Assembly: GCA_016794525.1 (NCBI GenBank)
Contig: JAEUJY010000141.1
Coordinates: 62,001 to 126,000 of the forward strand
From: Myxococcales bacterium
GTDB taxonomy: Bacteria > Myxococcota_A > Polyangia > Haliangiales > Haliangiaceae
Length of the DNA: 64,000 nt
Direction of reading: 5' to 3'
The notes under the pieces are model-generated. The model was not told the DNA's origin. It ran no database searches and saw only the letters and a program-made list of their open reading frames with translations. Both the position numbers and the translations under genes were made by a program. Within the stretch, counting starts at the first letter, position 1. Every line of letters begins with the position of its first letter. Of this stretch, positions 1-64,000 are shown piece after piece.

Positions 1-11
1 ATGATCGCCAC

Positions 12-308
12 ATGAGCGACTCTGTGGGCATGCGGGTGGTTGGCACCATCCGGACCATCGAGTTGTACGCGGCGATGGCGAAGTTCCACAGCGTCGCGCC
101 GCGGCAGGTCGCACGGATCGTCCTCGAGATCGAGCAAGCCAACGACGAGGACGGCATCGAGATCAACGTCGAGAACCTGGCCGGCATGCACTTCCAGGGG
201 CCGCCCGAGCTGGTCCCGCTGTTCGTGCCCGGCCAGCGCGTCCAGATCGTGACGACCACGCCGAGCGGCATGCACATCGCCAGCATCAAGCCTGCGCCGC
301 TGTCGTGA
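12..308 (+). CDS. Small hypothetical protein (98 aa)
   Basis: A 98-residue reading frame opens with ATG twelve bases into the window, so any promoter lies outside it. The protein has no signal peptide or membrane segment. It is rich in Val, Ile and Glu, has an acidic patch at about residues 43-52 (NDEDGIEINVEN) and a PGQRVQI turn near residue 74, consistent with a small cytoplasmic beta-rich fold. I recognise no family. It ends about 80 bases before the HNH gene on the same strand, but that gene has its own ribosome site, so operon membership is unclear. An ATG at base 1 is out of frame with it. Confidence 0.6.
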   Translation: MSDSVGMRVVGTIRTIELYAAMAKFHSVAPRQVARIVLEIEQANDEDGIEINVENLAGMHFQGPPELVPLFVPGQRVQIVTTTPSGMHIASIKPAPLS

Positions 309-389
309 CCGCGCGCGCAGCGCGGCCACGATCCGCGGCCCACGCGCGCGCGTGACGCGGCACCAGACAGATCACAGCGGGAGGCGGGG

Positions 390-1928
390 ATGGGCGAGCG
401 GGGATGCGAGACAGACGCGACGACGGCGGCGGCGAGCGCCGACCGCGCGACGGCCGGCGAGGCCGAGTGGCAGGTCGTGGACCGGACGTTGCGGCACCTC
501 GCGCGGCGGCGCGCCGCGCTCGACGTCGAGGAGGCCACGTGGCTGCGGCGCGCGCGCAGCGCGGGCGTGCATCGGCACCTCGGCTACGGCTCGTTCACCG
601 AGTACGTCGAGCGCGTCCTCGGCTATGCCCCCGGTCCGGCGCGCGAGCGGCTCCGGGTCGCCGACGCGCTGACCGTCCTGCCGAAGCTGCGCGCGGCGAT
701 GAACGCTGGCGACGTCGCGTACAGCGCCGTCCGCGAGCTCACGCGCGTCGCCACCGCCGACACCGAGGCCGCGTGGCTCAAGGCGGCCGCCAACCACACC
801 GTGCGCGACATCGAGGCGATGGTCCGCGGCCGGCACCGCGGCGATCACCCGGACGACGCGCCCGACCCCGCGGCGCGCCTCCACGAGGTCCGGCTCCTCT
901 TGACGTCGGCCACGCTCGCGCTGTTCACCGAGTCGCGGCGGGTCCGCGAGGCCGCGTGCGGCCACCCGCTCACCGACGAGGAGCGCGTCGCCGAGTGGTG
1001 CCGGCGCGATCTCGCGGGCGCGGCTACGGACGATCCCGCCGACCACCGCCCGCCGCACCAGATCGTCATCACCACCTGCGACGACTGCCGCCACGCCTGG
1101 CAGGACGCCGACGGGCGGGCGATCGAGATCAGCGAGACCGAGCTGGCCCAGGCGGCGTGCGACGCCGAGCTGCTCGGACGCGTCGACGGCGATCGCCCGG
1201 CGCGGGCGACGCGCTCGGTCCCGCCCCGGACCCGGCGGACCGTGCTGCGGCGCGACCGCGGGCGCTGCGTCGTGCCTGGCTGCCGCAACGCGCGTTACGT
1301 CGACGTCCACCACCTCGTGCCACGCGCGCGCGGCGGCGACCACGCCACCGCGCGCCTCGCCACGCTGTGCTACGCCCACCACCGCGCGGCCCACGACGGC
1401 CGCTTGAAGATCGACGGCCGCGCGCCGCACGCGCTCCGGTTCAGCCACGCGGACGGCCGCCCCTACGGCGTCCCGCCGTCCCACGTGGAACGCGCCGACG
1501 CGCCGGTCGGCGCCGCAGGCGGACGGCCCCGATCGGCCACGTCCGACCTGCCGGAGCCCGCTGGCGATCGCGCGCGCGGCGCCAGCGCGCCGTCAACCGC
1601 GCAGCAGCCAGACGCCGCGGGCCACGATCATCAACCCGACCGCGCCGAGCGCCAGCGGCGCCAGCCAGCCGCGCCCCGGCCGCGCCGGCCGCGCGCGTCG
1701 GGCCCGAGCCGCGAGGGCCGCCAGGGCCGCGAAGTAGGCCGCGGAGCCAAGCGCGACGCCGAGGGCCGCCGCGACCGCCGCGGCCAGGGACGACAGCGCC
1801 AGCGCCGCCGCGACGGCGAGCCACGCCGTCAGGGCCGCCGGGTTCGGCAGCGTCAGCGCGAGGCCAAACCAGAACGGCCGGGTCGGGACACCCGGCGCGG
1901 TCGGGGCGGCCGCCCGCCCCCGTCGTAG
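390..1928 (+). CDS. DUF222 / HNH endonuclease family protein
   Basis: The first about 340 residues resemble the DUF222 plus HNH (13E12-type) proteins that are abundant in actinobacteria. A helical region spans about residues 25-200. An HNH nuclease motif follows at about 281-341, with a Cys pair (RCVVPGC), the VDVHHLVPRARGG motif and a closing CYAHHRAAHDG. Family members are presumed DNA nucleases, often in mobile DNA, but their role is mostly untested. The start is supported by a good ribosome site (GGGAGGCGGGG just upstream of ATG 390). Residues after about 350 are an Arg/Gln/Pro-rich tail with no recognisable fold, and the last 336 bases lie antisense to the LysE-type gene. The natural protein may therefore have lost its stop and been extended. 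The family is unusual for this phylum, so transfer is possible. Confidence 0.75.
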   Translation: MGERGCETDATTAAASADRATAGEAEWQVVDRTLRHLARRRAALDVEEATWLRRARSAGVHRHLGYGSFTEYVERVLGYAPGPARERLRVADALTVLPKLRAAMNAGDVAYSAVRELTRVATADTEAAWLKAAANHTVRDIEAMVRGRHRGDHPDDAPDPAARLHEVRLLLTSATLALFTESRRVREAACGHPLTDEERVAEWCRRDLAGAATDDPADHRPPHQIVITTCDDCRHAWQDADGRAIEISETELAQAACDAELLGRVDGDRPARATRSVPPRTRRTVLRRDRGRCVVPGCRNARYVDVHHLVPRARGGDHATARLATLCYAHHRAAHDGRLKIDGRAPHALRFSHADGRPYGVPPSHVERADAPVGAAGGRPRSATSDLPEPAGDRARGASAPSTAQQPDAAGHDHQPDRAERQRRQPAAPRPRRPRASGPSREGRQGREVGRGAKRDAEGRRDRRGQGRQRQRRRDGEPRRQGRRVRQRQREAKPERPGRDTRRGRGGRPPPS

Positions 1929-2204
1929 CGCCGCGATCGCCGCGAGGATGAGCACCGCGCCCGCCCCCAGCGACAGCGCCGCGCCGAGCCGCGGCCGGTG
2001 CGCGACGATCGCCGCGAGGCCGGTGAAGGCGCAGGCGGCGTGGATCCCGTCAGCGACCGCGCCGCCCAGCCCGATCTTGGTCGCGGGCGCGCGGCCCGCG
2101 GTCGCGGCCGTGGCGACGACCGCGACGTTGACGACGCCGAGCGGGAGGCCGGTGACGACGCCGAGCGCGAGGCCGAGCGCCGCGGCGTACGCGACCTCGC
2201 TCAC
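1593..2204 (-). CDS. LysE/RhtB-type exporter (203 aa)
   Basis: A 203-residue integral membrane protein with about six hydrophobic segments. It opens with the typical LysE-type N-terminal helix (LGVVTGLPLGVVNVAVVA) and has the ALTLPNPAALTAWLAV stretch that matches the conserved NP motif of LysE/RhtB amino acid and metabolite exporters. The substrate cannot be predicted. The GTG start at 2204 overlaps the stop codon of the upstream kinase gene as GTGA, so the two are almost certainly translationally coupled. A second GTG sits one codon earlier. The last 336 bases run antisense to the tail of the HNH reading frame. The membrane-protein composition makes this strand the better-supported coding strand in the overlap. 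Confidence 0.8.
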   Translation of the reverse strand: MSEVAYAAALGLALGVVTGLPLGVVNVAVVATAATAGRAPATKIGLGGAVADGIHAACAFTGLAAIVAHRPRLGAALSLGAGAVLILAAIAALRRGRAAAPTAPGVPTRPFWFGLALTLPNPAALTAWLAVAAALALSSLAAAVAAALGVALGSAAYFAALAALAARARRARPARPGRGWLAPLALGAVGLMIVARGVWLLRG

Positions 2205-3871
2205 CACTCGATGACACCGAGGTCGACGTCCTTGGTCGCCTCGATGATGATGTCCCAGCGCTTGGTCTTGCCCTTGGGGCCGACGGCCTTGATCTGGTGG
2301 GGCCCCGGCTCGAGGAGGTAGCGGATGAGAGGTGCTTCCTTGATGCGCTGGTGATCGATGTAGATCACGGCCTTCTTGTCGGAACCGATCGAGAAGAACC
2401 CGTAGCGCGCCAGCGCCGCGATGTCGGCGCGGGTCTGGTCGGCGTCGACCTCGGCGTCGGGCAGATCGGCGTCGGGCAGCTCCACCCCCGCGTCGACCAC
2501 CAGGCCGGTCGCGATGGCCGGGGCGGCCGGCGGCGCGGCGCCGGAGCCTCGGCCGAGGACGTACGCCACGGCCGCGATCGCCAGCACCGCCACGATCGCC
2601 ACCGTCAGCCGCACGGCGCGACGGCGGCGATCGCGCAAGAGGTCCGTCGACGGATCGCCGAGGTCGACCATCGCGATGCCGGCCGGCGCGGTCGCCAGGC
2701 TCGAGGGCGGCGGCGTGATGAACACCGACGCCGACGGCCCTGGCGCGACCGCTCGACCCCCCTTGGCCACCGGCGTCCGATCGAGGAAGTCGCCGTCGTC
2801 GCTCGCCAGCTCGCGGATGTTGGCGACCGGCGTCGGCGCGTGGCTCGCGCCGGGGCCGGTGAGCGGTGCGGCGTCGACGTCGAGCCGCTCGGCCTCCTTC
2901 ACCAGCGCGTCCTTGGCGGCCAGCTCGTCGGCGAAGTCCCGCGCGAGCATCGCCTTGATCTCCGCCGGCGCCGCGGGCCCACCGATGCCCGCCGAGGCGG
3001 CGATGATCGCCTCCTTCATCGCCGCCGCGGTGGCGTACCGCGCGGCCGGATCGCGCGCCAGCGCGCGGGTCAGCACGGCCACCATGGGCGCGGGCAGGTC
3101 GGCGCGCCGCTCGCGGATGTCGGGGATCGGCTCCTCGGTGATCGCCTTGAAGGTGAGGAAGTCGCTGTCGCGGTGGAACAGCCGCCGCACCGAGAGCAGC
3201 TCGTACATCACCGCGGCCAGCGCGAACACGTCGCTGCGCCGGTCGAGCGGCTTGCCGAGGATCTGCTCGGGCGACATGTACGCGTTCTTGCCCTTGACCG
3301 TCCCGGTGCGGGTCTTGGAGTTCGCGCCGCGGGCCTTCGCGATGCCGAAGTCGAGCAGCTTCACGGTGCCGTCGGCGGTCAGCAGGATGTTCGGCGGCGA
3401 CACGTCGCGGTGGACGACGCCGAGCGGGTGGCCATCGGCGCCGCGGGCCTCGTGCGCTGCCTCGAGGCCATCGCACGCCTGCACCATCAGGCCCGCGACG
3501 ATGCGCGCGTCGAGGAACTGCCGCCGCTTGGCGAGCTGCGACAGCATCCGCGAGAGCGCGACGCCGTGCAGGTACTCCATGACGATGAACCACACGTCGC
3601 CGACGTGGCCGAGCTCGTGGACCTTGCAGATGTTCGGGTGGGCCAGCTGCGACGCGAGGTTGGCCTCGTCGCGGAACATCGTGACGAAGTGCTCGTCGTC
3701 CGCGAGGTGGGTGAGGATCCGCTTGACCACCTGGATCGGCTGCCCGGCCCCCTGCTTCCGCGCCAGGAAGATCTCGGCCATGCCGCCGGTGGCCAGCTTG
3801 GCCAGCAGCTGGAACTCGCCGAGGACGCGGTCCCGCGGGGCCGTGACCGGCGCGGTCACGGCGAGCCCCAC
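2201..3871 (-). CDS. Membrane Ser/Thr protein kinase with periplasmic PEGA-like domain
   Basis: A Hanks-type kinase of 556 residues. The kinase domain covers about residues 20-285: a glycine loop (ATGGMAEIF, 28-35), ATP Lys50, catalytic loop HRDVSPPN (154-161) and DFG (174-176). HRD followed by VSPPN instead of LKPxN is common in myxobacterial kinases. A low-complexity linker is followed by one membrane helix (about 419-440) and a C-terminal beta domain resembling PEGA (YIDHQRIKE, EPGPHQIKAV). The topology is a cytoplasmic kinase with an outside sensor. The start is GTG 3871; a TATACT hexamer lies about 30 bases upstream. It overlaps the following LysE-type gene by GTGA, suggesting one transcript. 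The targets are unknown. Confidence 0.9.
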   Translation of the reverse strand: MGLAVTAPVTAPRDRVLGEFQLLAKLATGGMAEIFLARKQGAGQPIQVVKRILTHLADDEHFVTMFRDEANLASQLAHPNICKVHELGHVGDVWFIVMEYLHGVALSRMLSQLAKRRQFLDARIVAGLMVQACDGLEAAHEARGADGHPLGVVHRDVSPPNILLTADGTVKLLDFGIAKARGANSKTRTGTVKGKNAYMSPEQILGKPLDRRSDVFALAAVMYELLSVRRLFHRDSDFLTFKAITEEPIPDIRERRADLPAPMVAVLTRALARDPAARYATAAAMKEAIIAASAGIGGPAAPAEIKAMLARDFADELAAKDALVKEAERLDVDAAPLTGPGASHAPTPVANIRELASDDGDFLDRTPVAKGGRAVAPGPSASVFITPPPSSLATAPAGIAMVDLGDPSTDLLRDRRRRAVRLTVAIVAVLAIAAVAYVLGRGSGAAPPAAPAIATGLVVDAGVELPDADLPDAEVDADQTRADIAALARYGFFSIGSDKKAVIYIDHQRIKEAPLIRYLLEPGPHQIKAVGPKGKTKRWDIIIEATKDVDLGVIEW

Positions 3872-3900
3872 GCTGGCGCGACCGGGCAGATCACGGTGGC

Positions 3901-3906
3901 AGTATA
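3901..3906 (-). promoter_or_regulatory. Putative -10 box of the kinase gene
   Basis: TATACT on the minus strand, within GGGATATACT, about 30 bases before the GTG start of the kinase gene. It stands out in very GC-rich DNA. No convincing -35 hexamer was seen. Confidence 0.35.
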
Positions 3907-3941
3907 TCCCGCCGGGGGCCGATCCGCGCGCGCGGCGCCGG

Positions 3942-4469
3942 TCACGCCGGACCTCGGCGGTCGAGGTAGGCCTGGGTGAGGGCCGCCGCCGCCGCCAGCG
4001 AGCGCCCCAGATCGTCGACGATCACCCGCTCGATGCGGCCGCCGATCAGGCGCACCTCGACGTCGACGGTCCCGTCGTAGGTCCGCAGCACCTCGCCCGG
4101 CCCGGTGGCGGTCAGCTGGTAGCGGGCGGCGATCCGCGCCCGGCCATCGAGCAGGCGCGGGCGGATGTCGAAGTCGATCCGATCGGCGGCCTTCACCCAG
4201 ACGATGGTCTCGTCGAACGACAGGTCGCCGCGCACGACGGCCCGCACGACGGCGGGCAGCTGGCGCCGCGGGAACACCCGGCTGACCCGGCGCCGTGCGT
4301 CGGGGCCGTCGACGTCCTCGACCACGTCCCGCCGGGCGATGTCGGTGGCCCGATCTTGCTCGTCGCGGTGCGCGTCATCGAAGTACGCGGCCAGCACGGC
4401 CGCTGGCGACACCGCGCGGAAGCGGTGCTCGAAATGGAACGGGGTCCCCATCGCGTGACGCCGGGTCAT
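3942..4469 (-). CDS. DUF2505 family protein (175 aa)
   Basis: A soluble protein of about 175 residues resembling the DUF2505 family, whose members have an SRPBCC-like lipid- or ligand-binding fold and unknown function. Supporting features are the opening FHFEHRF strand, the central RRVSRVFPRRQLP and DETIVWVKAADR strands, and the C-terminal helix DLGRSLAAAAALTQAYLDR. The start is probably ATG 4469 (MTRRHAMG) or the in-frame ATG 4451. A longer reading frame reaches 4508 but adds residues unlike the family. It lies about 70 bases upstream of the kinase gene on the same strand, and that gene has its own -10 box. Confidence 0.65.
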   Translation of the reverse strand: MTRRHAMGTPFHFEHRFRAVSPAAVLAAYFDDAHRDEQDRATDIARRDVVEDVDGPDARRRVSRVFPRRQLPAVVRAVVRGDLSFDETIVWVKAADRIDFDIRPRLLDGRARIAARYQLTATGPGEVLRTYDGTVDVEVRLIGGRIERVIVDDLGRSLAAAAALTQAYLDRRGPA

Positions 4470-4622
4470 AACACTGCCCGCGCCCCACGGCAGCCCGGCG
4501 CGCGACACCGCCGCGACTGGTCCGGCCGGTCGGAGCGCCCTGTCACGATCCGGTCACGCCACCCCCGGGTCGTATGCCCGATCGCTGTTCGGGTCGTGGC
4601 GCACTGCCCCGTCCGGGCCACG

Positions 4623-4628
4623 TAGCCT
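4623..4628 (+). promoter_or_regulatory. Putative leaderless -10 box (desaturase)
   Basis: TAGCCT ends nine bases before the ATG at 4638, and no Shine-Dalgarno sequence lies between. One of 17 similar TANNNT sites in the window. Confidence 0.35.
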
Positions 4629-4637
4629 CGGCGCTCG

Positions 4638-5546
4638 ATGTCGTCTGCCCCTTCATCCGCGCCCCAGGCCGAGCTCGACCGCGTCCGCTGGATCGACACC
4701 ATCCCGTACTGGAGCGTGCACCTGGTCGCGGTGGTCGGGATCGCGCTGCTCGGGTTCTCGTGGTCGGGCGTCGCGCTCGCCGCGGGCTCGTACGCGGTGC
4801 GCATGTTCGGCATCACCGCCGGCTACCACCGCTACTTCTCGCACCGCACGTTCAAGACCAGCCGCGTCGGCCAGCTGGGCTTCGCGCTGCTGGGCGTGAT
4901 CTCGACGCAGAAGGGCCCGCTGTGGTGGGCCGCGCACCACCGCAACCACCACAAGTACAGCGACCAGCCCGAGGATCTGCACTCGCCGCGGCAGCGCGGC
5001 TTCTGGTGGTCCCACATGTTCTGGATCCTGGTGCGCCGCCACCAGTACGCCGACCACACCAAGGTCAAGGACCTCGCCGGGTTCCCGGAGCTGCGCTTCA
5101 TCGACCGCTTCGAGATCCTGTTCACGATCGCCTACGCGGCCGCGCTGTACCTGATCGGCGGCAGCCACGCGCTGGTCTGGGGCTACTTCGTCTCGACGGT
5201 GGTGCTGTGGCACCTGACCTTCACGATCAACTCGCTGGCCCACGTCTGGGGCGCGCGCCGCTACCCGACGTCCGACGACAGCCGCAACAACCCGCTGCTG
5301 GCGATCCTCACGCTGGGCGAGGGCTGGCACAACAACCACCACCACTACCAGCGGTCGGCGCGCCAGGGCTTCTACTGGTGGGAGGTCGATCTGTCGTTCT
5401 ACGCGCTCAAGCTGCTGGAGCTGTTCCGCATCGTCTGGGACGTGCAGGGCGTGCCCCGCCACGTGCGCGACCAGACCGCGGCGCCCGGCCGCGCGCGGCT
5501 GGACGTCGAGGTCGACGCCGAGGACGGCACCAGCGCGGCGGCCTGA
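4638..5546 (+). CDS. Membrane fatty acid (acyl-CoA type) desaturase
   Basis: A 302-residue di-iron membrane desaturase of the stearoyl-CoA delta-9 type, which puts a double bond into acyl chains using O2 and electrons from a separate donor. All three histidine boxes are present: HRYFSH (64-69), HRNHH (101-105) and HNNHH (231-235). About four membrane segments lie between them (roughly 22-55, 78-98, 160-195). The length matches prokaryotic members of the family. No fused cytochrome b5 domain is present. The start has a TAGCCT hexamer nine bases upstream and no ribosome site. The likely role is membrane-lipid unsaturation; the regiospecificity cannot be read from sequence. Confidence 0.9.
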   Translation: MSSAPSSAPQAELDRVRWIDTIPYWSVHLVAVVGIALLGFSWSGVALAAGSYAVRMFGITAGYHRYFSHRTFKTSRVGQLGFALLGVISTQKGPLWWAAHHRNHHKYSDQPEDLHSPRQRGFWWSHMFWILVRRHQYADHTKVKDLAGFPELRFIDRFEILFTIAYAAALYLIGGSHALVWGYFVSTVVLWHLTFTINSLAHVWGARRYPTSDDSRNNPLLAILTLGEGWHNNHHHYQRSARQGFYWWEVDLSFYALKLLELFRIVWDVQGVPRHVRDQTAAPGRARLDVEVDAEDGTSAAA

Positions 5547-5609
5547 CCGCCCGGCCCGGTCGTTCGGGCAGGCTTGACGGGGGCCCCGCGGATGGTTCTG
5601 TTGGCCCCC

Positions 5610-5849
5610 ATGACCGATCCAACGCTCACCTCCGACGACGCGGCCGACGACGTCGTGGCGATGCGCGCCCTGCTCGAAGGCGCCGCGTCCGCCAGCCTGA
5701 CGGCCGAGGTCTCGCTCGACGACTTCATGCGGGCCGCATGGCTCGCCTACACCGACGCGCGCCCCGGCATGCGCGACGCGCTCGAGGTCGAGGCGATGCG
5801 GACGCGGCTCGCCGAGCTCCGCGCCCGCGGCCAGCTCGCCCTCGCGTGA
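5610..5849 (+). CDS. Small hypothetical acidic protein (79 aa)
   Basis: A 79-residue protein starting at ATG 5610 (MTDPTLTSDD), strongly acidic at the N-terminus and then two amphipathic helices (SLDDFMRAAWLAYTD and LEVEAMRTRLAELRARGQ). There is no signal peptide. The frame stays open back to 5574, but the ATG at 5610 precedes the first protein-like composition. No family recognised. It lies between the desaturase and the convergent histidine kinase gene. Confidence 0.5.
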   Translation: MTDPTLTSDDAADDVVAMRALLEGAASASLTAEVSLDDFMRAAWLAYTDARPGMRDALEVEAMRTRLAELRARGQLALA

Positions 5850-5883
5850 CCGCCACTCCGCCGCCAGCGGCGGCGCCGGACGC

Positions 5884-8217
5884 TCACGTGTCGCCGAGCA
5901 CCTTGCGGATGGCCGCGGACAGCGCCTGCAGGTCGAACGGCTTGGCCACGAAGACGTAGCGCCCCGACGCGCCCAGGTCGTCGTGGAGGTCGCTGCCGCT
6001 GTTGCCGCTCATGAGCACGACGGGCACGTCGGGCCGGAGCCGCCGCATGCCGACGTAGGTCTCGACGCCGCCCAGCCTGGGCATGCTGAGATCGACCAGC
6101 ACCAGCGCGTAGGCCATGGGGTCCTCCTCGAACTGCGCGAGGCCGACGTCGCCGTCGCTCGCGAGATCGACCGAGAAGCCGAGGCGCTCGAGCGCGGCCT
6201 GGCACAGCGTCCGCACCGCCGGCTCGTCGTCGATCACCAGGCACCGCCCGTGGCCGCGCCAGGCCAGGTTGGCGCCGCGCGCACCCACGACCCGCGGCAT
6301 CGGCGCCAGCGCCGGCAGGCAGACCCGGAAGCGGCTGCCGCGGCCAGGCTCGGAGTCGAGGAACAGGACGCCGCGGTGGGTGCGGAGGATGCCGCGCACG
6401 GCGGCGAGGCCCAGCCCGCGCCCGGTGAACTTGGTGCTGTAGAACGGCTCGAAGATCCGCGGCTGGTCGGCGTGCGCGATCCCGGCGCCGGTGTCGACCA
6501 CCTCGACGTACGCGAACCGCCCGGGCTCGGCGTCCTCGGCCAGCGCGGCCGTGGCGAGCTCGGCAGCCCCCAGCTCGACGGTGCCGGTGCTGACGGTGAT
6601 CTCGCCGTCGGCAGCGCCGATCGCCTCGCCGGCGTTGATCACCAGGTTCATGACGACCTGTCGCAGCTGCACCGCGTCGGCGTTGACCGAGGCCCCGCCG
6701 CTGGCGAGCTGGAGGCGCAGCGCCGCGCGCTTGTTCACCGACGACGCGATCAGCTGGGAGGTCTCCCGCACCAGCTGGCTGAGGTCGATCCGCGCGACCA
6801 GCGTCGTGCCGCGCCCGGCGTACGCGAGCAGCTGCCGGCACAGCTCGGCGGCCCGCTCGGCGGCGGTGCGGATCCCCATCACCAGCGACAGGTCGCTCGC
6901 GTCGACGGTCTCGAGCAGCAGGCTGGCCGAGCCGAGCACGCCGGTCAGCAGGTTGTTGAAGTCGTGCGCGATGCCCCCGGCCAGCACCCCGAGGCTCTCG
7001 GTGTGCTGCGCGCTGGTCAGCTTGCGCGCCACCTCGGCCCGCTCCTGCTGCAGCCGCATGCGCTCGGAGATGTCGGCGATGTGGGCCAGCACCTGGAGGC
7101 CGTCGGCGGTCTCGCTGGTCGACAGCGCGACCTCGATCGGGAAGGTCGACCCGTCGGCCCGTCGCCCGAACACCTCGCGGCCCTGCCCCATCCGCCGTGG
7201 CACCATCGTGTCCAGGTAGCTGGCGCGGTGCGCCGCGTGCCCGCCGCGGCCCTCCTCGGGGACCAGCGCCTCGATCGGCATCCCGACCAGGCTGCCCGGT
7301 GGATACCCGAACATCCGCGCGGCCCCGTCGTTGGCCAGCGTGATCTGCCCGGCGACGTCGGCGGCCAGCACCGCCAGCGGGGCGCCCTCGATCATCGACC
7401 GGAACTGCCGCTCGCGGCGGGCGAGCTCGGCGCCGGCGCGGTGGCGCTCGGTGACGTCGACGCCGACCGCGACCACGCCGCGGACCTCGCCGTCGACGGC
7501 GTGGGGCACCAGCGACACCTGGTAGATCCGGGTGCCGTCGCGCGTCACGACCTCGCGCTCGTAGTCTTGCCGCGTGCCGCCCAGCGCGGCGCGCAGGGCC
7601 ACCTCGGCGGTGCCGGCGTGCGACGCCGCGATCAGCTCGTGCAGCCCGCCCCCCTCGGGCGCCTCCGCGCGCAGCATCTCGCGCGTGACGCGGTTGGCGA
7701 ACCGACACCGCAGGTCGCGATCCCAGTACGCGAGCGACGTCGGCACGTTGTCGGCGATCGCGCGGACGAACGCCTCGCTGGCCGCCAGCTCGGCGGTGCG
7801 CGCCGCGACCCGCGCCGTCAGCTCGACGTTCTCGTCGCTGGCCGTGCGGCGAGCCTGCTCGAAGGTCGACACGTCGTAGACCACCGTCACCACGCCGACC
7901 ACGTCACCATCGACGGCGTGCGGCACCGACGTGACCTCCATCATGCGGTGCACACCGTCGGGGCCGACGCCCTTCCGCGAGAACCGCCGCGGCTGGCCCG
8001 CCAGCACGTCGCGCATCAGCGCCTCGCCGACCGCGAGGCGGTCGCCGTCGAGGATGTCGCGCAGCCGCTTGCCCCGGACCGGCTGCCCACCGAACAGCCA
8101 GGCGTCGTAGGCGCGGTTGGAGAAGCGACAGACCCCGTCGCGCCCCCAGTAGGAAACCATCACGGGCAGGTGATCGGCGATCACCTGCAGCAACTGCCGT
8201 TCGCCGTCAGACTCCAC
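5884..8217 (-). CDS. Hybrid sensor histidine kinase (3 PAS, HisKA, HATPase, receiver)
   Basis: A soluble 777-residue hybrid kinase. Three PAS sensor repeats occupy about residues 8-125, 150-255 and 265-385, each beginning with a VIADHLP / AIADNVP / MIEGAPL type helix. The H-box GGIAHDFNN places the phospho-His near 418. The ATPase part has MNLVINAGEAI (N-box), DTGAGI and GRGLGLAAV. The C-terminal receiver has phospho-Asp about 709 (LVLVDLSMP) and an AKPF lysine. No membrane segments are present, so the signal is probably cytoplasmic (redox, light or ligand). GTG 8217 has a GGGAGG ribosome site seven bases upstream. It follows the response regulator gene on the same strand with a 22-base gap, so the two form a likely operon and phosphorelay. 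Confidence 0.93.
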   Translation of the reverse strand: MESDGERQLLQVIADHLPVMVSYWGRDGVCRFSNRAYDAWLFGGQPVRGKRLRDILDGDRLAVGEALMRDVLAGQPRRFSRKGVGPDGVHRMMEVTSVPHAVDGDVVGVVTVVYDVSTFEQARRTASDENVELTARVAARTAELAASEAFVRAIADNVPTSLAYWDRDLRCRFANRVTREMLRAEAPEGGGLHELIAASHAGTAEVALRAALGGTRQDYEREVVTRDGTRIYQVSLVPHAVDGEVRGVVAVGVDVTERHRAGAELARRERQFRSMIEGAPLAVLAADVAGQITLANDGAARMFGYPPGSLVGMPIEALVPEEGRGGHAAHRASYLDTMVPRRMGQGREVFGRRADGSTFPIEVALSTSETADGLQVLAHIADISERMRLQQERAEVARKLTSAQHTESLGVLAGGIAHDFNNLLTGVLGSASLLLETVDASDLSLVMGIRTAAERAAELCRQLLAYAGRGTTLVARIDLSQLVRETSQLIASSVNKRAALRLQLASGGASVNADAVQLRQVVMNLVINAGEAIGAADGEITVSTGTVELGAAELATAALAEDAEPGRFAYVEVVDTGAGIAHADQPRIFEPFYSTKFTGRGLGLAAVRGILRTHRGVLFLDSEPGRGSRFRVCLPALAPMPRVVGARGANLAWRGHGRCLVIDDEPAVRTLCQAALERLGFSVDLASDGDVGLAQFEEDPMAYALVLVDLSMPRLGGVETYVGMRRLRPDVPVVLMSGNSGSDLHDDLGASGRYVFVAKPFDLQALSAAIRKVLGDT

Positions 8218-8239
8218 CGATCGCCTCCCGCAGTGAAGG

Positions 8240-8884
8240 TTACAAGCCGGCGCGGCTCCTGACCCACCAGACGACGTCGGCCAGCGCCTGCTTCTCGAGC
8301 TTCTCGAGCAACGACCGCACCTGGCTCTTCACCGTGTTCTCGCTGATGCCCATCACGTCGGACAGGCGGCTGCGCGGGATGCCCTCGCTGGCGAAGGCGA
8401 GGATCTGGCTCTCGCGCAGCGACAGCTTGTACTGGCTCGAGACCTCGTTCACCACGACGGCGAGCTTCTCGCGATCACCGTACTGGCTGCCCGACAGCGT
8501 GCGCTGGACGAACTGCGCCAGGTTCTCGGAGAAGAACGGCTTGCACACGAACTCGACCCGCAGCGCGTGCGCGCGGTTGATCGTCGCCGGATCGTTGGAG
8601 CCGGTGAGGATCAGCACCGGCAGGTTGCGATCGCGCTGGCGCAGCGACTCGACCACGTCGAAGCCGGTGCCATCGGGCAGGTTGATGTCGACCACCGCCG
8701 CCGCGATCTCGACGCGGTTGTCGATCACCTCGAACGCGGCGTCGAGCGACGTCGTCATGACGACGTCGAAGTAGGCGCGCGTGCCGCGCTGCAGTGAACG
8801 CCCGAGCGCCGGATCGTCCTCGACGATCAGCAGCTTGGGTTTGCCCGTCGCGCCCGGAGTCGCCTGCGAAGCCTCGGCGTTCAT
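8240..8884 (-). CDS. Response regulator, receiver plus LuxR/FixJ-type HTH
   Basis: A two-domain regulator of 214 residues. The receiver has acidic pocket EDD (22-24), phospho-Asp66 (VVDINLPDG), a conserved Thr (LILTGSN) and Lys (CKPFF). The C-terminal GerE-type helix-turn-helix is at about 150-205 (LSLRESQILAFASEG, SENTVKSQVRSLLEKL). ATG 8884 is preferred over an in-frame GTG at 8902 because AAAGGG lies five bases before it. Upstream DNA is unusually AT-rich (CTACACATACATCG on the coding strand), a plausible promoter region. It is the first gene of a pair with the hybrid kinase. Confidence 0.9.
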   Translation of the reverse strand: MNAEASQATPGATGKPKLLIVEDDPALGRSLQRGTRAYFDVVMTTSLDAAFEVIDNRVEIAAAVVDINLPDGTGFDVVESLRQRDRNLPVLILTGSNDPATINRAHALRVEFVCKPFFSENLAQFVQRTLSGSQYGDREKLAVVVNEVSSQYKLSLRESQILAFASEGIPRSRLSDVMGISENTVKSQVRSLLEKLEKQALADVVWWVRSRAGL

Positions 8885-8972
8885 GCACACCCTTTGTGCC
8901 ACAGGTCGGCCAAATGGTCGATGTATGTGTAGACAACCTCATGCCACCCCGGCGGGGTGATGCCGTCGAGAA

Positions 8973-10529
8973 TCACGAGAGGAGCGCGGCGATCAGCACG
9001 CCATAGAGCCGCAGCAGCGCCGAGACGTCGGGATCGCGGAACCGCAGCTCCAAGCCGAGCACCGCGTCACGCCCGTAGTGAAGCCCCGAGAACGTGTGCG
9101 GTTCCGGGCTGCTCGCCCCGATCGGCAGGTCGGTGCTGGGGTTGAGCGCGTCGTCGATCCCGGCGGTCACGTACATCGCCCGGAACACCTGCAATGCGGC
9201 GATCAGCTTGATTCGCGGCAGGCTGGAAAAATCCGACTGCATCGCATCGAGCGACATCCGCAGGCGGCCCTCGCCCAGCACGGCGTCGATGCCGACCCCG
9301 AACACCGATTCGCGCAGGCCGGCCCGCACCGCCAGCGGTCCAAACCGGCGCCCCCATTGGGCCGTGAACCGCGAGTCGTCGGTGATGGTCGCGGTCCGCG
9401 TGAACGACCCATCGGGCGCGGCGGTGAGCGTCGTCAGCGGCGTGCCGCCCCACGGCCCCTTCTCGATCTCGATGAGATAGAAGGTGTCGCGCTTGGTGCC
9501 GATCTCGGCCGACACCACGAACCGCGACGACGCGCCGAGCAGGTTCCACTCGGCCCGCACCCCCATCAGCGCCTGCAGGCGATCCAGGTCACGGGTGGCC
9601 TCGGCCAGCGCGGCGGTGGTCTCCTCGAGGTCGTCGGCCAGCGTCGGATCGTCGACCAGCCGCCCCAGCCGCCCCTGTCGCCCCGGTTCGGCCGGTGCCA
9701 CCTCGTCCATCAGCTCCTGGGCGGTCGCCGCGTAGCCGTCGACCTGATCGAGGCCGTCGCGCGCGGCCGCCATGCCGGCGCCGAGCTCTCGCCGTAGCTG
9801 GGCGATCCGATCCCGCGCCGCCGCGGTGTCGCCGACCAGCGAGGTCAGGCGCGCGTCGACCATCGGCACGGTCGCGCGCACCCGCGCCTGGGCCCGGGCC
9901 AGCGCGTCGTCGAACGCCTGGGCCTGGGCCGCCGCTGACTCGAGCGGCTCGGCCAGCGCGCCGTGGTTGAGCTGGTGATCGAGCAGGGCGAGCCGCTCGG
10001 ACAGCGGCCCGGCGACCCACTGCCGGGCGCTGTCGGTCAGCTGATCGGCGGCGACCACGCGATCGATCGCGCGCGGGATCGACCGCTCGAGCCCGCGCAG
10101 CACGCGATCGGTGGTGGCGGTCTCGAGCACGCGGGCGATCGGCTCGCCCGAGCGCAGCCGGCGGTGCTCGCCGACCGGCTGGTCGGGCTCGGGGCCGCCT
10201 GGCGAGATCTCGACGTAGTTGTCGGCGAGCGGCGACGCCGCCTTCTTCTCGATCCAGGCGTCGTCCCACAAGACGACGTCGTCGCGCAGCCGCAGGCTGA
10301 CCTTGGCCTGCCCGTTCTCGATGCCGAGCGCGTCGATCTCGCCGACGACGATGCCGGCGATCTTGACCCGCGAGCCGACCGGCAGGCCGTTGGCGTCGCG
10401 CAGGTACGCGTAGGTGTGGAAGCCCTGGCCGTGCTTGGCCGGGCGCGCGCCGCGATAGATCACCGCCGCGCCGCCGGCGGCGACGCCGAGCAGCACGATC
10501 AGCGTGGTCGCGCGCGCGACGTGGCTCAC
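8973..10529 (-). CDS. MCE/MlaD-like envelope lipid-transport protein with barrel-like C-terminus
   Basis: A 518-residue protein with an N-terminal membrane anchor (residues about 6-23), then one MCE domain (about 30-125; FHTYAYLRDANGLPVGSRV, VKIAGIVVGEIDAL). A long helical region (about 150-330) follows, and a C-terminal third made of alternating hydrophobic/polar strands with aromatic girdles ends in a hydrophobic strand. MCE proteins shuttle phospholipids across the periplasm as parts of Mla-type ABC systems. Here no mlaE or mlaF gene is adjacent, so partners must be elsewhere. The start is GTG 10529, with TAAGCT seven bases upstream. Confidence 0.82.
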   Translation of the reverse strand: MSHVARATTLIVLLGVAAGGAAVIYRGARPAKHGQGFHTYAYLRDANGLPVGSRVKIAGIVVGEIDALGIENGQAKVSLRLRDDVVLWDDAWIEKKAASPLADNYVEISPGGPEPDQPVGEHRRLRSGEPIARVLETATTDRVLRGLERSIPRAIDRVVAADQLTDSARQWVAGPLSERLALLDHQLNHGALAEPLESAAAQAQAFDDALARAQARVRATVPMVDARLTSLVGDTAAARDRIAQLRRELGAGMAAARDGLDQVDGYAATAQELMDEVAPAEPGRQGRLGRLVDDPTLADDLEETTAALAEATRDLDRLQALMGVRAEWNLLGASSRFVVSAEIGTKRDTFYLIEIEKGPWGGTPLTTLTAAPDGSFTRTATITDDSRFTAQWGRRFGPLAVRAGLRESVFGVGIDAVLGEGRLRMSLDAMQSDFSSLPRIKLIAALQVFRAMYVTAGIDDALNPSTDLPIGASSPEPHTFSGLHYGRDAVLGLELRFRDPDVSALLRLYGVLIAALLS

Positions 10530-10536
10530 GCATCGG

Positions 10537-10542
10537 AGCTTA
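10537..10542 (-). promoter_or_regulatory. Putative leaderless -10 box (MCE gene)
   Basis: TAAGCT on the minus strand, seven bases before GTG 10529, directly outside the outer arm of the neighbouring inverted-repeat element. No ribosome site is present. Confidence 0.4.
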
Positions 10543-10544
10543 GG

Positions 10545-10718
10545 GCGCCCGCGTGAACAAGTCGATCGATGATCGCGGTCGAGGCGCCCGGTTGGCAAGG
10601 CGCCGGCGAGGACCGGAAGGGCGCGTCCTCGTTGGACGTGACCCGAGGACCGGAGCCGGCAACGCCGCCAGCCGGGATGGATCGGCCGCGAGCACGACCG
10701 AGTTGTTCACGCGGGCGC
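10545..10718 (-). repeat. Core-and-arms inverted-repeat element, copy 1
   Basis: A 174-bp element lying directly after rarD. Its arms are GCGCCCGCGTGAACAA (10545-10560) and the exact complement at 10703-10718. The second arm contains the rarD stop codon and last codons. Between them is a core of about 140 bp that matches, on the opposite strand, the core at 61054-61195: both start with CTCGGTCG next to the arm and share GGCGTTGCCGGCTCCGGT, CTCGGGTCACGTCC, CTCGCCGGCGCCTTGCC and GGCGCCTCGAC. The arms of the two copies are unrelated in sequence. In each copy the element follows a gene in the same orientation. It may be a mobile or structured RNA element set in a terminator hairpin. Confidence 0.8.
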
Positions 10719-11607
10719 GCGCTGCACCGGGGCCCGGGCCTGGCGCACCAGCTCGACGGTGAACACCGCCAGCGCCACCCAGATGAACCCGAACGCCACC
10801 AGCTTGCGCCGCGACAGGTGCTCGCCGAGCGCGGCCAGCGCGGTGACGAACTGGCCGGTCGGCGCGAGGTATTGCAGGAACCCGATCGTCGACAGCGGCA
10901 GCCGGCGCGCCGCGGCGGTGAACCACGCCAGCGGCACCGCGGTGACGAAGCCGGTCGCGACCAGGAGCAGGTGGGTGCGAACGCCGCTGTGACCGAGCGC
11001 ACCCTCGCCGCGGTGCGCGAGCCACGCCAGGTAGCCGATCGCCACCGGCGCCAGCACCGCGGTCTCGAGCGTCGAGCCGACCAGCGCCGGCACCGCGATG
11101 ACCTTGCGGATCAGGCCGTAGGCGCCGAACGAGCCGGCCAGCGCCAGCGCCACCCACGGCACGCCGCCGCCGGTGATCGCCAGCCACACGACGCCGACCG
11201 TCGCCAGCGCGATCGCGAGCAGCGTGCGCCGCGACAGCCGCTCGCCGAGGAAGCCGACGCCCAGCGCCACCGACACCAGCGGGTTGATGAAGTAGCCGAG
11301 GCTGGCCTGCAAGAGGTGGCCCGACAGCGTCGCCCAGATGAACAGGCCCCAGTTGGCGGCGAGCAACAGCCCCGACCCGGCGAGGATCGCCATCGCCCGC
11401 GGCTGGCGGGCCGTCGCGAGCAGCGCCGGCACCTGCCGGGTCGCGACGACGAACAGCGCGAACGCCAGCAGCCCCCAGGCCGCGCGGTGGGCCAGGATCT
11501 CGATCGCGTCGAGGCCCTGCAGCTGGCGCCAGAACAGCGGCACCGCGCCCCAGGTGGCGTAGGCGCCGACCCCGAGGACGAACCCCAGCCGCCGCTCGCG
11601 GGCCGGA

Positions 11608-11615
<8 letters not shown>
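10707..11615 (-). CDS. rarD: EamA-family transporter, RarD type
   Basis: A 302-residue ten-helix membrane protein made of two EamA repeats, with the RarD hallmarks [16 protein letters not shown] near the N-terminus, [20 protein letters not shown] and [17 protein letters not shown]. RarD proteins are drug/metabolite-superfamily permeases; the E. coli member was linked to chloramphenicol sensitivity and the true substrate is uncertain. Translation appears to start at TTG 11615, overlapping the end of ettA by eight bases, with no nearer ATG or GTG in frame at the N-terminus. This suggests coupling to ettA. The stop codon lies inside the arm of the repeat element that follows. Confidence 0.88.
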
Positions 11616-13284
<1,669 letters not shown>

Positions 13285-13293
13285 GGCGGCGGC

Positions 13294-13299
13294 AGTCTA
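13294..13299 (-). promoter_or_regulatory. Putative leaderless -10 box (ettA)
   Basis: TAGACT on the minus strand, nine bases before the ettA ATG. Confidence 0.4.
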
Positions 13300-13334
13300 C
13301 GCCGGGGCGGCGCTGGCGTCGATCGCGACGCTGC

Positions 13335-13340
13335 TATAGT
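13335..13340 (+). promoter_or_regulatory. Putative extended -10, leaderless (DUF362 gene)
   Basis: TATAGT preceded by TGC (an extended -10), eight bases before ATG 13349. The predicted transcript would begin at or next to the start codon. It is divergent from the ettA box 36 bp away. Confidence 0.5.
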
Positions 13341-13348
13341 GGCCCCCC

Positions 13349-14758
13349 ATGTCAGATGCCAAGGGCGGCATGTCCCGCCGCAAGCTCCTCATCGGCGCCG
13401 GCGCCGCCGCCGGTCTCGCCGGTGCCACCTGGGTCATGCGCAACCGCATCCGCACCTTCATCGATCGCAAGACCGTGGTGCCGTCGTTCTCGGCGACGCC
13501 GCCGCTGTTGGCCCACGACCCGGTCAAGGACAAGACCACGGTCCACGTCGGCAAGGGCGGCGGGCCGGCGGCCAACGTCGACGCCGTCGTCGGCGCGCTC
13601 GGCGGCATGGGCAAGGTGATCGGCGTCGACGACGTCGTCGTGATCAAGGTGTCGGCCCAGTGGTGGAACCAGGGCATGACCAACGTCGCCGCGGTCAAGC
13701 GGACGATCGAGCACATCCTCGAGCTGCCCGGGTGGAAGGGCGAGATCGTCGTCATCGAGAACACCCACTTCCGGTTCCTCGACAAGGCGGTCGACGACCC
13801 CAGCCGCGGCCTGACCCGGGCCTGGACCGCGCCGAGCGTCCGCAACGTCGACGTGCCGGGCTGGACCAAGCTGGGCGATCTGATCCCGCACTTCGCCGGG
13901 CTGAAGGCGCCGGTCAGCTTCGTCGGGCTGGTCGACGGCGGCGGCAGCTCGCTGGCCGGCGACCCGTGGTTCGACCCGAGCCACGCCCACGGCGTCTACG
14001 GCGGCGACGATCGCGGCCCGATCCGGGCCGGCGAGGTCCGAGACGGCTACCACTGGGACTTCGACCGCGTCTTCCGGCTGCGCCGCAGCCGGGTCGGCCA
14101 CGCCCAGACCCCGCTGACCTGGCCCCGCTTCACCAGCCCGCGGACCGGCGCGGTGATCGATCTCAAGGACGGCGTGCTGCGCAAGGACGGCGACAAGCTC
14201 GTCGCCGACGGCCGGCAGCTGCGCTTCATCAACATGACCACCGGCAACGAGCACGGCTCGACCGGCTTCACCGGCGCGTGCAAGTCGCCGATGGGCCTGG
14301 TCGACATGAGCGCCGGCGCGCTCGGCACCCACCCGAAGGCGCGGGGCTACCAGTCGGTCCACTACTTCGGCCGCACCGGCCGGCCGCACCCCGAGCGCGA
14401 CCCCACCTGGCGCATGGCCGGCCCGCTCGCCTACTGGAACAACCAGGTGCGGCGCGCCGATCTGTACCTGACCTGCTGCGAGTGGGTCGCGGTCACGCCC
14501 AAGGACGGCTACGACGAGTCCGACGACATGCGCCACCACGCCGCGTGCGCGCAGCAGGTCGGCCACATCGTCGCCGGCGTCGATCCGGTCGCGATCGACG
14601 CGTGGTGCCTGCGCAACCTGATGAGCCAGTTCGACGGCAAGCACGCCGCGATGATGAAGCTCGACGATCCCGACTCGAAGGCGTCGAAGTTCCTGCGCTA
14701 CTTCCGGCAGACCGCCGGGTGGGGCACGCTCGATCCGGCGCTGGTGACGGTGGCCTGA
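13349..14758 (+). CDS. Tat-exported DUF362 domain protein
   Basis: A 469-residue protein with a twin-arginine signal (SRRKLLIGAGAAAGLAGA, Arg10-Arg11), so it is folded, probably with a cofactor, before export to the periplasm. The body matches DUF362 proteins: VDDVVVIKVSAQWWNQGMTN, an IVVIENTHFR strand, a central GRTGRPHPERDP segment and the C-terminal GVDPVAIDAWCLRNL. Some DUF362 proteins carry Fe-S clusters, but no CxxCxxC ferredoxin motif is visible here; the Cys residues are scattered (CCEW, ACAQ). The function is unknown. It has an extended -10 box eight bases before the ATG and is monocistronic. Confidence 0.82.
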   Translation: MSDAKGGMSRRKLLIGAGAAAGLAGATWVMRNRIRTFIDRKTVVPSFSATPPLLAHDPVKDKTTVHVGKGGGPAANVDAVVGALGGMGKVIGVDDVVVIKVSAQWWNQGMTNVAAVKRTIEHILELPGWKGEIVVIENTHFRFLDKAVDDPSRGLTRAWTAPSVRNVDVPGWTKLGDLIPHFAGLKAPVSFVGLVDGGGSSLAGDPWFDPSHAHGVYGGDDRGPIRAGEVRDGYHWDFDRVFRLRRSRVGHAQTPLTWPRFTSPRTGAVIDLKDGVLRKDGDKLVADGRQLRFINMTTGNEHGSTGFTGACKSPMGLVDMSAGALGTHPKARGYQSVHYFGRTGRPHPERDPTWRMAGPLAYWNNQVRRADLYLTCCEWVAVTPKDGYDESDDMRHHAACAQQVGHIVAGVDPVAIDAWCLRNLMSQFDGKHAAMMKLDDPDSKASKFLRYFRQTAGWGTLDPALVTVA

Positions 14759-14807
14759 GCGCCGCGGCGCGCGGCGAACCCGCAGCCCGCGCGCCGCCGA
14801 GGGCGGC

Positions 14808-15368
14808 TCACGCGGTCAGGTGCTCGACGAGGATCTTGGCGCCGATCGCGATCAGCGCGAGGCCGCCGACGATCTCGAGCTTGGCGCCCAGCCGGGCGCC
14901 GACGGCGCGCCCGAGCCAGACGCCGGCGCCGGCCAGCACCGCGGTGACGCCGCCGACCACGCCGATCACCAGCCCGCCGGGCGCGGCCATCAGCGGCACG
15001 GTGACCCCGGCGGCCAGCGCGTCGATGCTGGTCGCCACCGCCAGCACCACCAGCCCGCGCCACGCGAACGGCGCGGCGGCGGTCGGCGCGTCGGCGTCGT
15101 CGGGGTGGAACGCCGCCCACAGCGCCTTGCCGCCGAGCGCGGCGAGGATCGCGAAGGCGATCCAGTGATCGAAGCGCGCGACCACCGAGCCGAAGCGATC
15201 GCCGGCGGCCCAGCCCAGCGCCAGCATGCCGCTCTGGAAGCCGCCGGCCAGGAGCGCCACCCGCGCCACGTCGCGCGCCCGCACCCGATCCGCGGTCATG
15301 CCGCGCACCGCCGCCGCGGCGACGGCGTCCATGGCCAGGCCGACGGCCAACAGCAGGGCGGCGAGCAT
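14808..15368 (-). CDS. mntP: Manganese efflux pump MntP
   Basis: A 186-residue six-helix membrane protein of the MntP (formerly DUF204) family, which exports Mn2+. The two inverted repeats each carry the family's acidic motif: GLAMDAVAAAAVRGM near the N-terminus and VATSIDALAAGVTVPL near residue 105. The length equals that of E. coli MntP. The best start is ATG 15368 (MLAALLLAVGLAMDA); the longer frame to 15404 adds non-membrane residues. TACAGT lies ten bases upstream. No yybP-ykoY Mn riboswitch is recognisable in the short leader. Confidence 0.93.
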   Translation of the reverse strand: MLAALLLAVGLAMDAVAAAAVRGMTADRVRARDVARVALLAGGFQSGMLALGWAAGDRFGSVVARFDHWIAFAILAALGGKALWAAFHPDDADAPTAAAPFAWRGLVVLAVATSIDALAAGVTVPLMAAPGGLVIGVVGGVTAVLAGAGVWLGRAVGARLGAKLEIVGGLALIAIGAKILVEHLTA

Positions 15369-15378
15369 CGGGGCGCGG

Positions 15379-15384
15379 ACTGTA
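15379..15384 (-). promoter_or_regulatory. Putative leaderless -10 box (mntP)
   Basis: TACAGT on the minus strand, ten bases before the mntP ATG. Confidence 0.35.
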
Positions 15385-15463
15385 CTCCAAGTCACGTGAT
15401 CCACGCCGCGACATCCGGTCGCGCGCGCCTCGCGCGGCGGCGGAATGCTGGCAATATCGCGCG

Positions 15464-19309
<3,846 letters not shown>

Positions 19310-19340
19310 CGCGCGCGGCCCGCCGCCCGACGCCGCGCGG

Positions 19341-21305
19341 CTAGCGGAAGACGATCGGCAGGATCGCGATCGCCTGGACGTGCTCGTCCTGGAACCGCGC
19401 CACCTGCGCCAGCGTCGACCGCACCACCGCCGCCACCTCGGGCGACAGCTGCGTCGCGACGTCGGCCAGCGCGGCGGAGGTCGCGGCGCCGCCGAGCGCG
19501 CCGATCGACACCTCGCCGATCCGCCCGACCAGATCGTGCAACGTCAGCTCCGGCGGGTAGACCTCGACCTCGGCGCCGGCGTCGACCTTGCCCAGCTCGC
19601 GCGCGGCGGCCAGCGCGGCCTCGAGGCCGCCCAGCTCGTCGACCAGCCCGAGCTGCTTGGCCTGGACGCCGGTCCACACCCGGCCCTGCGCGATCGGCTC
19701 GATCTCCGCCGGCGTCTTGCCGCGGCCGGCGGCGACGCGGCCGACGAACACCTGGTAGGTCGCCTGCATCATCGCCTGCACCGCGGCCTTCTCGTCGGCG
19801 CTCCACGGATCGAGGCTGGCGAACATCGTCGCGCGCTTGCCGCGGCCCATCGGGTAGGTGGTGACGCCGAGCTTGGCCAGCGCGGGGCCCAGCGCCAGCT
19901 TGCCGCCGACCACGCCGATCGAGCCGGTCAGCGTGTCGGGCTCGGCGTAGATCTTGGTCGCGCCGGCGGCGATGTAGTAGCCGCCCGACGCCGCGACGTC
20001 GCTCATCGACACGACGACCGGCTTCTTGGCCTTGACCGCGGCGACCGCGTGCCAGATCAGCTCGGAGGCCAGCGCGCTGCCGCCGCCGGAGTCGATGCGC
20101 AGCACGACCGCCTTGACGTGATCGTCGGCGGCCAGCACCCGCAGCGTCGGCACCAGCGTGCGCGACGCGATCTGCTGGCGCGCGCCCATGACGCCGTCGC
20201 CGCTGCCATCGACGACGTCGCCCAGCGCGTACACCAGCGCGACGTGATCGCCGGTCGGCCGGGTCGCCGGCACCGCGCCGAAGAACCGCGCCAGCTTCAT
20301 CATCGCGGCGCTGCCGTCGTCGGAGGGCGCGACGGCGACCTTCGTCCACGGCTGGCCCAGCTGATCGCGGAACGCCTCGAACGGCGCGACCTCGTCGACC
20401 AGGCCGGCGGCCAGCGCGCGCTCGGCGGGGAACAGCCCCTCGTCGATCCGCGCCTTGACGACGTCGGGGGTGAGCGCCGGCCGGCCCTCGCTGACCATCG
20501 CCACCATCGTCGCGTAGCGCTGGTCGAGGATCGCGCCCAGCACCTCCTCCATCTCCTTCGACGGACGATCGCGGGTCAGCGGCTCGGCCGCGCCCTTGTA
20601 CGCGCCGACGTGCAGGAAGTCGGCGGTGACGCCGAGGCGATCGAGCAGGCCCTTGAGGTGGACCGGCATCGCCGACGGCCCGGCCAGCATGACGTCGCCG
20701 GTCGGCGCCAGCCCGATGCGCTCGCACGCCGCCAGCAGCAGGTAGGTCGCGTTGGCCGCGCCCTCGGTGTGGCAGTACAGGTGCTTGCCCTTGGCGCGCC
20801 ACGCCGCGAGCGACGCGCGCAGCTCGGCGAGATCGGGCAGCGACGCGCCGACGCCGTCGACCCGGACCACCAGCCCGGTCAGGCTGGCGTCGGCGGCCAG
20901 CTCGTCGAGGCGCGCCGCGAACGCGCGCAGCGGCAGCGTGTCGTCGCCGCCGGTCCACGAGTACGCCTCGAGCTCGCCGAACGAGCCGGCCAGCGTCATC
21001 ACGCCGAGGTGCGGCTTGCCGGCGGCGTAGTCGGCGCTGGCGTCGGGCGCGTCGTAGGGGCCCGGCCGCTTGAGGTTCTCGACGACGTTCTTGACCAGCG
21101 TCATCGGGTCGCCGAGCCCGGGCAGCCCGGGGCTGCCGACGCTGCTGGGCGGCGCGGCGCCGGTCCCGCCGCCGGCCGGCGCGGCCCACGGATCGTCGGA
21201 CGGCGGCGGCGACTGCGACCAGCGGGGCGGGTCGTCGGACTTGCACGCCGCGGCCAGCGGCAGCAGCGCGGCGGCGAGGAGGAGCGAGCGGAGACGGATC
21301 GCCAT
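19341..21305 (-). CDS. sppA: Signal peptide peptidase SppA, 67K type, as a lipoprotein
   Basis: A 654-residue tandem-repeat S49 protease that degrades cleaved signal peptides. The dyad is conserved: Lys237 (VGAYKGAAEPLTR) in the first half and Ser440 (SDVAASGGYYIAAG) in the second, as in E. coli SppA, where the two halves supply Lys and Ser. The family motif TGSIGVVGGK is present. Unlike the E. coli protein, which has an N-terminal membrane anchor, this one has a short signal ending in a lipobox (LAAAC, Cys21) followed by a Ser/Pro/Gly linker, suggesting a lipid anchor. ATG 21305 has TACGCT nine bases upstream. Confidence 0.92.
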   Translation of the reverse strand: MAIRLRSLLLAAALLPLAAACKSDDPPRWSQSPPPSDDPWAAPAGGGTGAAPPSSVGSPGLPGLGDPMTLVKNVVENLKRPGPYDAPDASADYAAGKPHLGVMTLAGSFGELEAYSWTGGDDTLPLRAFAARLDELAADASLTGLVVRVDGVGASLPDLAELRASLAAWRAKGKHLYCHTEGAANATYLLLAACERIGLAPTGDVMLAGPSAMPVHLKGLLDRLGVTADFLHVGAYKGAAEPLTRDRPSKEMEEVLGAILDQRYATMVAMVSEGRPALTPDVVKARIDEGLFPAERALAAGLVDEVAPFEAFRDQLGQPWTKVAVAPSDDGSAAMMKLARFFGAVPATRPTGDHVALVYALGDVVDGSGDGVMGARQQIASRTLVPTLRVLAADDHVKAVVLRIDSGGGSALASELIWHAVAAVKAKKPVVVSMSDVAASGGYYIAAGATKIYAEPDTLTGSIGVVGGKLALGPALAKLGVTTYPMGRGKRATMFASLDPWSADEKAAVQAMMQATYQVFVGRVAAGRGKTPAEIEPIAQGRVWTGVQAKQLGLVDELGGLEAALAAARELGKVDAGAEVEVYPPELTLHDLVGRIGEVSIGALGGAATSAALADVATQLSPEVAAVVRSTLAQVARFQDEHVQAIAILPIVFR

Positions 21306-21314
21306 GGCGGCGGC

Positions 21315-21320
21315 AGCGTA
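21315..21320 (-). promoter_or_regulatory. Putative leaderless -10 box (sppA)
   Basis: TACGCT on the minus strand, nine bases before the sppA ATG. The spacer (GCCGCCGCC) lacks a ribosome site and is identical to the spacer of ettA. Confidence 0.4.
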
Positions 21321-21349
21321 GCGGAAATCGCGCGCGCCGCGGCGAGCCG

Positions 21350-23830
21350 CTACGGCGAGGTCGGCGGCGTGTCGCTGCCGCCCGACGGCGGCGGATCGGC
21401 CGGCTTGTCGGGCGGCGGGCTGCTGCCGCTGCCGCTGCTGCCGGTGCCGCTGCCACCGCCGTTCTCGGGCGGCGTCGGGCCGGCGCCGCCGCCGGTCAGG
21501 CGATCGAGCTGGCGCTTGATGCGCTCGTCGTCGGGATAGACGTCGAGGTAGCGCTTGTACGCCTCGATCGCGAGGTCGGCGCGGCCCTGCTGCTGGTAGG
21601 CCTCGGCGACGCCGCGCAGCGCGTCCTTGTTGCGCGGCGACAGCGCGAGCGCGGTGCGGAACTTCGACTGCGCCGACGCGAACTGCTTGGCGTCGATGTG
21701 GCAGTAGCCCATGCCGATCAGCGCCTCGACGCCGGCCGGCCGCTCCTCGAGCGCCTTGCTGTAGTACGGCATCGCCTGGCCGCAGTCGACCTCGGCCAGC
21801 TTGTCGGCCTTGGCCACCAGCTTGTCGTACGGATCGCCGGAGCCGCTCGGCACGCTGACCGAGCCGGAGCCGCCGCTGCTGCCCGAGCCGCTGCCGCTGC
21901 CCGAGCCGCTGCCGCCGCCCACGCCCGCGTCGACCTCGGGCGGCATCGGATCGGTGCCGTCGACGCCGCTGACCTTGGCGAGCAGCGCCTTGGCGCCGGC
22001 GTGATCGGCGGCGATCGCCAGGATCGACTCGCACGCCGTGCGCGCGTCGTCGGGCTTGTTGGTGGCGGCGGCCAGCCGGGCCGCGAGCCAGCGCCCGCGC
22101 ACGTCGCCCGAGGTCTCGAGCGCGCCGACGCCGCTGTCGGCGGCGGCGACCAGCGTGGCCGCGCGGGCCAGATCCTTGTCGCGCAGCGCGACCTGCGCCT
22201 CGACCAGCGCCAGCTCGTGGGCGTCGTCGTCGCTGGGCTTGCCGGCGCGCGCCGCGTCGAGGTACCGCGTCAGATCGCGCAGCGCCTTGCCCTGCAGGCG
22301 CAGCACGTCGGCCATCGCGATGTTGCCGAGCACCGCCGCCGCCGCGTCGGCGCCGGCGCCCTTGATCGCGCGCTGGGCCAGGGCCAGCGCGGCGAGGGTC
22401 AGCCGCTTGCGATCCTCGCGCACCTTCTCGGCGGTCTTGGGGTCGGCCGCGGTCGCGGCCTCGTCCTCGAGCACCTGGGCCTGCGCCGTGATGAGCCGCG
22501 CGCGCATGCCGAGCGTCGCCGGCGTCTCGGCGGCCGCCGCCAGCGCCTTCTCCGCGGCGATCAGCCCGGGCGCGGCGTCGAGCCCGAGCTGGGTGCGGGC
22601 GTTGTCGAGCAGGTCGGCCGCCACCGCGGCGCCGCCGTCGGGGCTGGTGCCGCCGTCGAGCGCGACCACCGCGGCGCCGCCGTCGAGCGTCGCGGCCTCG
22701 CTGCCGGTGCCGCCGCCCGCCGCCGGCTTCTTCGGCGCGCGCAGGAACGCGACGTAGACGATCGCCGCGGCCGCGCCGATCACGACCAGCGAGCCGAGGG
22801 CGATCCACAGCCCGGCGCCGCTCTTGCGCGGCGGCGCGTCGCCGAACGGATCGAACGCGCCCTCGACGTCGGACACCATCGGCCGCCGGCCACCGGCGGC
22901 GAAGGCGACCTCGTCGGTCGGGACCGGGCCGACCTTGCCGCTGAAGCCGGGGCCGCCGGCGTTGGAGGCCGCGCGGACGCTGCCGCCCATCGGGCCCTGC
23001 TGGCCGGTGTCGTGCGACGCCAGCGGCGCGACGCCCTCGCTCGCCCACGCGCCGGTGGCGCGGTCCGACGGTGGCACGGGCGGCGGCAGCGGCGGCGCCT
23101 GGGGCGGCGCGCTCGGCGGCGGCGGCGGGATCGGCGGGCCCTGCACCACCGGCCCGGCGACCATCGTCGGCGCGGTGGCCACGGGCGCGGGCGCGCGCAG
23201 CGGCATCACCGGCGGTGGCGGCGGCGGGGTCGCCGGCGCTGGCGGGCGCGGCGGCGGGGCCGCGCGCAGCGGCTCGACGACGGTCTCGCGCTCGGGCGCC
23301 TTGACCGCGCCCATGCCGGCGACGGTCGGGCGCGGCTCGGCGACCGCCTGCCCGCGCGGCGGCGTGATCTGGCCGGAGTCGCTGCGCTGGACCCGGGCCT
23401 GCTCGGCCACGACGAAGAACGACGCCAGGTCGGGGATGTCGCCGAGGCGCTTCCAGGTCTTGCCGCTGCGCGAGATCATCGACTCGCGCGACACGCTGCC
23501 GGCGATGATCCACTGCTGCAGCGTCGCCAGCTCGCGGCAGGTCCGGGTCTCGCCGTTGTCGAGCCGGATGATCCACTGGCGCTCTTCACCGCCGGTGACC
23601 GGGCCCGACCCGGTCTGGGCGCGGGGCTCCGGCACCGCCTGGCGCGCCGTCGGCGGCGGCTGGCTCGGGCCGGGCGCGCGCGTGGTCGGGATCCCGCTCT
23701 GGGTCGCGGCCCGCTTGCGGATCTTGAACATGTGCCCGCACGTCGTGCACTTGACCGTGACGCCGCCCGGCTTCAGCCGCGCCTCGTCGAGCTCGTATTC
23801 GGTCTGGCACTTCTCGCAGCGAACGTCCAT
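21350..23830 (-). CDS. Zinc-ribbon / GYF / TPR single-pass membrane protein
   Basis: An 826-residue protein. Residues 1-37 form an MJ0042-type zinc ribbon (Cys5, Cys8, Cys28, Cys31). Residues about 84-141 form a GYF_2-like domain (LQQWIIAGSVSRESMISR). Pro-rich runs follow to about 330, then one membrane helix (about 342-364), an Ala-rich helical region with TPR-like repeats, a Gly/Ser linker and further TPRs (about 660-770). The order zinc ribbon, GYF, one membrane helix matches the cytoplasmic half of Myxococcus GltJ (AgmX), whose zinc ribbon and GYF bind gliding regulators, but the periplasmic part here is TPR, with no TonB-like end. A role in polarity, motility or envelope assembly is inference. 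It is divergent from the PilZ gene. Confidence 0.85.
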   Translation of the reverse strand: MDVRCEKCQTEYELDEARLKPGGVTVKCTTCGHMFKIRKRAATQSGIPTTRAPGPSQPPPTARQAVPEPRAQTGSGPVTGGEERQWIIRLDNGETRTCRELATLQQWIIAGSVSRESMISRSGKTWKRLGDIPDLASFFVVAEQARVQRSDSGQITPPRGQAVAEPRPTVAGMGAVKAPERETVVEPLRAAPPPRPPAPATPPPPPPVMPLRAPAPVATAPTMVAGPVVQGPPIPPPPPSAPPQAPPLPPPVPPSDRATGAWASEGVAPLASHDTGQQGPMGGSVRAASNAGGPGFSGKVGPVPTDEVAFAAGGRRPMVSDVEGAFDPFGDAPPRKSGAGLWIALGSLVVIGAAAAIVYVAFLRAPKKPAAGGGTGSEAATLDGGAAVVALDGGTSPDGGAAVAADLLDNARTQLGLDAAPGLIAAEKALAAAAETPATLGMRARLITAQAQVLEDEAATAADPKTAEKVREDRKRLTLAALALAQRAIKGAGADAAAAVLGNIAMADVLRLQGKALRDLTRYLDAARAGKPSDDDAHELALVEAQVALRDKDLARAATLVAAADSGVGALETSGDVRGRWLAARLAAATNKPDDARTACESILAIAADHAGAKALLAKVSGVDGTDPMPPEVDAGVGGGSGSGSGSGSGSSGGSGSVSVPSGSGDPYDKLVAKADKLAEVDCGQAMPYYSKALEERPAGVEALIGMGYCHIDAKQFASAQSKFRTALALSPRNKDALRGVAEAYQQQGRADLAIEAYKRYLDVYPDDERIKRQLDRLTGGGAGPTPPENGGGSGTGSSGSGSSPPPDKPADPPPSGGSDTPPTSP

Positions 23831-23927
23831 CGCGGGCTTGGGCTCCGTCTCGTTCCTAACACGGCGCCGACGGCAATTCTACGGCACCGGGTCGGCCGTC
23901 GCGGCCCACGGCCGGCGGCGGCGGTGC

Positions 23928-23933
23928 TACCCT
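23928..23933 (+). promoter_or_regulatory. Putative extended -10, leaderless (PilZ gene)
   Basis: TACCCT preceded by TGC, exactly six bases before GTG 23940, the same spacing as at 57316-57328. No ribosome site. Confidence 0.4.
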
Positions 23934-23939
23934 CGCGCG

Positions 23940-24305
23940 GTGACCGCGCCCTCCCACCGCGACGGCGAGCGCGTCGCGCTCGACGCCTTCGTCAAGGCCG
24001 CCGCCGGCGACACCGAGCTGGTGTTCCGGGTGCGCGATCTGTCGCGCTCGGGCCTGTTCCTCTACACCCGGGTGGCCCGCAGCTACCCGTTCCGCCCCGG
24101 CACGACGCTGGCGATCGAGCTGTTCGACTTCGACCAGACGCTCACGCTCAAGGTGGTCGTGGCCCGCGTCGTCGAGCCGGGCAGCCCCGAGGCCGACCAC
24201 TCGCCCACCGGCTTCGGCGTGCGCATCGTCGACGCCGACCCGGCGACCCGGGCCCGCCTCGAGGCGCTGATCGAGCGGGTCAAGGCCAGCGGCGCGAGCT
24301 ATTAA
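23940..24305 (+). CDS. PilZ domain protein (121 aa)
   Basis: A single-domain PilZ-like protein. The N-terminal RxxxR-type arginines are weak (HRDGERVALDAF), but the central motif DLSRSGLFLYT matches the (D/N)xSxxG signature, and the C-terminal GFGVRIVDAD strand is typical. PilZ proteins usually bind cyclic di-GMP and act by protein contact; in myxobacteria many stand-alone copies affect motility or polysaccharide. The weak arginine motif leaves c-di-GMP binding open. GTG 23940 is chosen because residues upstream do not look like protein and a TGCTACCCT box precedes it. A hairpin element follows the stop. Confidence 0.82.
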   Translation: MTAPSHRDGERVALDAFVKAAAGDTELVFRVRDLSRSGLFLYTRVARSYPFRPGTTLAIELFDFDQTLTLKVVVARVVEPGSPEADHSPTGFGVRIVDADPATRARLEALIERVKASGASY

Positions 24306-24308
24306 GAG

Positions 24309-24410
24309 GGGCTTTCGCAAAGCCCAGGTGGAGGTAGGTGGTCCACCGGGCCTCATGATGCCCGATGTCTCGACGGGGACGTCGAACAGGCCCCCACCCG
24401 AAACGCGAGA
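24309..24410 (+). repeat. Post-stop hairpin plus conserved box, copy 1
   Basis: Four bases after the PilZ stop lies a perfect hairpin GGGCTTT-CGC-AAAGCCC (24309-24325). A GC-rich spacer follows, ending in the box CCCCCACCCGAAACGCGAGA (24391-24410). The spacer is recognisably related to that of the copy after kamA (shared GTCTCG-CGGGGACG). There is no T-run, so if it terminates transcription it is not a textbook intrinsic terminator. It lies between convergent genes. Confidence 0.75.
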
Positions 24411-24460
24411 TCCGCTCTCGGACACTCGCCTCGACACCTCCGCATTCCGATGCGCGCCGA

Positions 24461-26119
24461 TCAGCGGGCGACCAGCGCCGCCGGCTCGCCGCGCAGCCGC
24501 CGCGCGGCCTCGATCAGCCCGACCAGCTCGCGGCGGTCGGCGTCGCCGCCGGCGGTGGCGCGGGCCACCTCGGCGATCTGCGCCAGCGACCAGCGCTGCG
24601 CGTCCTCGGCGCCGCGCAGCACGTCGGCGAACCCGGCCACCGCGGTCGCGAACCGCAGATCGGCCGGCGCGCTGGCGAACGTCGCGGCCGGCCCCGACGC
24701 CATCGCGAACGTCGCCTCGCGCGCGGCGTCGGCGTCGCCGGCGCGCGGCGCCTTGTAGCGGATCCGCACCGCGCCCAGCGGCGTGGTCTGCGACGCGCGG
24801 TCGGTCAGCGCCACCTCGTACAGCGCGGTCACCTGGTGGCCCACGCCGACCTCGCCGGCGTCGACGGTGTCGACCCGGAAGTCGGCGTCGGCGATCGCCC
24901 GGTTCTCGTAGCCGAGCAGGCGGTAGCGCGCGACCACCGCCGGGTCGAAGTCGACCTGCAGCTTGACGTCCTTGGCCGCGACCTCGAGCATCGCCACCAG
25001 GTCGGTCGTGAACAGCTTGGTCGCCGCGCGGGCGCTGTCGACGTAGTAGTTGTTGCCGTTGCCGCGATCGCCCAGCTGCTCCATCAGCTCGGCGCGGTAG
25101 TTGCCCATGCCGAAGCCGATCGTCGACAGCGTCACGCCGTCATGGCGGCCGCGGTCGATGATGCGCAGCATCTCGTCGAGCGAGCTGGGCCCGACGTTGG
25201 CGTCGCCGTCGGACAGCACGATCACCCGGCTGGCGGCCTTGGCCGACAACCGCGCCCGCGCCTGCTCGTACGCGAGCTCGAGGCCCGAGCCCATCGCCGT
25301 CGAGCCGTCGGCGCGCAGCCGATCGATCGCCGCCAGGATCTGGCCGTGCGCGGCGCCGCTGACCGCCGGCAAGACGACCTCGGTCGAGCCGGCGTAGGTC
25401 ACCAGCGCCACCGAGTCGGCCGGGCCCAGCGACGTCACCAGCTCGCGCAGCGCCTGCTTGGCCAGGCCCAGCTTGTCGGCCTGATCCATCGAGCCCGACA
25501 CGTCGACCAGGAACACCAGGTTCATCGGCGCGCGCTGGCTGAGCGCCTTGCCCGGCGTGGCGACGCCGACCCGCACGACGTGGTGGCGCGGATCGAACGG
25601 CGACGGCGCGGCGTCCATGATCACCGCGAACGGCGAGCCCGCGGTCGGGGCGCCGAAGCGGTACTTGAACGCGTTGACGAACTCCTCGACCCGCACCGCG
25701 GCGGCCGACGGCAGCGCCCCGCCGTCGAGGGCGCGCCGGCTGTAGGTGTACGACGCGGTGTCGACGTCGGCGGCGAAGGTCGACAGGTGATCGCGCGCGG
25801 TCTCGACCCACGGGTTGGGCGCGTACGCCGCGTGGGTGTCGCCGCTCGCGGCCTCGGGGGCGGCCACCGCCACCGGGGTCGGCGTCGACGTGGCCACCGC
25901 GATCGCCGGCGGCGTGGTCGGGGTCGGGGTCGGGGTCGGGGCGGGCGGCGCGGGCGGCGGCGGCGGCGCCAGCTCGGCGGCGACCTCGGTCGGCATCGGC
26001 GGCGGCGGCGGCGGCCCGCCCGCGACGTACGTCATCCGGGTGGCGCGGGGCGCCATCGCCGAGCAGGCGGTGGCGAGGAGCGTGGTGGCGGCGGTGAGGG
26101 TGAACAGGCGGGAGCGCAT
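24461..26119 (-). CDS. VWA domain lipoprotein, YfbK type
   Basis: A 552-residue exported protein. The signal ends at a probable lipobox (LLATAC), followed by a Pro/Thr linker encoded partly by GGGGTC repeats. The order YfbK-type region (about 95-170; DHLSTFAADVDTASY), VWA domain (about 195-375; metal site DVSGSMDQ with later Thr and Asp) and a C-terminal DUF3520-like domain (VGHQVTALYEV) matches the YfbK family found in many Gram-negative bacteria. VWA domains bind ligands through a metal; the family role is unknown. ATG 26119 has GGAGG eleven bases upstream; the frame extends further but without signal-peptide character. Confidence 0.87.
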   Translation of the reverse strand: MRSRLFTLTAATTLLATACSAMAPRATRMTYVAGGPPPPPPMPTEVAAELAPPPPPAPPAPTPTPTPTTPPAIAVATSTPTPVAVAAPEAASGDTHAAYAPNPWVETARDHLSTFAADVDTASYTYSRRALDGGALPSAAAVRVEEFVNAFKYRFGAPTAGSPFAVIMDAAPSPFDPRHHVVRVGVATPGKALSQRAPMNLVFLVDVSGSMDQADKLGLAKQALRELVTSLGPADSVALVTYAGSTEVVLPAVSGAAHGQILAAIDRLRADGSTAMGSGLELAYEQARARLSAKAASRVIVLSDGDANVGPSSLDEMLRIIDRGRHDGVTLSTIGFGMGNYRAELMEQLGDRGNGNNYYVDSARAATKLFTTDLVAMLEVAAKDVKLQVDFDPAVVARYRLLGYENRAIADADFRVDTVDAGEVGVGHQVTALYEVALTDRASQTTPLGAVRIRYKAPRAGDADAAREATFAMASGPAATFASAPADLRFATAVAGFADVLRGAEDAQRWSLAQIAEVARATAGGDADRRELVGLIEAARRLRGEPAALVAR

Positions 26120-26268
26120 GGCGGGAGGGACCTCCGGCGAGGATGGGGGCGCGCACGGCGGCGCGCGGGGCGACCGCGACCGGGTCGCGACCGACACACG
26201 CCCTCGAAACGCCGACCCACGCCGCGACTTACGGTCGCGCCGGTCGCGGCTCGAATCCCCGAGAACGA

Positions 26269-26364
26269 TCTCGCGTTTCGGGTGGGGGCGTCCCCGCCGA
26301 GACGAGCGAGGTGCATGCGGCCTGGAGCGCCACCAGCCTCCGCCTGGGTCTTCTCGAAAGACCC
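26269..26364 (-). repeat. Post-stop hairpin plus conserved box, copy 2 (after kamA)
   Basis: On the minus strand, seven bases after the kamA stop, a hairpin GGGTCTT-N5-AAGACCC (26346-26364) is followed by a spacer similar to copy 1 and by the box CCCCCACCCGAAACGCGAGA (26269-26288), identical to copy 1 over all 20 bases. The stretch 26120-26371 holds no other gene. Confidence 0.75.
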
Positions 26365-26371
26365 TCGCTGG

Positions 26372-27802
26372 CTACACGTGGCCGAGCTTGATGCTGCTCG
26401 CGTGCGCGGTCGCCGCGGCGCTGCCGCGGGCGGCGGTGATCGCCGCGGCGATCATCGCGTCCTGCTCGGCCGGCACCTTCCACCGCGCCTGGATCTCGGG
26501 CGCCAGCGTGTCGATCGGATCGTAGTAGAGGAAGTACCCGGGCTTCACCGACGGCGCGGCGTAGACCGAGATGCCGGTGTCGCGATCGTAGTGCTCGAAG
26601 CTGTGCACGACGCGCTTGCCGCCGCCGCCCGGCGCGTCGCACACGAACGTCGGCGTGTGGAAGCCGGCGGTCGAGCCGCGCACGCACTTCTCGAGATCGA
26701 CCGCGGTCTGGACGGTCGTGCGCAGGTCCTCGACGCCCTTCACCAGGTCGTGGACGTAGACGTAGTACGGGTGCACGTTGCAGTAGCCCAGCCGCTTGAC
26801 CAGCGTCTGCATCGTCGCGACCGCGTCGTTGACCCCGCGCTGCAGCACCGCCTGGTTGCGCACGATCACGCCGCGCTCGAACAGCCGGTTGAGGCCGCGC
26901 CGGGTGATCGCGGTCAGCTCGCGCGGGTGGTTGAAGTGGGTGTGCAGCACCACCTCCTTGTGCAGCGTCCGGCCGCGCTCGACGATCGCGGTCAGCGCGT
27001 CGACCCACTCGTCGTCGGTGATCAGCTTCATCGGCATGACCGCCGGGCCCTTGGTGGCGAAGCGGATGCGCCGGACGTTGTCGCAGTCGAGCAGTGCGTT
27101 GCCGATCAGCGTGATCTGCCGCGCCTTGAGCTGGTAGCTGTCGCCGCCCGACACGACGATGTCCTCGAGCTCGGGCCGCGACCGGATGTACGTGAACGCG
27201 CGCTGCCAGCGCTCCTCGGTGGCCTTGAGCGAGACCTTCTCGACCTCGTCGGTGTCGACGCCCACCGCGTAGCTGCGGGTGCAGAACCGGCAGTAGACCG
27301 GGCAGGTGTCGAGCGCCAGGAACAGCGCCTTGTCGGGGTAGCGGTGGGTCAGGCCCGGCACCGGCGCGTCGGCCTGCTCGTGCAGCGAGTCGAGCGTCAG
27401 CTTGGGGTGGTCGGGCAGCAGCTTCGACGCCACCGGCACGAACTGCCGGCGCAGCGGATCGGCGTACGGGTCCTCCCACTCGATCAGCGACAGCAGGTAC
27501 GGCGACACCCGCAGCGACATCGGCGCGCGGCGGAAGCCCTCGGCGACGTCGTCGATGAAGCTCTGCGGGACCAGGTCCTGCACCGCCGCCAGCAGCTTGG
27601 CCGGGTTGGTGATGCTGTTCTTGGCCTGCCACTGGTGATCGAGGAACGTGGCCTCGTCGACGCCGCGGTAGGCGGGGATGCGCTGCCAGAACGGTCCGTC
27701 GAGCAGCTGCTTGTAGGCCAGCGTCGCGGGATCGACGGCGGGCTTCAGGTGAACGATGTCATCGGCGGGCTTGGCCTGGCCGATCGTGACGAGCGAGTCC
27801 AT
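26372..27802 (-). CDS. kamA: L-lysine 2,3-aminomutase
   Basis: A 476-residue radical SAM/PLP enzyme that converts L-lysine to L-beta-lysine. The [4Fe-4S] site CPVYCRFC (Cys167, Cys171, Cys174) has the CxxxCxxC spacing. The family motifs YPDKALFLALDTCPVYCRFC, VVSGGDSY and RGLNRLFERGV are present, and the length is normal. Products of this family feed lysine fermentation or, together with an acetyltransferase (AblB), the osmolyte N-acetyl-beta-lysine. No ablB-like gene is adjacent. The gene is flanked on both sides by members of the hairpin/CCCCC-box repeat family. No strong ribosome site was seen before ATG 27802. Confidence 0.93.
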   Translation of the reverse strand: MDSLVTIGQAKPADDIVHLKPAVDPATLAYKQLLDGPFWQRIPAYRGVDEATFLDHQWQAKNSITNPAKLLAAVQDLVPQSFIDDVAEGFRRAPMSLRVSPYLLSLIEWEDPYADPLRRQFVPVASKLLPDHPKLTLDSLHEQADAPVPGLTHRYPDKALFLALDTCPVYCRFCTRSYAVGVDTDEVEKVSLKATEERWQRAFTYIRSRPELEDIVVSGGDSYQLKARQITLIGNALLDCDNVRRIRFATKGPAVMPMKLITDDEWVDALTAIVERGRTLHKEVVLHTHFNHPRELTAITRRGLNRLFERGVIVRNQAVLQRGVNDAVATMQTLVKRLGYCNVHPYYVYVHDLVKGVEDLRTTVQTAVDLEKCVRGSTAGFHTPTFVCDAPGGGGKRVVHSFEHYDRDTGISVYAAPSVKPGYFLYYDPIDTLAPEIQARWKVPAEQDAMIAAAITAARGSAAATAHASSIKLGHV

Positions 27803-27806
27803 GGGG

Positions 27807-27846
27807 GCTCCGGTTTCGCGGGGGGAGGGTCATTTGAACGACCCTC
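27807..27846 (-). repeat. Hairpin plus variant box upstream of kamA
   Basis: On the minus strand a hairpin GAGGGTC-N8-GACCCTC (27825-27846) runs straight into CCCCCCGCGAAACCGGAG (27807-27824), a degenerate form of the CCCCCACCCGAAACGCGAGA box. It lies just before the kamA ATG and about 110 bases after the stop of the preceding gene, so it could end that transcript or act in the kamA leader. Confidence 0.55.
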
Positions 27847-27956
27847 TCGTTGCCAGCTGGCTGATGTTCAAGCGACGAGCGTGCGACGAGGTCACGCGGC
27901 GCGAACGTCAGGCATGTGCGGGACCGAGCCGTTGCAGTACCACATGGCGGCCCGCA

Positions 27957-28481
27957 TCATATGCGAGCGCCCAGGCAAGGCAAGCGGTTAACAGCCCGCG
28001 CGGCCGGCACCGGCGTGGCGGCCACCCGCCGCTCGAGGCCGAACAGCACCGCGCCGACCGCGGCGAGCAGCGGCCCGGCGACGATCAGCGACGCGACGCA
28101 GGTCGCGAGCACGTGGCGCGCGGCCAGGATCGGCGGCCCGCCGGCCTGGGCGTCGAGGCGGCTGAAGCCCATCCACGCCAGCAGCGGGATCGCCAGCACG
28201 GTCAGCACGCCGGCGGCGAACGCCGTGACCTCGCGCCGCGGCACGACGACGCCGAGCGCCGCGACGCCCAGCATCGCCAGCACGGTGACCTTCACGAACG
28301 GGCTGCCGGCCGCCTCGCGATCGACGACCGCGTGCACGCCGCTCGGGTCGACCACCTCGGTCACCCAGATCCGCCCGGGCAGGAAGCCCGCGACCAGCGC
28401 CGCCAGCGCGCACGCCGCGATGCCGACCAGCAGGCTGCGCAAGATCGCCGCGCGGACGCCGGTGAGCGGTGCGGTGGACAT
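27957..28481 (-). CDS. Hypothetical four-helix membrane protein (174 aa)
   Basis: A 174-residue protein with about four hydrophobic helices (near residues 12-30, 65-82, 90-110 and 130-155). One probable extracytoplasmic loop is acidic. The region upstream of ATG 28481 in the same frame lacks protein character, and TATGCT lies six bases before this ATG, so the shorter start is preferred. No family recognised. The 277 bases between it and the next gene show no feature I can name. Confidence 0.65.
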   Translation of the reverse strand: MSTAPLTGVRAAILRSLLVGIAACALAALVAGFLPGRIWVTEVVDPSGVHAVVDREAAGSPFVKVTVLAMLGVAALGVVVPRREVTAFAAGVLTVLAIPLLAWMGFSRLDAQAGGPPILAARHVLATCVASLIVAGPLLAAVGAVLFGLERRVAATPVPAARAVNRLPCLGARI

Positions 28482-28487
28482 GGCCGC

Positions 28488-28493
28488 AGCATA
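28488..28493 (-). promoter_or_regulatory. Putative leaderless -10 box (membrane protein)
   Basis: TATGCT on the minus strand, six bases before ATG 28481. No ribosome site. Confidence 0.4.
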
Positions 28494-28758
28494 GCCCATC
28501 GCCGCGGCGGCCGCGGTCGTTCCGACAACCCGCCGCGACGGTCCGTCGCAGGCGTTCGCCGCGGCGGGCACGCGCGCTGCGCACGTCGTCGCGCACGCCA
28601 CGCGGTGTCCCGTCCTTGCACACCGAACTTCTCGCAGCTCGACGAGGAATCGCGAGTTTTTCCCGAAGCAGGCCTTACGCTGGCGAACGGCGTCGTGCGA
28701 CGGAACGTCTGACGGATCGCCACGCGCGATCCGCGCGCGGTCACCTCGGAGGAGTGCC

Positions 28759-29094
28759 ATGTCGTCCCGCTTCGCCTCGCTGCTCGCCCTCGCGCTGCTC
28801 TCGTCGCTCGCCGCCTGCGATGACTCGACCGGCATCGTCGCCGCCGACATCGCGTGCCCGACGCCGCAGACCCTGACCTACGCCAACTACGGGCAGGCGG
28901 TGATCGCGGCCGAGTGCCTCGACTGCCACACCACCAAGGAGCGGCCGTTCCTCGACACCCAGGCCCGGGTGCAGCAGAACGCGACCAAGATCATCCAGGA
29001 GGCCGTCTACCACTCGGCCATGCCCGAGGACGGCAGCATGACCAACGCCGAGCGCATCCAGCTCGGGCAGTGGCTGACCTGCGGCGCGCCGTAA
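28759..29094 (+). CDS. Small lipoprotein with a c-type haem motif (111 aa)
   Basis: The signal peptide ends in a lipobox (SLAAC, Cys20). The mature part carries one haem-attachment motif, CLDCH (Cys53, Cys56, His57), and possible distal ligands in MPEDGSMTNAER, so it looks like a short monohaem cytochrome c domain. Similar short domains occur in myxobacterial lipoproteins that follow a 'cytosolic cap' layout. A role in periplasmic electron transfer is plausible but no partner gene is adjacent. The ribosome site GGAGG precedes ATG 28759 at good spacing. A double hairpin follows the stop. Confidence 0.8.
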   Translation: MSSRFASLLALALLSSLAACDDSTGIVAADIACPTPQTLTYANYGQAVIAAECLDCHTTKERPFLDTQARVQQNATKIIQEAVYHSAMPEDGSMTNAERIQLGQWLTCGAP

Positions 29095-29097
29095 CCA

Positions 29098-29166
29098 GGG
29101 GGCTCGTCGCCGAGCCCCCCTCGATCCCGGCCAAGCCGGGATCGAGCCTCCCCCCGCGACGCGAGA
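29098..29166 (+). repeat. Post-stop double hairpin plus variant box, copy 5
   Basis: Three bases after the stop of the haem lipoprotein: GGGGGCTCG-TCGC-CGAGCCCCC (29098-29119), then a second perfect hairpin with an 11-bp stem (29120-29146), then CCTCCCCCCGCGACGCGAGA (29147-29166), a variant of the family box. The TCGC loop is shared with the copy at 37431. Confidence 0.65.
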
Positions 29167-29258
29167 CACTTGGCGCCAACCGTCGCTGCCCACACGCGCG
29201 CGCTGAAATGCCGGACGGCGGTTGCGGGTTGCATGGACACCTCGCTATGAAGGGCCCC

Positions 29259-29996
29259 ATGCGCACGTCGCCCATCGTCCTCGGTCTCGCCCTCGCCGCC
29301 TGCGGCGGCTCCCCCGGCCCCAAGGCCGCCGGTCCCGGCGGCGGCGCCGCGGCCGCGGTCACGATCGCGACGGTCGAGAAGACCGTGCCCGCCGGCGAGG
29401 ACCTCGGCGACGCCCACGTGCGCGCGCCGTTCGTCACCGTGGCCGGCAACCCGACGGCCAGCGCGGCGATCAACGCGGCGCTCGGCGTGCCCAACACCGA
29501 GGCCGCGCTGGCCGCGGTCACCGAGCTGGGCGAGGTCGGCATCGACTACCAGGTCGGCTACAACCAGGGCGGCCTGCTCGACCTGAGCATCATCCACGAG
29601 ACGATGGGCGCGTACCCCGACAGCTACGTCGCCCACTTCCTGTTCGACGTCGCGACCGGCAAGGCGCTCAAGGCCGCCGACCTGCTACAGGCCGACCAGC
29701 TACCGGCGCTGGCGGCGGCGCTCGATCAGCGGCTGCAGGCCGAGCTGACCGAGACGCGCCAGAGCAACCCCGACTGCGTCACCGAGGACGACGACCCGTA
29801 CGCCGGCGAGTTCGCCTTCACCGTCGCGTCGCTCGACACGATCGGCCTGATGGAGGGCGGCGTGGTGTTCACCTACGACTACGACTTCCCCCACGTCATC
29901 CAGGCGTGCGAGCCCGGCGGCGTGTTCACGCTGACGCTGGCCGAGCTCAAGCCGTACCTGCGCCCCGACGGCGCGCTGGCCGCGCTCGCGAAGTGA
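29259..29996 (+). CDS. Lipoprotein with DUF3298/RsiV-like domain
   Basis: A 245-residue lipoprotein. The signal ends at ALAAC (Cys15). The C-terminal half has the DUF3298 layout: GKALKAADLLQADQ, a TVASLDTIGLMEGGVVFTY strand pair and a closing LAELKPYL. The family includes RsiV, where the domain binds lysozyme, and many exported proteins of unknown role. ATG 29259 is preferred because GAAGGG lies five bases upstream; an in-frame ATG at 29247 is possible. It lies convergent to apbE with a nine-base gap. Confidence 0.72.
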   Translation: MRTSPIVLGLALAACGGSPGPKAAGPGGGAAAAVTIATVEKTVPAGEDLGDAHVRAPFVTVAGNPTASAAINAALGVPNTEAALAAVTELGEVGIDYQVGYNQGGLLDLSIIHETMGAYPDSYVAHFLFDVATGKALKAADLLQADQLPALAAALDQRLQAELTETRQSNPDCVTEDDDPYAGEFAFTVASLDTIGLMEGGVVFTYDYDFPHVIQACEPGGVFTLTLAELKPYLRPDGALAALAK

Positions 29997-30005
29997 CGCC
30001 GCCGG

Positions 30006-31052
30006 TCACACGCCGGGCGTCGGCTCGGCGATCACCTTGATCCGGTCCTTGAGGCCGCTCGACATGATGACGTGGTTGTCGGCGTCGACGAAGACCGCGT
30101 CGAAGTCGGGCAGCTTCTCGACCAGCGCCATCGCCTGCTTGGCGCCGAGGATGAACAGCACCTTCGACCACGCGTCGGCGGTGAACGCGTCCTTGGCCAT
30201 GATCGTCACCGAGCGGCTGGCGCGCGCCGGCTGCGCGGTGCGCGGGTCGAGGATGTGGTGGTAGCGGACGCCGTCCTTGACGAAGCCGCGCTCGTAGTCG
30301 CCCGAGGTCGAGAACGAGTGGTCCTTGATCGGCGCCACCGCGAAGCTCTGATCGCGCGGCCCGCGCGGATCGCGGATGCCGACCACCCACGGCGTGCCGT
30401 TCTTGTCGCCCGAGACGTACATGTCGCCGCCGGCCTGGACGATGAAGCTGGCGAACCCGGCCTTGTCGAGCAGCGCCGCCGCGCGATCGACGGCGTAGCC
30501 CTTGGCGATGCCGCCCAGCGTGATCTTCATGCCGGCGCGCTTCAGCCGCACGGTGTGGCGCCGCTTGTCGAGCACCACGTCCTTCCAGTTGACCAGCTTC
30601 TTGCGCTTCAGCACCTCGGCGGGATCGGGCAGCGTGCCGTCCATGTCCTCGTCGAACTTCCACAGCCCGCCGTAGGCGCCGACGGTGATGTCGAAGACGC
30701 CCTGCGACGCCTTGCTGACCTCGAGCGCGCGCGCGATCACCGCGTAGGCCTCGTCCGAGACCGGGACCGCCTTGCCGCTGCCCGCCGCCGCGTTGATCTT
30801 CGAGATCTCGCTGTCGGGGGTCCACGTCGTCATCATCGCGTCGAGCCGGCGGAACTCGGCGAACACCGCCTGCGCCGCCTGCGCCGCGCCGGGCTCGTCG
30901 TCGGTCCAGATCGTGACCTGGACGACCGTGCCCATCGCCTGGTCGGTGTGGACCAGCTTGCGCTCGGGCCCCGCGGTCGGCTGATCGGCGCGCGCCAGCG
31001 TCGGCGCCGCCGCCGTCACCGCCAGCGCGATCGCCAGCGCCAGCGCCCGCAT
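30006..31052 (-). CDS. apbE: FAD:protein FMN transferase ApbE
   Basis: A 348-residue exported flavin transferase that links FMN to Thr/Ser of target proteins such as Nqr/Rnf subunits, using FAD and Mg2+. It has a cleavable signal peptide (residues 1-22), TDQAMGTVVQVTIW, the FAD/metal region ITLGGIAKGYAVDRA and the catalytic-loop motif HHILDPRTAQPA. Length is normal. The ATG at 31052 shares one base with the stop of the upstream small membrane gene (TGATG), so the two are translationally coupled. No flavinylated target such as an NqrC or FMN-bind protein is visible in the window. Confidence 0.93.
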   Translation of the reverse strand: MRALALAIALAVTAAAPTLARADQPTAGPERKLVHTDQAMGTVVQVTIWTDDEPGAAQAAQAVFAEFRRLDAMMTTWTPDSEISKINAAAGSGKAVPVSDEAYAVIARALEVSKASQGVFDITVGAYGGLWKFDEDMDGTLPDPAEVLKRKKLVNWKDVVLDKRRHTVRLKRAGMKITLGGIAKGYAVDRAAALLDKAGFASFIVQAGGDMYVSGDKNGTPWVVGIRDPRGPRDQSFAVAPIKDHSFSTSGDYERGFVKDGVRYHHILDPRTAQPARASRSVTIMAKDAFTADAWSKVLFILGAKQAMALVEKLPDFDAVFVDADNHVIMSSGLKDRIKVIAEPTPGV

Positions 31053-31333
31053 CAGGTGCGGACCGTGTGGACGATCGCGAGGATCAGCAGCAACGCGCCG
31101 ACGCCGAGCGCCGACAGCACCGCCAGCACCGACAGGCCGAGCGTGGTCTGGGTCTCCTGCTGGATGCCCTTCCACATGCCGACCATCGCCGGGATGGCCC
31201 CCAGCCCGGCGATGATGCCGCCGGCGTAGCTGCCGGACCAGAAGCCGCCGATGAGGCCGAGCACGAGGCCGACCGCGCACATCCCGAAGGCGATGGCGGC
31301 GGGGAGCTTGGAGTCGGAGACCGGTTGCGCCAT
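31052..31333 (-). CDS. Small three-helix membrane protein coupled to apbE (93 aa)
   Basis: A 93-residue protein with three hydrophobic segments (about 10-30, 35-52 and 65-88) separated by short loops. No family recognised. Its stop overlaps the apbE start, so it may work with ApbE, for instance as a membrane partner, but this is inference from position only. ATG 31333 has TAGGCT eight bases upstream. The bases from 31334 to 31524 hold the repeat described next and no gene. Confidence 0.65.
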   Translation of the reverse strand: MAQPVSDSKLPAAIAFGMCAVGLVLGLIGGFWSGSYAGGIIAGLGAIPAMVGMWKGIQQETQTTLGLSVLAVLSALGVGALLLILAIVHTVRT

Positions 31334-31341
31334 TTGCGTCG

Positions 31342-31347
31342 AGCCTA
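31342..31347 (-). promoter_or_regulatory. Putative leaderless -10 box (small membrane protein / apbE)
   Basis: TAGGCT on the minus strand, eight bases before ATG 31333; no ribosome site. Confidence 0.4.
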
Positions 31348-31387
31348 GCGCGGAACCGCCCCCGCCGCACGGCCCGCAACCGCGCGC

Positions 31388-31517
31388 GTCACCCGCGCTG
31401 AACGCTCTCGCGTTTCGGGTGGGGGCGTCCGCGTCCGCCCGTCACCCGCGCTGAACGCTCTCGCGTTTCGGGTGGGGGCCCCACGTCTTGTGGGGGAGGG
31501 TCTTTTCGAAAGACCCT
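31388..31517 (-). repeat. Post-stop hairpins plus duplicated box, copy 3
   Basis: On the minus strand, eight bases after the stop of the 87-residue gene: hairpin AGGGTCTTT-CGA-AAAGACCCT (31497-31517), a second hairpin CCCCAC-N5-GTGGGG (31479-31495), then the box CCCCCACCCGAAACGCGAGA twice (31459-31478 and 31406-31425). The boxes belong to a perfect 38-bp direct repeat (31388-31425 and 31441-31478, period 53). Confidence 0.8.
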
Positions 31518-31524
31518 CTCTCGA

Positions 31525-31788
31525 TCACGCTTCGATGTACGCGCGGACCTGGCCCCGGAGGACGTCGTCGGTCAGCGCGGCCTGCACGACCTCGAGGAGG
31601 CAGTCGGCCAGGGTCACCATCATGTCGCTGGTGCCGCGCTCGCGGGTCAGGCGCGCCAGCAGCTCGCGCGCGTCGCGGCTGTCATCGCCGGCGAGCAGCT
31701 CCCGCACCTTCTCCACGTCGAGATCGCCCTGGAAGTCGATGAACACGTTGTCTCTCAGGTAGGCGACGAGGCGTTGCACCGCGGCCAT
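31525..31788 (-). CDS. Small hypothetical protein (87 aa)
   Basis: An 87-residue, mainly helical, acidic protein (RLVAYLRDNVFIDFQGDLD, VEKVRELLAGDDSRDARELLARL, CLLEVVQAALTDDVLRGQVRAYIEA). No signal peptide or membrane segment; a small helical bundle is likely. The start at ATG 31788 fits the composition; an in-frame ATG at 31863 would add a basic leader. No family recognised. It is divergent from the glycosyltransferase gene and followed by a hairpin repeat. Confidence 0.6.
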   Translation of the reverse strand: MAAVQRLVAYLRDNVFIDFQGDLDVEKVRELLAGDDSRDARELLARLTRERGTSDMMVTLADCLLEVVQAALTDDVLRGQVRAYIEA

Positions 31789-31875
31789 GTACCCCAGCGC
31801 CGTGTCGAATTGCAAGCAACGTCGGCCGCGGCCCTTGAAGCGTCGCGCCACCTTGGCGAGCATGGAGGCCGGACG

Positions 31876-33717
31876 ATGGCGCGCATCCTGGTCACCGGAT
31901 TCTGCGCGGTCCCGGGGCCGACCCGGGCCGGGGTGCAGATGCGGCACGTCGTGCGCGCGCTGGCGTCCCACGTCGTCGACCTGCTGGTGATGCGCGACGG
32001 CGATCAGCCGTACGTCGAGCGCCAGGGCAACGGCCGGCTGTTGCGGGTGCCGACCCACGACGCCGACCTGCGGAGCCAGGTCCAGGCCTACCAGCGCGCG
32101 CTGCGCCGCCAGCTCGAGGGCGCCGACTACGACGTCGTCCACTGCCGCGACGCCTGGGGCGCGGCCGCCGTGCTCGAGGCCCGCGAGCGCTTCGGCTACG
32201 CGGTCGTGTTCGACCTGGCCCGCGGCTCCGACGATCGCACCGGCCTCGACGCGGAGCTGGTGACGCAGCTCGATCGCGACGAGGAGGCGTGCCTGCTCGC
32301 CGCCGACCTGGTGCTGGTGCCGACCGAGGCCGCGCACCGCTACGCGCTGGGCCGCGGCCTGCCCGACCGGGTCGTGCTGTCGCCGCCCGGCGTCGACGTC
32401 GATCGCTTCGACTGGGACGAGGCCACCGATGGCGGCCCGCCGCAGATCCTCTACGTCGGCGCGATCGGCCCGGGCAAGGGCATCCGCACGCTGCTGCGCG
32501 CGATGGCGGAGGTGGCCAAGACCTCGGCCAACCGGCTGGTGATGGTGGGCCTGATGGCGGCCGGCTTCGAGGCGCCGCTGCGCGCGGCGATCGCCGAGCT
32601 CGGCCTGAGCGGCCGGGTCGAGGTGCGCGGCCCGATCGATCACGAGCAGATGCCGGCGCTGATCGCCGCCGCGGGCATCTGCGTCACGCCGGCCGCGCCC
32701 GATCTGGCGCCGCGGCCGTACGCGCTGTACCCGACCCGGCTGCTCGAGTTCATGGCGTGCCGCCGCGCCGTCGTCGCGCCGCGCCGCGGCTCGATCGGCC
32801 TCCTGGTCGATCACGGCCGCGAGGGCCTGTTGTTCACGCCCGGCGATCACATCGACCTCGCGCGCAAGCTGCGCCGGCTGATCGACGACGCCGGCCTGCG
32901 CGAGCGGCTGGCGGCCAACGGCTACGACCGGGTGCGGCGCGAGTTCACCGCGTCGGCGGCGCGGCGCGCGATCCGCAACGCCTACGTCGAGCTGGGCGAG
33001 CGCCCCGAGTGGCGGGCGCGGATGCACGAGCCGACCACCGGCTCGAGCGAGCTGCCCAACGCGGTCGCGGTGGGCGACCCGATCGCCGTCGACGACGACT
33101 TCGAGGCCACGATCTACGAGGTCGCGCCGACCGCGTCGGAGCCCAGCGAGTCGATCGACGACGGCACGATCGACGTCGCCCACGACGACGCGGTCGAGCG
33201 GCTGGGGCCGCCGACGGTGACCGGCCAGGATCGCCGGCGCCAGACCACCGAGGACTCCGGCGACCTCGACGCGGCGCTGGCCACGCTCGACGCCGACAGC
33301 CGGCTCGATCAGCCGTTCACCGAGGAGCGGGTGCTGCCGCCGTCCGACGAGACCCAGGAGCGCTCGGTCGACGACGCCAGCGATCCCAGCATCACGTTCG
33401 GGCCGATCGACGTCGATCCGGTGTCGAGCGAGCACGCCCTGCCGACGCCGCCCAGCGGCCGCCGCATCCGCAAGCACGCCGACGACTGGGTGGTGCGCCA
33501 CCCCGGCCGCCGCCGGCGCCGCCCGGCCGACGACGGCACCCCGGTCGACACCACGCCGGCGCCGACCACCGGCTCGCTCGACGCCGGCACCTTCGTCGCC
33601 GGCGAGATCGACGTGCCGACGCCGCCGCCCGAGCTGATCGAGCCGCGGATCGAGGACGAAGCCTTCACCGCGGCCGCGCGCCTGCTCGGCAGCAAGGAGC
33701 CCGACACCGGTGCCTGA
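31876..33717 (+). CDS. GT4-like glycosyltransferase with long acidic tail
   Basis: A 613-residue protein. Residues about 1-375 are a GT-B fold, family-4-like glycosyltransferase: an N-terminal TGFCAVPGPTRAG loop, VVLSPPGVDVDRF, ILYVGAIGPGKGIRTLL, and the donor-site segment YPTRLLEFMACRRAVVAPRRG with Glu in the usual ExxxxxxxG-like position. It probably adds a sugar to a lipid-linked or surface polysaccharide. Residues about 385-613 are acidic, low in order and rich in Asp/Glu/Thr, which is unusual for the family and may bind partners. A GGAGG site precedes ATG 31876. It heads an envelope/exopolysaccharide block. Confidence 0.85.
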   Translation: MARILVTGFCAVPGPTRAGVQMRHVVRALASHVVDLLVMRDGDQPYVERQGNGRLLRVPTHDADLRSQVQAYQRALRRQLEGADYDVVHCRDAWGAAAVLEARERFGYAVVFDLARGSDDRTGLDAELVTQLDRDEEACLLAADLVLVPTEAAHRYALGRGLPDRVVLSPPGVDVDRFDWDEATDGGPPQILYVGAIGPGKGIRTLLRAMAEVAKTSANRLVMVGLMAAGFEAPLRAAIAELGLSGRVEVRGPIDHEQMPALIAAAGICVTPAAPDLAPRPYALYPTRLLEFMACRRAVVAPRRGSIGLLVDHGREGLLFTPGDHIDLARKLRRLIDDAGLRERLAANGYDRVRREFTASAARRAIRNAYVELGERPEWRARMHEPTTGSSELPNAVAVGDPIAVDDDFEATIYEVAPTASEPSESIDDGTIDVAHDDAVERLGPPTVTGQDRRRQTTEDSGDLDAALATLDADSRLDQPFTEERVLPPSDETQERSVDDASDPSITFGPIDVDPVSSEHALPTPPSGRRIRKHADDWVVRHPGRRRRRPADDGTPVDTTPAPTTGSLDAGTFVAGEIDVPTPPPELIEPRIEDEAFTAAARLLGSKEPDTGA

Positions 33718-33738
33718 TCTCCTCGTGCGGGTGACGCC

Positions 33739-34284
33739 ATGCTGGTAGCGCTGTGGGTGCAGCTCGCGCTCGGGCTCCTGTTCGCGCGCGCGGGCCGCGA
33801 CCGGATCAAGGCCGACGGACCGTCGGCGCCGCCGGCGGTGCTGCTGGTGCTGGCGAACGCCGCGATCATCACGCTGCCGGTCGCGCTGTACTTCTACGGC
33901 GTGCAGCCGGCGTGGACCTGGCACTACCTGGTCGACCCGGCCAAGGTGCCGGCGCTGGCGATCATCCCGCTGGTGGTCGCGCACGGGCTGGTGGTGGTCG
34001 GCGGCTGGTACCTGGGCGCCGCGCTGGTGCGCGCCGACAAGGGCCGCGTGCTCCTGTACGCGCTGGGCGCCGCGGCGCTGGGCGCGGTCGTCTCGGTGGC
34101 CGCGCTGTTCCCACGCCTGACCGCCGCGTCGAGCTACCGCGGCTACGCCGCCGGCGTGGTCGCCCGGCTGATGAGCGTCGAGCTCGGCTGGGCCATCCTG
34201 GTGTCGGCGGTGGCGACCGCCGCCGCCGGCGGCTACGTGGTGTTCGAGCTATCCCGCGACAGCCGCCGGGTCCGGGCCCGATGA
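33739..34284 (+). CDS. Hypothetical membrane protein (181 aa)
   Basis: A 181-residue protein with about five hydrophobic helices (2-18, 33-52, 68-92, 100-122 and 148-170) and a short basic C-terminus. No family recognised. It begins 21 bases after the glycosyltransferase stop on the same strand, so it is probably co-transcribed and may serve polysaccharide export or anchoring; that is inference from position. Confidence 0.68.
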   Translation: MLVALWVQLALGLLFARAGRDRIKADGPSAPPAVLLVLANAAIITLPVALYFYGVQPAWTWHYLVDPAKVPALAIIPLVVAHGLVVVGGWYLGAALVRADKGRVLLYALGAAALGAVVSVAALFPRLTAASSYRGYAAGVVARLMSVELGWAILVSAVATAAAGGYVVFELSRDSRRVRAR

Positions 34285-34352
34285 CCGCACGCTGCACTCA
34301 AGACCTTGGAATCCTTGACCGTCTTCCGTCCACAATGGTACCAGTGAGGCTC

Positions 34353-34757
34353 ATGCGTCGCGTGCTCGTGCTCCTCGTCGCGGCGACCGCCGCCTGCGGC
34401 CCCATCGAGTACGTGAACCAGGTGACGCGCACCGCGGCCACCTCCGTCGACGAGGCCCGCGCCGTCGACGCGGCTCGCTACGCGCCGTACTGGTGGACCC
34501 GCGCCATCGAGTACCTGCACGAGGCGCGCGCGCAGGCCGCCCACGCCAACTTCCAGGCCGCCAACCGCTTCGGGCGGCTGTCGACCGAGGCCGCCAACCA
34601 GGCCAAGGCCGACGCCATCCGCCGCGCCGCCAACCCGGCGCTGATGGACGAGATCACGCCGCCGCGCCGCACGCCCAAGACCGGCAGCGAGGGCCTGGCG
34701 CCGGTCGTCGACGACGAGACCCCCGCGGGCCTCGCCCCGGCGGAGGGCACGCCGTGA
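34353..34757 (+). CDS. Lipoprotein, DUF4398-like (134 aa)
   Basis: A 134-residue lipoprotein: signal with lipobox TAAC (Cys15), then a helical region (YWWTRAIEYLHEARAQAAHANFQ) typical of DUF4398-type envelope proteins that form long helical hairpins, and a Pro-rich end. GAGG lies four bases before ATG 34353. The stop overlaps the ATG of the OmpA-like gene as TGATG, so the two are coupled and likely act together at the outer membrane, an arrangement I have seen described for similar lipoprotein/OmpA pairs only by position. Confidence 0.72.
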   Translation: MRRVLVLLVAATAACGPIEYVNQVTRTAATSVDEARAVDAARYAPYWWTRAIEYLHEARAQAAHANFQAANRFGRLSTEAANQAKADAIRRAANPALMDEITPPRRTPKTGSEGLAPVVDDETPAGLAPAEGTP

Positions 34758-35824
34758 TGCGCCGCGCGCTGATCGTGCTGCTGGTCGTGGCGGGCTGCGC
34801 CGGCACCAAGGTGCGCGCCCGCACCGGCACCATCGACGAGATGATCAAGACCGCGCGCGACAACGGCGCGATGCGCTGCGCGCCGGTCGAGCTGGCGATG
34901 GCCGAGGCCCACAACGACTTCGCCAAGGAGGCGCTGTCGCAGGGCAACTACTTCCCGGCCAAGCGCGAGGCGGCGATCGCCGAGGCCAACGCCAAGGCCG
35001 CGATCGAGAAGTCGCCCAAGGACCTGTGCAACCCGTCGACCCCGCCGCCGCCGGCCAAGCCGGTCGACTTCGACGGCGACGGCATCATCGACACCGAGGA
35101 CGACTGCCCGCGGGTGCCCGAGGACAAGGACGGCTTCGAGGACCAGGACGGCTGCCCCGAGGACGACAACGACGCCGACGGCATCAACGACAAGATCGAC
35201 GACTGCCCCAACGATCCCGAGGATCGCGACGGCCACGACGACACCGACGGCTGCCCCGACCCCGACAACGACGCCGACGGCATCACCGATCGCCTCGATC
35301 AGTGCCCCGACGAGCCGGAGGACAAGGACGGGTTCGCCGACGACGACGGCTGCCCGGACTGCGACAACGACGGCGACGGCGTGCCCGAGTGCCCGCAGGT
35401 CATCGACCAGTGCCCGGCCGAGCCGGCCCAGACCGCCGACGGCTGCCCGCAGAAGTACACGATGATCGTCGTCACCAAGGACAAGATCGAGCTCAAGCAG
35501 ACGGTCTACTTCGACACCAAGAAGGCGACGATCAAGCGGGTCAGCTTCCCGCTGCTCGACGAGGTGGCCCAGGCGCTGGCCGACAACCCGACGATCAAGG
35601 TCCGCATCGAGGGCCACACCGACAGCCAGGGCTCGGACAAGTTCAACCTGAAGCTGTCGAACAACCGCGCCGCGTCGGTCCGGACCTACCTCATCAACCG
35701 TGGCGTCGACGCCGACCGCATGACCTCGCAGGGCTTCGGCGAGACGGTGCCGATCGCCGACAACCGGACCAAGGCCGGCCGGGCCGAGAACCGCCGGGTC
35801 GAGTTCTTCATCACGGAGCGATAG
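34757..35824 (+). CDS. OmpA-like lipoprotein with thrombospondin type 3 repeats
   Basis: A 355-residue envelope protein. The signal ends at VVAGC (Cys14). A helical region (about 25-90) resembles the preceding DUF4398-like protein. Calcium-binding TSP3 repeats (about 105-225) have the DxDxDGxxDxxDxCP pattern. The C-terminal OmpA/MotB peptidoglycan-binding domain (about 245-355) keeps the key residues in GHTDSQGS and NRAASVRTYL. It should tether the outer membrane to peptidoglycan, possibly in a Ca2+-dependent way. A GGAGG site and the TGATG overlap support ATG 34757. Confidence 0.9.
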   Translation: MRRALIVLLVVAGCAGTKVRARTGTIDEMIKTARDNGAMRCAPVELAMAEAHNDFAKEALSQGNYFPAKREAAIAEANAKAAIEKSPKDLCNPSTPPPPAKPVDFDGDGIIDTEDDCPRVPEDKDGFEDQDGCPEDDNDADGINDKIDDCPNDPEDRDGHDDTDGCPDPDNDADGITDRLDQCPDEPEDKDGFADDDGCPDCDNDGDGVPECPQVIDQCPAEPAQTADGCPQKYTMIVVTKDKIELKQTVYFDTKKATIKRVSFPLLDEVAQALADNPTIKVRIEGHTDSQGSDKFNLKLSNNRAASVRTYLINRGVDADRMTSQGFGETVPIADNRTKAGRAENRRVEFFITER

Positions 35825-35895
35825 CCGCCGGGGTGGCGCGGGGTCGTGACCGGCTGGCACACCGGCTGTCGTGACCTGTCCTGGGGCGCCAAAAA

Positions 35896-35924
35896 GCGAC
35901 AATCGAGGGGGGCGCTGTGCTAAT
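35896..35924 (+). promoter_or_regulatory. Putative sigma-70-type promoter (barrel protein)
   Basis: GCGACA (35896-35901), a 17-base spacer and GCTAAT (35919-35924), ending nine bases before ATG 35934. The stretch AAAAAGCGACAATCG is unusually AT-rich for this DNA. Confidence 0.35.
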
Positions 35925-35933
35925 CACTCCGAC

Positions 35934-37430
35934 ATGCGCGCTCGTCGTGTCCCCGTCCTGTCCGCGTTGATCGCGGTCGTGTTCCTGCTCGTCGGCCTGG
36001 CCCACGCGCGCGTCGCGCACGCGGACGCCAAGGCCAAGAAGGATATCGAGCAGAAGATGAAGGAGGCGATGGAGAACTACGACCTCCTCGAGTACGAGGA
36101 GGCGCGGAAGATCCTCAACCAGGCGCTCACGATCGCCAAGAAGGCGAAGATGGAGAGCGACCCGGTCACCGCGAAGGTGCACCTCCGCCTCGGCATCGTC
36201 TACTTCGCCGGCCTGCAGGACGCCGAGAGCGCGAAGCTGTCGTTCCTCAACGCGGCCGAGATCGACAAGGCGATCGCGCTCGACAAGGCGTACTCGACGC
36301 CCGAGATGCAGAAGCTGCTCGACGAGGCCAAGGCCGAGGCCGGCGGCGGCGACGGCGGCGGTGAGCCCGACGGCGGCGGCGGTGGCGAGCCCGACGGCGG
36401 CGGCGGCGGCGAGCCCGCGATCGACTGCGCCTCGGTCACCGGCGTGCAGCACACGATCGTCGAGGAGGCCAAGGCCGGCAAGCCGGTGGCGATGTCCGCC
36501 GCGGTCGGCGCCGACGTGCAGCCGGCCAAGATGGCGGTGATGTACCGCCCGAAGGGCTCGACCGACTTCACCGAGGCCAAGATGACGCTGTCGGGCGAGT
36601 GCCTGTACCAGGGCGCCATCCCGGCCGACGCGCTCAACGGCGACGTCGTCCACTACTACGTCGCCGCGTACAACGCGTCGGGCAAGCTGATCGCGTCGAA
36701 GGGCTCGGCCGGTTCGCCCAACATCATCGAGGTGACCGGCGGCGGCGGCGGCGGTGGCGGCGGCACGATCGACGACGAGAACCCGCTGGGCGGCGGCGGT
36801 GACGGTGGCGGCGGCGGCGGCGGTGGTGACGGCGGTGGCGGCGGCGACGACCGCGGCGGCGGCGGCGGCGGCAAGCCGGGCAAGAAGACGATGTTCCTGT
36901 CGATCCAGGTCGGCTCGGGCGGCGGCCTGGTCAGCGGCAAGACCGAGCAGCAGGGCAACTCGGTGAAGTGCTGCTTCGCGCCGCAGCTGGTCCACGTCAT
37001 GCCGGAGCTCGGCTTCTACCTGTCGCCGACCACGGCGATCAGCCTGGCCGGCCGCATCGGCTTCCCGATCGGCGCCAACATCATGGGCCACGCCACCGCG
37101 GCGCCGGGCGGCATGGTGCGCGTCACCCACTGGTTCGCGCCCGAGGGCAACGGCCTGCACATCGCCGGCGGCATCGGCGGCGGCATCCTGCGCGACACGA
37201 TCAAGCTCGAGGGCGTCGCCGACGAGACGATGGACACCGACATCGTCGCGATGGGCCCGATGCTCGTCGACGTCGGCGCCGGCTACTCGGCGCCGCTCGG
37301 CTCGAGCCTGGCGTTCGTCGCGCAGTTCAACGCGATCGTCGGCGTGCCGGTGGTCGGCGAGCTGGGCAGCTCGAAGCTGAACTTCGGCGTCCACATCGAC
37401 GCCAACCTCGGCATCATCATCGGCTTTTAG
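35934..37430 (+). CDS. Exported TPR-like / outer-membrane barrel protein with poly-Gly linkers
   Basis: A 498-residue exported protein. A signal peptide (about 1-30) is followed by a helical, TPR-like region (about 35-135; [18 protein letters not shown]), a [14 protein letters not shown] linker, a beta-sandwich-like domain (about 165-265) and a second very long Gly/Asp linker. The C-terminal about 170 residues consist of alternating beta strands ending in NLGIIIGF, typical of an eight- to ten-stranded outer-membrane barrel with a terminal Phe. The assembly role is unknown. Repetitive GGC-rich DNA encodes the linkers and may vary in length between strains. It is followed at once by a double hairpin. 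Confidence 0.78.
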
Positions 37431-37497
37431 GGAGGGTTTGTCGCCAAACCCTCCCCCGCCGGGGTCATGCCCCCGGCGGGTCCCCCACCCAAGACGG
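37431..37497 (+). repeat. Post-stop double hairpin plus variant box, copy 4
   Basis: Directly after the TAG: GGAGGGTTTG-TCGC-CAAACCCTCC (37431-37454) and CCCGCCGGGG-N6-CCCCGGCGGG (37455-37480), both perfect ten-bp stems, then CCCCCACCCAAGACGG (37482-37497), which shares its first nine bases with the family box. The convergent CpsD-like gene ends about 90 bases on. Confidence 0.7.
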
Positions 37498-37586
37498 CCG
37501 TCCGCCCGGCCTCCCGGGTGGCGCGTGAAGGTCGGGCGGGTTGCGCGACGTGAACCTGAGCGCCTTCGGCGCACGGGTCGCGCATC

Positions 37587-38492
37587 TCAGCTATCGAGCA
37601 TGACGGTGCCGAGCACCTTGCGCGGCGAGATCTGCTCGATGGCGGCGCGGAGCTGGCGGCGGGTGGTGCGGCGGGCGCGCGTGACCATGACGACGCCGTC
37701 GGCGGCGTCTTGCAGCAGGTTGACCTCGGCGGTGCCCTGGACCGGCGGCGCGTCGATGACGATGTGGTCGTAGCCGCCGAGGCGCAGGCGCTCCATCGCG
37801 ATCGCGAACGCGGGCGCGTCGAGCAGCTGCGCGTGCTCGGGCTTGGGGTTGACCGCGGCGACGTGCAGCCACAGCTGCGGGATGTCGATCAGCCCCCACG
37901 GCAGGAGCGGCTGGTGGCGGTGCGCGGCCAGCTGCTCGGCGAAGCACCACGGCGGCACCACCGCGAACACCGTCGACAGCTGCGGCCGCCGCAGGTGGGT
38001 CTCGACCAGCAGCACCTTGGCGCGGTTGCACTCGGCGAGCGCCAGCGCCAGGTTGACCGCGGTGGTGGTCTTGCCGTCGCCCGCGCTGGGGCTGGTCACG
38101 ACGATCACCTGCGGCCGCCCGGCGGCGAGCATGTGGTGGCGCAGCACGCGGAACTGCGCCGCGCGCTCGGAGTCGGGCGCGAGGTGGAGGATGAGCCGCT
38201 CGTCGGGCTTGCGGTCCTCGGGCAGGTGGTGCTGGGTCAGCCCGATCTCGGGCGGCTGCTGATCGATCGTCGCCGGGCCGCGCTCGGCCAGCACCGCCGG
38301 CACGCCGGCGGCCTGGATCATCGCGGTGCGGGCGGCCTCGACGGTGTGGGCCAGGCTGCGCGGCTCGACGCCGTCGGGGCGCACCGCGACCATCGGTTGG
38401 GTGGTCAGCGGCATCGGCGCCACCGCCCGGGTCGCGACCTCGAGCGGGTCCTCGGTCCCGGGTCGATCGCCGAACTTGCCGCGCTTCACCAT
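37587..38492 (-). CDS. CpsD/BY-kinase-like ATPase, degenerate Walker A'
   Basis: A 301-residue cytoplasmic P-loop protein of the polysaccharide tyrosine-autokinase (CpsD/CapB) family, the usual partner of Wzz chain-length proteins. Walker A is intact ([10 protein letters not shown], about 134-143) and Walker B is IVIDAPP. Walker A', normally DxD before LRRP, reads [11 protein letters not shown], so both acidic residues of the DxD are replaced (Glu and His). No C-terminal tyrosine cluster is present. It may be an ATPase regulator with little or no kinase activity. ATG 38492 has a TGCTACCCT box ten bases upstream. It follows the two Wzz-like genes on the same strand. Confidence 0.83.
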
Positions 38493-38502
38493 GCGGACCC
38501 CC

Positions 38503-38508
38503 AGGGTA
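38503..38508 (-). promoter_or_regulatory. Putative extended -10 (CpsD-like gene)
   Basis: TACCCT preceded by TGC on the minus strand, ten bases before ATG 38492. GGGGG between them could also serve as a weak ribosome site. Confidence 0.3.
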
Positions 38509-38529
38509 GCACAGGCGGCCCGACCCGGG

Positions 38530-40077
38530 TCACGCCTTGCCGGGCAGCCAGCGCCGCCTGGCCTTGGCCCGCGGGATGACCGCCAGCACCGGCGCGGTCG
38601 TCACCTCGGCGAGGTCGTCTCGCTGGTACAGCCGATCGTCGAGCAGCGCCAGCGCGCAGGCCAGGCCGATCCCCAGCAGCAGGAACACCGCCAGGCCGAC
38701 CATCACCAGCCGCTTCTTGGGCTTGCCGATCGGGCGCAGCGGCTTGAACGCGCCGTCGACGATCGACAGGCTGTCGCCCTGCTCGGCGATGCGCTGCTGG
38801 GCCTCGAGCTCGGTGCGGAACGCGCTGTCGGCGAGGCTGTCGACGCGCTGCTTCTGCTCGTCGACGTCGAGCTTGAGCCGCTGGTAGTCGTCCTCGGTCT
38901 TGACCACCGAGTTGGCCGCCGCGGCGGCGCCGGTGTCGGGCGCCGGCGTCGGGACGCCCGGCTTGGCCCGGGCCTTCTCGGCGGCGATCTGCCGCTCGAC
39001 GTCGGCCAGCTGCTTCTGCAGCACGACCGGATCGACCGACACCGCCGGCAGCGGATCGTCGATCACCGGGGCGTCGGGCGGCACCGCGGCCTTGGCGGCG
39101 CGCAGCCGGGCCTGGGCCGCGTCGACCGCGTCCTTGGCCTTGAGCACGTCGGGGTGGCGGTCGGTGAACTTGGCCTGGGTCTCCTCGAGGCGGCGCTGGG
39201 CGCCGGCGACCTCGCGCTCGATCTCGGCGACCTTGGCGTCGGCCGCCAGCTGCTCGGGCGTGCGCTCGCGGCGCACCGGGGTCGGGGCGGCGATCGGCGC
39301 GTCGGGGTTGGCGATGCGGGCCTGGATGCGGGCGCGGTGGCGCTCGAGCGCCTGCAGCACCGAGCTGCCGCCGCTGGTGGCGGCCACCGGGCGATCGCGG
39401 CGGTCCTGCATCGCCCGCACCGCGGCGCCCTCGCCGTTGCCGGCGGCGGCCTCGGTCACGAACTCGGGGTTGGCCACCAGGAACTGGTTGAGCTTGCGCT
39501 GGCGGGCGCGCAGCTCGTCGAGGGCCTCGCTGCGCAGCTGCGCGGCGAACTTGGCGGTGGCCTGGGCCGACTCGACGCGGACCGCCGCGGCCTTGTCGCG
39601 CAGGAGCGTCGTCAGCCGCTGGGTCACCGCCTTGGCGCGGTCGGGGTCGACGTCCTGGTAGTTGATGATGAAGGTGTTCGCGCCGCGCGGCCGGAACGAG
39701 ATCTGCCCGCGCAGCTGCTCGACCGCCTCGTCCTCGCCCTCCTTGGCCAGCACGTCGGGGAACGGGTTCACCGTCGGGTCGCGGACCACCTCGACCAGCG
39801 AGCTGCGCGCCAGCAGGAGCTCGCGGTAGCGCTCGCCGATGTTGCGGTGGACCGACGACACGTCGCGGTTCTGCAACAGGCTGGTCTGCAGGCGCTCCTG
39901 GTAATAGAGCACCGCGCCCGACTGGTAGACCTTCGGGCGGGTCAGCGCGAACAGCACCGACAGCACGGCGCCGATCACGAACAACCCGGCGGTCAGCCAC
40001 CAGTAGCGGCTGGCGCGGTGAGCGAAGCGGAACAGCTGATCGAGCCGGTCGCGCGCGGTGGTCGGGGTCACAGCCAT
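38530..40077 (-). CDS. Wzz/GumC-type polysaccharide co-polymerase
   Basis: A 515-residue inner-membrane protein with helices at about 25-45 and 460-482 bracketing a long, coiled-coil-rich periplasmic region, the layout of polysaccharide co-polymerase (PCP-2a/GumC) proteins that set chain length in Wzx/Wzy export. The N-terminal Wzz-like domain ([29 protein letters not shown]) and the C-terminal segment after the second helix ([26 protein letters not shown]), close to the contact site for the CpsD partner, are both visible. The ATG at 40077 overlaps the end of the upstream Wzz-like gene by ten bases. The cognate ATPase is the next gene. Confidence 0.85.
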
Positions 40078-41156
40078 CGTCGATAGGATGGTACACGACG
40101 GCCGCCGACGCCACGTCGGCGAAGTGACCCGTGGTCGTCGCCGGCGAAGCCCGGGACGTGGCCGACCACCGGCAGCGCCAGCCGGCGCACGTCGTCGGCG
40201 TCGTGGACCTTGGTGTCGAACGCCCCGACCACCAGCATGCACACCGGCCCGATGATGATCAGCGCGACGAACGCCACCATCAGGAGCGTCAGCCAGTGGC
40301 TGCCGGTGTCGACCTGCGGGCGGCGCTCGTCGACGATCTCGATCTCCAGCGCCAGGCCGGCGGCGTTGACCTCGGCCTGCAGCTGATCGAAGTCGGTGCG
40401 ATCCTCGATGCCCTTGAACGTCGCCTGGGCGGTCTGCCACTCGGTGGCGAAGGTGGCGGCGCGGGCCCGCAGCACGGTCACCAGCGCGGCGTCGCCGGCG
40501 CGCTCGGCGGCGGCCAACTCGGCGTTGACCTTGGCCTGGTCGGCGGCGGCCTCCTCGAGGCGGCGCCGGGCGGCGGTCAGGCCGTCGCGGGCCTGGTCGG
40601 CCAGGGCCCGGGCGGCGGCGAAGCGGCGCTCGTTCTCGCCGTCCTGGACCAGCCGGGCCAGGCCGCGCGCCATCTCGTAGGCGAACTGCGGGTCGGTGTC
40701 GTTGTAGGCGATCGCGACCCGGGCCGAGCGCCGCTCGTCGTACGACCACGCGTACTGGAAGTAGTTGCGCCACACGCCCACCTGCATCGCGTCCTTGAAC
40801 TCCTCGACCGCGACCGCGTCACCGAACCGCGCGCGCGCCCGCTTCATCAGGCCGCGCTCGTCGAAGAACTTGATCAGCCGCTCCGACGACAGCAGCACCG
40901 TCGCGATGTAGTCGTGCAGCTCGTCGAGCGGCGTCGGGTTGAAGCCGGCGTTGAGGTCGCCCTCGGTGATCGCCAGGATGACCCGGGCCCGGTGGACCCG
41001 CGGCTTGAGCGCGACCTTGCGCACCACCGCGCCGGTGAGCACCACGGTCGCCAGCAGCACCAGCCACCACCGCTTCTTCGCGCGCCGCCGCATGCGATCG
41101 ACGACGTCGTACAGCGCGCGGTGCAGCGGCTGCTCGGCCTCGAACCAGTCGGCCAC
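40068..41156 (-). CDS. Second Wzz-like polysaccharide co-polymerase
   Basis: A 362-residue protein with two membrane helices (about 30-48 and 288-312) around a helical periplasmic region, followed by a short cytoplasmic end that keeps the HDADDVRRLALPVVGHVPGF motif of Wzz/PCP proteins. It is shorter than the next gene's product. Two adjacent co-polymerases suggest a heteromeric PCP or two chain-length settings for one polysaccharide. GTG 41156 has TATCCT five bases upstream and no ribosome site. It is the first gene of a three-gene operon with the second Wzz and the CpsD-like ATPase. Confidence 0.82.
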   Translation of the reverse strand: MADWFEAEQPLHRALYDVVDRMRRRAKKRWWLVLLATVVLTGAVVRKVALKPRVHRARVILAITEGDLNAGFNPTPLDELHDYIATVLLSSERLIKFFDERGLMKRARARFGDAVAVEEFKDAMQVGVWRNYFQYAWSYDERRSARVAIAYNDTDPQFAYEMARGLARLVQDGENERRFAAARALADQARDGLTAARRRLEEAAADQAKVNAELAAAERAGDAALVTVLRARAATFATEWQTAQATFKGIEDRTDFDQLQAEVNAAGLALEIEIVDERRPQVDTGSHWLTLLMVAFVALIIIGPVCMLVVGAFDTKVHDADDVRRLALPVVGHVPGFAGDDHGSLRRRGVGGRRVPSYRRWL

Positions 41157-41161
41157 GGCTC

Positions 41162-41167
41162 AGGATA
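41162..41167 (-). promoter_or_regulatory. Putative leaderless -10 box (wzz operon)
   Basis: TATCCT on the minus strand, five bases before GTG 41156; no ribosome site. Confidence 0.4.
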
Positions 41168-41202
41168 GCGCGGAATCGAGTGGGGACGGGGACGGAGGCG
41201 GG

Positions 41203-41236
41203 GACGGGCACGGGCACGGGCACGGGCACGGGGCAG
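41203..41236 (+). repeat. GGGCAC hexanucleotide tandem repeat, locus 1
   Basis: Four perfect GGGCAC units (41206-41229) preceded by imperfect GGGGAC/GGAGGC units, in the gap between the divergent wzz operon and PHP gene. The same hexamer recurs at 63934-64000. Confidence 0.8.
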
Positions 41237-41301
41237 GTTGACCTCGGAACGCCTCCGGCGTCCTCGGCAACCTGCTAGGGTGGGCCGGCGCGGACGCCGA
41301 G

Positions 41302-42111
41302 ATGCTGATCGAACTCCACTGCCACTCGACCTGGTCCGACGGCAGCGCCGCGGTCGCCGAGGTCGCGACCCGGGCCCAGGCGGCGGCGCCGACGCTGATG
41401 GCGCTGACCGATCACGACACCAGCGCCGGCCACGCCGAGCTGGCGACGACGATCCCCGGCGCGATCCGCGCGTGCGAGCTGACCTGCGTCGAGGATCGCC
41501 GCGCGGTCCACGTGCTGGTCTACGACGTCGCCGCCGACGGCCGGTGGGGCGAGTTCGAGGCGCTGCTGGCGGCCCAGGCCGCGGCCCGCCGCGACCGCCT
41601 GCGCGCGATCGCCGCGCGGCTGTTCCACCAGGGCGTCGTGCTCGACGTCGAGCCGATCCTGGCCAAGGCCGACGGCCGGGTGGTCGGTCGCCCCGACGTG
41701 GCCAAGGCGCTGGTCGCGCAGGGCGTGGTGGCGACCCGGGACGAGGCGTTCGATCGCTGGCTGCACGACGGCGGCGCCGCCGACGTGCCGCTGGCCCGGC
41801 TGTCGATCGCCGACGGGCTGGCCGCGGTGCGCGCGGTCGGCGCCCGCGCGTCGCTGGCCCACCCGCACCAGCACGGCGACAAGGGCAAGAAGCTCCTGCG
41901 CCGCTTCCACAAGGAGGGCCTCGACGGCGTCGAGGCCTACTACGGCCGCTACGACGCCGCCGAGCGCGACCGTTGGCTGCGGCTGGCCGACGAGCTGAAG
42001 CTCACCGCGACCGGCGGCTCGGACTGGCACGGCGAGCCGACGGCCGGCCTGGGCGTCGAGATCCCCGACGCGCGGGGCCAGGCGCTGCTGGCGTGGCTGG
42101 GGCGGGCGTAG
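41302..42111 (+). CDS. PHP-domain phosphoesterase (RNase AM / TrpH-like)
   Basis: A 269-residue stand-alone PHP protein. The metal-binding motifs are all present: LHCHSTWSDGS near the N-terminus, ALTDHDTSAG (about 35), SLAHPHQHG (about 190) and GSDWHGE (about 237). The length and order match the YciV/TrpH group (RNase AM), which removes nucleotides from 3',5'-bisphosphates and short 5'-RNA ends. The ATG at 41302 lies 20 bases after a TGCTAGGGT box. Its last 110 bases run antisense to the tail of the convergent TPR gene. Confidence 0.88.
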   Translation: MLIELHCHSTWSDGSAAVAEVATRAQAAAPTLMALTDHDTSAGHAELATTIPGAIRACELTCVEDRRAVHVLVYDVAADGRWGEFEALLAAQAAARRDRLRAIAARLFHQGVVLDVEPILAKADGRVVGRPDVAKALVAQGVVATRDEAFDRWLHDGGAADVPLARLSIADGLAAVRAVGARASLAHPHQHGDKGKKLLRRFHKEGLDGVEAYYGRYDAAERDRWLRLADELKLTATGGSDWHGEPTAGLGVEIPDARGQALLAWLGRA

Positions 42112-42595
42112 CGGGCGGCACCGCCGCCTCCTGCAGCGCGCGCTGGTACTCGCCGAGCGCGCGCCGGTAGGGCGCGAACGCGGCCGGCGACGAGGCCAGG
42201 CCGGCGTCGAGCATCGTCGCCAACGCCAGCGCGTGGTGGCCGGCCGAGCCCAGCGCCAGCGCCAGGAACGCGCGCAGCGCCGCGTGCTCGGGGTGGGCCA
42301 GCACCGCCTCGGCCAGCACCGCGACCGCGTCGTCGACGCGCCCGACGTTGCGCAGGGTCGAGCCGAAGCCGAGCAAGAAGCCGGCGCGATCGTCGGCGGG
42401 ACCGCCCAGGTCGAACGCGCGCTGGTAGTAGCGCAGCGCCTCGGCCTCGCGGCCCAGGCGATCGCAGGCGTAGGCCGCCTCGGCCTGGGCGCGGACGTCG
42501 TCGGGGTGCGCCGCCGCCGCCGCGACCGCCTGGCGATGCGGGGCCTCGCCGTCATCGCCCTGCCCGGTCGCTGCCGTGCGGTTCGCGCGCGCCAT
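42002..42595 (-). CDS. TPR protein (197 aa)
   Basis: A soluble helical repeat protein. About residues 15-150 match the TPR_5 type: AQAEAAYACDRLGREAEALRYYQRAFDLG, FLLGFGSTLRNVGRVDDAVAVLAEAV and LALALGSAGHHALALATMLD. The core ends near residue 155, after which a Pro/Ala then Arg/Ser tail runs antisense to the 3' end of the PHP gene for 110 bases, so the C-terminus is probably an extension by loss of an earlier stop. ATG 42595 has CACGCT six bases upstream, a near-match to the TANNNT boxes elsewhere. The role is unknown. Confidence 0.72.
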   Translation of the reverse strand: MARANRTAATGQGDDGEAPHRQAVAAAAAHPDDVRAQAEAAYACDRLGREAEALRYYQRAFDLGGPADDRAGFLLGFGSTLRNVGRVDDAVAVLAEAVLAHPEHAALRAFLALALGSAGHHALALATMLDAGLASSPAAFAPYRRALGEYQRALQEAAVPPATPAPATPAAPGPARRGSRRPGRPSARRASPSRRSR

Positions 42596-42726
42596 GGCCC
42601 CAGCGTGCGTCGACCCCGACCGCGACACAAGCGCCCCGGCCCGACAGCGCTGTCGCGATCGCGGCGGCCGCCCCCGTCGAGGTTCCGCGCGCTTGCGCTG
42701 GCGCACCGCCTGCAATCGAGCCCGGC

Positions 42727-43248
42727 ATGCTGCGCCAGGCGATCCTCGCGATCGCGCCGATGCTGACCGCGACCGGCTGCTTGCTGCCGCCCGACAACGA
42801 CATCCTGCAGTTCGAGGACGACTTCGAGGCCTGCGACCTGTGCGGCTGGGCGACCACCGGCGACGTGCGCCGGGTCTCGACCTACCACCCGGCCGAGCAC
42901 GCGATGGCGCTGGCGCCGGGCGCGCGCGCCGCGACCTCGCTGGGGATCGTCCGCAACGCGGCCGAGAGCGGCTGGGAGTCCGACGACGGCAACTGGGTCG
43001 AGCTGTCGACCGACTGCGTCGGCCCCGGCGCGCTCGACCTGGTGCCCGACGGCGCCGGCGGGCTGGTCGTCGCCGTGACGCTCGACGATCGCGCCCGCGC
43101 GCCGTTCGCGCGCCACTGGCTCAACTTCCCGCCGCTCGATCCGGAGGTCGCGCACCGCTTCACCGCGCTGACGCTGACCACCGCGACCTTGCCGTGCCAG
43201 GTCGACAACCTGCAGATCCGCATCTCGGGAGGCACCTATGCGTACTAG
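42727..43248 (+). CDS. Hypothetical lipoprotein (173 aa)
   Basis: A 173-residue exported protein with a probable lipobox (TATGC, Cys18). The mature part starts LLPPDNDILQFEDDFEACDLCGW and is otherwise beta-rich with one further Cys pair region (STDCVG, LPCQVDN), like a small beta-sandwich of the carbohydrate-binding or LamG type. I do not recognise the family. Its end overlaps the next gene by eleven bases, so the two are co-translated. Confidence 0.65.
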   Translation: MLRQAILAIAPMLTATGCLLPPDNDILQFEDDFEACDLCGWATTGDVRRVSTYHPAEHAMALAPGARAATSLGIVRNAAESGWESDDGNWVELSTDCVGPGALDLVPDGAGGLVVAVTLDDRARAPFARHWLNFPPLDPEVAHRFTALTLTTATLPCQVDNLQIRISGGTYAY

Positions 43249-43912
43249 CCTCGCGGCAGCCGCGCTGGTGGTGGCCGCGCTGGCGGCGACCGCGATCGCC
43301 GACGAGCTGGCGCCGCCGGGCGCCACGGCGCCGACGCTGGCCGTGGCCGAGGCGCCGACGACGCCGCCGGGGCGCGGGCCGCGCCTGCAGCTGGCGCTGA
43401 GCGGCGACCTGCGGATCACCCGCCTCGACGGCACCGCCGGCCGCTTCGTCGACGACGCGATGGCGTACGGCTGGCGCATCGCGCAGGCCCGGCCGCTGTA
43501 CGGGCTCGGCGTCGACGCGCACTACCTGTGGACGCCGGTCGTCGACGTCGGCGCGCGCGTCGGCTACCTCACGCAGGACTACGCCGCCGGGACCGATCCC
43601 GAAGATCGCATGGGCATCGCGTGGACGACGGTGGCCGCGAGCGCGCGCCTGCACTGGGCCAAGGGGCGCCCGTTCATCCCCGAGCCGCGGCTCGACGTCG
43701 GCCTGGCGCGCCAGACCTGGACCGTCCACGGCCAGGACGATCACGCGACGCGCAGCTTCGTGCGGGTCGGCGTCGACTGGCGGCTGGGCACGCGCACCGC
43801 CGGCGCGATGCTGTCGATCGCGTACACGCTTTCCGATCGCCCGGCGGTCGAGGGCCCGGCGCCGCCGGTGGGCGGCCTCGATCTCGCGATCGGCCCCTAC
43901 GTCCGCTACTGA
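43238..43912 (+). CDS. Exported outer-membrane beta-barrel-like protein (224 aa)
   Basis: A 224-residue protein with a signal peptide (cleavage near residue 22), an Ala/Pro linker and then alternating strands (LQLALSGDLRITRLD, GLGVDAHYLWTPVVDVGARVGYL, FVRVGVDWRLG) ending in GPYVRY with a terminal aromatic residue, typical of a small outer-membrane barrel. GGAGG lies eight bases before ATG 43238. It overlaps and is coupled to the preceding lipoprotein, so both may be parts of one outer-membrane unit. No family recognised. Confidence 0.7.
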   Translation: MRTSLAAAALVVAALAATAIADELAPPGATAPTLAVAEAPTTPPGRGPRLQLALSGDLRITRLDGTAGRFVDDAMAYGWRIAQARPLYGLGVDAHYLWTPVVDVGARVGYLTQDYAAGTDPEDRMGIAWTTVAASARLHWAKGRPFIPEPRLDVGLARQTWTVHGQDDHATRSFVRVGVDWRLGTRTAGAMLSIAYTLSDRPAVEGPAPPVGGLDLAIGPYVRY

Positions 43913-43930
43913 GGGGCGCGGCCGAGGCCG

Positions 43931-46024
43931 CTACTTGACCCGCGTGCCCGGCGGCGCGGCGGCGGTGATCGTGCCGAGCGCGAGGATCGCGTCGTCGCCG
44001 GCGGCGAGGATCATGCCCTCGCTGGTGACGCCGCGCAGCTCGCGCGGCGCGAGGTTGGCCACGACCAGGACGCGCTGCCCGGGCAGCGCGGCGGCGGTGA
44101 ACGCCTCGGCGATGCCGGCGACGATCGTGCGGTGGCGGGCCTCGCCGAGATCGACCGTCAGCTTGAGCAGCTTCTTGGCCTTGGGCACCGGCTCGGCGGC
44201 GATCACCAGCCCGACCCGCAGGTCGATCTTGGCGAAGTCTTCGTACGCGATCGTCGGCGCCAGCGGCGCGACCGGCGCGGGCGCGGCCGCGGCCGCCTCG
44301 ACCGGCGCTGCCACCGCCGCGGTCGGCTCGGGCGGCAGCCACTTGCCGATCAGCTCGGCGGTGCGCGCGGCGTCGATCCGCGGGAACAGCGGCGTCGACG
44401 CGGTCGGCGTCAACGCCGGCACGTCGCGGCCGAACGCCGCCGCGTCGGGCCAGCGCGCGTCCTTCTCGGCGACGCCGGCGCCCAGCCAGCCGTCGAGCGC
44501 CAGCGCGGTCGCCGGCAACACCGGCGCGATCGCCAGCCGGGTCCACCACAGCGCCGCGGCCAGCGTGTGCAGGACGTGGTCGAGCTCGGGCTTCTTCGCC
44601 GGGTCCTTGGCCAGCGTCCACGGCTCGGTCGCGGCGATGTACGTGTTGGCCTCGCGCACCAGCCGCCACACCGCCTCGAGGCCGCGCGACGGCGCGAACG
44701 CGGTGAACGCCGCCTGCGCGTCCTTGATCGCCGCGGCGGCGACGGTCGCCAGCGCCGCGTGGGGGCCGGTGGCCGCGCGGGCCTCGTCGCGGGCGCCGAC
44801 GCCGCCGCCGCCGAAGCGCACCAGCATCGTCAGCGACCGGTTGATCAGGTTGCCGAGGTCGTTCGCGAGGTCGGCGTTGTAGCGCTCGATCAGGCCCTCG
44901 TAGATCAGGTCGCCGTCGTTGCCGAGCGGCGTCTCGCGCAAGAGGAAGTAGCGGAGCGCGTCGACGCCGGTGGCCGGCACCGACGACGCGCCGGCGAGGT
45001 CGCCCGCCAGGATCGTCGGGTACACCCGGGTCGCGGGGATCGACTTGGAGATCTTGCGGCCGCCGATCGACCACCAGCCGTGGCACAGCACGGTGCGCGG
45101 CAGCGGCAGCCCGGCGGCCAGTAGGAACGCCGGCCAGTACACCGCGTGGAAGCGCAGGATGTCCTTGCCGATGACGTGGACGACGCTCGGCCAGTAGGTG
45201 GCCACCGCCGGCGTCGGCGGGCTCGCGAACGGGTCGCCCAGGTTCGACAGGTAGTTGGTCAGCGCGTCGAACCACACGTACATGACGTGGCGCGCCGCCT
45301 CGCCAGGGTGCGCCGGATCGTCGGGCACCGGGATGCCCCACGTGAAGCTGGTGCGCGACACCGACAGATCCTTGAGCCCGCCCTTGAGGAACGACACCAC
45401 CTCGTTCCGGTACTGCTCGGGCTGGATGAACTCGGGGTGCGCCTCGATGTGCGCGAGCAGCGGCTCGGCGTACGCCGACAGCTTGAAGAAGTACGAGGTC
45501 TCCTTGTCGACCCACGCCACCGGCTTCTCGTGCGTCGTGCACAGCCACTCGCCGGCGGTCGCGCCGGCCTTGAGCTGGCTCTCGGTGTAGAACGCCTCGC
45601 AGCCGACGCAGTACCAGCCCTGGTAGGTGGCGAGGTACAGGTCGTCGGGGCGGCGGGCGCGGATCGCCTCCCACAGCTTGCGCACGACCGCGGTGTGGCG
45701 CGGCTCGGTGGTGCGGATGAAGTCGCGGCGGAAGCCGTGGGCCGCCGCCGCGTCGCCGAACCCGAGCCCCAGCTCGCGCCAGGTGTCGAGGAAGCGCGGC
45801 GCCACCTCGTCGCAGTGCTGCTGCGGCGTGACCCCGCGCTTGGCCGCGACCTCGGCGATCTTCTGCCCGTGCTCGTCGGTGCCGGTCAGGTACCGCACGT
45901 CGTCACCCATCATCTGGTGGCAGCGCGCCAGCGCGTCGGCGACGATCGTGGTGTACGCGTGCCCGAGGTGCGGCACGTCGTTGACGTAGTAGATGGGCGT
46001 GGTGACGTAGAACGGCTGGGTCAT
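43931..46024 (-). CDS. metG: Methionyl-tRNA synthetase
   Basis: A 697-residue class I synthetase that charges tRNA-Met. The HIGH-type motif is HLGH (19-22) and the KMSKS-type motif reads KISKS (about 325). The zinc knuckle has one CxxC followed by CTTH (CVGCEAFY, then WLCTTHEK), the pattern of the Thermus-type enzyme rather than the two-knuckle E. coli type. Residues about 590-697 form the C-terminal EMAP/Trbp tRNA-binding domain (KIDLRVGLVIAAEPVPKAKKL). ATG 46024 is preferred; the frame extends nine codons upstream without support. A TGGTAGGGT box lies about 30 bases upstream. Confidence 0.95.
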   Translation of the reverse strand: MTQPFYVTTPIYYVNDVPHLGHAYTTIVADALARCHQMMGDDVRYLTGTDEHGQKIAEVAAKRGVTPQQHCDEVAPRFLDTWRELGLGFGDAAAAHGFRRDFIRTTEPRHTAVVRKLWEAIRARRPDDLYLATYQGWYCVGCEAFYTESQLKAGATAGEWLCTTHEKPVAWVDKETSYFFKLSAYAEPLLAHIEAHPEFIQPEQYRNEVVSFLKGGLKDLSVSRTSFTWGIPVPDDPAHPGEAARHVMYVWFDALTNYLSNLGDPFASPPTPAVATYWPSVVHVIGKDILRFHAVYWPAFLLAAGLPLPRTVLCHGWWSIGGRKISKSIPATRVYPTILAGDLAGASSVPATGVDALRYFLLRETPLGNDGDLIYEGLIERYNADLANDLGNLINRSLTMLVRFGGGGVGARDEARAATGPHAALATVAAAAIKDAQAAFTAFAPSRGLEAVWRLVREANTYIAATEPWTLAKDPAKKPELDHVLHTLAAALWWTRLAIAPVLPATALALDGWLGAGVAEKDARWPDAAAFGRDVPALTPTASTPLFPRIDAARTAELIGKWLPPEPTAAVAAPVEAAAAAPAPVAPLAPTIAYEDFAKIDLRVGLVIAAEPVPKAKKLLKLTVDLGEARHRTIVAGIAEAFTAAALPGQRVLVVANLAPRELRGVTSEGMILAAGDDAILALGTITAAAPPGTRVK

Positions 46025-46091
46025 GGGGTCGGCTCGCAAACGCGGCGCCACCCTACCAGCCCCCGCCCCGGCTGGGCAGCCTGGGCGCGGC

Positions 46092-46577
<486 letters not shown>

Positions 46578-46584
46578 CGCGCGC

Positions 46585-46590
46585 ATCCTA
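46585..46590 (-). promoter_or_regulatory. Putative leaderless -10 box (EVE gene)
   Basis: TAGGAT on the minus strand, seven bases before ATG 46577; no ribosome site. Confidence 0.4.
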
Positions 46591-46633
46591 CCCGCGCCGC
46601 CGCCTCGCGCGACACCCACCCCGTCCTGCTGCG

Positions 46634-46723
46634 CCTCGCCGGTCCGCCCATCACGCCAGGAACCCCGCCCTCCCGGACCGCATCGTCCGGGCCCCGTGTT
46701 CCTGCGCTCCCCTGCCGGCGAGG
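46634..46723 (+). repeat. Three-tier nested inverted repeat
   Basis: Ninety bases made of three nested complementary pairs: CCTCGCCGG (46634-46642) with CCGGCGAGG (46715-46723), CAGGAAC (46657-46663) with GTTCCTG (46698-46704), and CCCGGAC (46672-46678) with GTCCGGG (46685-46691) around a six-base loop. It could fold as a long interrupted hairpin, in RNA or single-stranded DNA. It lies in the divergent gap between the EVE gene and a membrane protein gene, which holds no other feature I can name. Confidence 0.65.
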
Positions 46724-46863
46724 CCCCCACCGCGTGGCGCGGCCCACCCAGCCCCCAGACGCCGCGTGCCGGTGCGACCGAACCGAAAAACTCGCACCTG
46801 GCAGAGTTCATCCGCCGCCGCCGGCGATCGCGGCGATCCCCGCGGTGGCGACATCCCACCGGC

Positions 46864-47832
46864 ATGCCCCGCCCCGCCGTCGCGCGCCCCGCCACGACGC
46901 TCCTGGCCATCGGCGCGCTGCTCGCGCTGCTGGCGGTCGAGCGCCACATCGCCGCCAGCGCCGCCGCGACCCATCGCGTCGTGGCCACCGCGGTGGCGCT
47001 GGATCTGACCGCGACCGCCGCGCTGGTGACCTGGTGGCTCGGCGTGCGCCGCGCAGCGTGGCCGCGCTGGACGCCGCTGGTGATCGCCGCGGGCGGCCTG
47101 GTGATCGCGCGGGCCTGGGTGCCGTCGGGCCTGATCGCGGCGATGATCGTCGTCGAGGCGACCGCGCTGACCGCGCTGGTGGTGCGCGCGCGGATCGCGT
47201 GGCGCGCCGGCCGGGCCGTCGCCGCCACCGCGCCGGGGCCGGTCGCGGTGGTCGAGCATGCGGTGATCGCCGCCGGGGCGCCGCGCGCGCTGGCCGGCTT
47301 CCTCGCGACCGATCTGGTGGTCCTCGCCTACGCCACCACCGGCTGGTTCCGCCGCGCGCCGCGCGACGGCTTCGCGATGCACCGCCGCAAGCACCGGGCC
47401 GCAGTGGTCGCGCTGCTGGTGGGGCTGATCGCCGTCGAGACCGCCGCGCTCCACGTGGCGCTGGCCGGCTGGAGCGCGCCGCTCGCGTGGGTCTCGACCG
47501 CGAGCGCGGCGTACCTCGCGCTGTGGATGATCGCCGATCTGCACGTGCTGCGCCTCGCGCCGCTGCGCGTCACGCCGACCGCCGTGCTCGGGCCGGTCGG
47601 GGTGCGCTGGCGCCTCGACGTCCCGCGCGACGCCATCGCGGCCGCCACCCCGATCGACGCCGTGCCACCCGGCGCCCTCGCCGCGGTCGTCGGCGAGCCG
47701 ACCGTGCTGCTGACGCTGACGCGGCCGGTCGAGGTGCGCGGCCTGCTCGGCCGCCGCCGCACCGCCACCGCCATCGCGCTGACGGTCGACGCTCCGGAGG
47801 CGTTCATCGCCGCCCTCGGCCCCGGCCGCTGA
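46864..47832 (+). CDS. Hypothetical membrane protein (322 aa)
   Basis: A 322-residue protein with about six hydrophobic helices in the first 230 residues (near 10-30, 40-60, 70-90, 95-112, 175-195 and 205-225) and a soluble C-terminal part (about 235-322; PVGVRWRLDVPRDAIAAATPID, EPTVLLTLTRPVEVRGLLGRRRTATAIAL) that resembles the PH-like domain seen at the end of some bacterial membrane proteins. I do not recognise the family. ATG 46864 begins the hydrophobic region; the frame is open further upstream. A tandem hairpin array starts at its stop codon. Confidence 0.65.
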   Translation: MPRPAVARPATTLLAIGALLALLAVERHIAASAAATHRVVATAVALDLTATAALVTWWLGVRRAAWPRWTPLVIAAGGLVIARAWVPSGLIAAMIVVEATALTALVVRARIAWRAGRAVAATAPGPVAVVEHAVIAAGAPRALAGFLATDLVVLAYATTGWFRRAPRDGFAMHRRKHRAAVVALLVGLIAVETAALHVALAGWSAPLAWVSTASAAYLALWMIADLHVLRLAPLRVTPTAVLGPVGVRWRLDVPRDAIAAATPIDAVPPGALAAVVGEPTVLLTLTRPVEVRGLLGRRRTATAIALTVDAPEAFIAALGPGR

Positions 47833-48016
47833 CGATCCCCATCCGATCGTCAGGCCCCCTGGCCGACGATCCCCATCCGATCGTCAGGCCCCTGGCCGAC
47901 GATCCCCATCCGATCGTCAGGCCCCGGCCGACGATCCCCATCCGATCGTCAGGCCCCCCTAGCCGACGATCCCCATCCGATCGTCAGGCCCGGTCGACGA
48001 TCCCCATCCGATCGTC
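47831..48016. repeat. Tandem array of six short hairpin repeats
   Basis: Six identical 21-bp cores, GACGAT, nine bases (CCCCATCCG), ATCGTC, at 47831, 47865, 47898, 47930, 47965 and 47996, with periods of 34, 33, 32, 35 and 31 bases. Each core is a six-bp dyad. The linkers (AGGCCCCCTGGCC-like) are similar, not unique, and only 10-14 bases long. The 312-base gap up to 48144 holds no gene. Confidence 0.9.
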
Positions 48017-48144
48017 GGGCGACTCCCGGGGCCCGGCCGGGGAGCCAGGCTCCAGATCGGGGCGAAGTGCACCAGCGAGGTGGCAGCGCATCGACCCAAG
48101 GGTCCAGGATCATTGAGGCTGGATCTGGCATCACGCTTGTATTG

Positions 48145-49401
48145 ATGGTGGGGATGCGCACCGCCTCGCTCGTCGCCGCCGGTCTCGGGTTCGCCAGCGC
48201 CGTCCTCGGGGGGTGCGTCGAGACCGCGCCCGAGCTGGGGTCCAACGGCAGCCGGCTGACCTTCGAGGAGTGGAAGGCCAAGCAGTACCGCGAGGCCAGC
48301 GGGCTCTACGTGCTGGACGGCGACGTCGCCATCCGCGACGAGGCGCGGCTGTTCGAGATCTGGAGCGGCAGCCAGCCGGGCCAGCTCGCGGTCTACACCC
48401 AGGGCGGCCAGGACGTGAAGTGGAGCGCGACCCAGCGCAAGCAGCTCACGTACTGCATCTCGAACAACTTCGGCGCCAACAAGTCGAAGGTGGTCACGGC
48501 CCTCCAGGGCGCGGCCGAGGGCGGCTGGGAGATGATGGCCGACGTCGACTTCGTCTACGTGCCGGCCCAGGACGCCAACTGCACCGCCGCCAACACCGCG
48601 GTGCTGTTCGACGTCAACCCGGTCAACGCCAACGGCGAGTACCTGGCGCGCGCGTTCTTCCCCGACAGCCCGCGCGCCGATCGCAACATCCTGATCGACA
48701 GCACCGCGTTCGATCCGCAGCTGACCTGGCCGCTGCGCAACATCCTGGCCCACGAGATGGGCCACACGCTCGGCCTGCGCCACGAGCACACCCGCCCCGA
48801 GTCGGGCGCGACCCAGTGCTTCGAGGACAACCAGTACCGCGGCCTGACGCCGTACGACGCGGCGTCGGTGATGCACTACCCGCAGTGCAACGGCACCTCG
48901 GCCGACCTGTCGTTCACCACGCTCGATCGCCAGGGCATCGCCGCGCTGTACGCCCCGCCCGCGCCGCCGAACCCGGCGCCGATGGCGCAGTTCAACGCGC
49001 CCGCCGACGGCGCGACCGTGCCGGCGACGTTCAACGTCCAGACCCAGATCGTCGACACCGACCTGGCCCGCGTCGAGCTGTGGCTCGACGGCGCGCTGGC
49101 GCAGACGCTGACCGCGGCGCCGTTCAACTTCACCGTGACCAACCACGCGGTCGGCCCGGTGGCGATCGAGGTCCGCGCGATCGACAGCGCCGGCCAGTCG
49201 ACCTCGCAGAACATCAACGTCACCGTCGAGGACGGCGCCGTCGACCCGACCAACCCCGACCCGACCGACCCCGGCGACACCGACGGCGACGGCTACGGCG
49301 ACGAGGTGACCGGCGGCTGCTCGACCGGCGCCGGCAGCTCGGGCGGCCTCGCGCTCCTCGGCCTCGGCCTCGCCGTCGCGCTGCGCCGCCGCCGGCGCTA
49401 G
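48145..49401 (+). CDS. Exported metzincin protease with MYXO-CTERM-like tail
   Basis: A 418-residue secreted zinc protease of the M12-like (astacin-type) group. The zinc site HEMGHTLGLRHEH (about 203-215) has all three His ligands and the Met-turn is SVMHYP. A cadherin/Ig-like beta domain follows (about 280-370), then a Pro/Asp-rich linker and a C-terminal tail GGCSTGAGSSGG, a hydrophobic helix and RRRRR, which matches the MYXO-CTERM sorting signal (Cys, helix, Arg cluster) processed by a rhombosortase. The signal peptide also ends in a possible lipobox (LGGC). The start is ATG 48145 or 48154. Confidence 0.88.
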   Translation: MVGMRTASLVAAGLGFASAVLGGCVETAPELGSNGSRLTFEEWKAKQYREASGLYVLDGDVAIRDEARLFEIWSGSQPGQLAVYTQGGQDVKWSATQRKQLTYCISNNFGANKSKVVTALQGAAEGGWEMMADVDFVYVPAQDANCTAANTAVLFDVNPVNANGEYLARAFFPDSPRADRNILIDSTAFDPQLTWPLRNILAHEMGHTLGLRHEHTRPESGATQCFEDNQYRGLTPYDAASVMHYPQCNGTSADLSFTTLDRQGIAALYAPPAPPNPAPMAQFNAPADGATVPATFNVQTQIVDTDLARVELWLDGALAQTLTAAPFNFTVTNHAVGPVAIEVRAIDSAGQSTSQNINVTVEDGAVDPTNPDPTDPGDTDGDGYGDEVTGGCSTGAGSSGGLALLGLGLAVALRRRRR

Positions 49402-49482
49402 CCCTCGCTGCGACGCGGACGGCTGGCGCGAGGCTGCGCGCTTTGCCAGATTTGTTCCGATACGGACCGACCTATCCGGGCT

Positions 49483-49488
49483 TACGCT
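49483..49488 (+). promoter_or_regulatory. Putative leaderless -10 box (Cys-rich lipoprotein)
   Basis: TACGCT, seven bases before ATG 49496; no ribosome site. Confidence 0.4.
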
Positions 49489-49495
49489 GGCCCAG

Positions 49496-51544
49496 ATGTC
49501 ACCGATGCATCGCACGCTGATTGCCCTGGTCCTCGCCGGAATCGGCTGCGGCACGCCACCGCCAACGGCCGCCACCGACGCGAGCGACGCCGACGCGACG
49601 ACGCCGACAGACGCGACGCCGACAGACGCGAGGCCAACGGACGCGACGCCAACCGACGCTGCCGACGGAGCGGTGGTCGGGCGCTCGTACTACCGCGCCG
49701 CCACGGCCGGCGGGTTCGTCGACTATCCGATCGACCTGTCGACGCGGCCGGTGCGCGCATACGTGCCCGATGGCACCACCGCCGGCTATCAGGTGGTACC
49801 CGGCGTAGGCCGGGCCGATGGCACGTTCGAGATCGTCGGCGTGCCGCCCGGCGTCACGTACATGCTCGCGATCGGAACCGATTACTACGTGACCGATCAG
49901 CGCGCGCTCGATCGCCACTTCAGCCGGCCAGGTCGCCCCGACACGCCGAAGGTGACGCAGCCGACACCCGTCACGTTCGCGCTGACCAACCTGAGCGCGC
50001 TTCCGATCGGCTACTACCCCGACGTCTTCGACGTGATCACGGTCAGCTCGTTCGGGGCGGCCTTCGACCTCGGGTTCGCCAGCCCGTTCGACGCGCCCAC
50101 GCTAGACACGACCAAGGACTGGCGCACCGGCTACAGCCTCGTGTACCCGGGCGGCCCGCCGTTGCCGACCGGTGACGACCTCCACATCTTCCACGCCCGC
50201 GACGACGCGGTCGCCATCGCCGGCGGGCGGAAGGCGTCGGTCCGCACACTCCTCGACTGGTTCGACGCAGGCACAGTCACGCTCCTGGATGGCGCGCCCG
50301 CGACGGTTAGCGGCGCATTCGTCCACGTCCAGGCACCAGTGACTCACTCGCTCTCGGTCCAGGGCTGGGATCGCGCCGCCTACGACACCGCCTACGGCGG
50401 AGCCTCCATCGGCGGGTACGGGGTTGCCCTCATCGCCAGTCCATTCCCCAACACGCTCGGTCTGGGCGCCGACCTCGCGGCGATTGGGTTCTCGGACTGG
50501 TCACGCTCGACCGCGCTGACCGCCAGCCTCGTGGTGCCCTACGCCGATCCGTTCCCCGCCAGCTGGTCGCGCATGCTGGTCGACGGGTACGCGAACTTCC
50601 GCCAGTTCAGCGTCCCCGGCGCCGCGTCGTCGATGTACGTCGCTGGGGGCTTCAAGCGGTTCCGCCTTCGGCCCGCTGGCCCGCCGGATCTCGCGCCCGG
50701 CCTTCTGCTACCGACCGACGTTCGGATCAACGGCGTCGACGCCGCGCCCGGCGGACGCCTGACCTTCGACGGGACGCGACCGGTCGAGGTCCGCTGGACC
50801 GCGGCCGCGGGCGCCACCCAGTACACGGTGCACGTCGTCCAGATGTCGCTCAATGGCACGCGTACCAAGGCCACGGTGCTGGCTGACGTCACGACGACCG
50901 CGACGTCGATCGTCATCCCGGCCGAGACCTTCGCGAACGCCACCTTCGTCGCGTTCAGCCTGACCGCGATCCAGAGCACCAATGCGTACGCCAGCGGGGT
51001 GCTGGTCGAGAACGATCTCCCGCTAACGACCGCGACGGCGATCGGGGGCATGTTCCGCCTGGGCACGACCTGCGGCGATGGCCAGGTCGATACCGGCGAG
51101 GTCTGCGACACGACGTCGGCCTCCGCGACCTGCGACGTCGACTGTACGCCGGTGCGGTGCGGCGACGGGCTCGCCAACGCCGCGGCGGGCGAGGACTGCG
51201 ACACGACGAACGACACGCTGGCGTGCGACCGCGACTGCACGCTCGCGGCCTGTGGTGATGGGCACATCAACCGCACCCGCGAGGACTGCGACGACGGCGA
51301 CGCGATCGACAGCGGCGACGGTTGCAGCGCGGCGTGCAAGTTCAACAACGTCTGCGGCGACGGCGTGGTCCAGGCGGCCGTGGAGGATTGCGACGCCGGC
51401 GGCGACACCGCCCAGTGCGACGCCGACTGCACGTTCGCCGGGTGCGGCGACGGCTACCGCAACGCCGCGGCGGGCGAGCAGTGCGACTTCGAGATCCACA
51501 ACGGCGTCGCCAGCCCCTGCTCGTCCTCGTGCCAGCTCCAGTGA
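49496..51544 (+). CDS. Exported protein with myxobacterial Cys-rich repeats
   Basis: A 682-residue protein. A signal peptide with a marginal lipobox (Cys18) is followed by a Thr/Asp/Ala linker encoded by 18-bp-like repeats (TPTDATPTDARPTDA). Residues about 60-520 are beta-rich with a fibronectin-like segment (RPVEVRWTAAAGATQYTVHV). The last about 165 residues hold five Cys-rich repeats of the DUF4215/myxococcal type (CGDGxxxxGExCD pattern). These proteins are exported and of unknown function. Codon choice differs from its neighbours (more A- and T-ending codons), so it may have a different origin. ATG 49496 or 49505 can be the start. Confidence 0.82.
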   Translation: MSPMHRTLIALVLAGIGCGTPPPTAATDASDADATTPTDATPTDARPTDATPTDAADGAVVGRSYYRAATAGGFVDYPIDLSTRPVRAYVPDGTTAGYQVVPGVGRADGTFEIVGVPPGVTYMLAIGTDYYVTDQRALDRHFSRPGRPDTPKVTQPTPVTFALTNLSALPIGYYPDVFDVITVSSFGAAFDLGFASPFDAPTLDTTKDWRTGYSLVYPGGPPLPTGDDLHIFHARDDAVAIAGGRKASVRTLLDWFDAGTVTLLDGAPATVSGAFVHVQAPVTHSLSVQGWDRAAYDTAYGGASIGGYGVALIASPFPNTLGLGADLAAIGFSDWSRSTALTASLVVPYADPFPASWSRMLVDGYANFRQFSVPGAASSMYVAGGFKRFRLRPAGPPDLAPGLLLPTDVRINGVDAAPGGRLTFDGTRPVEVRWTAAAGATQYTVHVVQMSLNGTRTKATVLADVTTTATSIVIPAETFANATFVAFSLTAIQSTNAYASGVLVENDLPLTTATAIGGMFRLGTTCGDGQVDTGEVCDTTSASATCDVDCTPVRCGDGLANAAAGEDCDTTNDTLACDRDCTLAACGDGHINRTREDCDDGDAIDSGDGCSAACKFNNVCGDGVVQAAVEDCDAGGDTAQCDADCTFAGCGDGYRNAAAGEQCDFEIHNGVASPCSSSCQLQ

Positions 51545-51590
51545 GTCCGGGGCGACCGCGCGCTGCGGCGCCGGTCACACGACGCGCCCG

Positions 51591-52316
51591 TCACGCCGGC
51601 TGGTCGCGGCGCAACGCCTCGAGGATCTCGAGCTGGAGGTCCTGGAGCTCGACCATGCGGCTCCACTGCTGGTGCAGCAGGTGGTCGAGCTTCTCGTGCA
51701 GCGCCGCGACCTCGAGCTCGGCCTTGAGGTTGATCCGGTAGTCCTGGGCGGCGCGCGCGCGATCGATCTCGGACATGCGGCCCTGCGACATCATGATGAT
51801 CGGCGCCTGGATCGCGGCCAGGCACGACAGGATCAGGTTGAGCAGGATGAACGGGAACGGATCGAACGCGCGCAGGGCCAGCGCGGTGTTGACGATGCAC
51901 CACACCAGCAGGAACGCGCCGAAGCTCAGCACGAACTTCCACGAGCCGCCGATCTGGGCCACGCGATCGGCGGCGCGCTGCCCCCGCGTCTGCGCGCCGA
52001 CGTCGTCGAGCCGATCGGCGACCGCGGCGTGGGTCGCGGCCCGGACCGCGATGTCGTGCTCGACGTCGGTGAGCTCGCCCTGCTCGCGCTCGAGCTCGGC
52101 CCGCGCGCTGCGGATGCGGGCCTCGGTGAGGCACGGCCCGCACACCATCGCGTCGGCCACGGCGTCGCGATCGTAGGTCAGCCGCGCGGCCAGCGCCGGC
52201 GGGACGACCGCGATCGGCCGCGCCGGCCGATGCTCGCCGCAGACGGCGCACACGCTGGCGTGATCGTGCCCGGACGCCGGGTGGCGCGTGCGCCTGGAGC
52301 GGAGATCGCTGGTCAT
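51591..52316 (-). CDS. DUF1003 membrane protein (241 aa)
   Basis: A 241-residue protein. The N-terminus has a CxxC pair (CAVCGEH, Cys23/Cys26) and a second one (CGPC), so a small zinc knuckle is likely. Two membrane helices (about 130-150 and 155-178) form the DUF1003 core (WKFVLSFGAFLLVWCIVNT, DPFPFILLNLILSCLAAIQAPIIMMSQ), and a coiled coil ends the protein. The family is of unknown function. ATG 52316 has CACGCT six bases upstream, a near-match of the TANNNT boxes. Confidence 0.87.
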   Translation of the reverse strand: MTSDLRSRRTRHPASGHDHASVCAVCGEHRPARPIAVVPPALAARLTYDRDAVADAMVCGPCLTEARIRSARAELEREQGELTDVEHDIAVRAATHAAVADRLDDVGAQTRGQRAADRVAQIGGSWKFVLSFGAFLLVWCIVNTALALRAFDPFPFILLNLILSCLAAIQAPIIMMSQGRMSEIDRARAAQDYRINLKAELEVAALHEKLDHLLHQQWSRMVELQDLQLEILEALRRDQPA

Positions 52317-52351
52317 GGCGACAGCGTGGCAGATCGCCGGCGGCGCGCCGC

Positions 52352-52708
52352 TCACGTGGCCGCGGCGCAGGCGCCGGTGATGCTGACCCGCGCAGGCGGG
52401 TCGATCAGCGCGGCGACCGCGCGGTGCAGCGACGCCGCCTCGGCGGCGCGGGCCGAGGCCTCGACCTCGAGCGCCAGCCGGGCCAGCGCGCGGAAGCCGT
52501 GGCGATCGGCGTCGTCGGCGAACCGCGCCGCCGCGGTCACCGCGTCGGCGTCGCGCGCGGCCGCGGCCAGGCCCGACAGCGCCGTCGACAGCCGCGCGCC
52601 GCAGGCGCCGCGGGGCTGCGCGCGCGCCGCCGGCGTGGCGCCGAGGGGGATCGCGAGGGCCGCGACGAGCACGGCCCCGAGGACGCTCGCACGTTGGCGC
52701 GGCAGCAT
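52352..52708 (-). CDS. Small exported hypothetical protein (118 aa)
   Basis: A 118-residue protein with a signal peptide (about 1-30, ending ARAQ) and a mature Ala-rich helical part with two Cys (ACGARL and GACAAAT) that may form a disulfide. GGAGG precedes ATG 52708, and the gene follows the 81-residue gene by nine bases, so they are co-transcribed. No family recognised. Confidence 0.6.
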   Translation of the reverse strand: MLPRQRASVLGAVLVAALAIPLGATPAARAQPRGACGARLSTALSGLAAAARDADAVTAAARFADDADRHGFRALARLALEVEASARAAEAASLHRAVAALIDPPARVSITGACAAAT

Positions 52709-52717
52709 GGCGGCCTC

Positions 52718-52963
52718 CTACTTGGTCGCGGGCGCCGGGCTCGGCGCCGGCGCGGCCGGGGTGGACGGGGTGGACGGGGCGGTGGTCGGCGTCATCGCGG
52801 CGCCGGGCTTCTTGGTCGACTTGGCGGCGCGCGACTTGTGCACCTTGGCGACCTTGGTGCTGTGGGTGGCGCTGGTGGTGGGGGCCTTGGTCGGCGGCGC
52901 GGCGGCGGCGACCAGCGGCATGGCGACGAGCGAGGTGACGATCAGAGCCTTCAGGGTGCGCAT
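52718..52963 (-). CDS. Small exported Lys/Thr/Pro/Ala-rich protein (81 aa)
   Basis: A signal peptide (about 1-22, MRTLKALIVTSLVAMPLVAAA) followed by a low-complexity tail with Lys, Thr and Ser clusters and a Pro/Ala end. Such tails are found in wall-binding or DNA-binding exported peptides, but the function is unknown. The site GGAGAAG precedes ATG 52963. It heads a two-gene unit with the 118-residue gene. Confidence 0.6.
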   Translation of the reverse strand: MRTLKALIVTSLVAMPLVAAAAPPTKAPTTSATHSTKVAKVHKSRAAKSTKKPGAAMTPTTAPSTPSTPAAPAPSPAPATK

Positions 52964-53114
52964 CGGTCTTCTCCTGTCTGAAGTGGGTTGCGTCTCGACG
53001 CCCGTGCATCAGTGCATCGGTGGTGCCAGCGGGCGATCGCGTCCTGACGCGCGGCGACGCCGATCGTGGGGCCGCTGGCGCGGGGCGATCTGCCCCGCGG
53101 GGCGATCTGCCCCG

Positions 53115-53600
53115 TCACCGATCGAGCCCGACCGCGGCGCACGCCGCCGTGGCCAGCACGTCGAGGTCGACCGGCTTGTCGAACAGCATCGCGCCGAGCC
53201 GCGCGGCCTCGGCGTGGGCCTCGAGATCGCCGAACCCGGTGATGACGATGACCGGCAGCGCCCAGTCGACCTGGCGCAGCAACGCGACGATCTCCAGGCC
53301 GGTGAGGCCGGGCATGCGGATGTCGGTGATCACCAGCTCGACCGCCGCCGGCTCGTGGCCGGGCTCGACCAGCAGCTGCGCCAGCTCGAGGCCGGTGCGC
53401 GCGGCCATGACGCGGCACCCGTGGCGCCGCAGCTTGTGGCACAGCAGCTGGCGCAGCTCGTCGTCGTCCTCGGCGACGATCACCAGCGGCGCGACCGCGG
53501 CCGATCGCGGCGCGCGGGTCGGGGGCACGATCGCGGGACGTTCGGCGGGACGTTCGGCGGGACGTTCGGCGGGACGTTCGGTGGGCGCGAGGCGAGACAT
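53115..53600 (-). CDS. Stand-alone receiver (CheY-like) with ERPA-repeat N-terminus
   Basis: A 161-residue response regulator with no output domain. The N-terminal 35 residues are disordered and contain four ERPA repeats encoded by a perfect 12-bp repeat. The receiver has the acidic triad (EDDDE), phospho-Asp in ELVITDIRMPGLTG, Thr in IVITGFGD and Lys in LFDKPVDL. It probably relays phosphate to or from the kinase encoded in the same cluster. A GGAGG site precedes ATG 53600. It lies 53 bases after the NtrC-type gene on the same strand. Confidence 0.88.
   Translation of the reverse strand: MSRLAPTERPAERPAERPAERPAIVPPTRAPRSAAVAPLVIVAEDDDELRQLLCHKLRRHGCRVMAARTGLELAQLLVEPGHEPAAVELVITDIRMPGLTGLEIVALLRQVDWALPVIVITGFGDLEAHAEAARLGAMLFDKPVDLDVLATAACAAVGLDR
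53534..53581 (-). repeat. Four perfect 12-bp tandem repeats in a coding region
   Basis: CGGGACGTTCGG occurs four times in a row on the plus strand and encodes the ERPA repeats on the minus strand. Being a multiple of three, changes in copy number would not shift the frame. Confidence 0.85.
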
Positions 53601-53653
53601 CGGGACCTCCTGCCCGACGCCAATGCACGCCGCAGGCCGACCGCGCCCCGCCG

Positions 53654-55011
<1,358 letters not shown>

Positions 55012-55015
<4 letters not shown>

Positions 55016-56427
55016 GGCATGGGCAGGTATACCGAGAACTCGCTGCCGGCGCCCGGGGTCGAGTCGACCTCGACCCAGCCGCCGTGATCCTCGACGATGC
55101 CGTGGACGACCGACAGCCCGAGGCCGGTGCCCTGGCCGACGTCCTTGGTGGTGAAGAACGGCTCGAAGATGCGGTCGCGGACCTCGGGCGGGATGCCGGC
55201 GCCGGTGTCGGTGACGGTCAGCCGCGCGCAGCGCGTCGCGCCCGCGCCCGGGCGCGGCGGCGCCGCGACGACCTCGTCGACCGCGAGCGCGACCTGGCCG
55301 TGCGGCGGCGTCGCGTGGATCGCGTTGACGACCAGGTTGGTCACGACCTGGACCAGCTGCCCGGCGTCGCCGCGCACGACGACCGGCGCCCGCGGCGCCG
55401 GCGCCGCCAGCGCGACCTGGGCCTTCTTGGCGGTCGCGGCCAGCAGCCGCTCGGCCTGCGTCGCCGTCGCCACCAGGTCGACGTCGCCGCGATCGGGCGC
55501 GCCGCGGCGCGCGAAGTCGAGCAGCTGCCGGACGATCGTCGTGATCCGCCGCGACTGCTCGCCGATGATGCGCGCGCTGTCGGCGATCTCGTCGCCCGCG
55601 ACCTCGCCCTCGCGGATCATCTTGGCCCGGCCCTCGATGACGTTGAGCGGCGTGCCCAGCTCGTGGGCGATGCCGGCCGACAGCCGGCCGACGGTCATCA
55701 GCCGGTCGGCGTGGCGCAGCTGCTCGACCGCCGCGACGCGGGCCTCGGCCTCGCGGGTCGCCCGCGCCTGGGCCCGGGCCAGATCGTCGGTCATCTCGTT
55801 GATCGCCCCAGCCAGGTCGCCCAGCTCGTCCTTCTGGCGCAGCGCCAGCGGCGCGGTGAAGTCGCCGGCCGCGACCCGCTGGGTCTTGGCGATCAGCGCG
55901 CGGGTCGGCCGCGCGATCAGCGCCAGGCCGAGCGCCGACACCACCGCGGCGGCGGCCAGCAGCGCGGCCAGGCTGGCGATCGCCGCGCGCCGCTTGGTGC
56001 CGTGGACGTAGCGGCGCTCGGCGTCGAGCCCGGCGGCGACGTGGATCGCGGCCGGCCGGCTGGCGACCTTGAGCGGCACGTAGGTGTCGAGGCGGCCGGC
56101 GACGTCGTCGCGGATCGCGCCCGGGCGTCCGGCCGCCAGCGCGCCCTGCAGCGCCGCCGGCGCCTGGGCCTGCGCCACCACCTCGACCGCGATGCCGGCG
56201 TGGATCTGGTTGGCCGACGCGATCGCCGCCGCGGCGCCCGGCGCGTCGCCGACCTGCATCGCGAGGTCGTGGGTGTGGGCCACCAGCCGCGCCACCAGCA
56301 GGCTGTCGGAGCGCAGGTCGCGATCGAACAGGTCGCGCTCGCGGCCGAGGTTGAGCCACGCGGTCACCCCCAGCGCGATCGCCATCGTGACGACGAACGC
56401 GAGCAGGAACCGCGCGGTCAGCCGCAC
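55012..56427 (-). CDS. Membrane sensor histidine kinase
   Basis: A 471-residue two-helix sensor: membrane helix (about 7-27), a periplasmic region (28-150), a second helix (about 152-172), a HAMP domain (172-225; IARPTRALIAKTQRVAAGDF), HisKA with the H-box GIAHELGTPLN (phospho-His about 258) and HATPase_c (NLVVNAIHATP, DTGAGIPPE, GTGLGLSVV). It is the partner of the NtrC-type regulator whose gene overlaps its end by ATGA. Only four bases separate it from the DUF1338 gene before it, so all lie on one transcript. The ligand of the periplasmic domain is unknown. Confidence 0.93.
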
Positions 56428-56431
56428 GGCG

Positions 56432-57229
56432 CTACCGCCGGACGTCCGTCGAGTGGAACAGCTTGTCGGCCGAGGTCGGCACGAAGCCCTCGAACCGCTC
56501 GCCGGACGGCAGCGGGTAGCGGCGCGCGAACTCGTAATAACAGGACGGCACCGCGAACCGGCCGTCGGCGAAGTCGACCGCGATCGGCTCGGCGCAGGTC
56601 GACGACTGCTCGAGGTGATCGGCCGGCGTGCCCTTGATCAGCCCGCCGGCGCGGTTGAGCTCGAAGCCCTCGGCCGCGAGGAAGGCGTTGACCGCGGGCA
56701 GGTCGGCGAAGGTGCGCAGCCGGCCGACGTCGACGGTGAAGTGGTTGACCCGGAAGCCGAACGCGGCCACCCACGCCGCGTACTCGCTCACCGCCAGCAG
56801 CCGCTGGTAGGTGGCGTGATCGATCGCCCACGGCCGCCCGGCGTACGGCAGATCGGCCCGCGCGGCGAACCCGGCCGGCAGCGCCGCCACCAGGCCGTCG
56901 AGGATCGCCGCGATCGCCGGCGGCAGCTCGTCGACCACCAGCTCGCTGATGAACACCTTGGGCAGATCGCGGTCGGGGTGGCGCCAGTACGACGCCCACA
57001 GGTGCTTGTCGTCGAAGCGGTAGTCGTCGACCTTGGCCCAGCCCAGGGCCTCGAATCGCCGCCCCAGGGTGAACCGATCGATGCCCGGCCGCCCGAACGT
57101 GCGCAGCGCGACGTGGTCGTTGACGATGACCTCCCCCCGGGCGGTGAACAGCGCGTGGACCCGCGCGGCCTGCGGGGTGAGGGCGGTGTAATCGCGCCAC
57201 AGCGCGTCGAGGAGATCGGCGGGAGTCAC
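56432..57229 (-). CDS. DUF1338 family protein (2-oxoadipate dioxygenase/decarboxylase-like)
   Basis: A 265-residue enzyme of the VOC-related DUF1338 family, which includes HglS, the Fe(II) 2-oxoadipate dioxygenase/decarboxylase that makes D-2-hydroxyglutarate in bacterial lysine catabolism. The metal/substrate residues fit: His39 and Arg43 in NDHVALRTF (same His-x3-Arg spacing as the known enzyme), His163 in FRVNHFTVDV and Glu233 in YYEFARRY. It is shorter than the about 460-residue HglS, matching the small bacterial/plant subgroup. The start is GTG 57229 with TATAGT six bases upstream, the best leaderless box in the window. It is the first gene of an operon with a sensor kinase and two regulators. 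Confidence 0.83.
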   Translation of the reverse strand: MTPADLLDALWRDYTALTPQAARVHALFTARGEVIVNDHVALRTFGRPGIDRFTLGRRFEALGWAKVDDYRFDDKHLWASYWRHPDRDLPKVFISELVVDELPPAIAAILDGLVAALPAGFAARADLPYAGRPWAIDHATYQRLLAVSEYAAWVAAFGFRVNHFTVDVGRLRTFADLPAVNAFLAAEGFELNRAGGLIKGTPADHLEQSSTCAEPIAVDFADGRFAVPSCYYEFARRYPLPSGERFEGFVPTSADKLFHSTDVRR

Positions 57230-57235
57230 GCGCGG

Positions 57236-57241
57236 ACTATA
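57236..57241 (-). promoter_or_regulatory. Putative leaderless -10 box (DUF1338 operon)
   Basis: TATAGT on the minus strand, six bases before GTG 57229; no ribosome site. Confidence 0.5.
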
Positions 57242-57242
57242 G

Positions 57243-57295
57243 CCGAGCGCCAGCGAGGCTACCCCGGACCGAGCGCCAGCGAGCTATCTCGCTGG
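57243..57295. promoter_or_regulatory. Direct repeat and palindrome between divergent promoters
   Basis: CCGAGCGCCAGCGAG occurs at 57243-57257 and 57269-57283 (26-bp period), and CCAGCGAG-CTAT-CTCGCTGG (57276-57295) is a perfect dyad overlapping the second copy. The region lies between the -10 boxes of two divergent genes, as expected for an operator; the binding protein is unknown. Confidence 0.5.
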
Positions 57296-57315
57296 GTCTC
57301 CGCGGTCCGAGCTGC

Positions 57316-57321
57316 TAGACT
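57316..57321 (+). promoter_or_regulatory. Putative extended -10, leaderless (second giant kinase)
   Basis: TAGACT preceded by TGC, six bases before GTG 57328; no ribosome site. Confidence 0.45.
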
Positions 57322-57327
57322 CAGGGC

Positions 57328-61029
<3,702 letters not shown>

Positions 61030-61034
61030 CGCTT

Positions 61035-61214
61035 AGGGCCCCCGAGTGGGGATCTCGGTCGGTTTCGCAGCCGATGCATCCCCGGGGGCGGCGTTGCCGG
61101 CTCCGGTGCTCGGGTCACGTCCGACGAGGACGCTCCCCTCCGCTCCTCGCCGGCGCCTTGCCCGCGGGGCGCCTCGACTGCGCTCCTCGACCAACATCCC
61201 CACTCGGGGGCCCT
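61035..61214 (+). repeat. Core-and-arms inverted-repeat element, copy 2
   Basis: A 180-bp element starting five bases after the giant kinase stop. Its arms are AGGGCCCCCGAGTGGGGAT (61035-61053) and the exact complement at 61196-61214, touching the stop codon of the convergent gene. The core matches copy 1 at 10.5-10.7 kb, as described there. Confidence 0.8.
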
Positions 61215-61648
61215 TACCGGGCCGGCGGCGCGAGCACGCCCAGCCGCGTGACGCGCAGGTCGCGCGCGGCCAGCGGGCCGATCGCCCACACGACGTAGCC
61301 GGGGCCGGCGAGCCGGGGCCGGGCCAGCGGCCCGCGCAGCCGCCACGCGAAGGTCGCGCCCACCAGCCACAACGCGTCGCCGCGGCGCTCGACGACGCCG
61401 ACCCACGGCCGCCCGGCCCCGGCGACGTCGACGATGTCGAGCGCGCCGTCGTGCCAGCCGACGTGGTGGCCGCGCAGCCGGTCGAGCATCGCGCGCGCCG
61501 CCGCGGGGTCGGCCACCGGCCAGCGCCCGTCGGCGACCGGCGGCTCGGCGCGCGCGACCGCCGCGGTCAGCGCCAGCGCGGCCAGCGCCGCGGCGGCCTG
61601 GACCGCCCCGCCCGGGCGTCGTCTCGCTCGCGCCCGGCTAGCGCGCAT
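61214..61648 (-). CDS. Small exported hypothetical protein (144 aa)
   Basis: A 144-residue protein with a signal peptide (basic start RARARRRPGG, hydrophobic 16-33, cleavage near ARAE) and a mature beta-rich part with several Trp (GWHDGALDIVDVAGAGRPWVGVVERR, YVVWAIGPL). No family recognised. Its start overlaps the PilZ gene before it by eleven bases, and its stop touches the arm of the repeat element. It may act with the PilZ protein, though it is exported and the PilZ protein is not. Confidence 0.6.
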   Translation of the reverse strand: MRASRARARRRPGGAVQAAAALAALALTAAVARAEPPVADGRWPVADPAAARAMLDRLRGHHVGWHDGALDIVDVAGAGRPWVGVVERRGDALWLVGATFAWRLRGPLARPRLAGPGYVVWAIGPLAARDLRVTRLGVLAPPAR

Positions 61649-61973
61649 CGCCGCCGGCGTGGGTCGCCAGGAGCGCGTTGAGCTCGAGCAGCACGTCGAT
61701 GTCGACGTCGAGGAACTGCACGCCGACGCCGTCGGGCGAGGCCCAGCGCACCGCGGCGGCGAGCACCAGCGGCTCGCTGCGCCCCGGCGCCGCGACCACC
61801 AGCTCGAGCGCCGCGCCGACCGGCGCCGCGACCCGCAACAGGAACGCGCCGCCGACGCCGATGTCGCGGGTGTCGGTCTCCTGCCACGCGCCCCCCATCA
61901 CCCGCCAGCGCACGTGGAGCTGCCGCCCCGGCCGCGCCGCGCCGCGATGATGGAGCCGTCGTTCGGAGCCCAC
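61638..61973 (-). CDS. PilZ domain protein (111 aa)
   Basis: A second single-domain PilZ-like protein. The N-terminal arginines (SERRLHHRGAARPGRQLHV) can make the RxxxR c-di-GMP contact, and the core has TRDIGVGGAFLL (the (D/N)xSxxG position, with Ser replaced by Gly) and GVGVQFLDVD. The C-terminus has the usual helix (VLLELNALLATHAG). GTG 61973 has TATCCT nine bases upstream, and GGGGG in the spacer could aid ribosome binding. It is divergent from the Mpl-GNAT gene. Confidence 0.75.
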   Translation of the reverse strand: MGSERRLHHRGAARPGRQLHVRWRVMGGAWQETDTRDIGVGGAFLLRVAAPVGAALELVVAAPGRSEPLVLAAAVRWASPDGVGVQFLDVDIDVLLELNALLATHAGGDAR

Positions 61974-61982
61974 GCCGCCCCC

Positions 61983-61988
61983 AGGATA
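61983..61988 (-). promoter_or_regulatory. Putative leaderless -10 box (PilZ operon)
   Basis: TATCCT on the minus strand, nine bases before GTG 61973. Confidence 0.35.
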
Positions 61989-62048
61989 TCGCGACCGACG
62001 GGGGCGGCAAAACCGCCTTGTCGCCTTTACCGACCGGGGGCGACCGTA

Positions 62049-62054
62049 TACGTT
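62049..62054 (+). promoter_or_regulatory. Putative leaderless -10 box (Mpl-GNAT)
   Basis: TACGTT (within GTATACGTT), nine bases before GTG 62064; no ribosome site. Confidence 0.35.
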
Positions 62055-62063
62055 CCGCCCGCC

Positions 62064-63908
<1,845 letters not shown>

Positions 63909-63933
63909 GGGGAGCGGGATCGGGATCGGAGAC

Positions 63934-64000
63934 GGGCACGGGCACGGGCACGGGCACGGGCACGGGATCGGGGACCGAGACGGGCACGGGCACGGGGGCG
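63934..64000 (+). repeat. GGGCAC hexanucleotide tandem repeat, locus 2
   Basis: Five perfect GGGCAC units (63934-63963), an imperfect stretch and two or more further units that continue to the end of the window, preceded by GGGATC units. The bases from 63909 to 64000 hold no gene. The same hexamer forms an array at 41.2 kb. Confidence 0.8.

Follow-up and report, generated by a model that had tools for sequence, protein, structure and literature searches.

A zinc-ribbon, GYF-fold and TPR membrane protein encoded beside an SppA-type protease gene in myxobacteria, and its possible role as a protease adaptor

The window, i.e. the whole stretch of 64,000 nucleotides that was analysed, has a GC content of 74% and carries on its minus strand an open reading frame for an 826-aa protein, the GC content of which at the three codon positions (0.75/0.60/0.98) follows a coding pattern; it is clearly a real gene. 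Its product had been described, by the sequence-only reading, as a zinc ribbon followed by a GYF-type domain, a Pro-rich linker, a single membrane helix and TPRs, and this order of domains was upheld. No RNA families or tRNAs were found in the 64-kb window. The features of the locus are the following:

21350..23830, minus strand: gene of the 826-aa bitopic protein with zinc ribbon, GYF-fold domain, Pro-rich linker, membrane helix and TPRs (ATG-start open reading frame)
23723..23830, minus strand: zinc ribbon, residues 1-36, with Cys5, Cys8, Cys28, Cys31 and Phe35 (PF13717 and invariant columns)
23408..23578, minus strand: diverged GYF-fold domain, residues 85-141 (weak PF14237 match and fold match)
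22799..23407, minus strand: Pro-rich variable linker, residues 142-344 (alignment conservation)
22742..22798, minus strand: membrane helix, residues 345-363 (hydropathy in 15 aligned sequences)
21968..22636, minus strand: first helical solenoid block, residues 399-621 (AlphaFold2 model), presumably periplasmic
21500..21832, minus strand: TPR block, residues 667-777, with Cys683 and Cys710 (profiles and AlphaFold2), presumably periplasmic
19341..21305, minus strand: gene of an SppA-type S49 peptidase of 654 aa, a putative lipoprotein, with Lys237 and Ser440 (Pfam and alignment)
23940..24305, plus strand: gene of a PilZ protein of 121 aa with the motifs RxxxR and DxSxxG (PF07238, E 1.8e-11)

A scan of genome contigs yielded 15 loci, every one of them from myxobacterial or 'Deltaproteobacteria' assemblies, and the 14 loci with a full N-terminal head (zinc ribbon and GYF-fold domain) were aligned with the window's protein, giving 15 rows. 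The nearest named relatives come from Kofleriaceae and Myxococcales assemblies, as expected from the myxobacterial origin that had been proposed. The head profile matches 25 of 28 genomes, the window's own included (E ≤ 1e-5), with no match in G057, G069 and G075, and it matches at least 64 of 143 genomes sampled throughout the phylum, again with the own genome included (E ≤ 1e-10), the latter count being a lower bound with up to 25 candidates scored per genome. Neighbourhoods were taken from 60 of 84 further genomes having head matches, and the clustering of neighbours omits nine loci where the head gene was not picked. Nine of the 23 out-of-class loci fetched gave no TPR match, so the weak head matches include other zinc-ribbon proteins.

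Residues 1-36 match the MJ0042-type zinc ribbon of Pfam (PF13717, E 1.1e-13), and the NCBI MJ0042 model matches as well. The sequence of the ribbon is related to that of GltJ (7zok, E 2.5e-5), and the best row obtained with Foldseek was the ribbon of ZitP (2nb9, E 2.5e-3; Z 4.5). Residue 35 is a phenylalanine, invariant in 15/15 heads of the family. The domain that follows is weak by sequence, since GYF_2 (PF14237) is matched with an E-value of 0.0039, under the model's own cut-off; at E ≤ 0.01 this match is found in nine of the 15 aligned sequences. The predicted structure is confident across about residues 86-140, and the best PDB rows for this region comprise many GYF domains, GltJ's own among them (7z3c; Z 5.6, rmsd 4.8, 71 residues, a modest score). 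In the same comparison, two TIC-complex chains of plant or algal origin score equal to the GYF rows, and no Foldseek match at E 0.001 or better was obtained for the predicted fold of the head. From the predicted model, residues 85-141 are best described as a diverged GYF fold, the scores being modest. The GP motif of GYF domains is absent from all 15 heads of the family.

Within the variable linker, short conserved motifs are seen in the 15 aligned sequences around residues 257-263, 279-283 and 293-301 and at Phe310. In the window, the segment 22901-23062 corresponds to linker residues 257-310, with R257-A263, GPxGG, EPAFAGRVR (consensus) and Phe310, which may be considered as candidate binding sites. 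The strongest hydrophobic segment of the protein spans residues 345-363, and one hydrophobic peak occurs at the matching place in 15/15 aligned sequences, the weakest being that of L015 (1.79); in L011 a second hydrophobic peak directly follows the common one.

C-terminal to the membrane helix, the model shows two helical blocks with a stretch of low confidence between them. The second of these has the fold of a standard TPR domain (6q3q; Z 17.6, rmsd 1.9, 116 residues), the TPR profile matches falling within residues 685-775. The zinc ribbon and the TPRs are both found in all 15 aligned sequences, so their combination is not due to chance. In 13/13 close sequences, the window's included, the TPR block holds exactly two cysteines, 27 residues apart. 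Besides this pair, the 13 share only the four cysteines of the ribbon and one of the GYF domain, with one further cysteine each in the window's protein and in L002; the pair is missing from L014 and L015, which are distant, S49-linked homologues. The pair Cys683-Cys710 would fit a disulfide bond outside the cytoplasm. Together with the one membrane helix placed after the ribbon head, this conserved pair suggests that the TPR block lies in the periplasm. As for the identity of the blocks, the TPR fold matches are generic and indicate no partner, and NlpI, LbcA and LapB are absent among the fold matches listed, a result compatible with a likeness to any of them. An LppC/LpoA identity of the first helical block was rejected, the match being weak (E 0.0028, under the cut-off) and confined to one of the 15 sequences.

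The gene of the S49 peptidase (S49, E 4.9e-63) is the next one downstream on the same strand, separated from the 826-aa gene by 44 bp, and the two genes are probably co-transcribed. An S49 gene follows in 14/14 named head-bearing loci as well as in the truncated locus L012. Among loci with sufficient room on the contig, it is the next gene in 8/8 of the same family (three of them being the same contigs as named loci), 1/2 of the same order and 13/20 genomes of the same class, and in 0/21 elsewhere in the phylum; four family, two order, one class and two phylum loci had no such room and were excluded. Fourteen of these 21 out-of-class genomes do have the TPR part. In a tree of 55 rows and 232 columns (33 with S49 and 22 without), the bootstrap of which is not fully settled, the linkage label changes five times compared with a shuffled mean of 17.5. 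The few label changes and the complete lack of the S49 neighbour in the 21 out-of-class genomes make the linkage look old within the class and unseen outside it. It is clear that the pairing of the SppA gene with the 826-aa gene is real and well conserved; the 826-aa type of protein can nevertheless exist without an adjacent S49 gene, as follows from the seven of 20 class, one of two order and 21 of 21 other-phylum cases that have no such neighbour.

The dyad of Lys237 and Ser440 is retained in 39/39 SppA rows (the window being counted twice, with three duplicate contigs), and both residues align with those of E. coli protease IV (3bez, E 5.5e-55) which we take to be catalytic. The alignment with E. 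coli SppA extends across most of both halves of the protein. The window's enzyme differs from it in being a putative lipoprotein, in its N-terminal low-complexity stretch and in missing the cut-off of NCBIfam SppA_67K (TIGR00705; 291.2 bits against 311.45); the cut-off of SppA_dom is passed (218.3 bits against 155.45). The putative lipoprotein anchor is deduced from a lipobox-like string near the N-terminus, found in 27 of 38 SppA loci and not found in the other 11; that of the window has alanine at position -3. The C-terminus of SppA is conserved across the loci, and it was considered as a ligand for the groove of the TPRs. This idea was rejected, because E. coli SppA has a similar C-terminal end and the tail is probably structural.

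The divergent PilZ gene already seen by the sequence-only reading was confirmed on the opposite strand, 109 bp away from the head gene, and it is found likewise in 12/12 same-family regions. It is adjacent and divergent in ten of the 13 named loci with room (three of the family loci being the same contigs as named ones), in one of four same-order loci, and in none of the 20 same-class and 22 other-phylum loci with room; in the same-order locus L059 a PilZ gene is placed two genes up. RxxxR and DxSxxG, presumably the consensus motifs of PilZ domains, are readable by eye in all 25 PilZ rows (including three duplicate contigs). The association with PilZ is narrower than that with S49. In seven loci (cluster 3; L081:6937-7488 and similar) the place of PilZ is taken by a divergent gene whose product starts with a lipoprotein-like stretch containing Cys, and the two members scanned gave no Pfam match.

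With regard to other neighbours, ten in the window were scanned by Pfam and no known motility gene was recognised among them; those with a match include a kinase, a VWA protein, an aminomutase-like protein and transporters. Since many neighbours are unannotated, the absence of motility genes applies to the neighbours examined. A link to motility had been suggested from the sequence alone, and the survey of other genomes did not bear it out, as it showed no recognised motility gene and an SppA-type protease as the conserved partner. The gene convergent with that of SppA (15464-19309) encodes a serine/threonine kinase that also has an AAA ATPase domain and extends into a long C-terminal part; the product of 26372-27802 resembles lysine 2,3-aminomutase, its only Pfam match being a short one to the C-terminal domain of this family.

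The resemblance to GltJ (AgmX) of Myxococcus xanthus, from which that suggestion had arisen, holds for the parts and, at the level of fold, for the ribbon and the GYF domain; neither membership of the family nor a link to motility was supported. Both proteins have an N-terminal MJ0042-type ribbon, a GYF fold, a Pro-rich linker and one membrane helix. Here, however, a TPR part replaces the AgmX/PglI-type tail, the SppA gene adjoins, the GP motif of the GYF domain is absent, and phenylalanine instead of isoleucine is found at position 35. Membership of the GltJ/AgmX family (NF033761) was rejected on a score of 23 bits against a cut-off of 450, from residues 3-65 only, and the AgmX/PglI C-terminal domain (NF033768) is not matched in the 826-aa protein at E ≤ 0.01. 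The window's own genome possesses three PF13717 genes, the two others being nearer to GltJ, yet also under 450 bits. One of them (L020:5164-7083, on contig C92 of G000) codes for a GltJ-like zinc-ribbon/GYF protein of 103.5 bits with an AgmX/PglI-type tail (NF033768, 34.6 bits, under the cut-off of 40), which passes the TonB C-terminal model TIGR01352 (29.8 against 27.1); the gene adjoining it resembles that of adenylosuccinate synthase. The other (L021:5913-6782, on contig C73) is a GltJ-like zinc-ribbon/GYF gene of 59.2 bits, truncated where the contig stops. In the heads of both GltJ-like proteins, the GYF domain retains GPL or GPF, and position 35 is isoleucine. In the accessible part of one report, position 35 is isoleucine in AgmX and, in ZitP, a tryptophan needed for PopZ binding (PMC5182065).

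GltJ is listed among the effectors of MglA in the available text of a review (PMC12288465). Canonical MglA (E < 1e-80) was searched with the sequence L036, which originated from a 57-genome phylum search and was confirmed against solved MglA. It was recovered in 23 of the genomes searched, a set of 28 that included the own one, and in 6/6 other genomes of the same genus. As regards the MglA-type GTPase expected for a polarity adaptor in the own genome, an MglA-like relative and a roadblock protein are present and canonical MglA was not found: in this genome (96.7% complete) the search returned only relatives with 40% and 32% identity, located at C158:31343 and C78:35743 of G000. The relative with 40% identity matches solved MglA (3t12, E 2.2e-40). 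A search of the genome with PF00025 was of no use for MglA, retrieving one protein only, which by eye is initiation factor 2, a translation factor. The missing canonical MglA may be due to loss or to an assembly gap, and the findings on MglA are ambiguous, neither refuting nor supporting a GltJ-like polarity role.

Computation established the domains and their conservation, the S49 linkage and the intact catalytic residues of SppA. It is the SppA gene, not gliding genes, that usually adjoins the 826-aa gene, and a protease adaptor is therefore more likely than a motility switch. The 826-aa protein may be considered as a bitopic adaptor, the periplasmic TPRs of which would bind and scaffold or regulate SppA under the control of the cytoplasmic head, a proposal that we see as evenly poised between right and wrong. 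Such an adaptor would be anchored in the inner membrane, with a cytoplasmic N-terminus and a periplasmic C-terminus. The zinc ribbon, the GYF-fold domain and the motif-bearing linker would bind cytoplasmic partners and set the place or timing of action, and the single helix would relay this input from the head to the periplasmic TPR solenoid. The solenoid, by a physical contact that we infer, would hold, position or feed the product of the next gene downstream, the SppA-type lipoprotein protease. The divergent PilZ of the Kofleriaceae-like lineage may add shared regulation or be itself the cytoplasmic partner. A more specific form of the proposal, doubtful at present, makes the protein a transmembrane adaptor dedicated to SppA, in which the head and the linker motifs would read a cytoplasmic cue, possibly a polar GTPase or, by way of PilZ, c-di-GMP, and act through the TPRs to switch or place SppA in the periplasm.

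Gene linkage to SppA can also reflect co-expression only. The protein might then be a general scaffold or assembly factor of the envelope, its operon-like arrangement with SppA providing shared regulation and no complex. This would agree with the lack of the S49 neighbour in 21/21 out-of-class genomes with room, 14 of them having the TPR part, and with the position of the gene, in some out-of-class loci, near gatA/gatB-type or mtnA-/rplU-like genes; the S49 linkage, however, persists in two deep clades of the class and has changed little there, and we consider such a general role rather unlikely. Least probable of all is a c-di-GMP-linked envelope regulator with the divergent PilZ as the partner of the head and SppA as a secondary component: the PilZ gene is divergent in the window, in all 12 same-family regions and in ten of the 13 named loci with room, and its two motifs occur in all 25 rows, but it is found in only 1/4 order, 0/20 class and 0/22 other-phylum loci, while the S49 linkage spans the class.

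A GltJ-like adaptor of polarity or trafficking was also weighed, the head of which would bind a GTPase of the MglA type, or partners of that GTPase, and bring in an envelope machine based on TPRs. The relatedness of the ribbon to that of GltJ (7zok, E 2.5e-5), the fold match of the GYF region (7z3c, Z 5.6), the MglA-like GTPase and roadblock protein of the genome, and the canonical MglA of 23/28 genomes searched all speak in its favour. Such a role is nevertheless improbable in view of the score with the GltJ model (23 bits against 450), the two proteins of the genome that resemble GltJ more closely, the GP motif present in both of those and in 0/15 heads, the Phe35 of 15/15 heads as opposed to isoleucine in AgmX and in both GltJ-like proteins, the lack of a recognised motility gene among the neighbours examined beside the 826-aa gene, and the negative search for canonical MglA in the own genome. 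On this evidence, the analogy with GltJ fits the parts and not the job.

Returning to the protease adaptor, several known systems share some of its features. ZitP of Caulobacter is likewise bitopic, with the same ribbon fold (2nb9) and an aromatic residue at position 35; this is Trp35 in ZitP and phenylalanine here, and the GYF-fold and TPR parts are present here in addition. LapB/YciM, the adaptor of FtsH, has a similar list of parts, i.e. a membrane helix, TPRs and a zinc ribbon, the TPRs and the ribbon being cytoplasmic and the protease FtsH. TPR adaptors are represented by NlpI and LbcA. In the accessible parts of the respective reports, NlpI-Prc and LbcA-CtpA are described as lipoproteins partnering periplasmic proteases (PMC5686067, PMC8764530), and this type of scaffold protein working with a periplasmic protease would be the closest working analogue of the proposed adaptor. 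In contrast to those lipoprotein adaptors of C-terminal or tail-specific processing proteases, the protein studied here would span the inner membrane once, carry a cytoplasmic head and act on an S49 protease. An account of zinc ribbons and GYF domains in bacterial conflict systems, SppA and MglA being unmentioned in the available portion of its main text (PMC7159879), was set aside as having no bearing on the SppA pair. A literature search found no published description of a TPR-adaptor/SppA pairing. We know of no dedicated SppA partner with cytoplasmic input elsewhere. Should the two proteins form a physical pair, the SppA of these bacteria would possess such a partner, and the zinc-ribbon/GYF head would be a module that can be reused to exert control across the inner membrane, employed in gliding by GltJ and in envelope proteolysis here. 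This would also call for caution against assigning the motility role of GltJ to every related head.

The surroundings of the homologues offered some further observations. In five loci (cluster 6, including L015:4460-10849) the S49 gene is followed by genes of large proteins of 870 to 2130 aa, some of them cut by the end of the fetched stretch; that of L015, the only member scanned, gave a sub-cut-off TPR match only. In out-of-class loci (L067-L070, L072, L096 and L101) the TPR version is located by GatA/GatB-type genes, that of GatA type encoding an amidase, or by mtnA-/rplU-like genes, and a helicase-like gene with a second small TPR gene is found upstream in several out-of-class loci; the mtnA, rplU, gatC and helicase neighbours are presumed to be such from their sequences. 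Five out-of-class loci (cluster 7) have a small TPR gene just upstream, with a start that by eye is ribbon-like.
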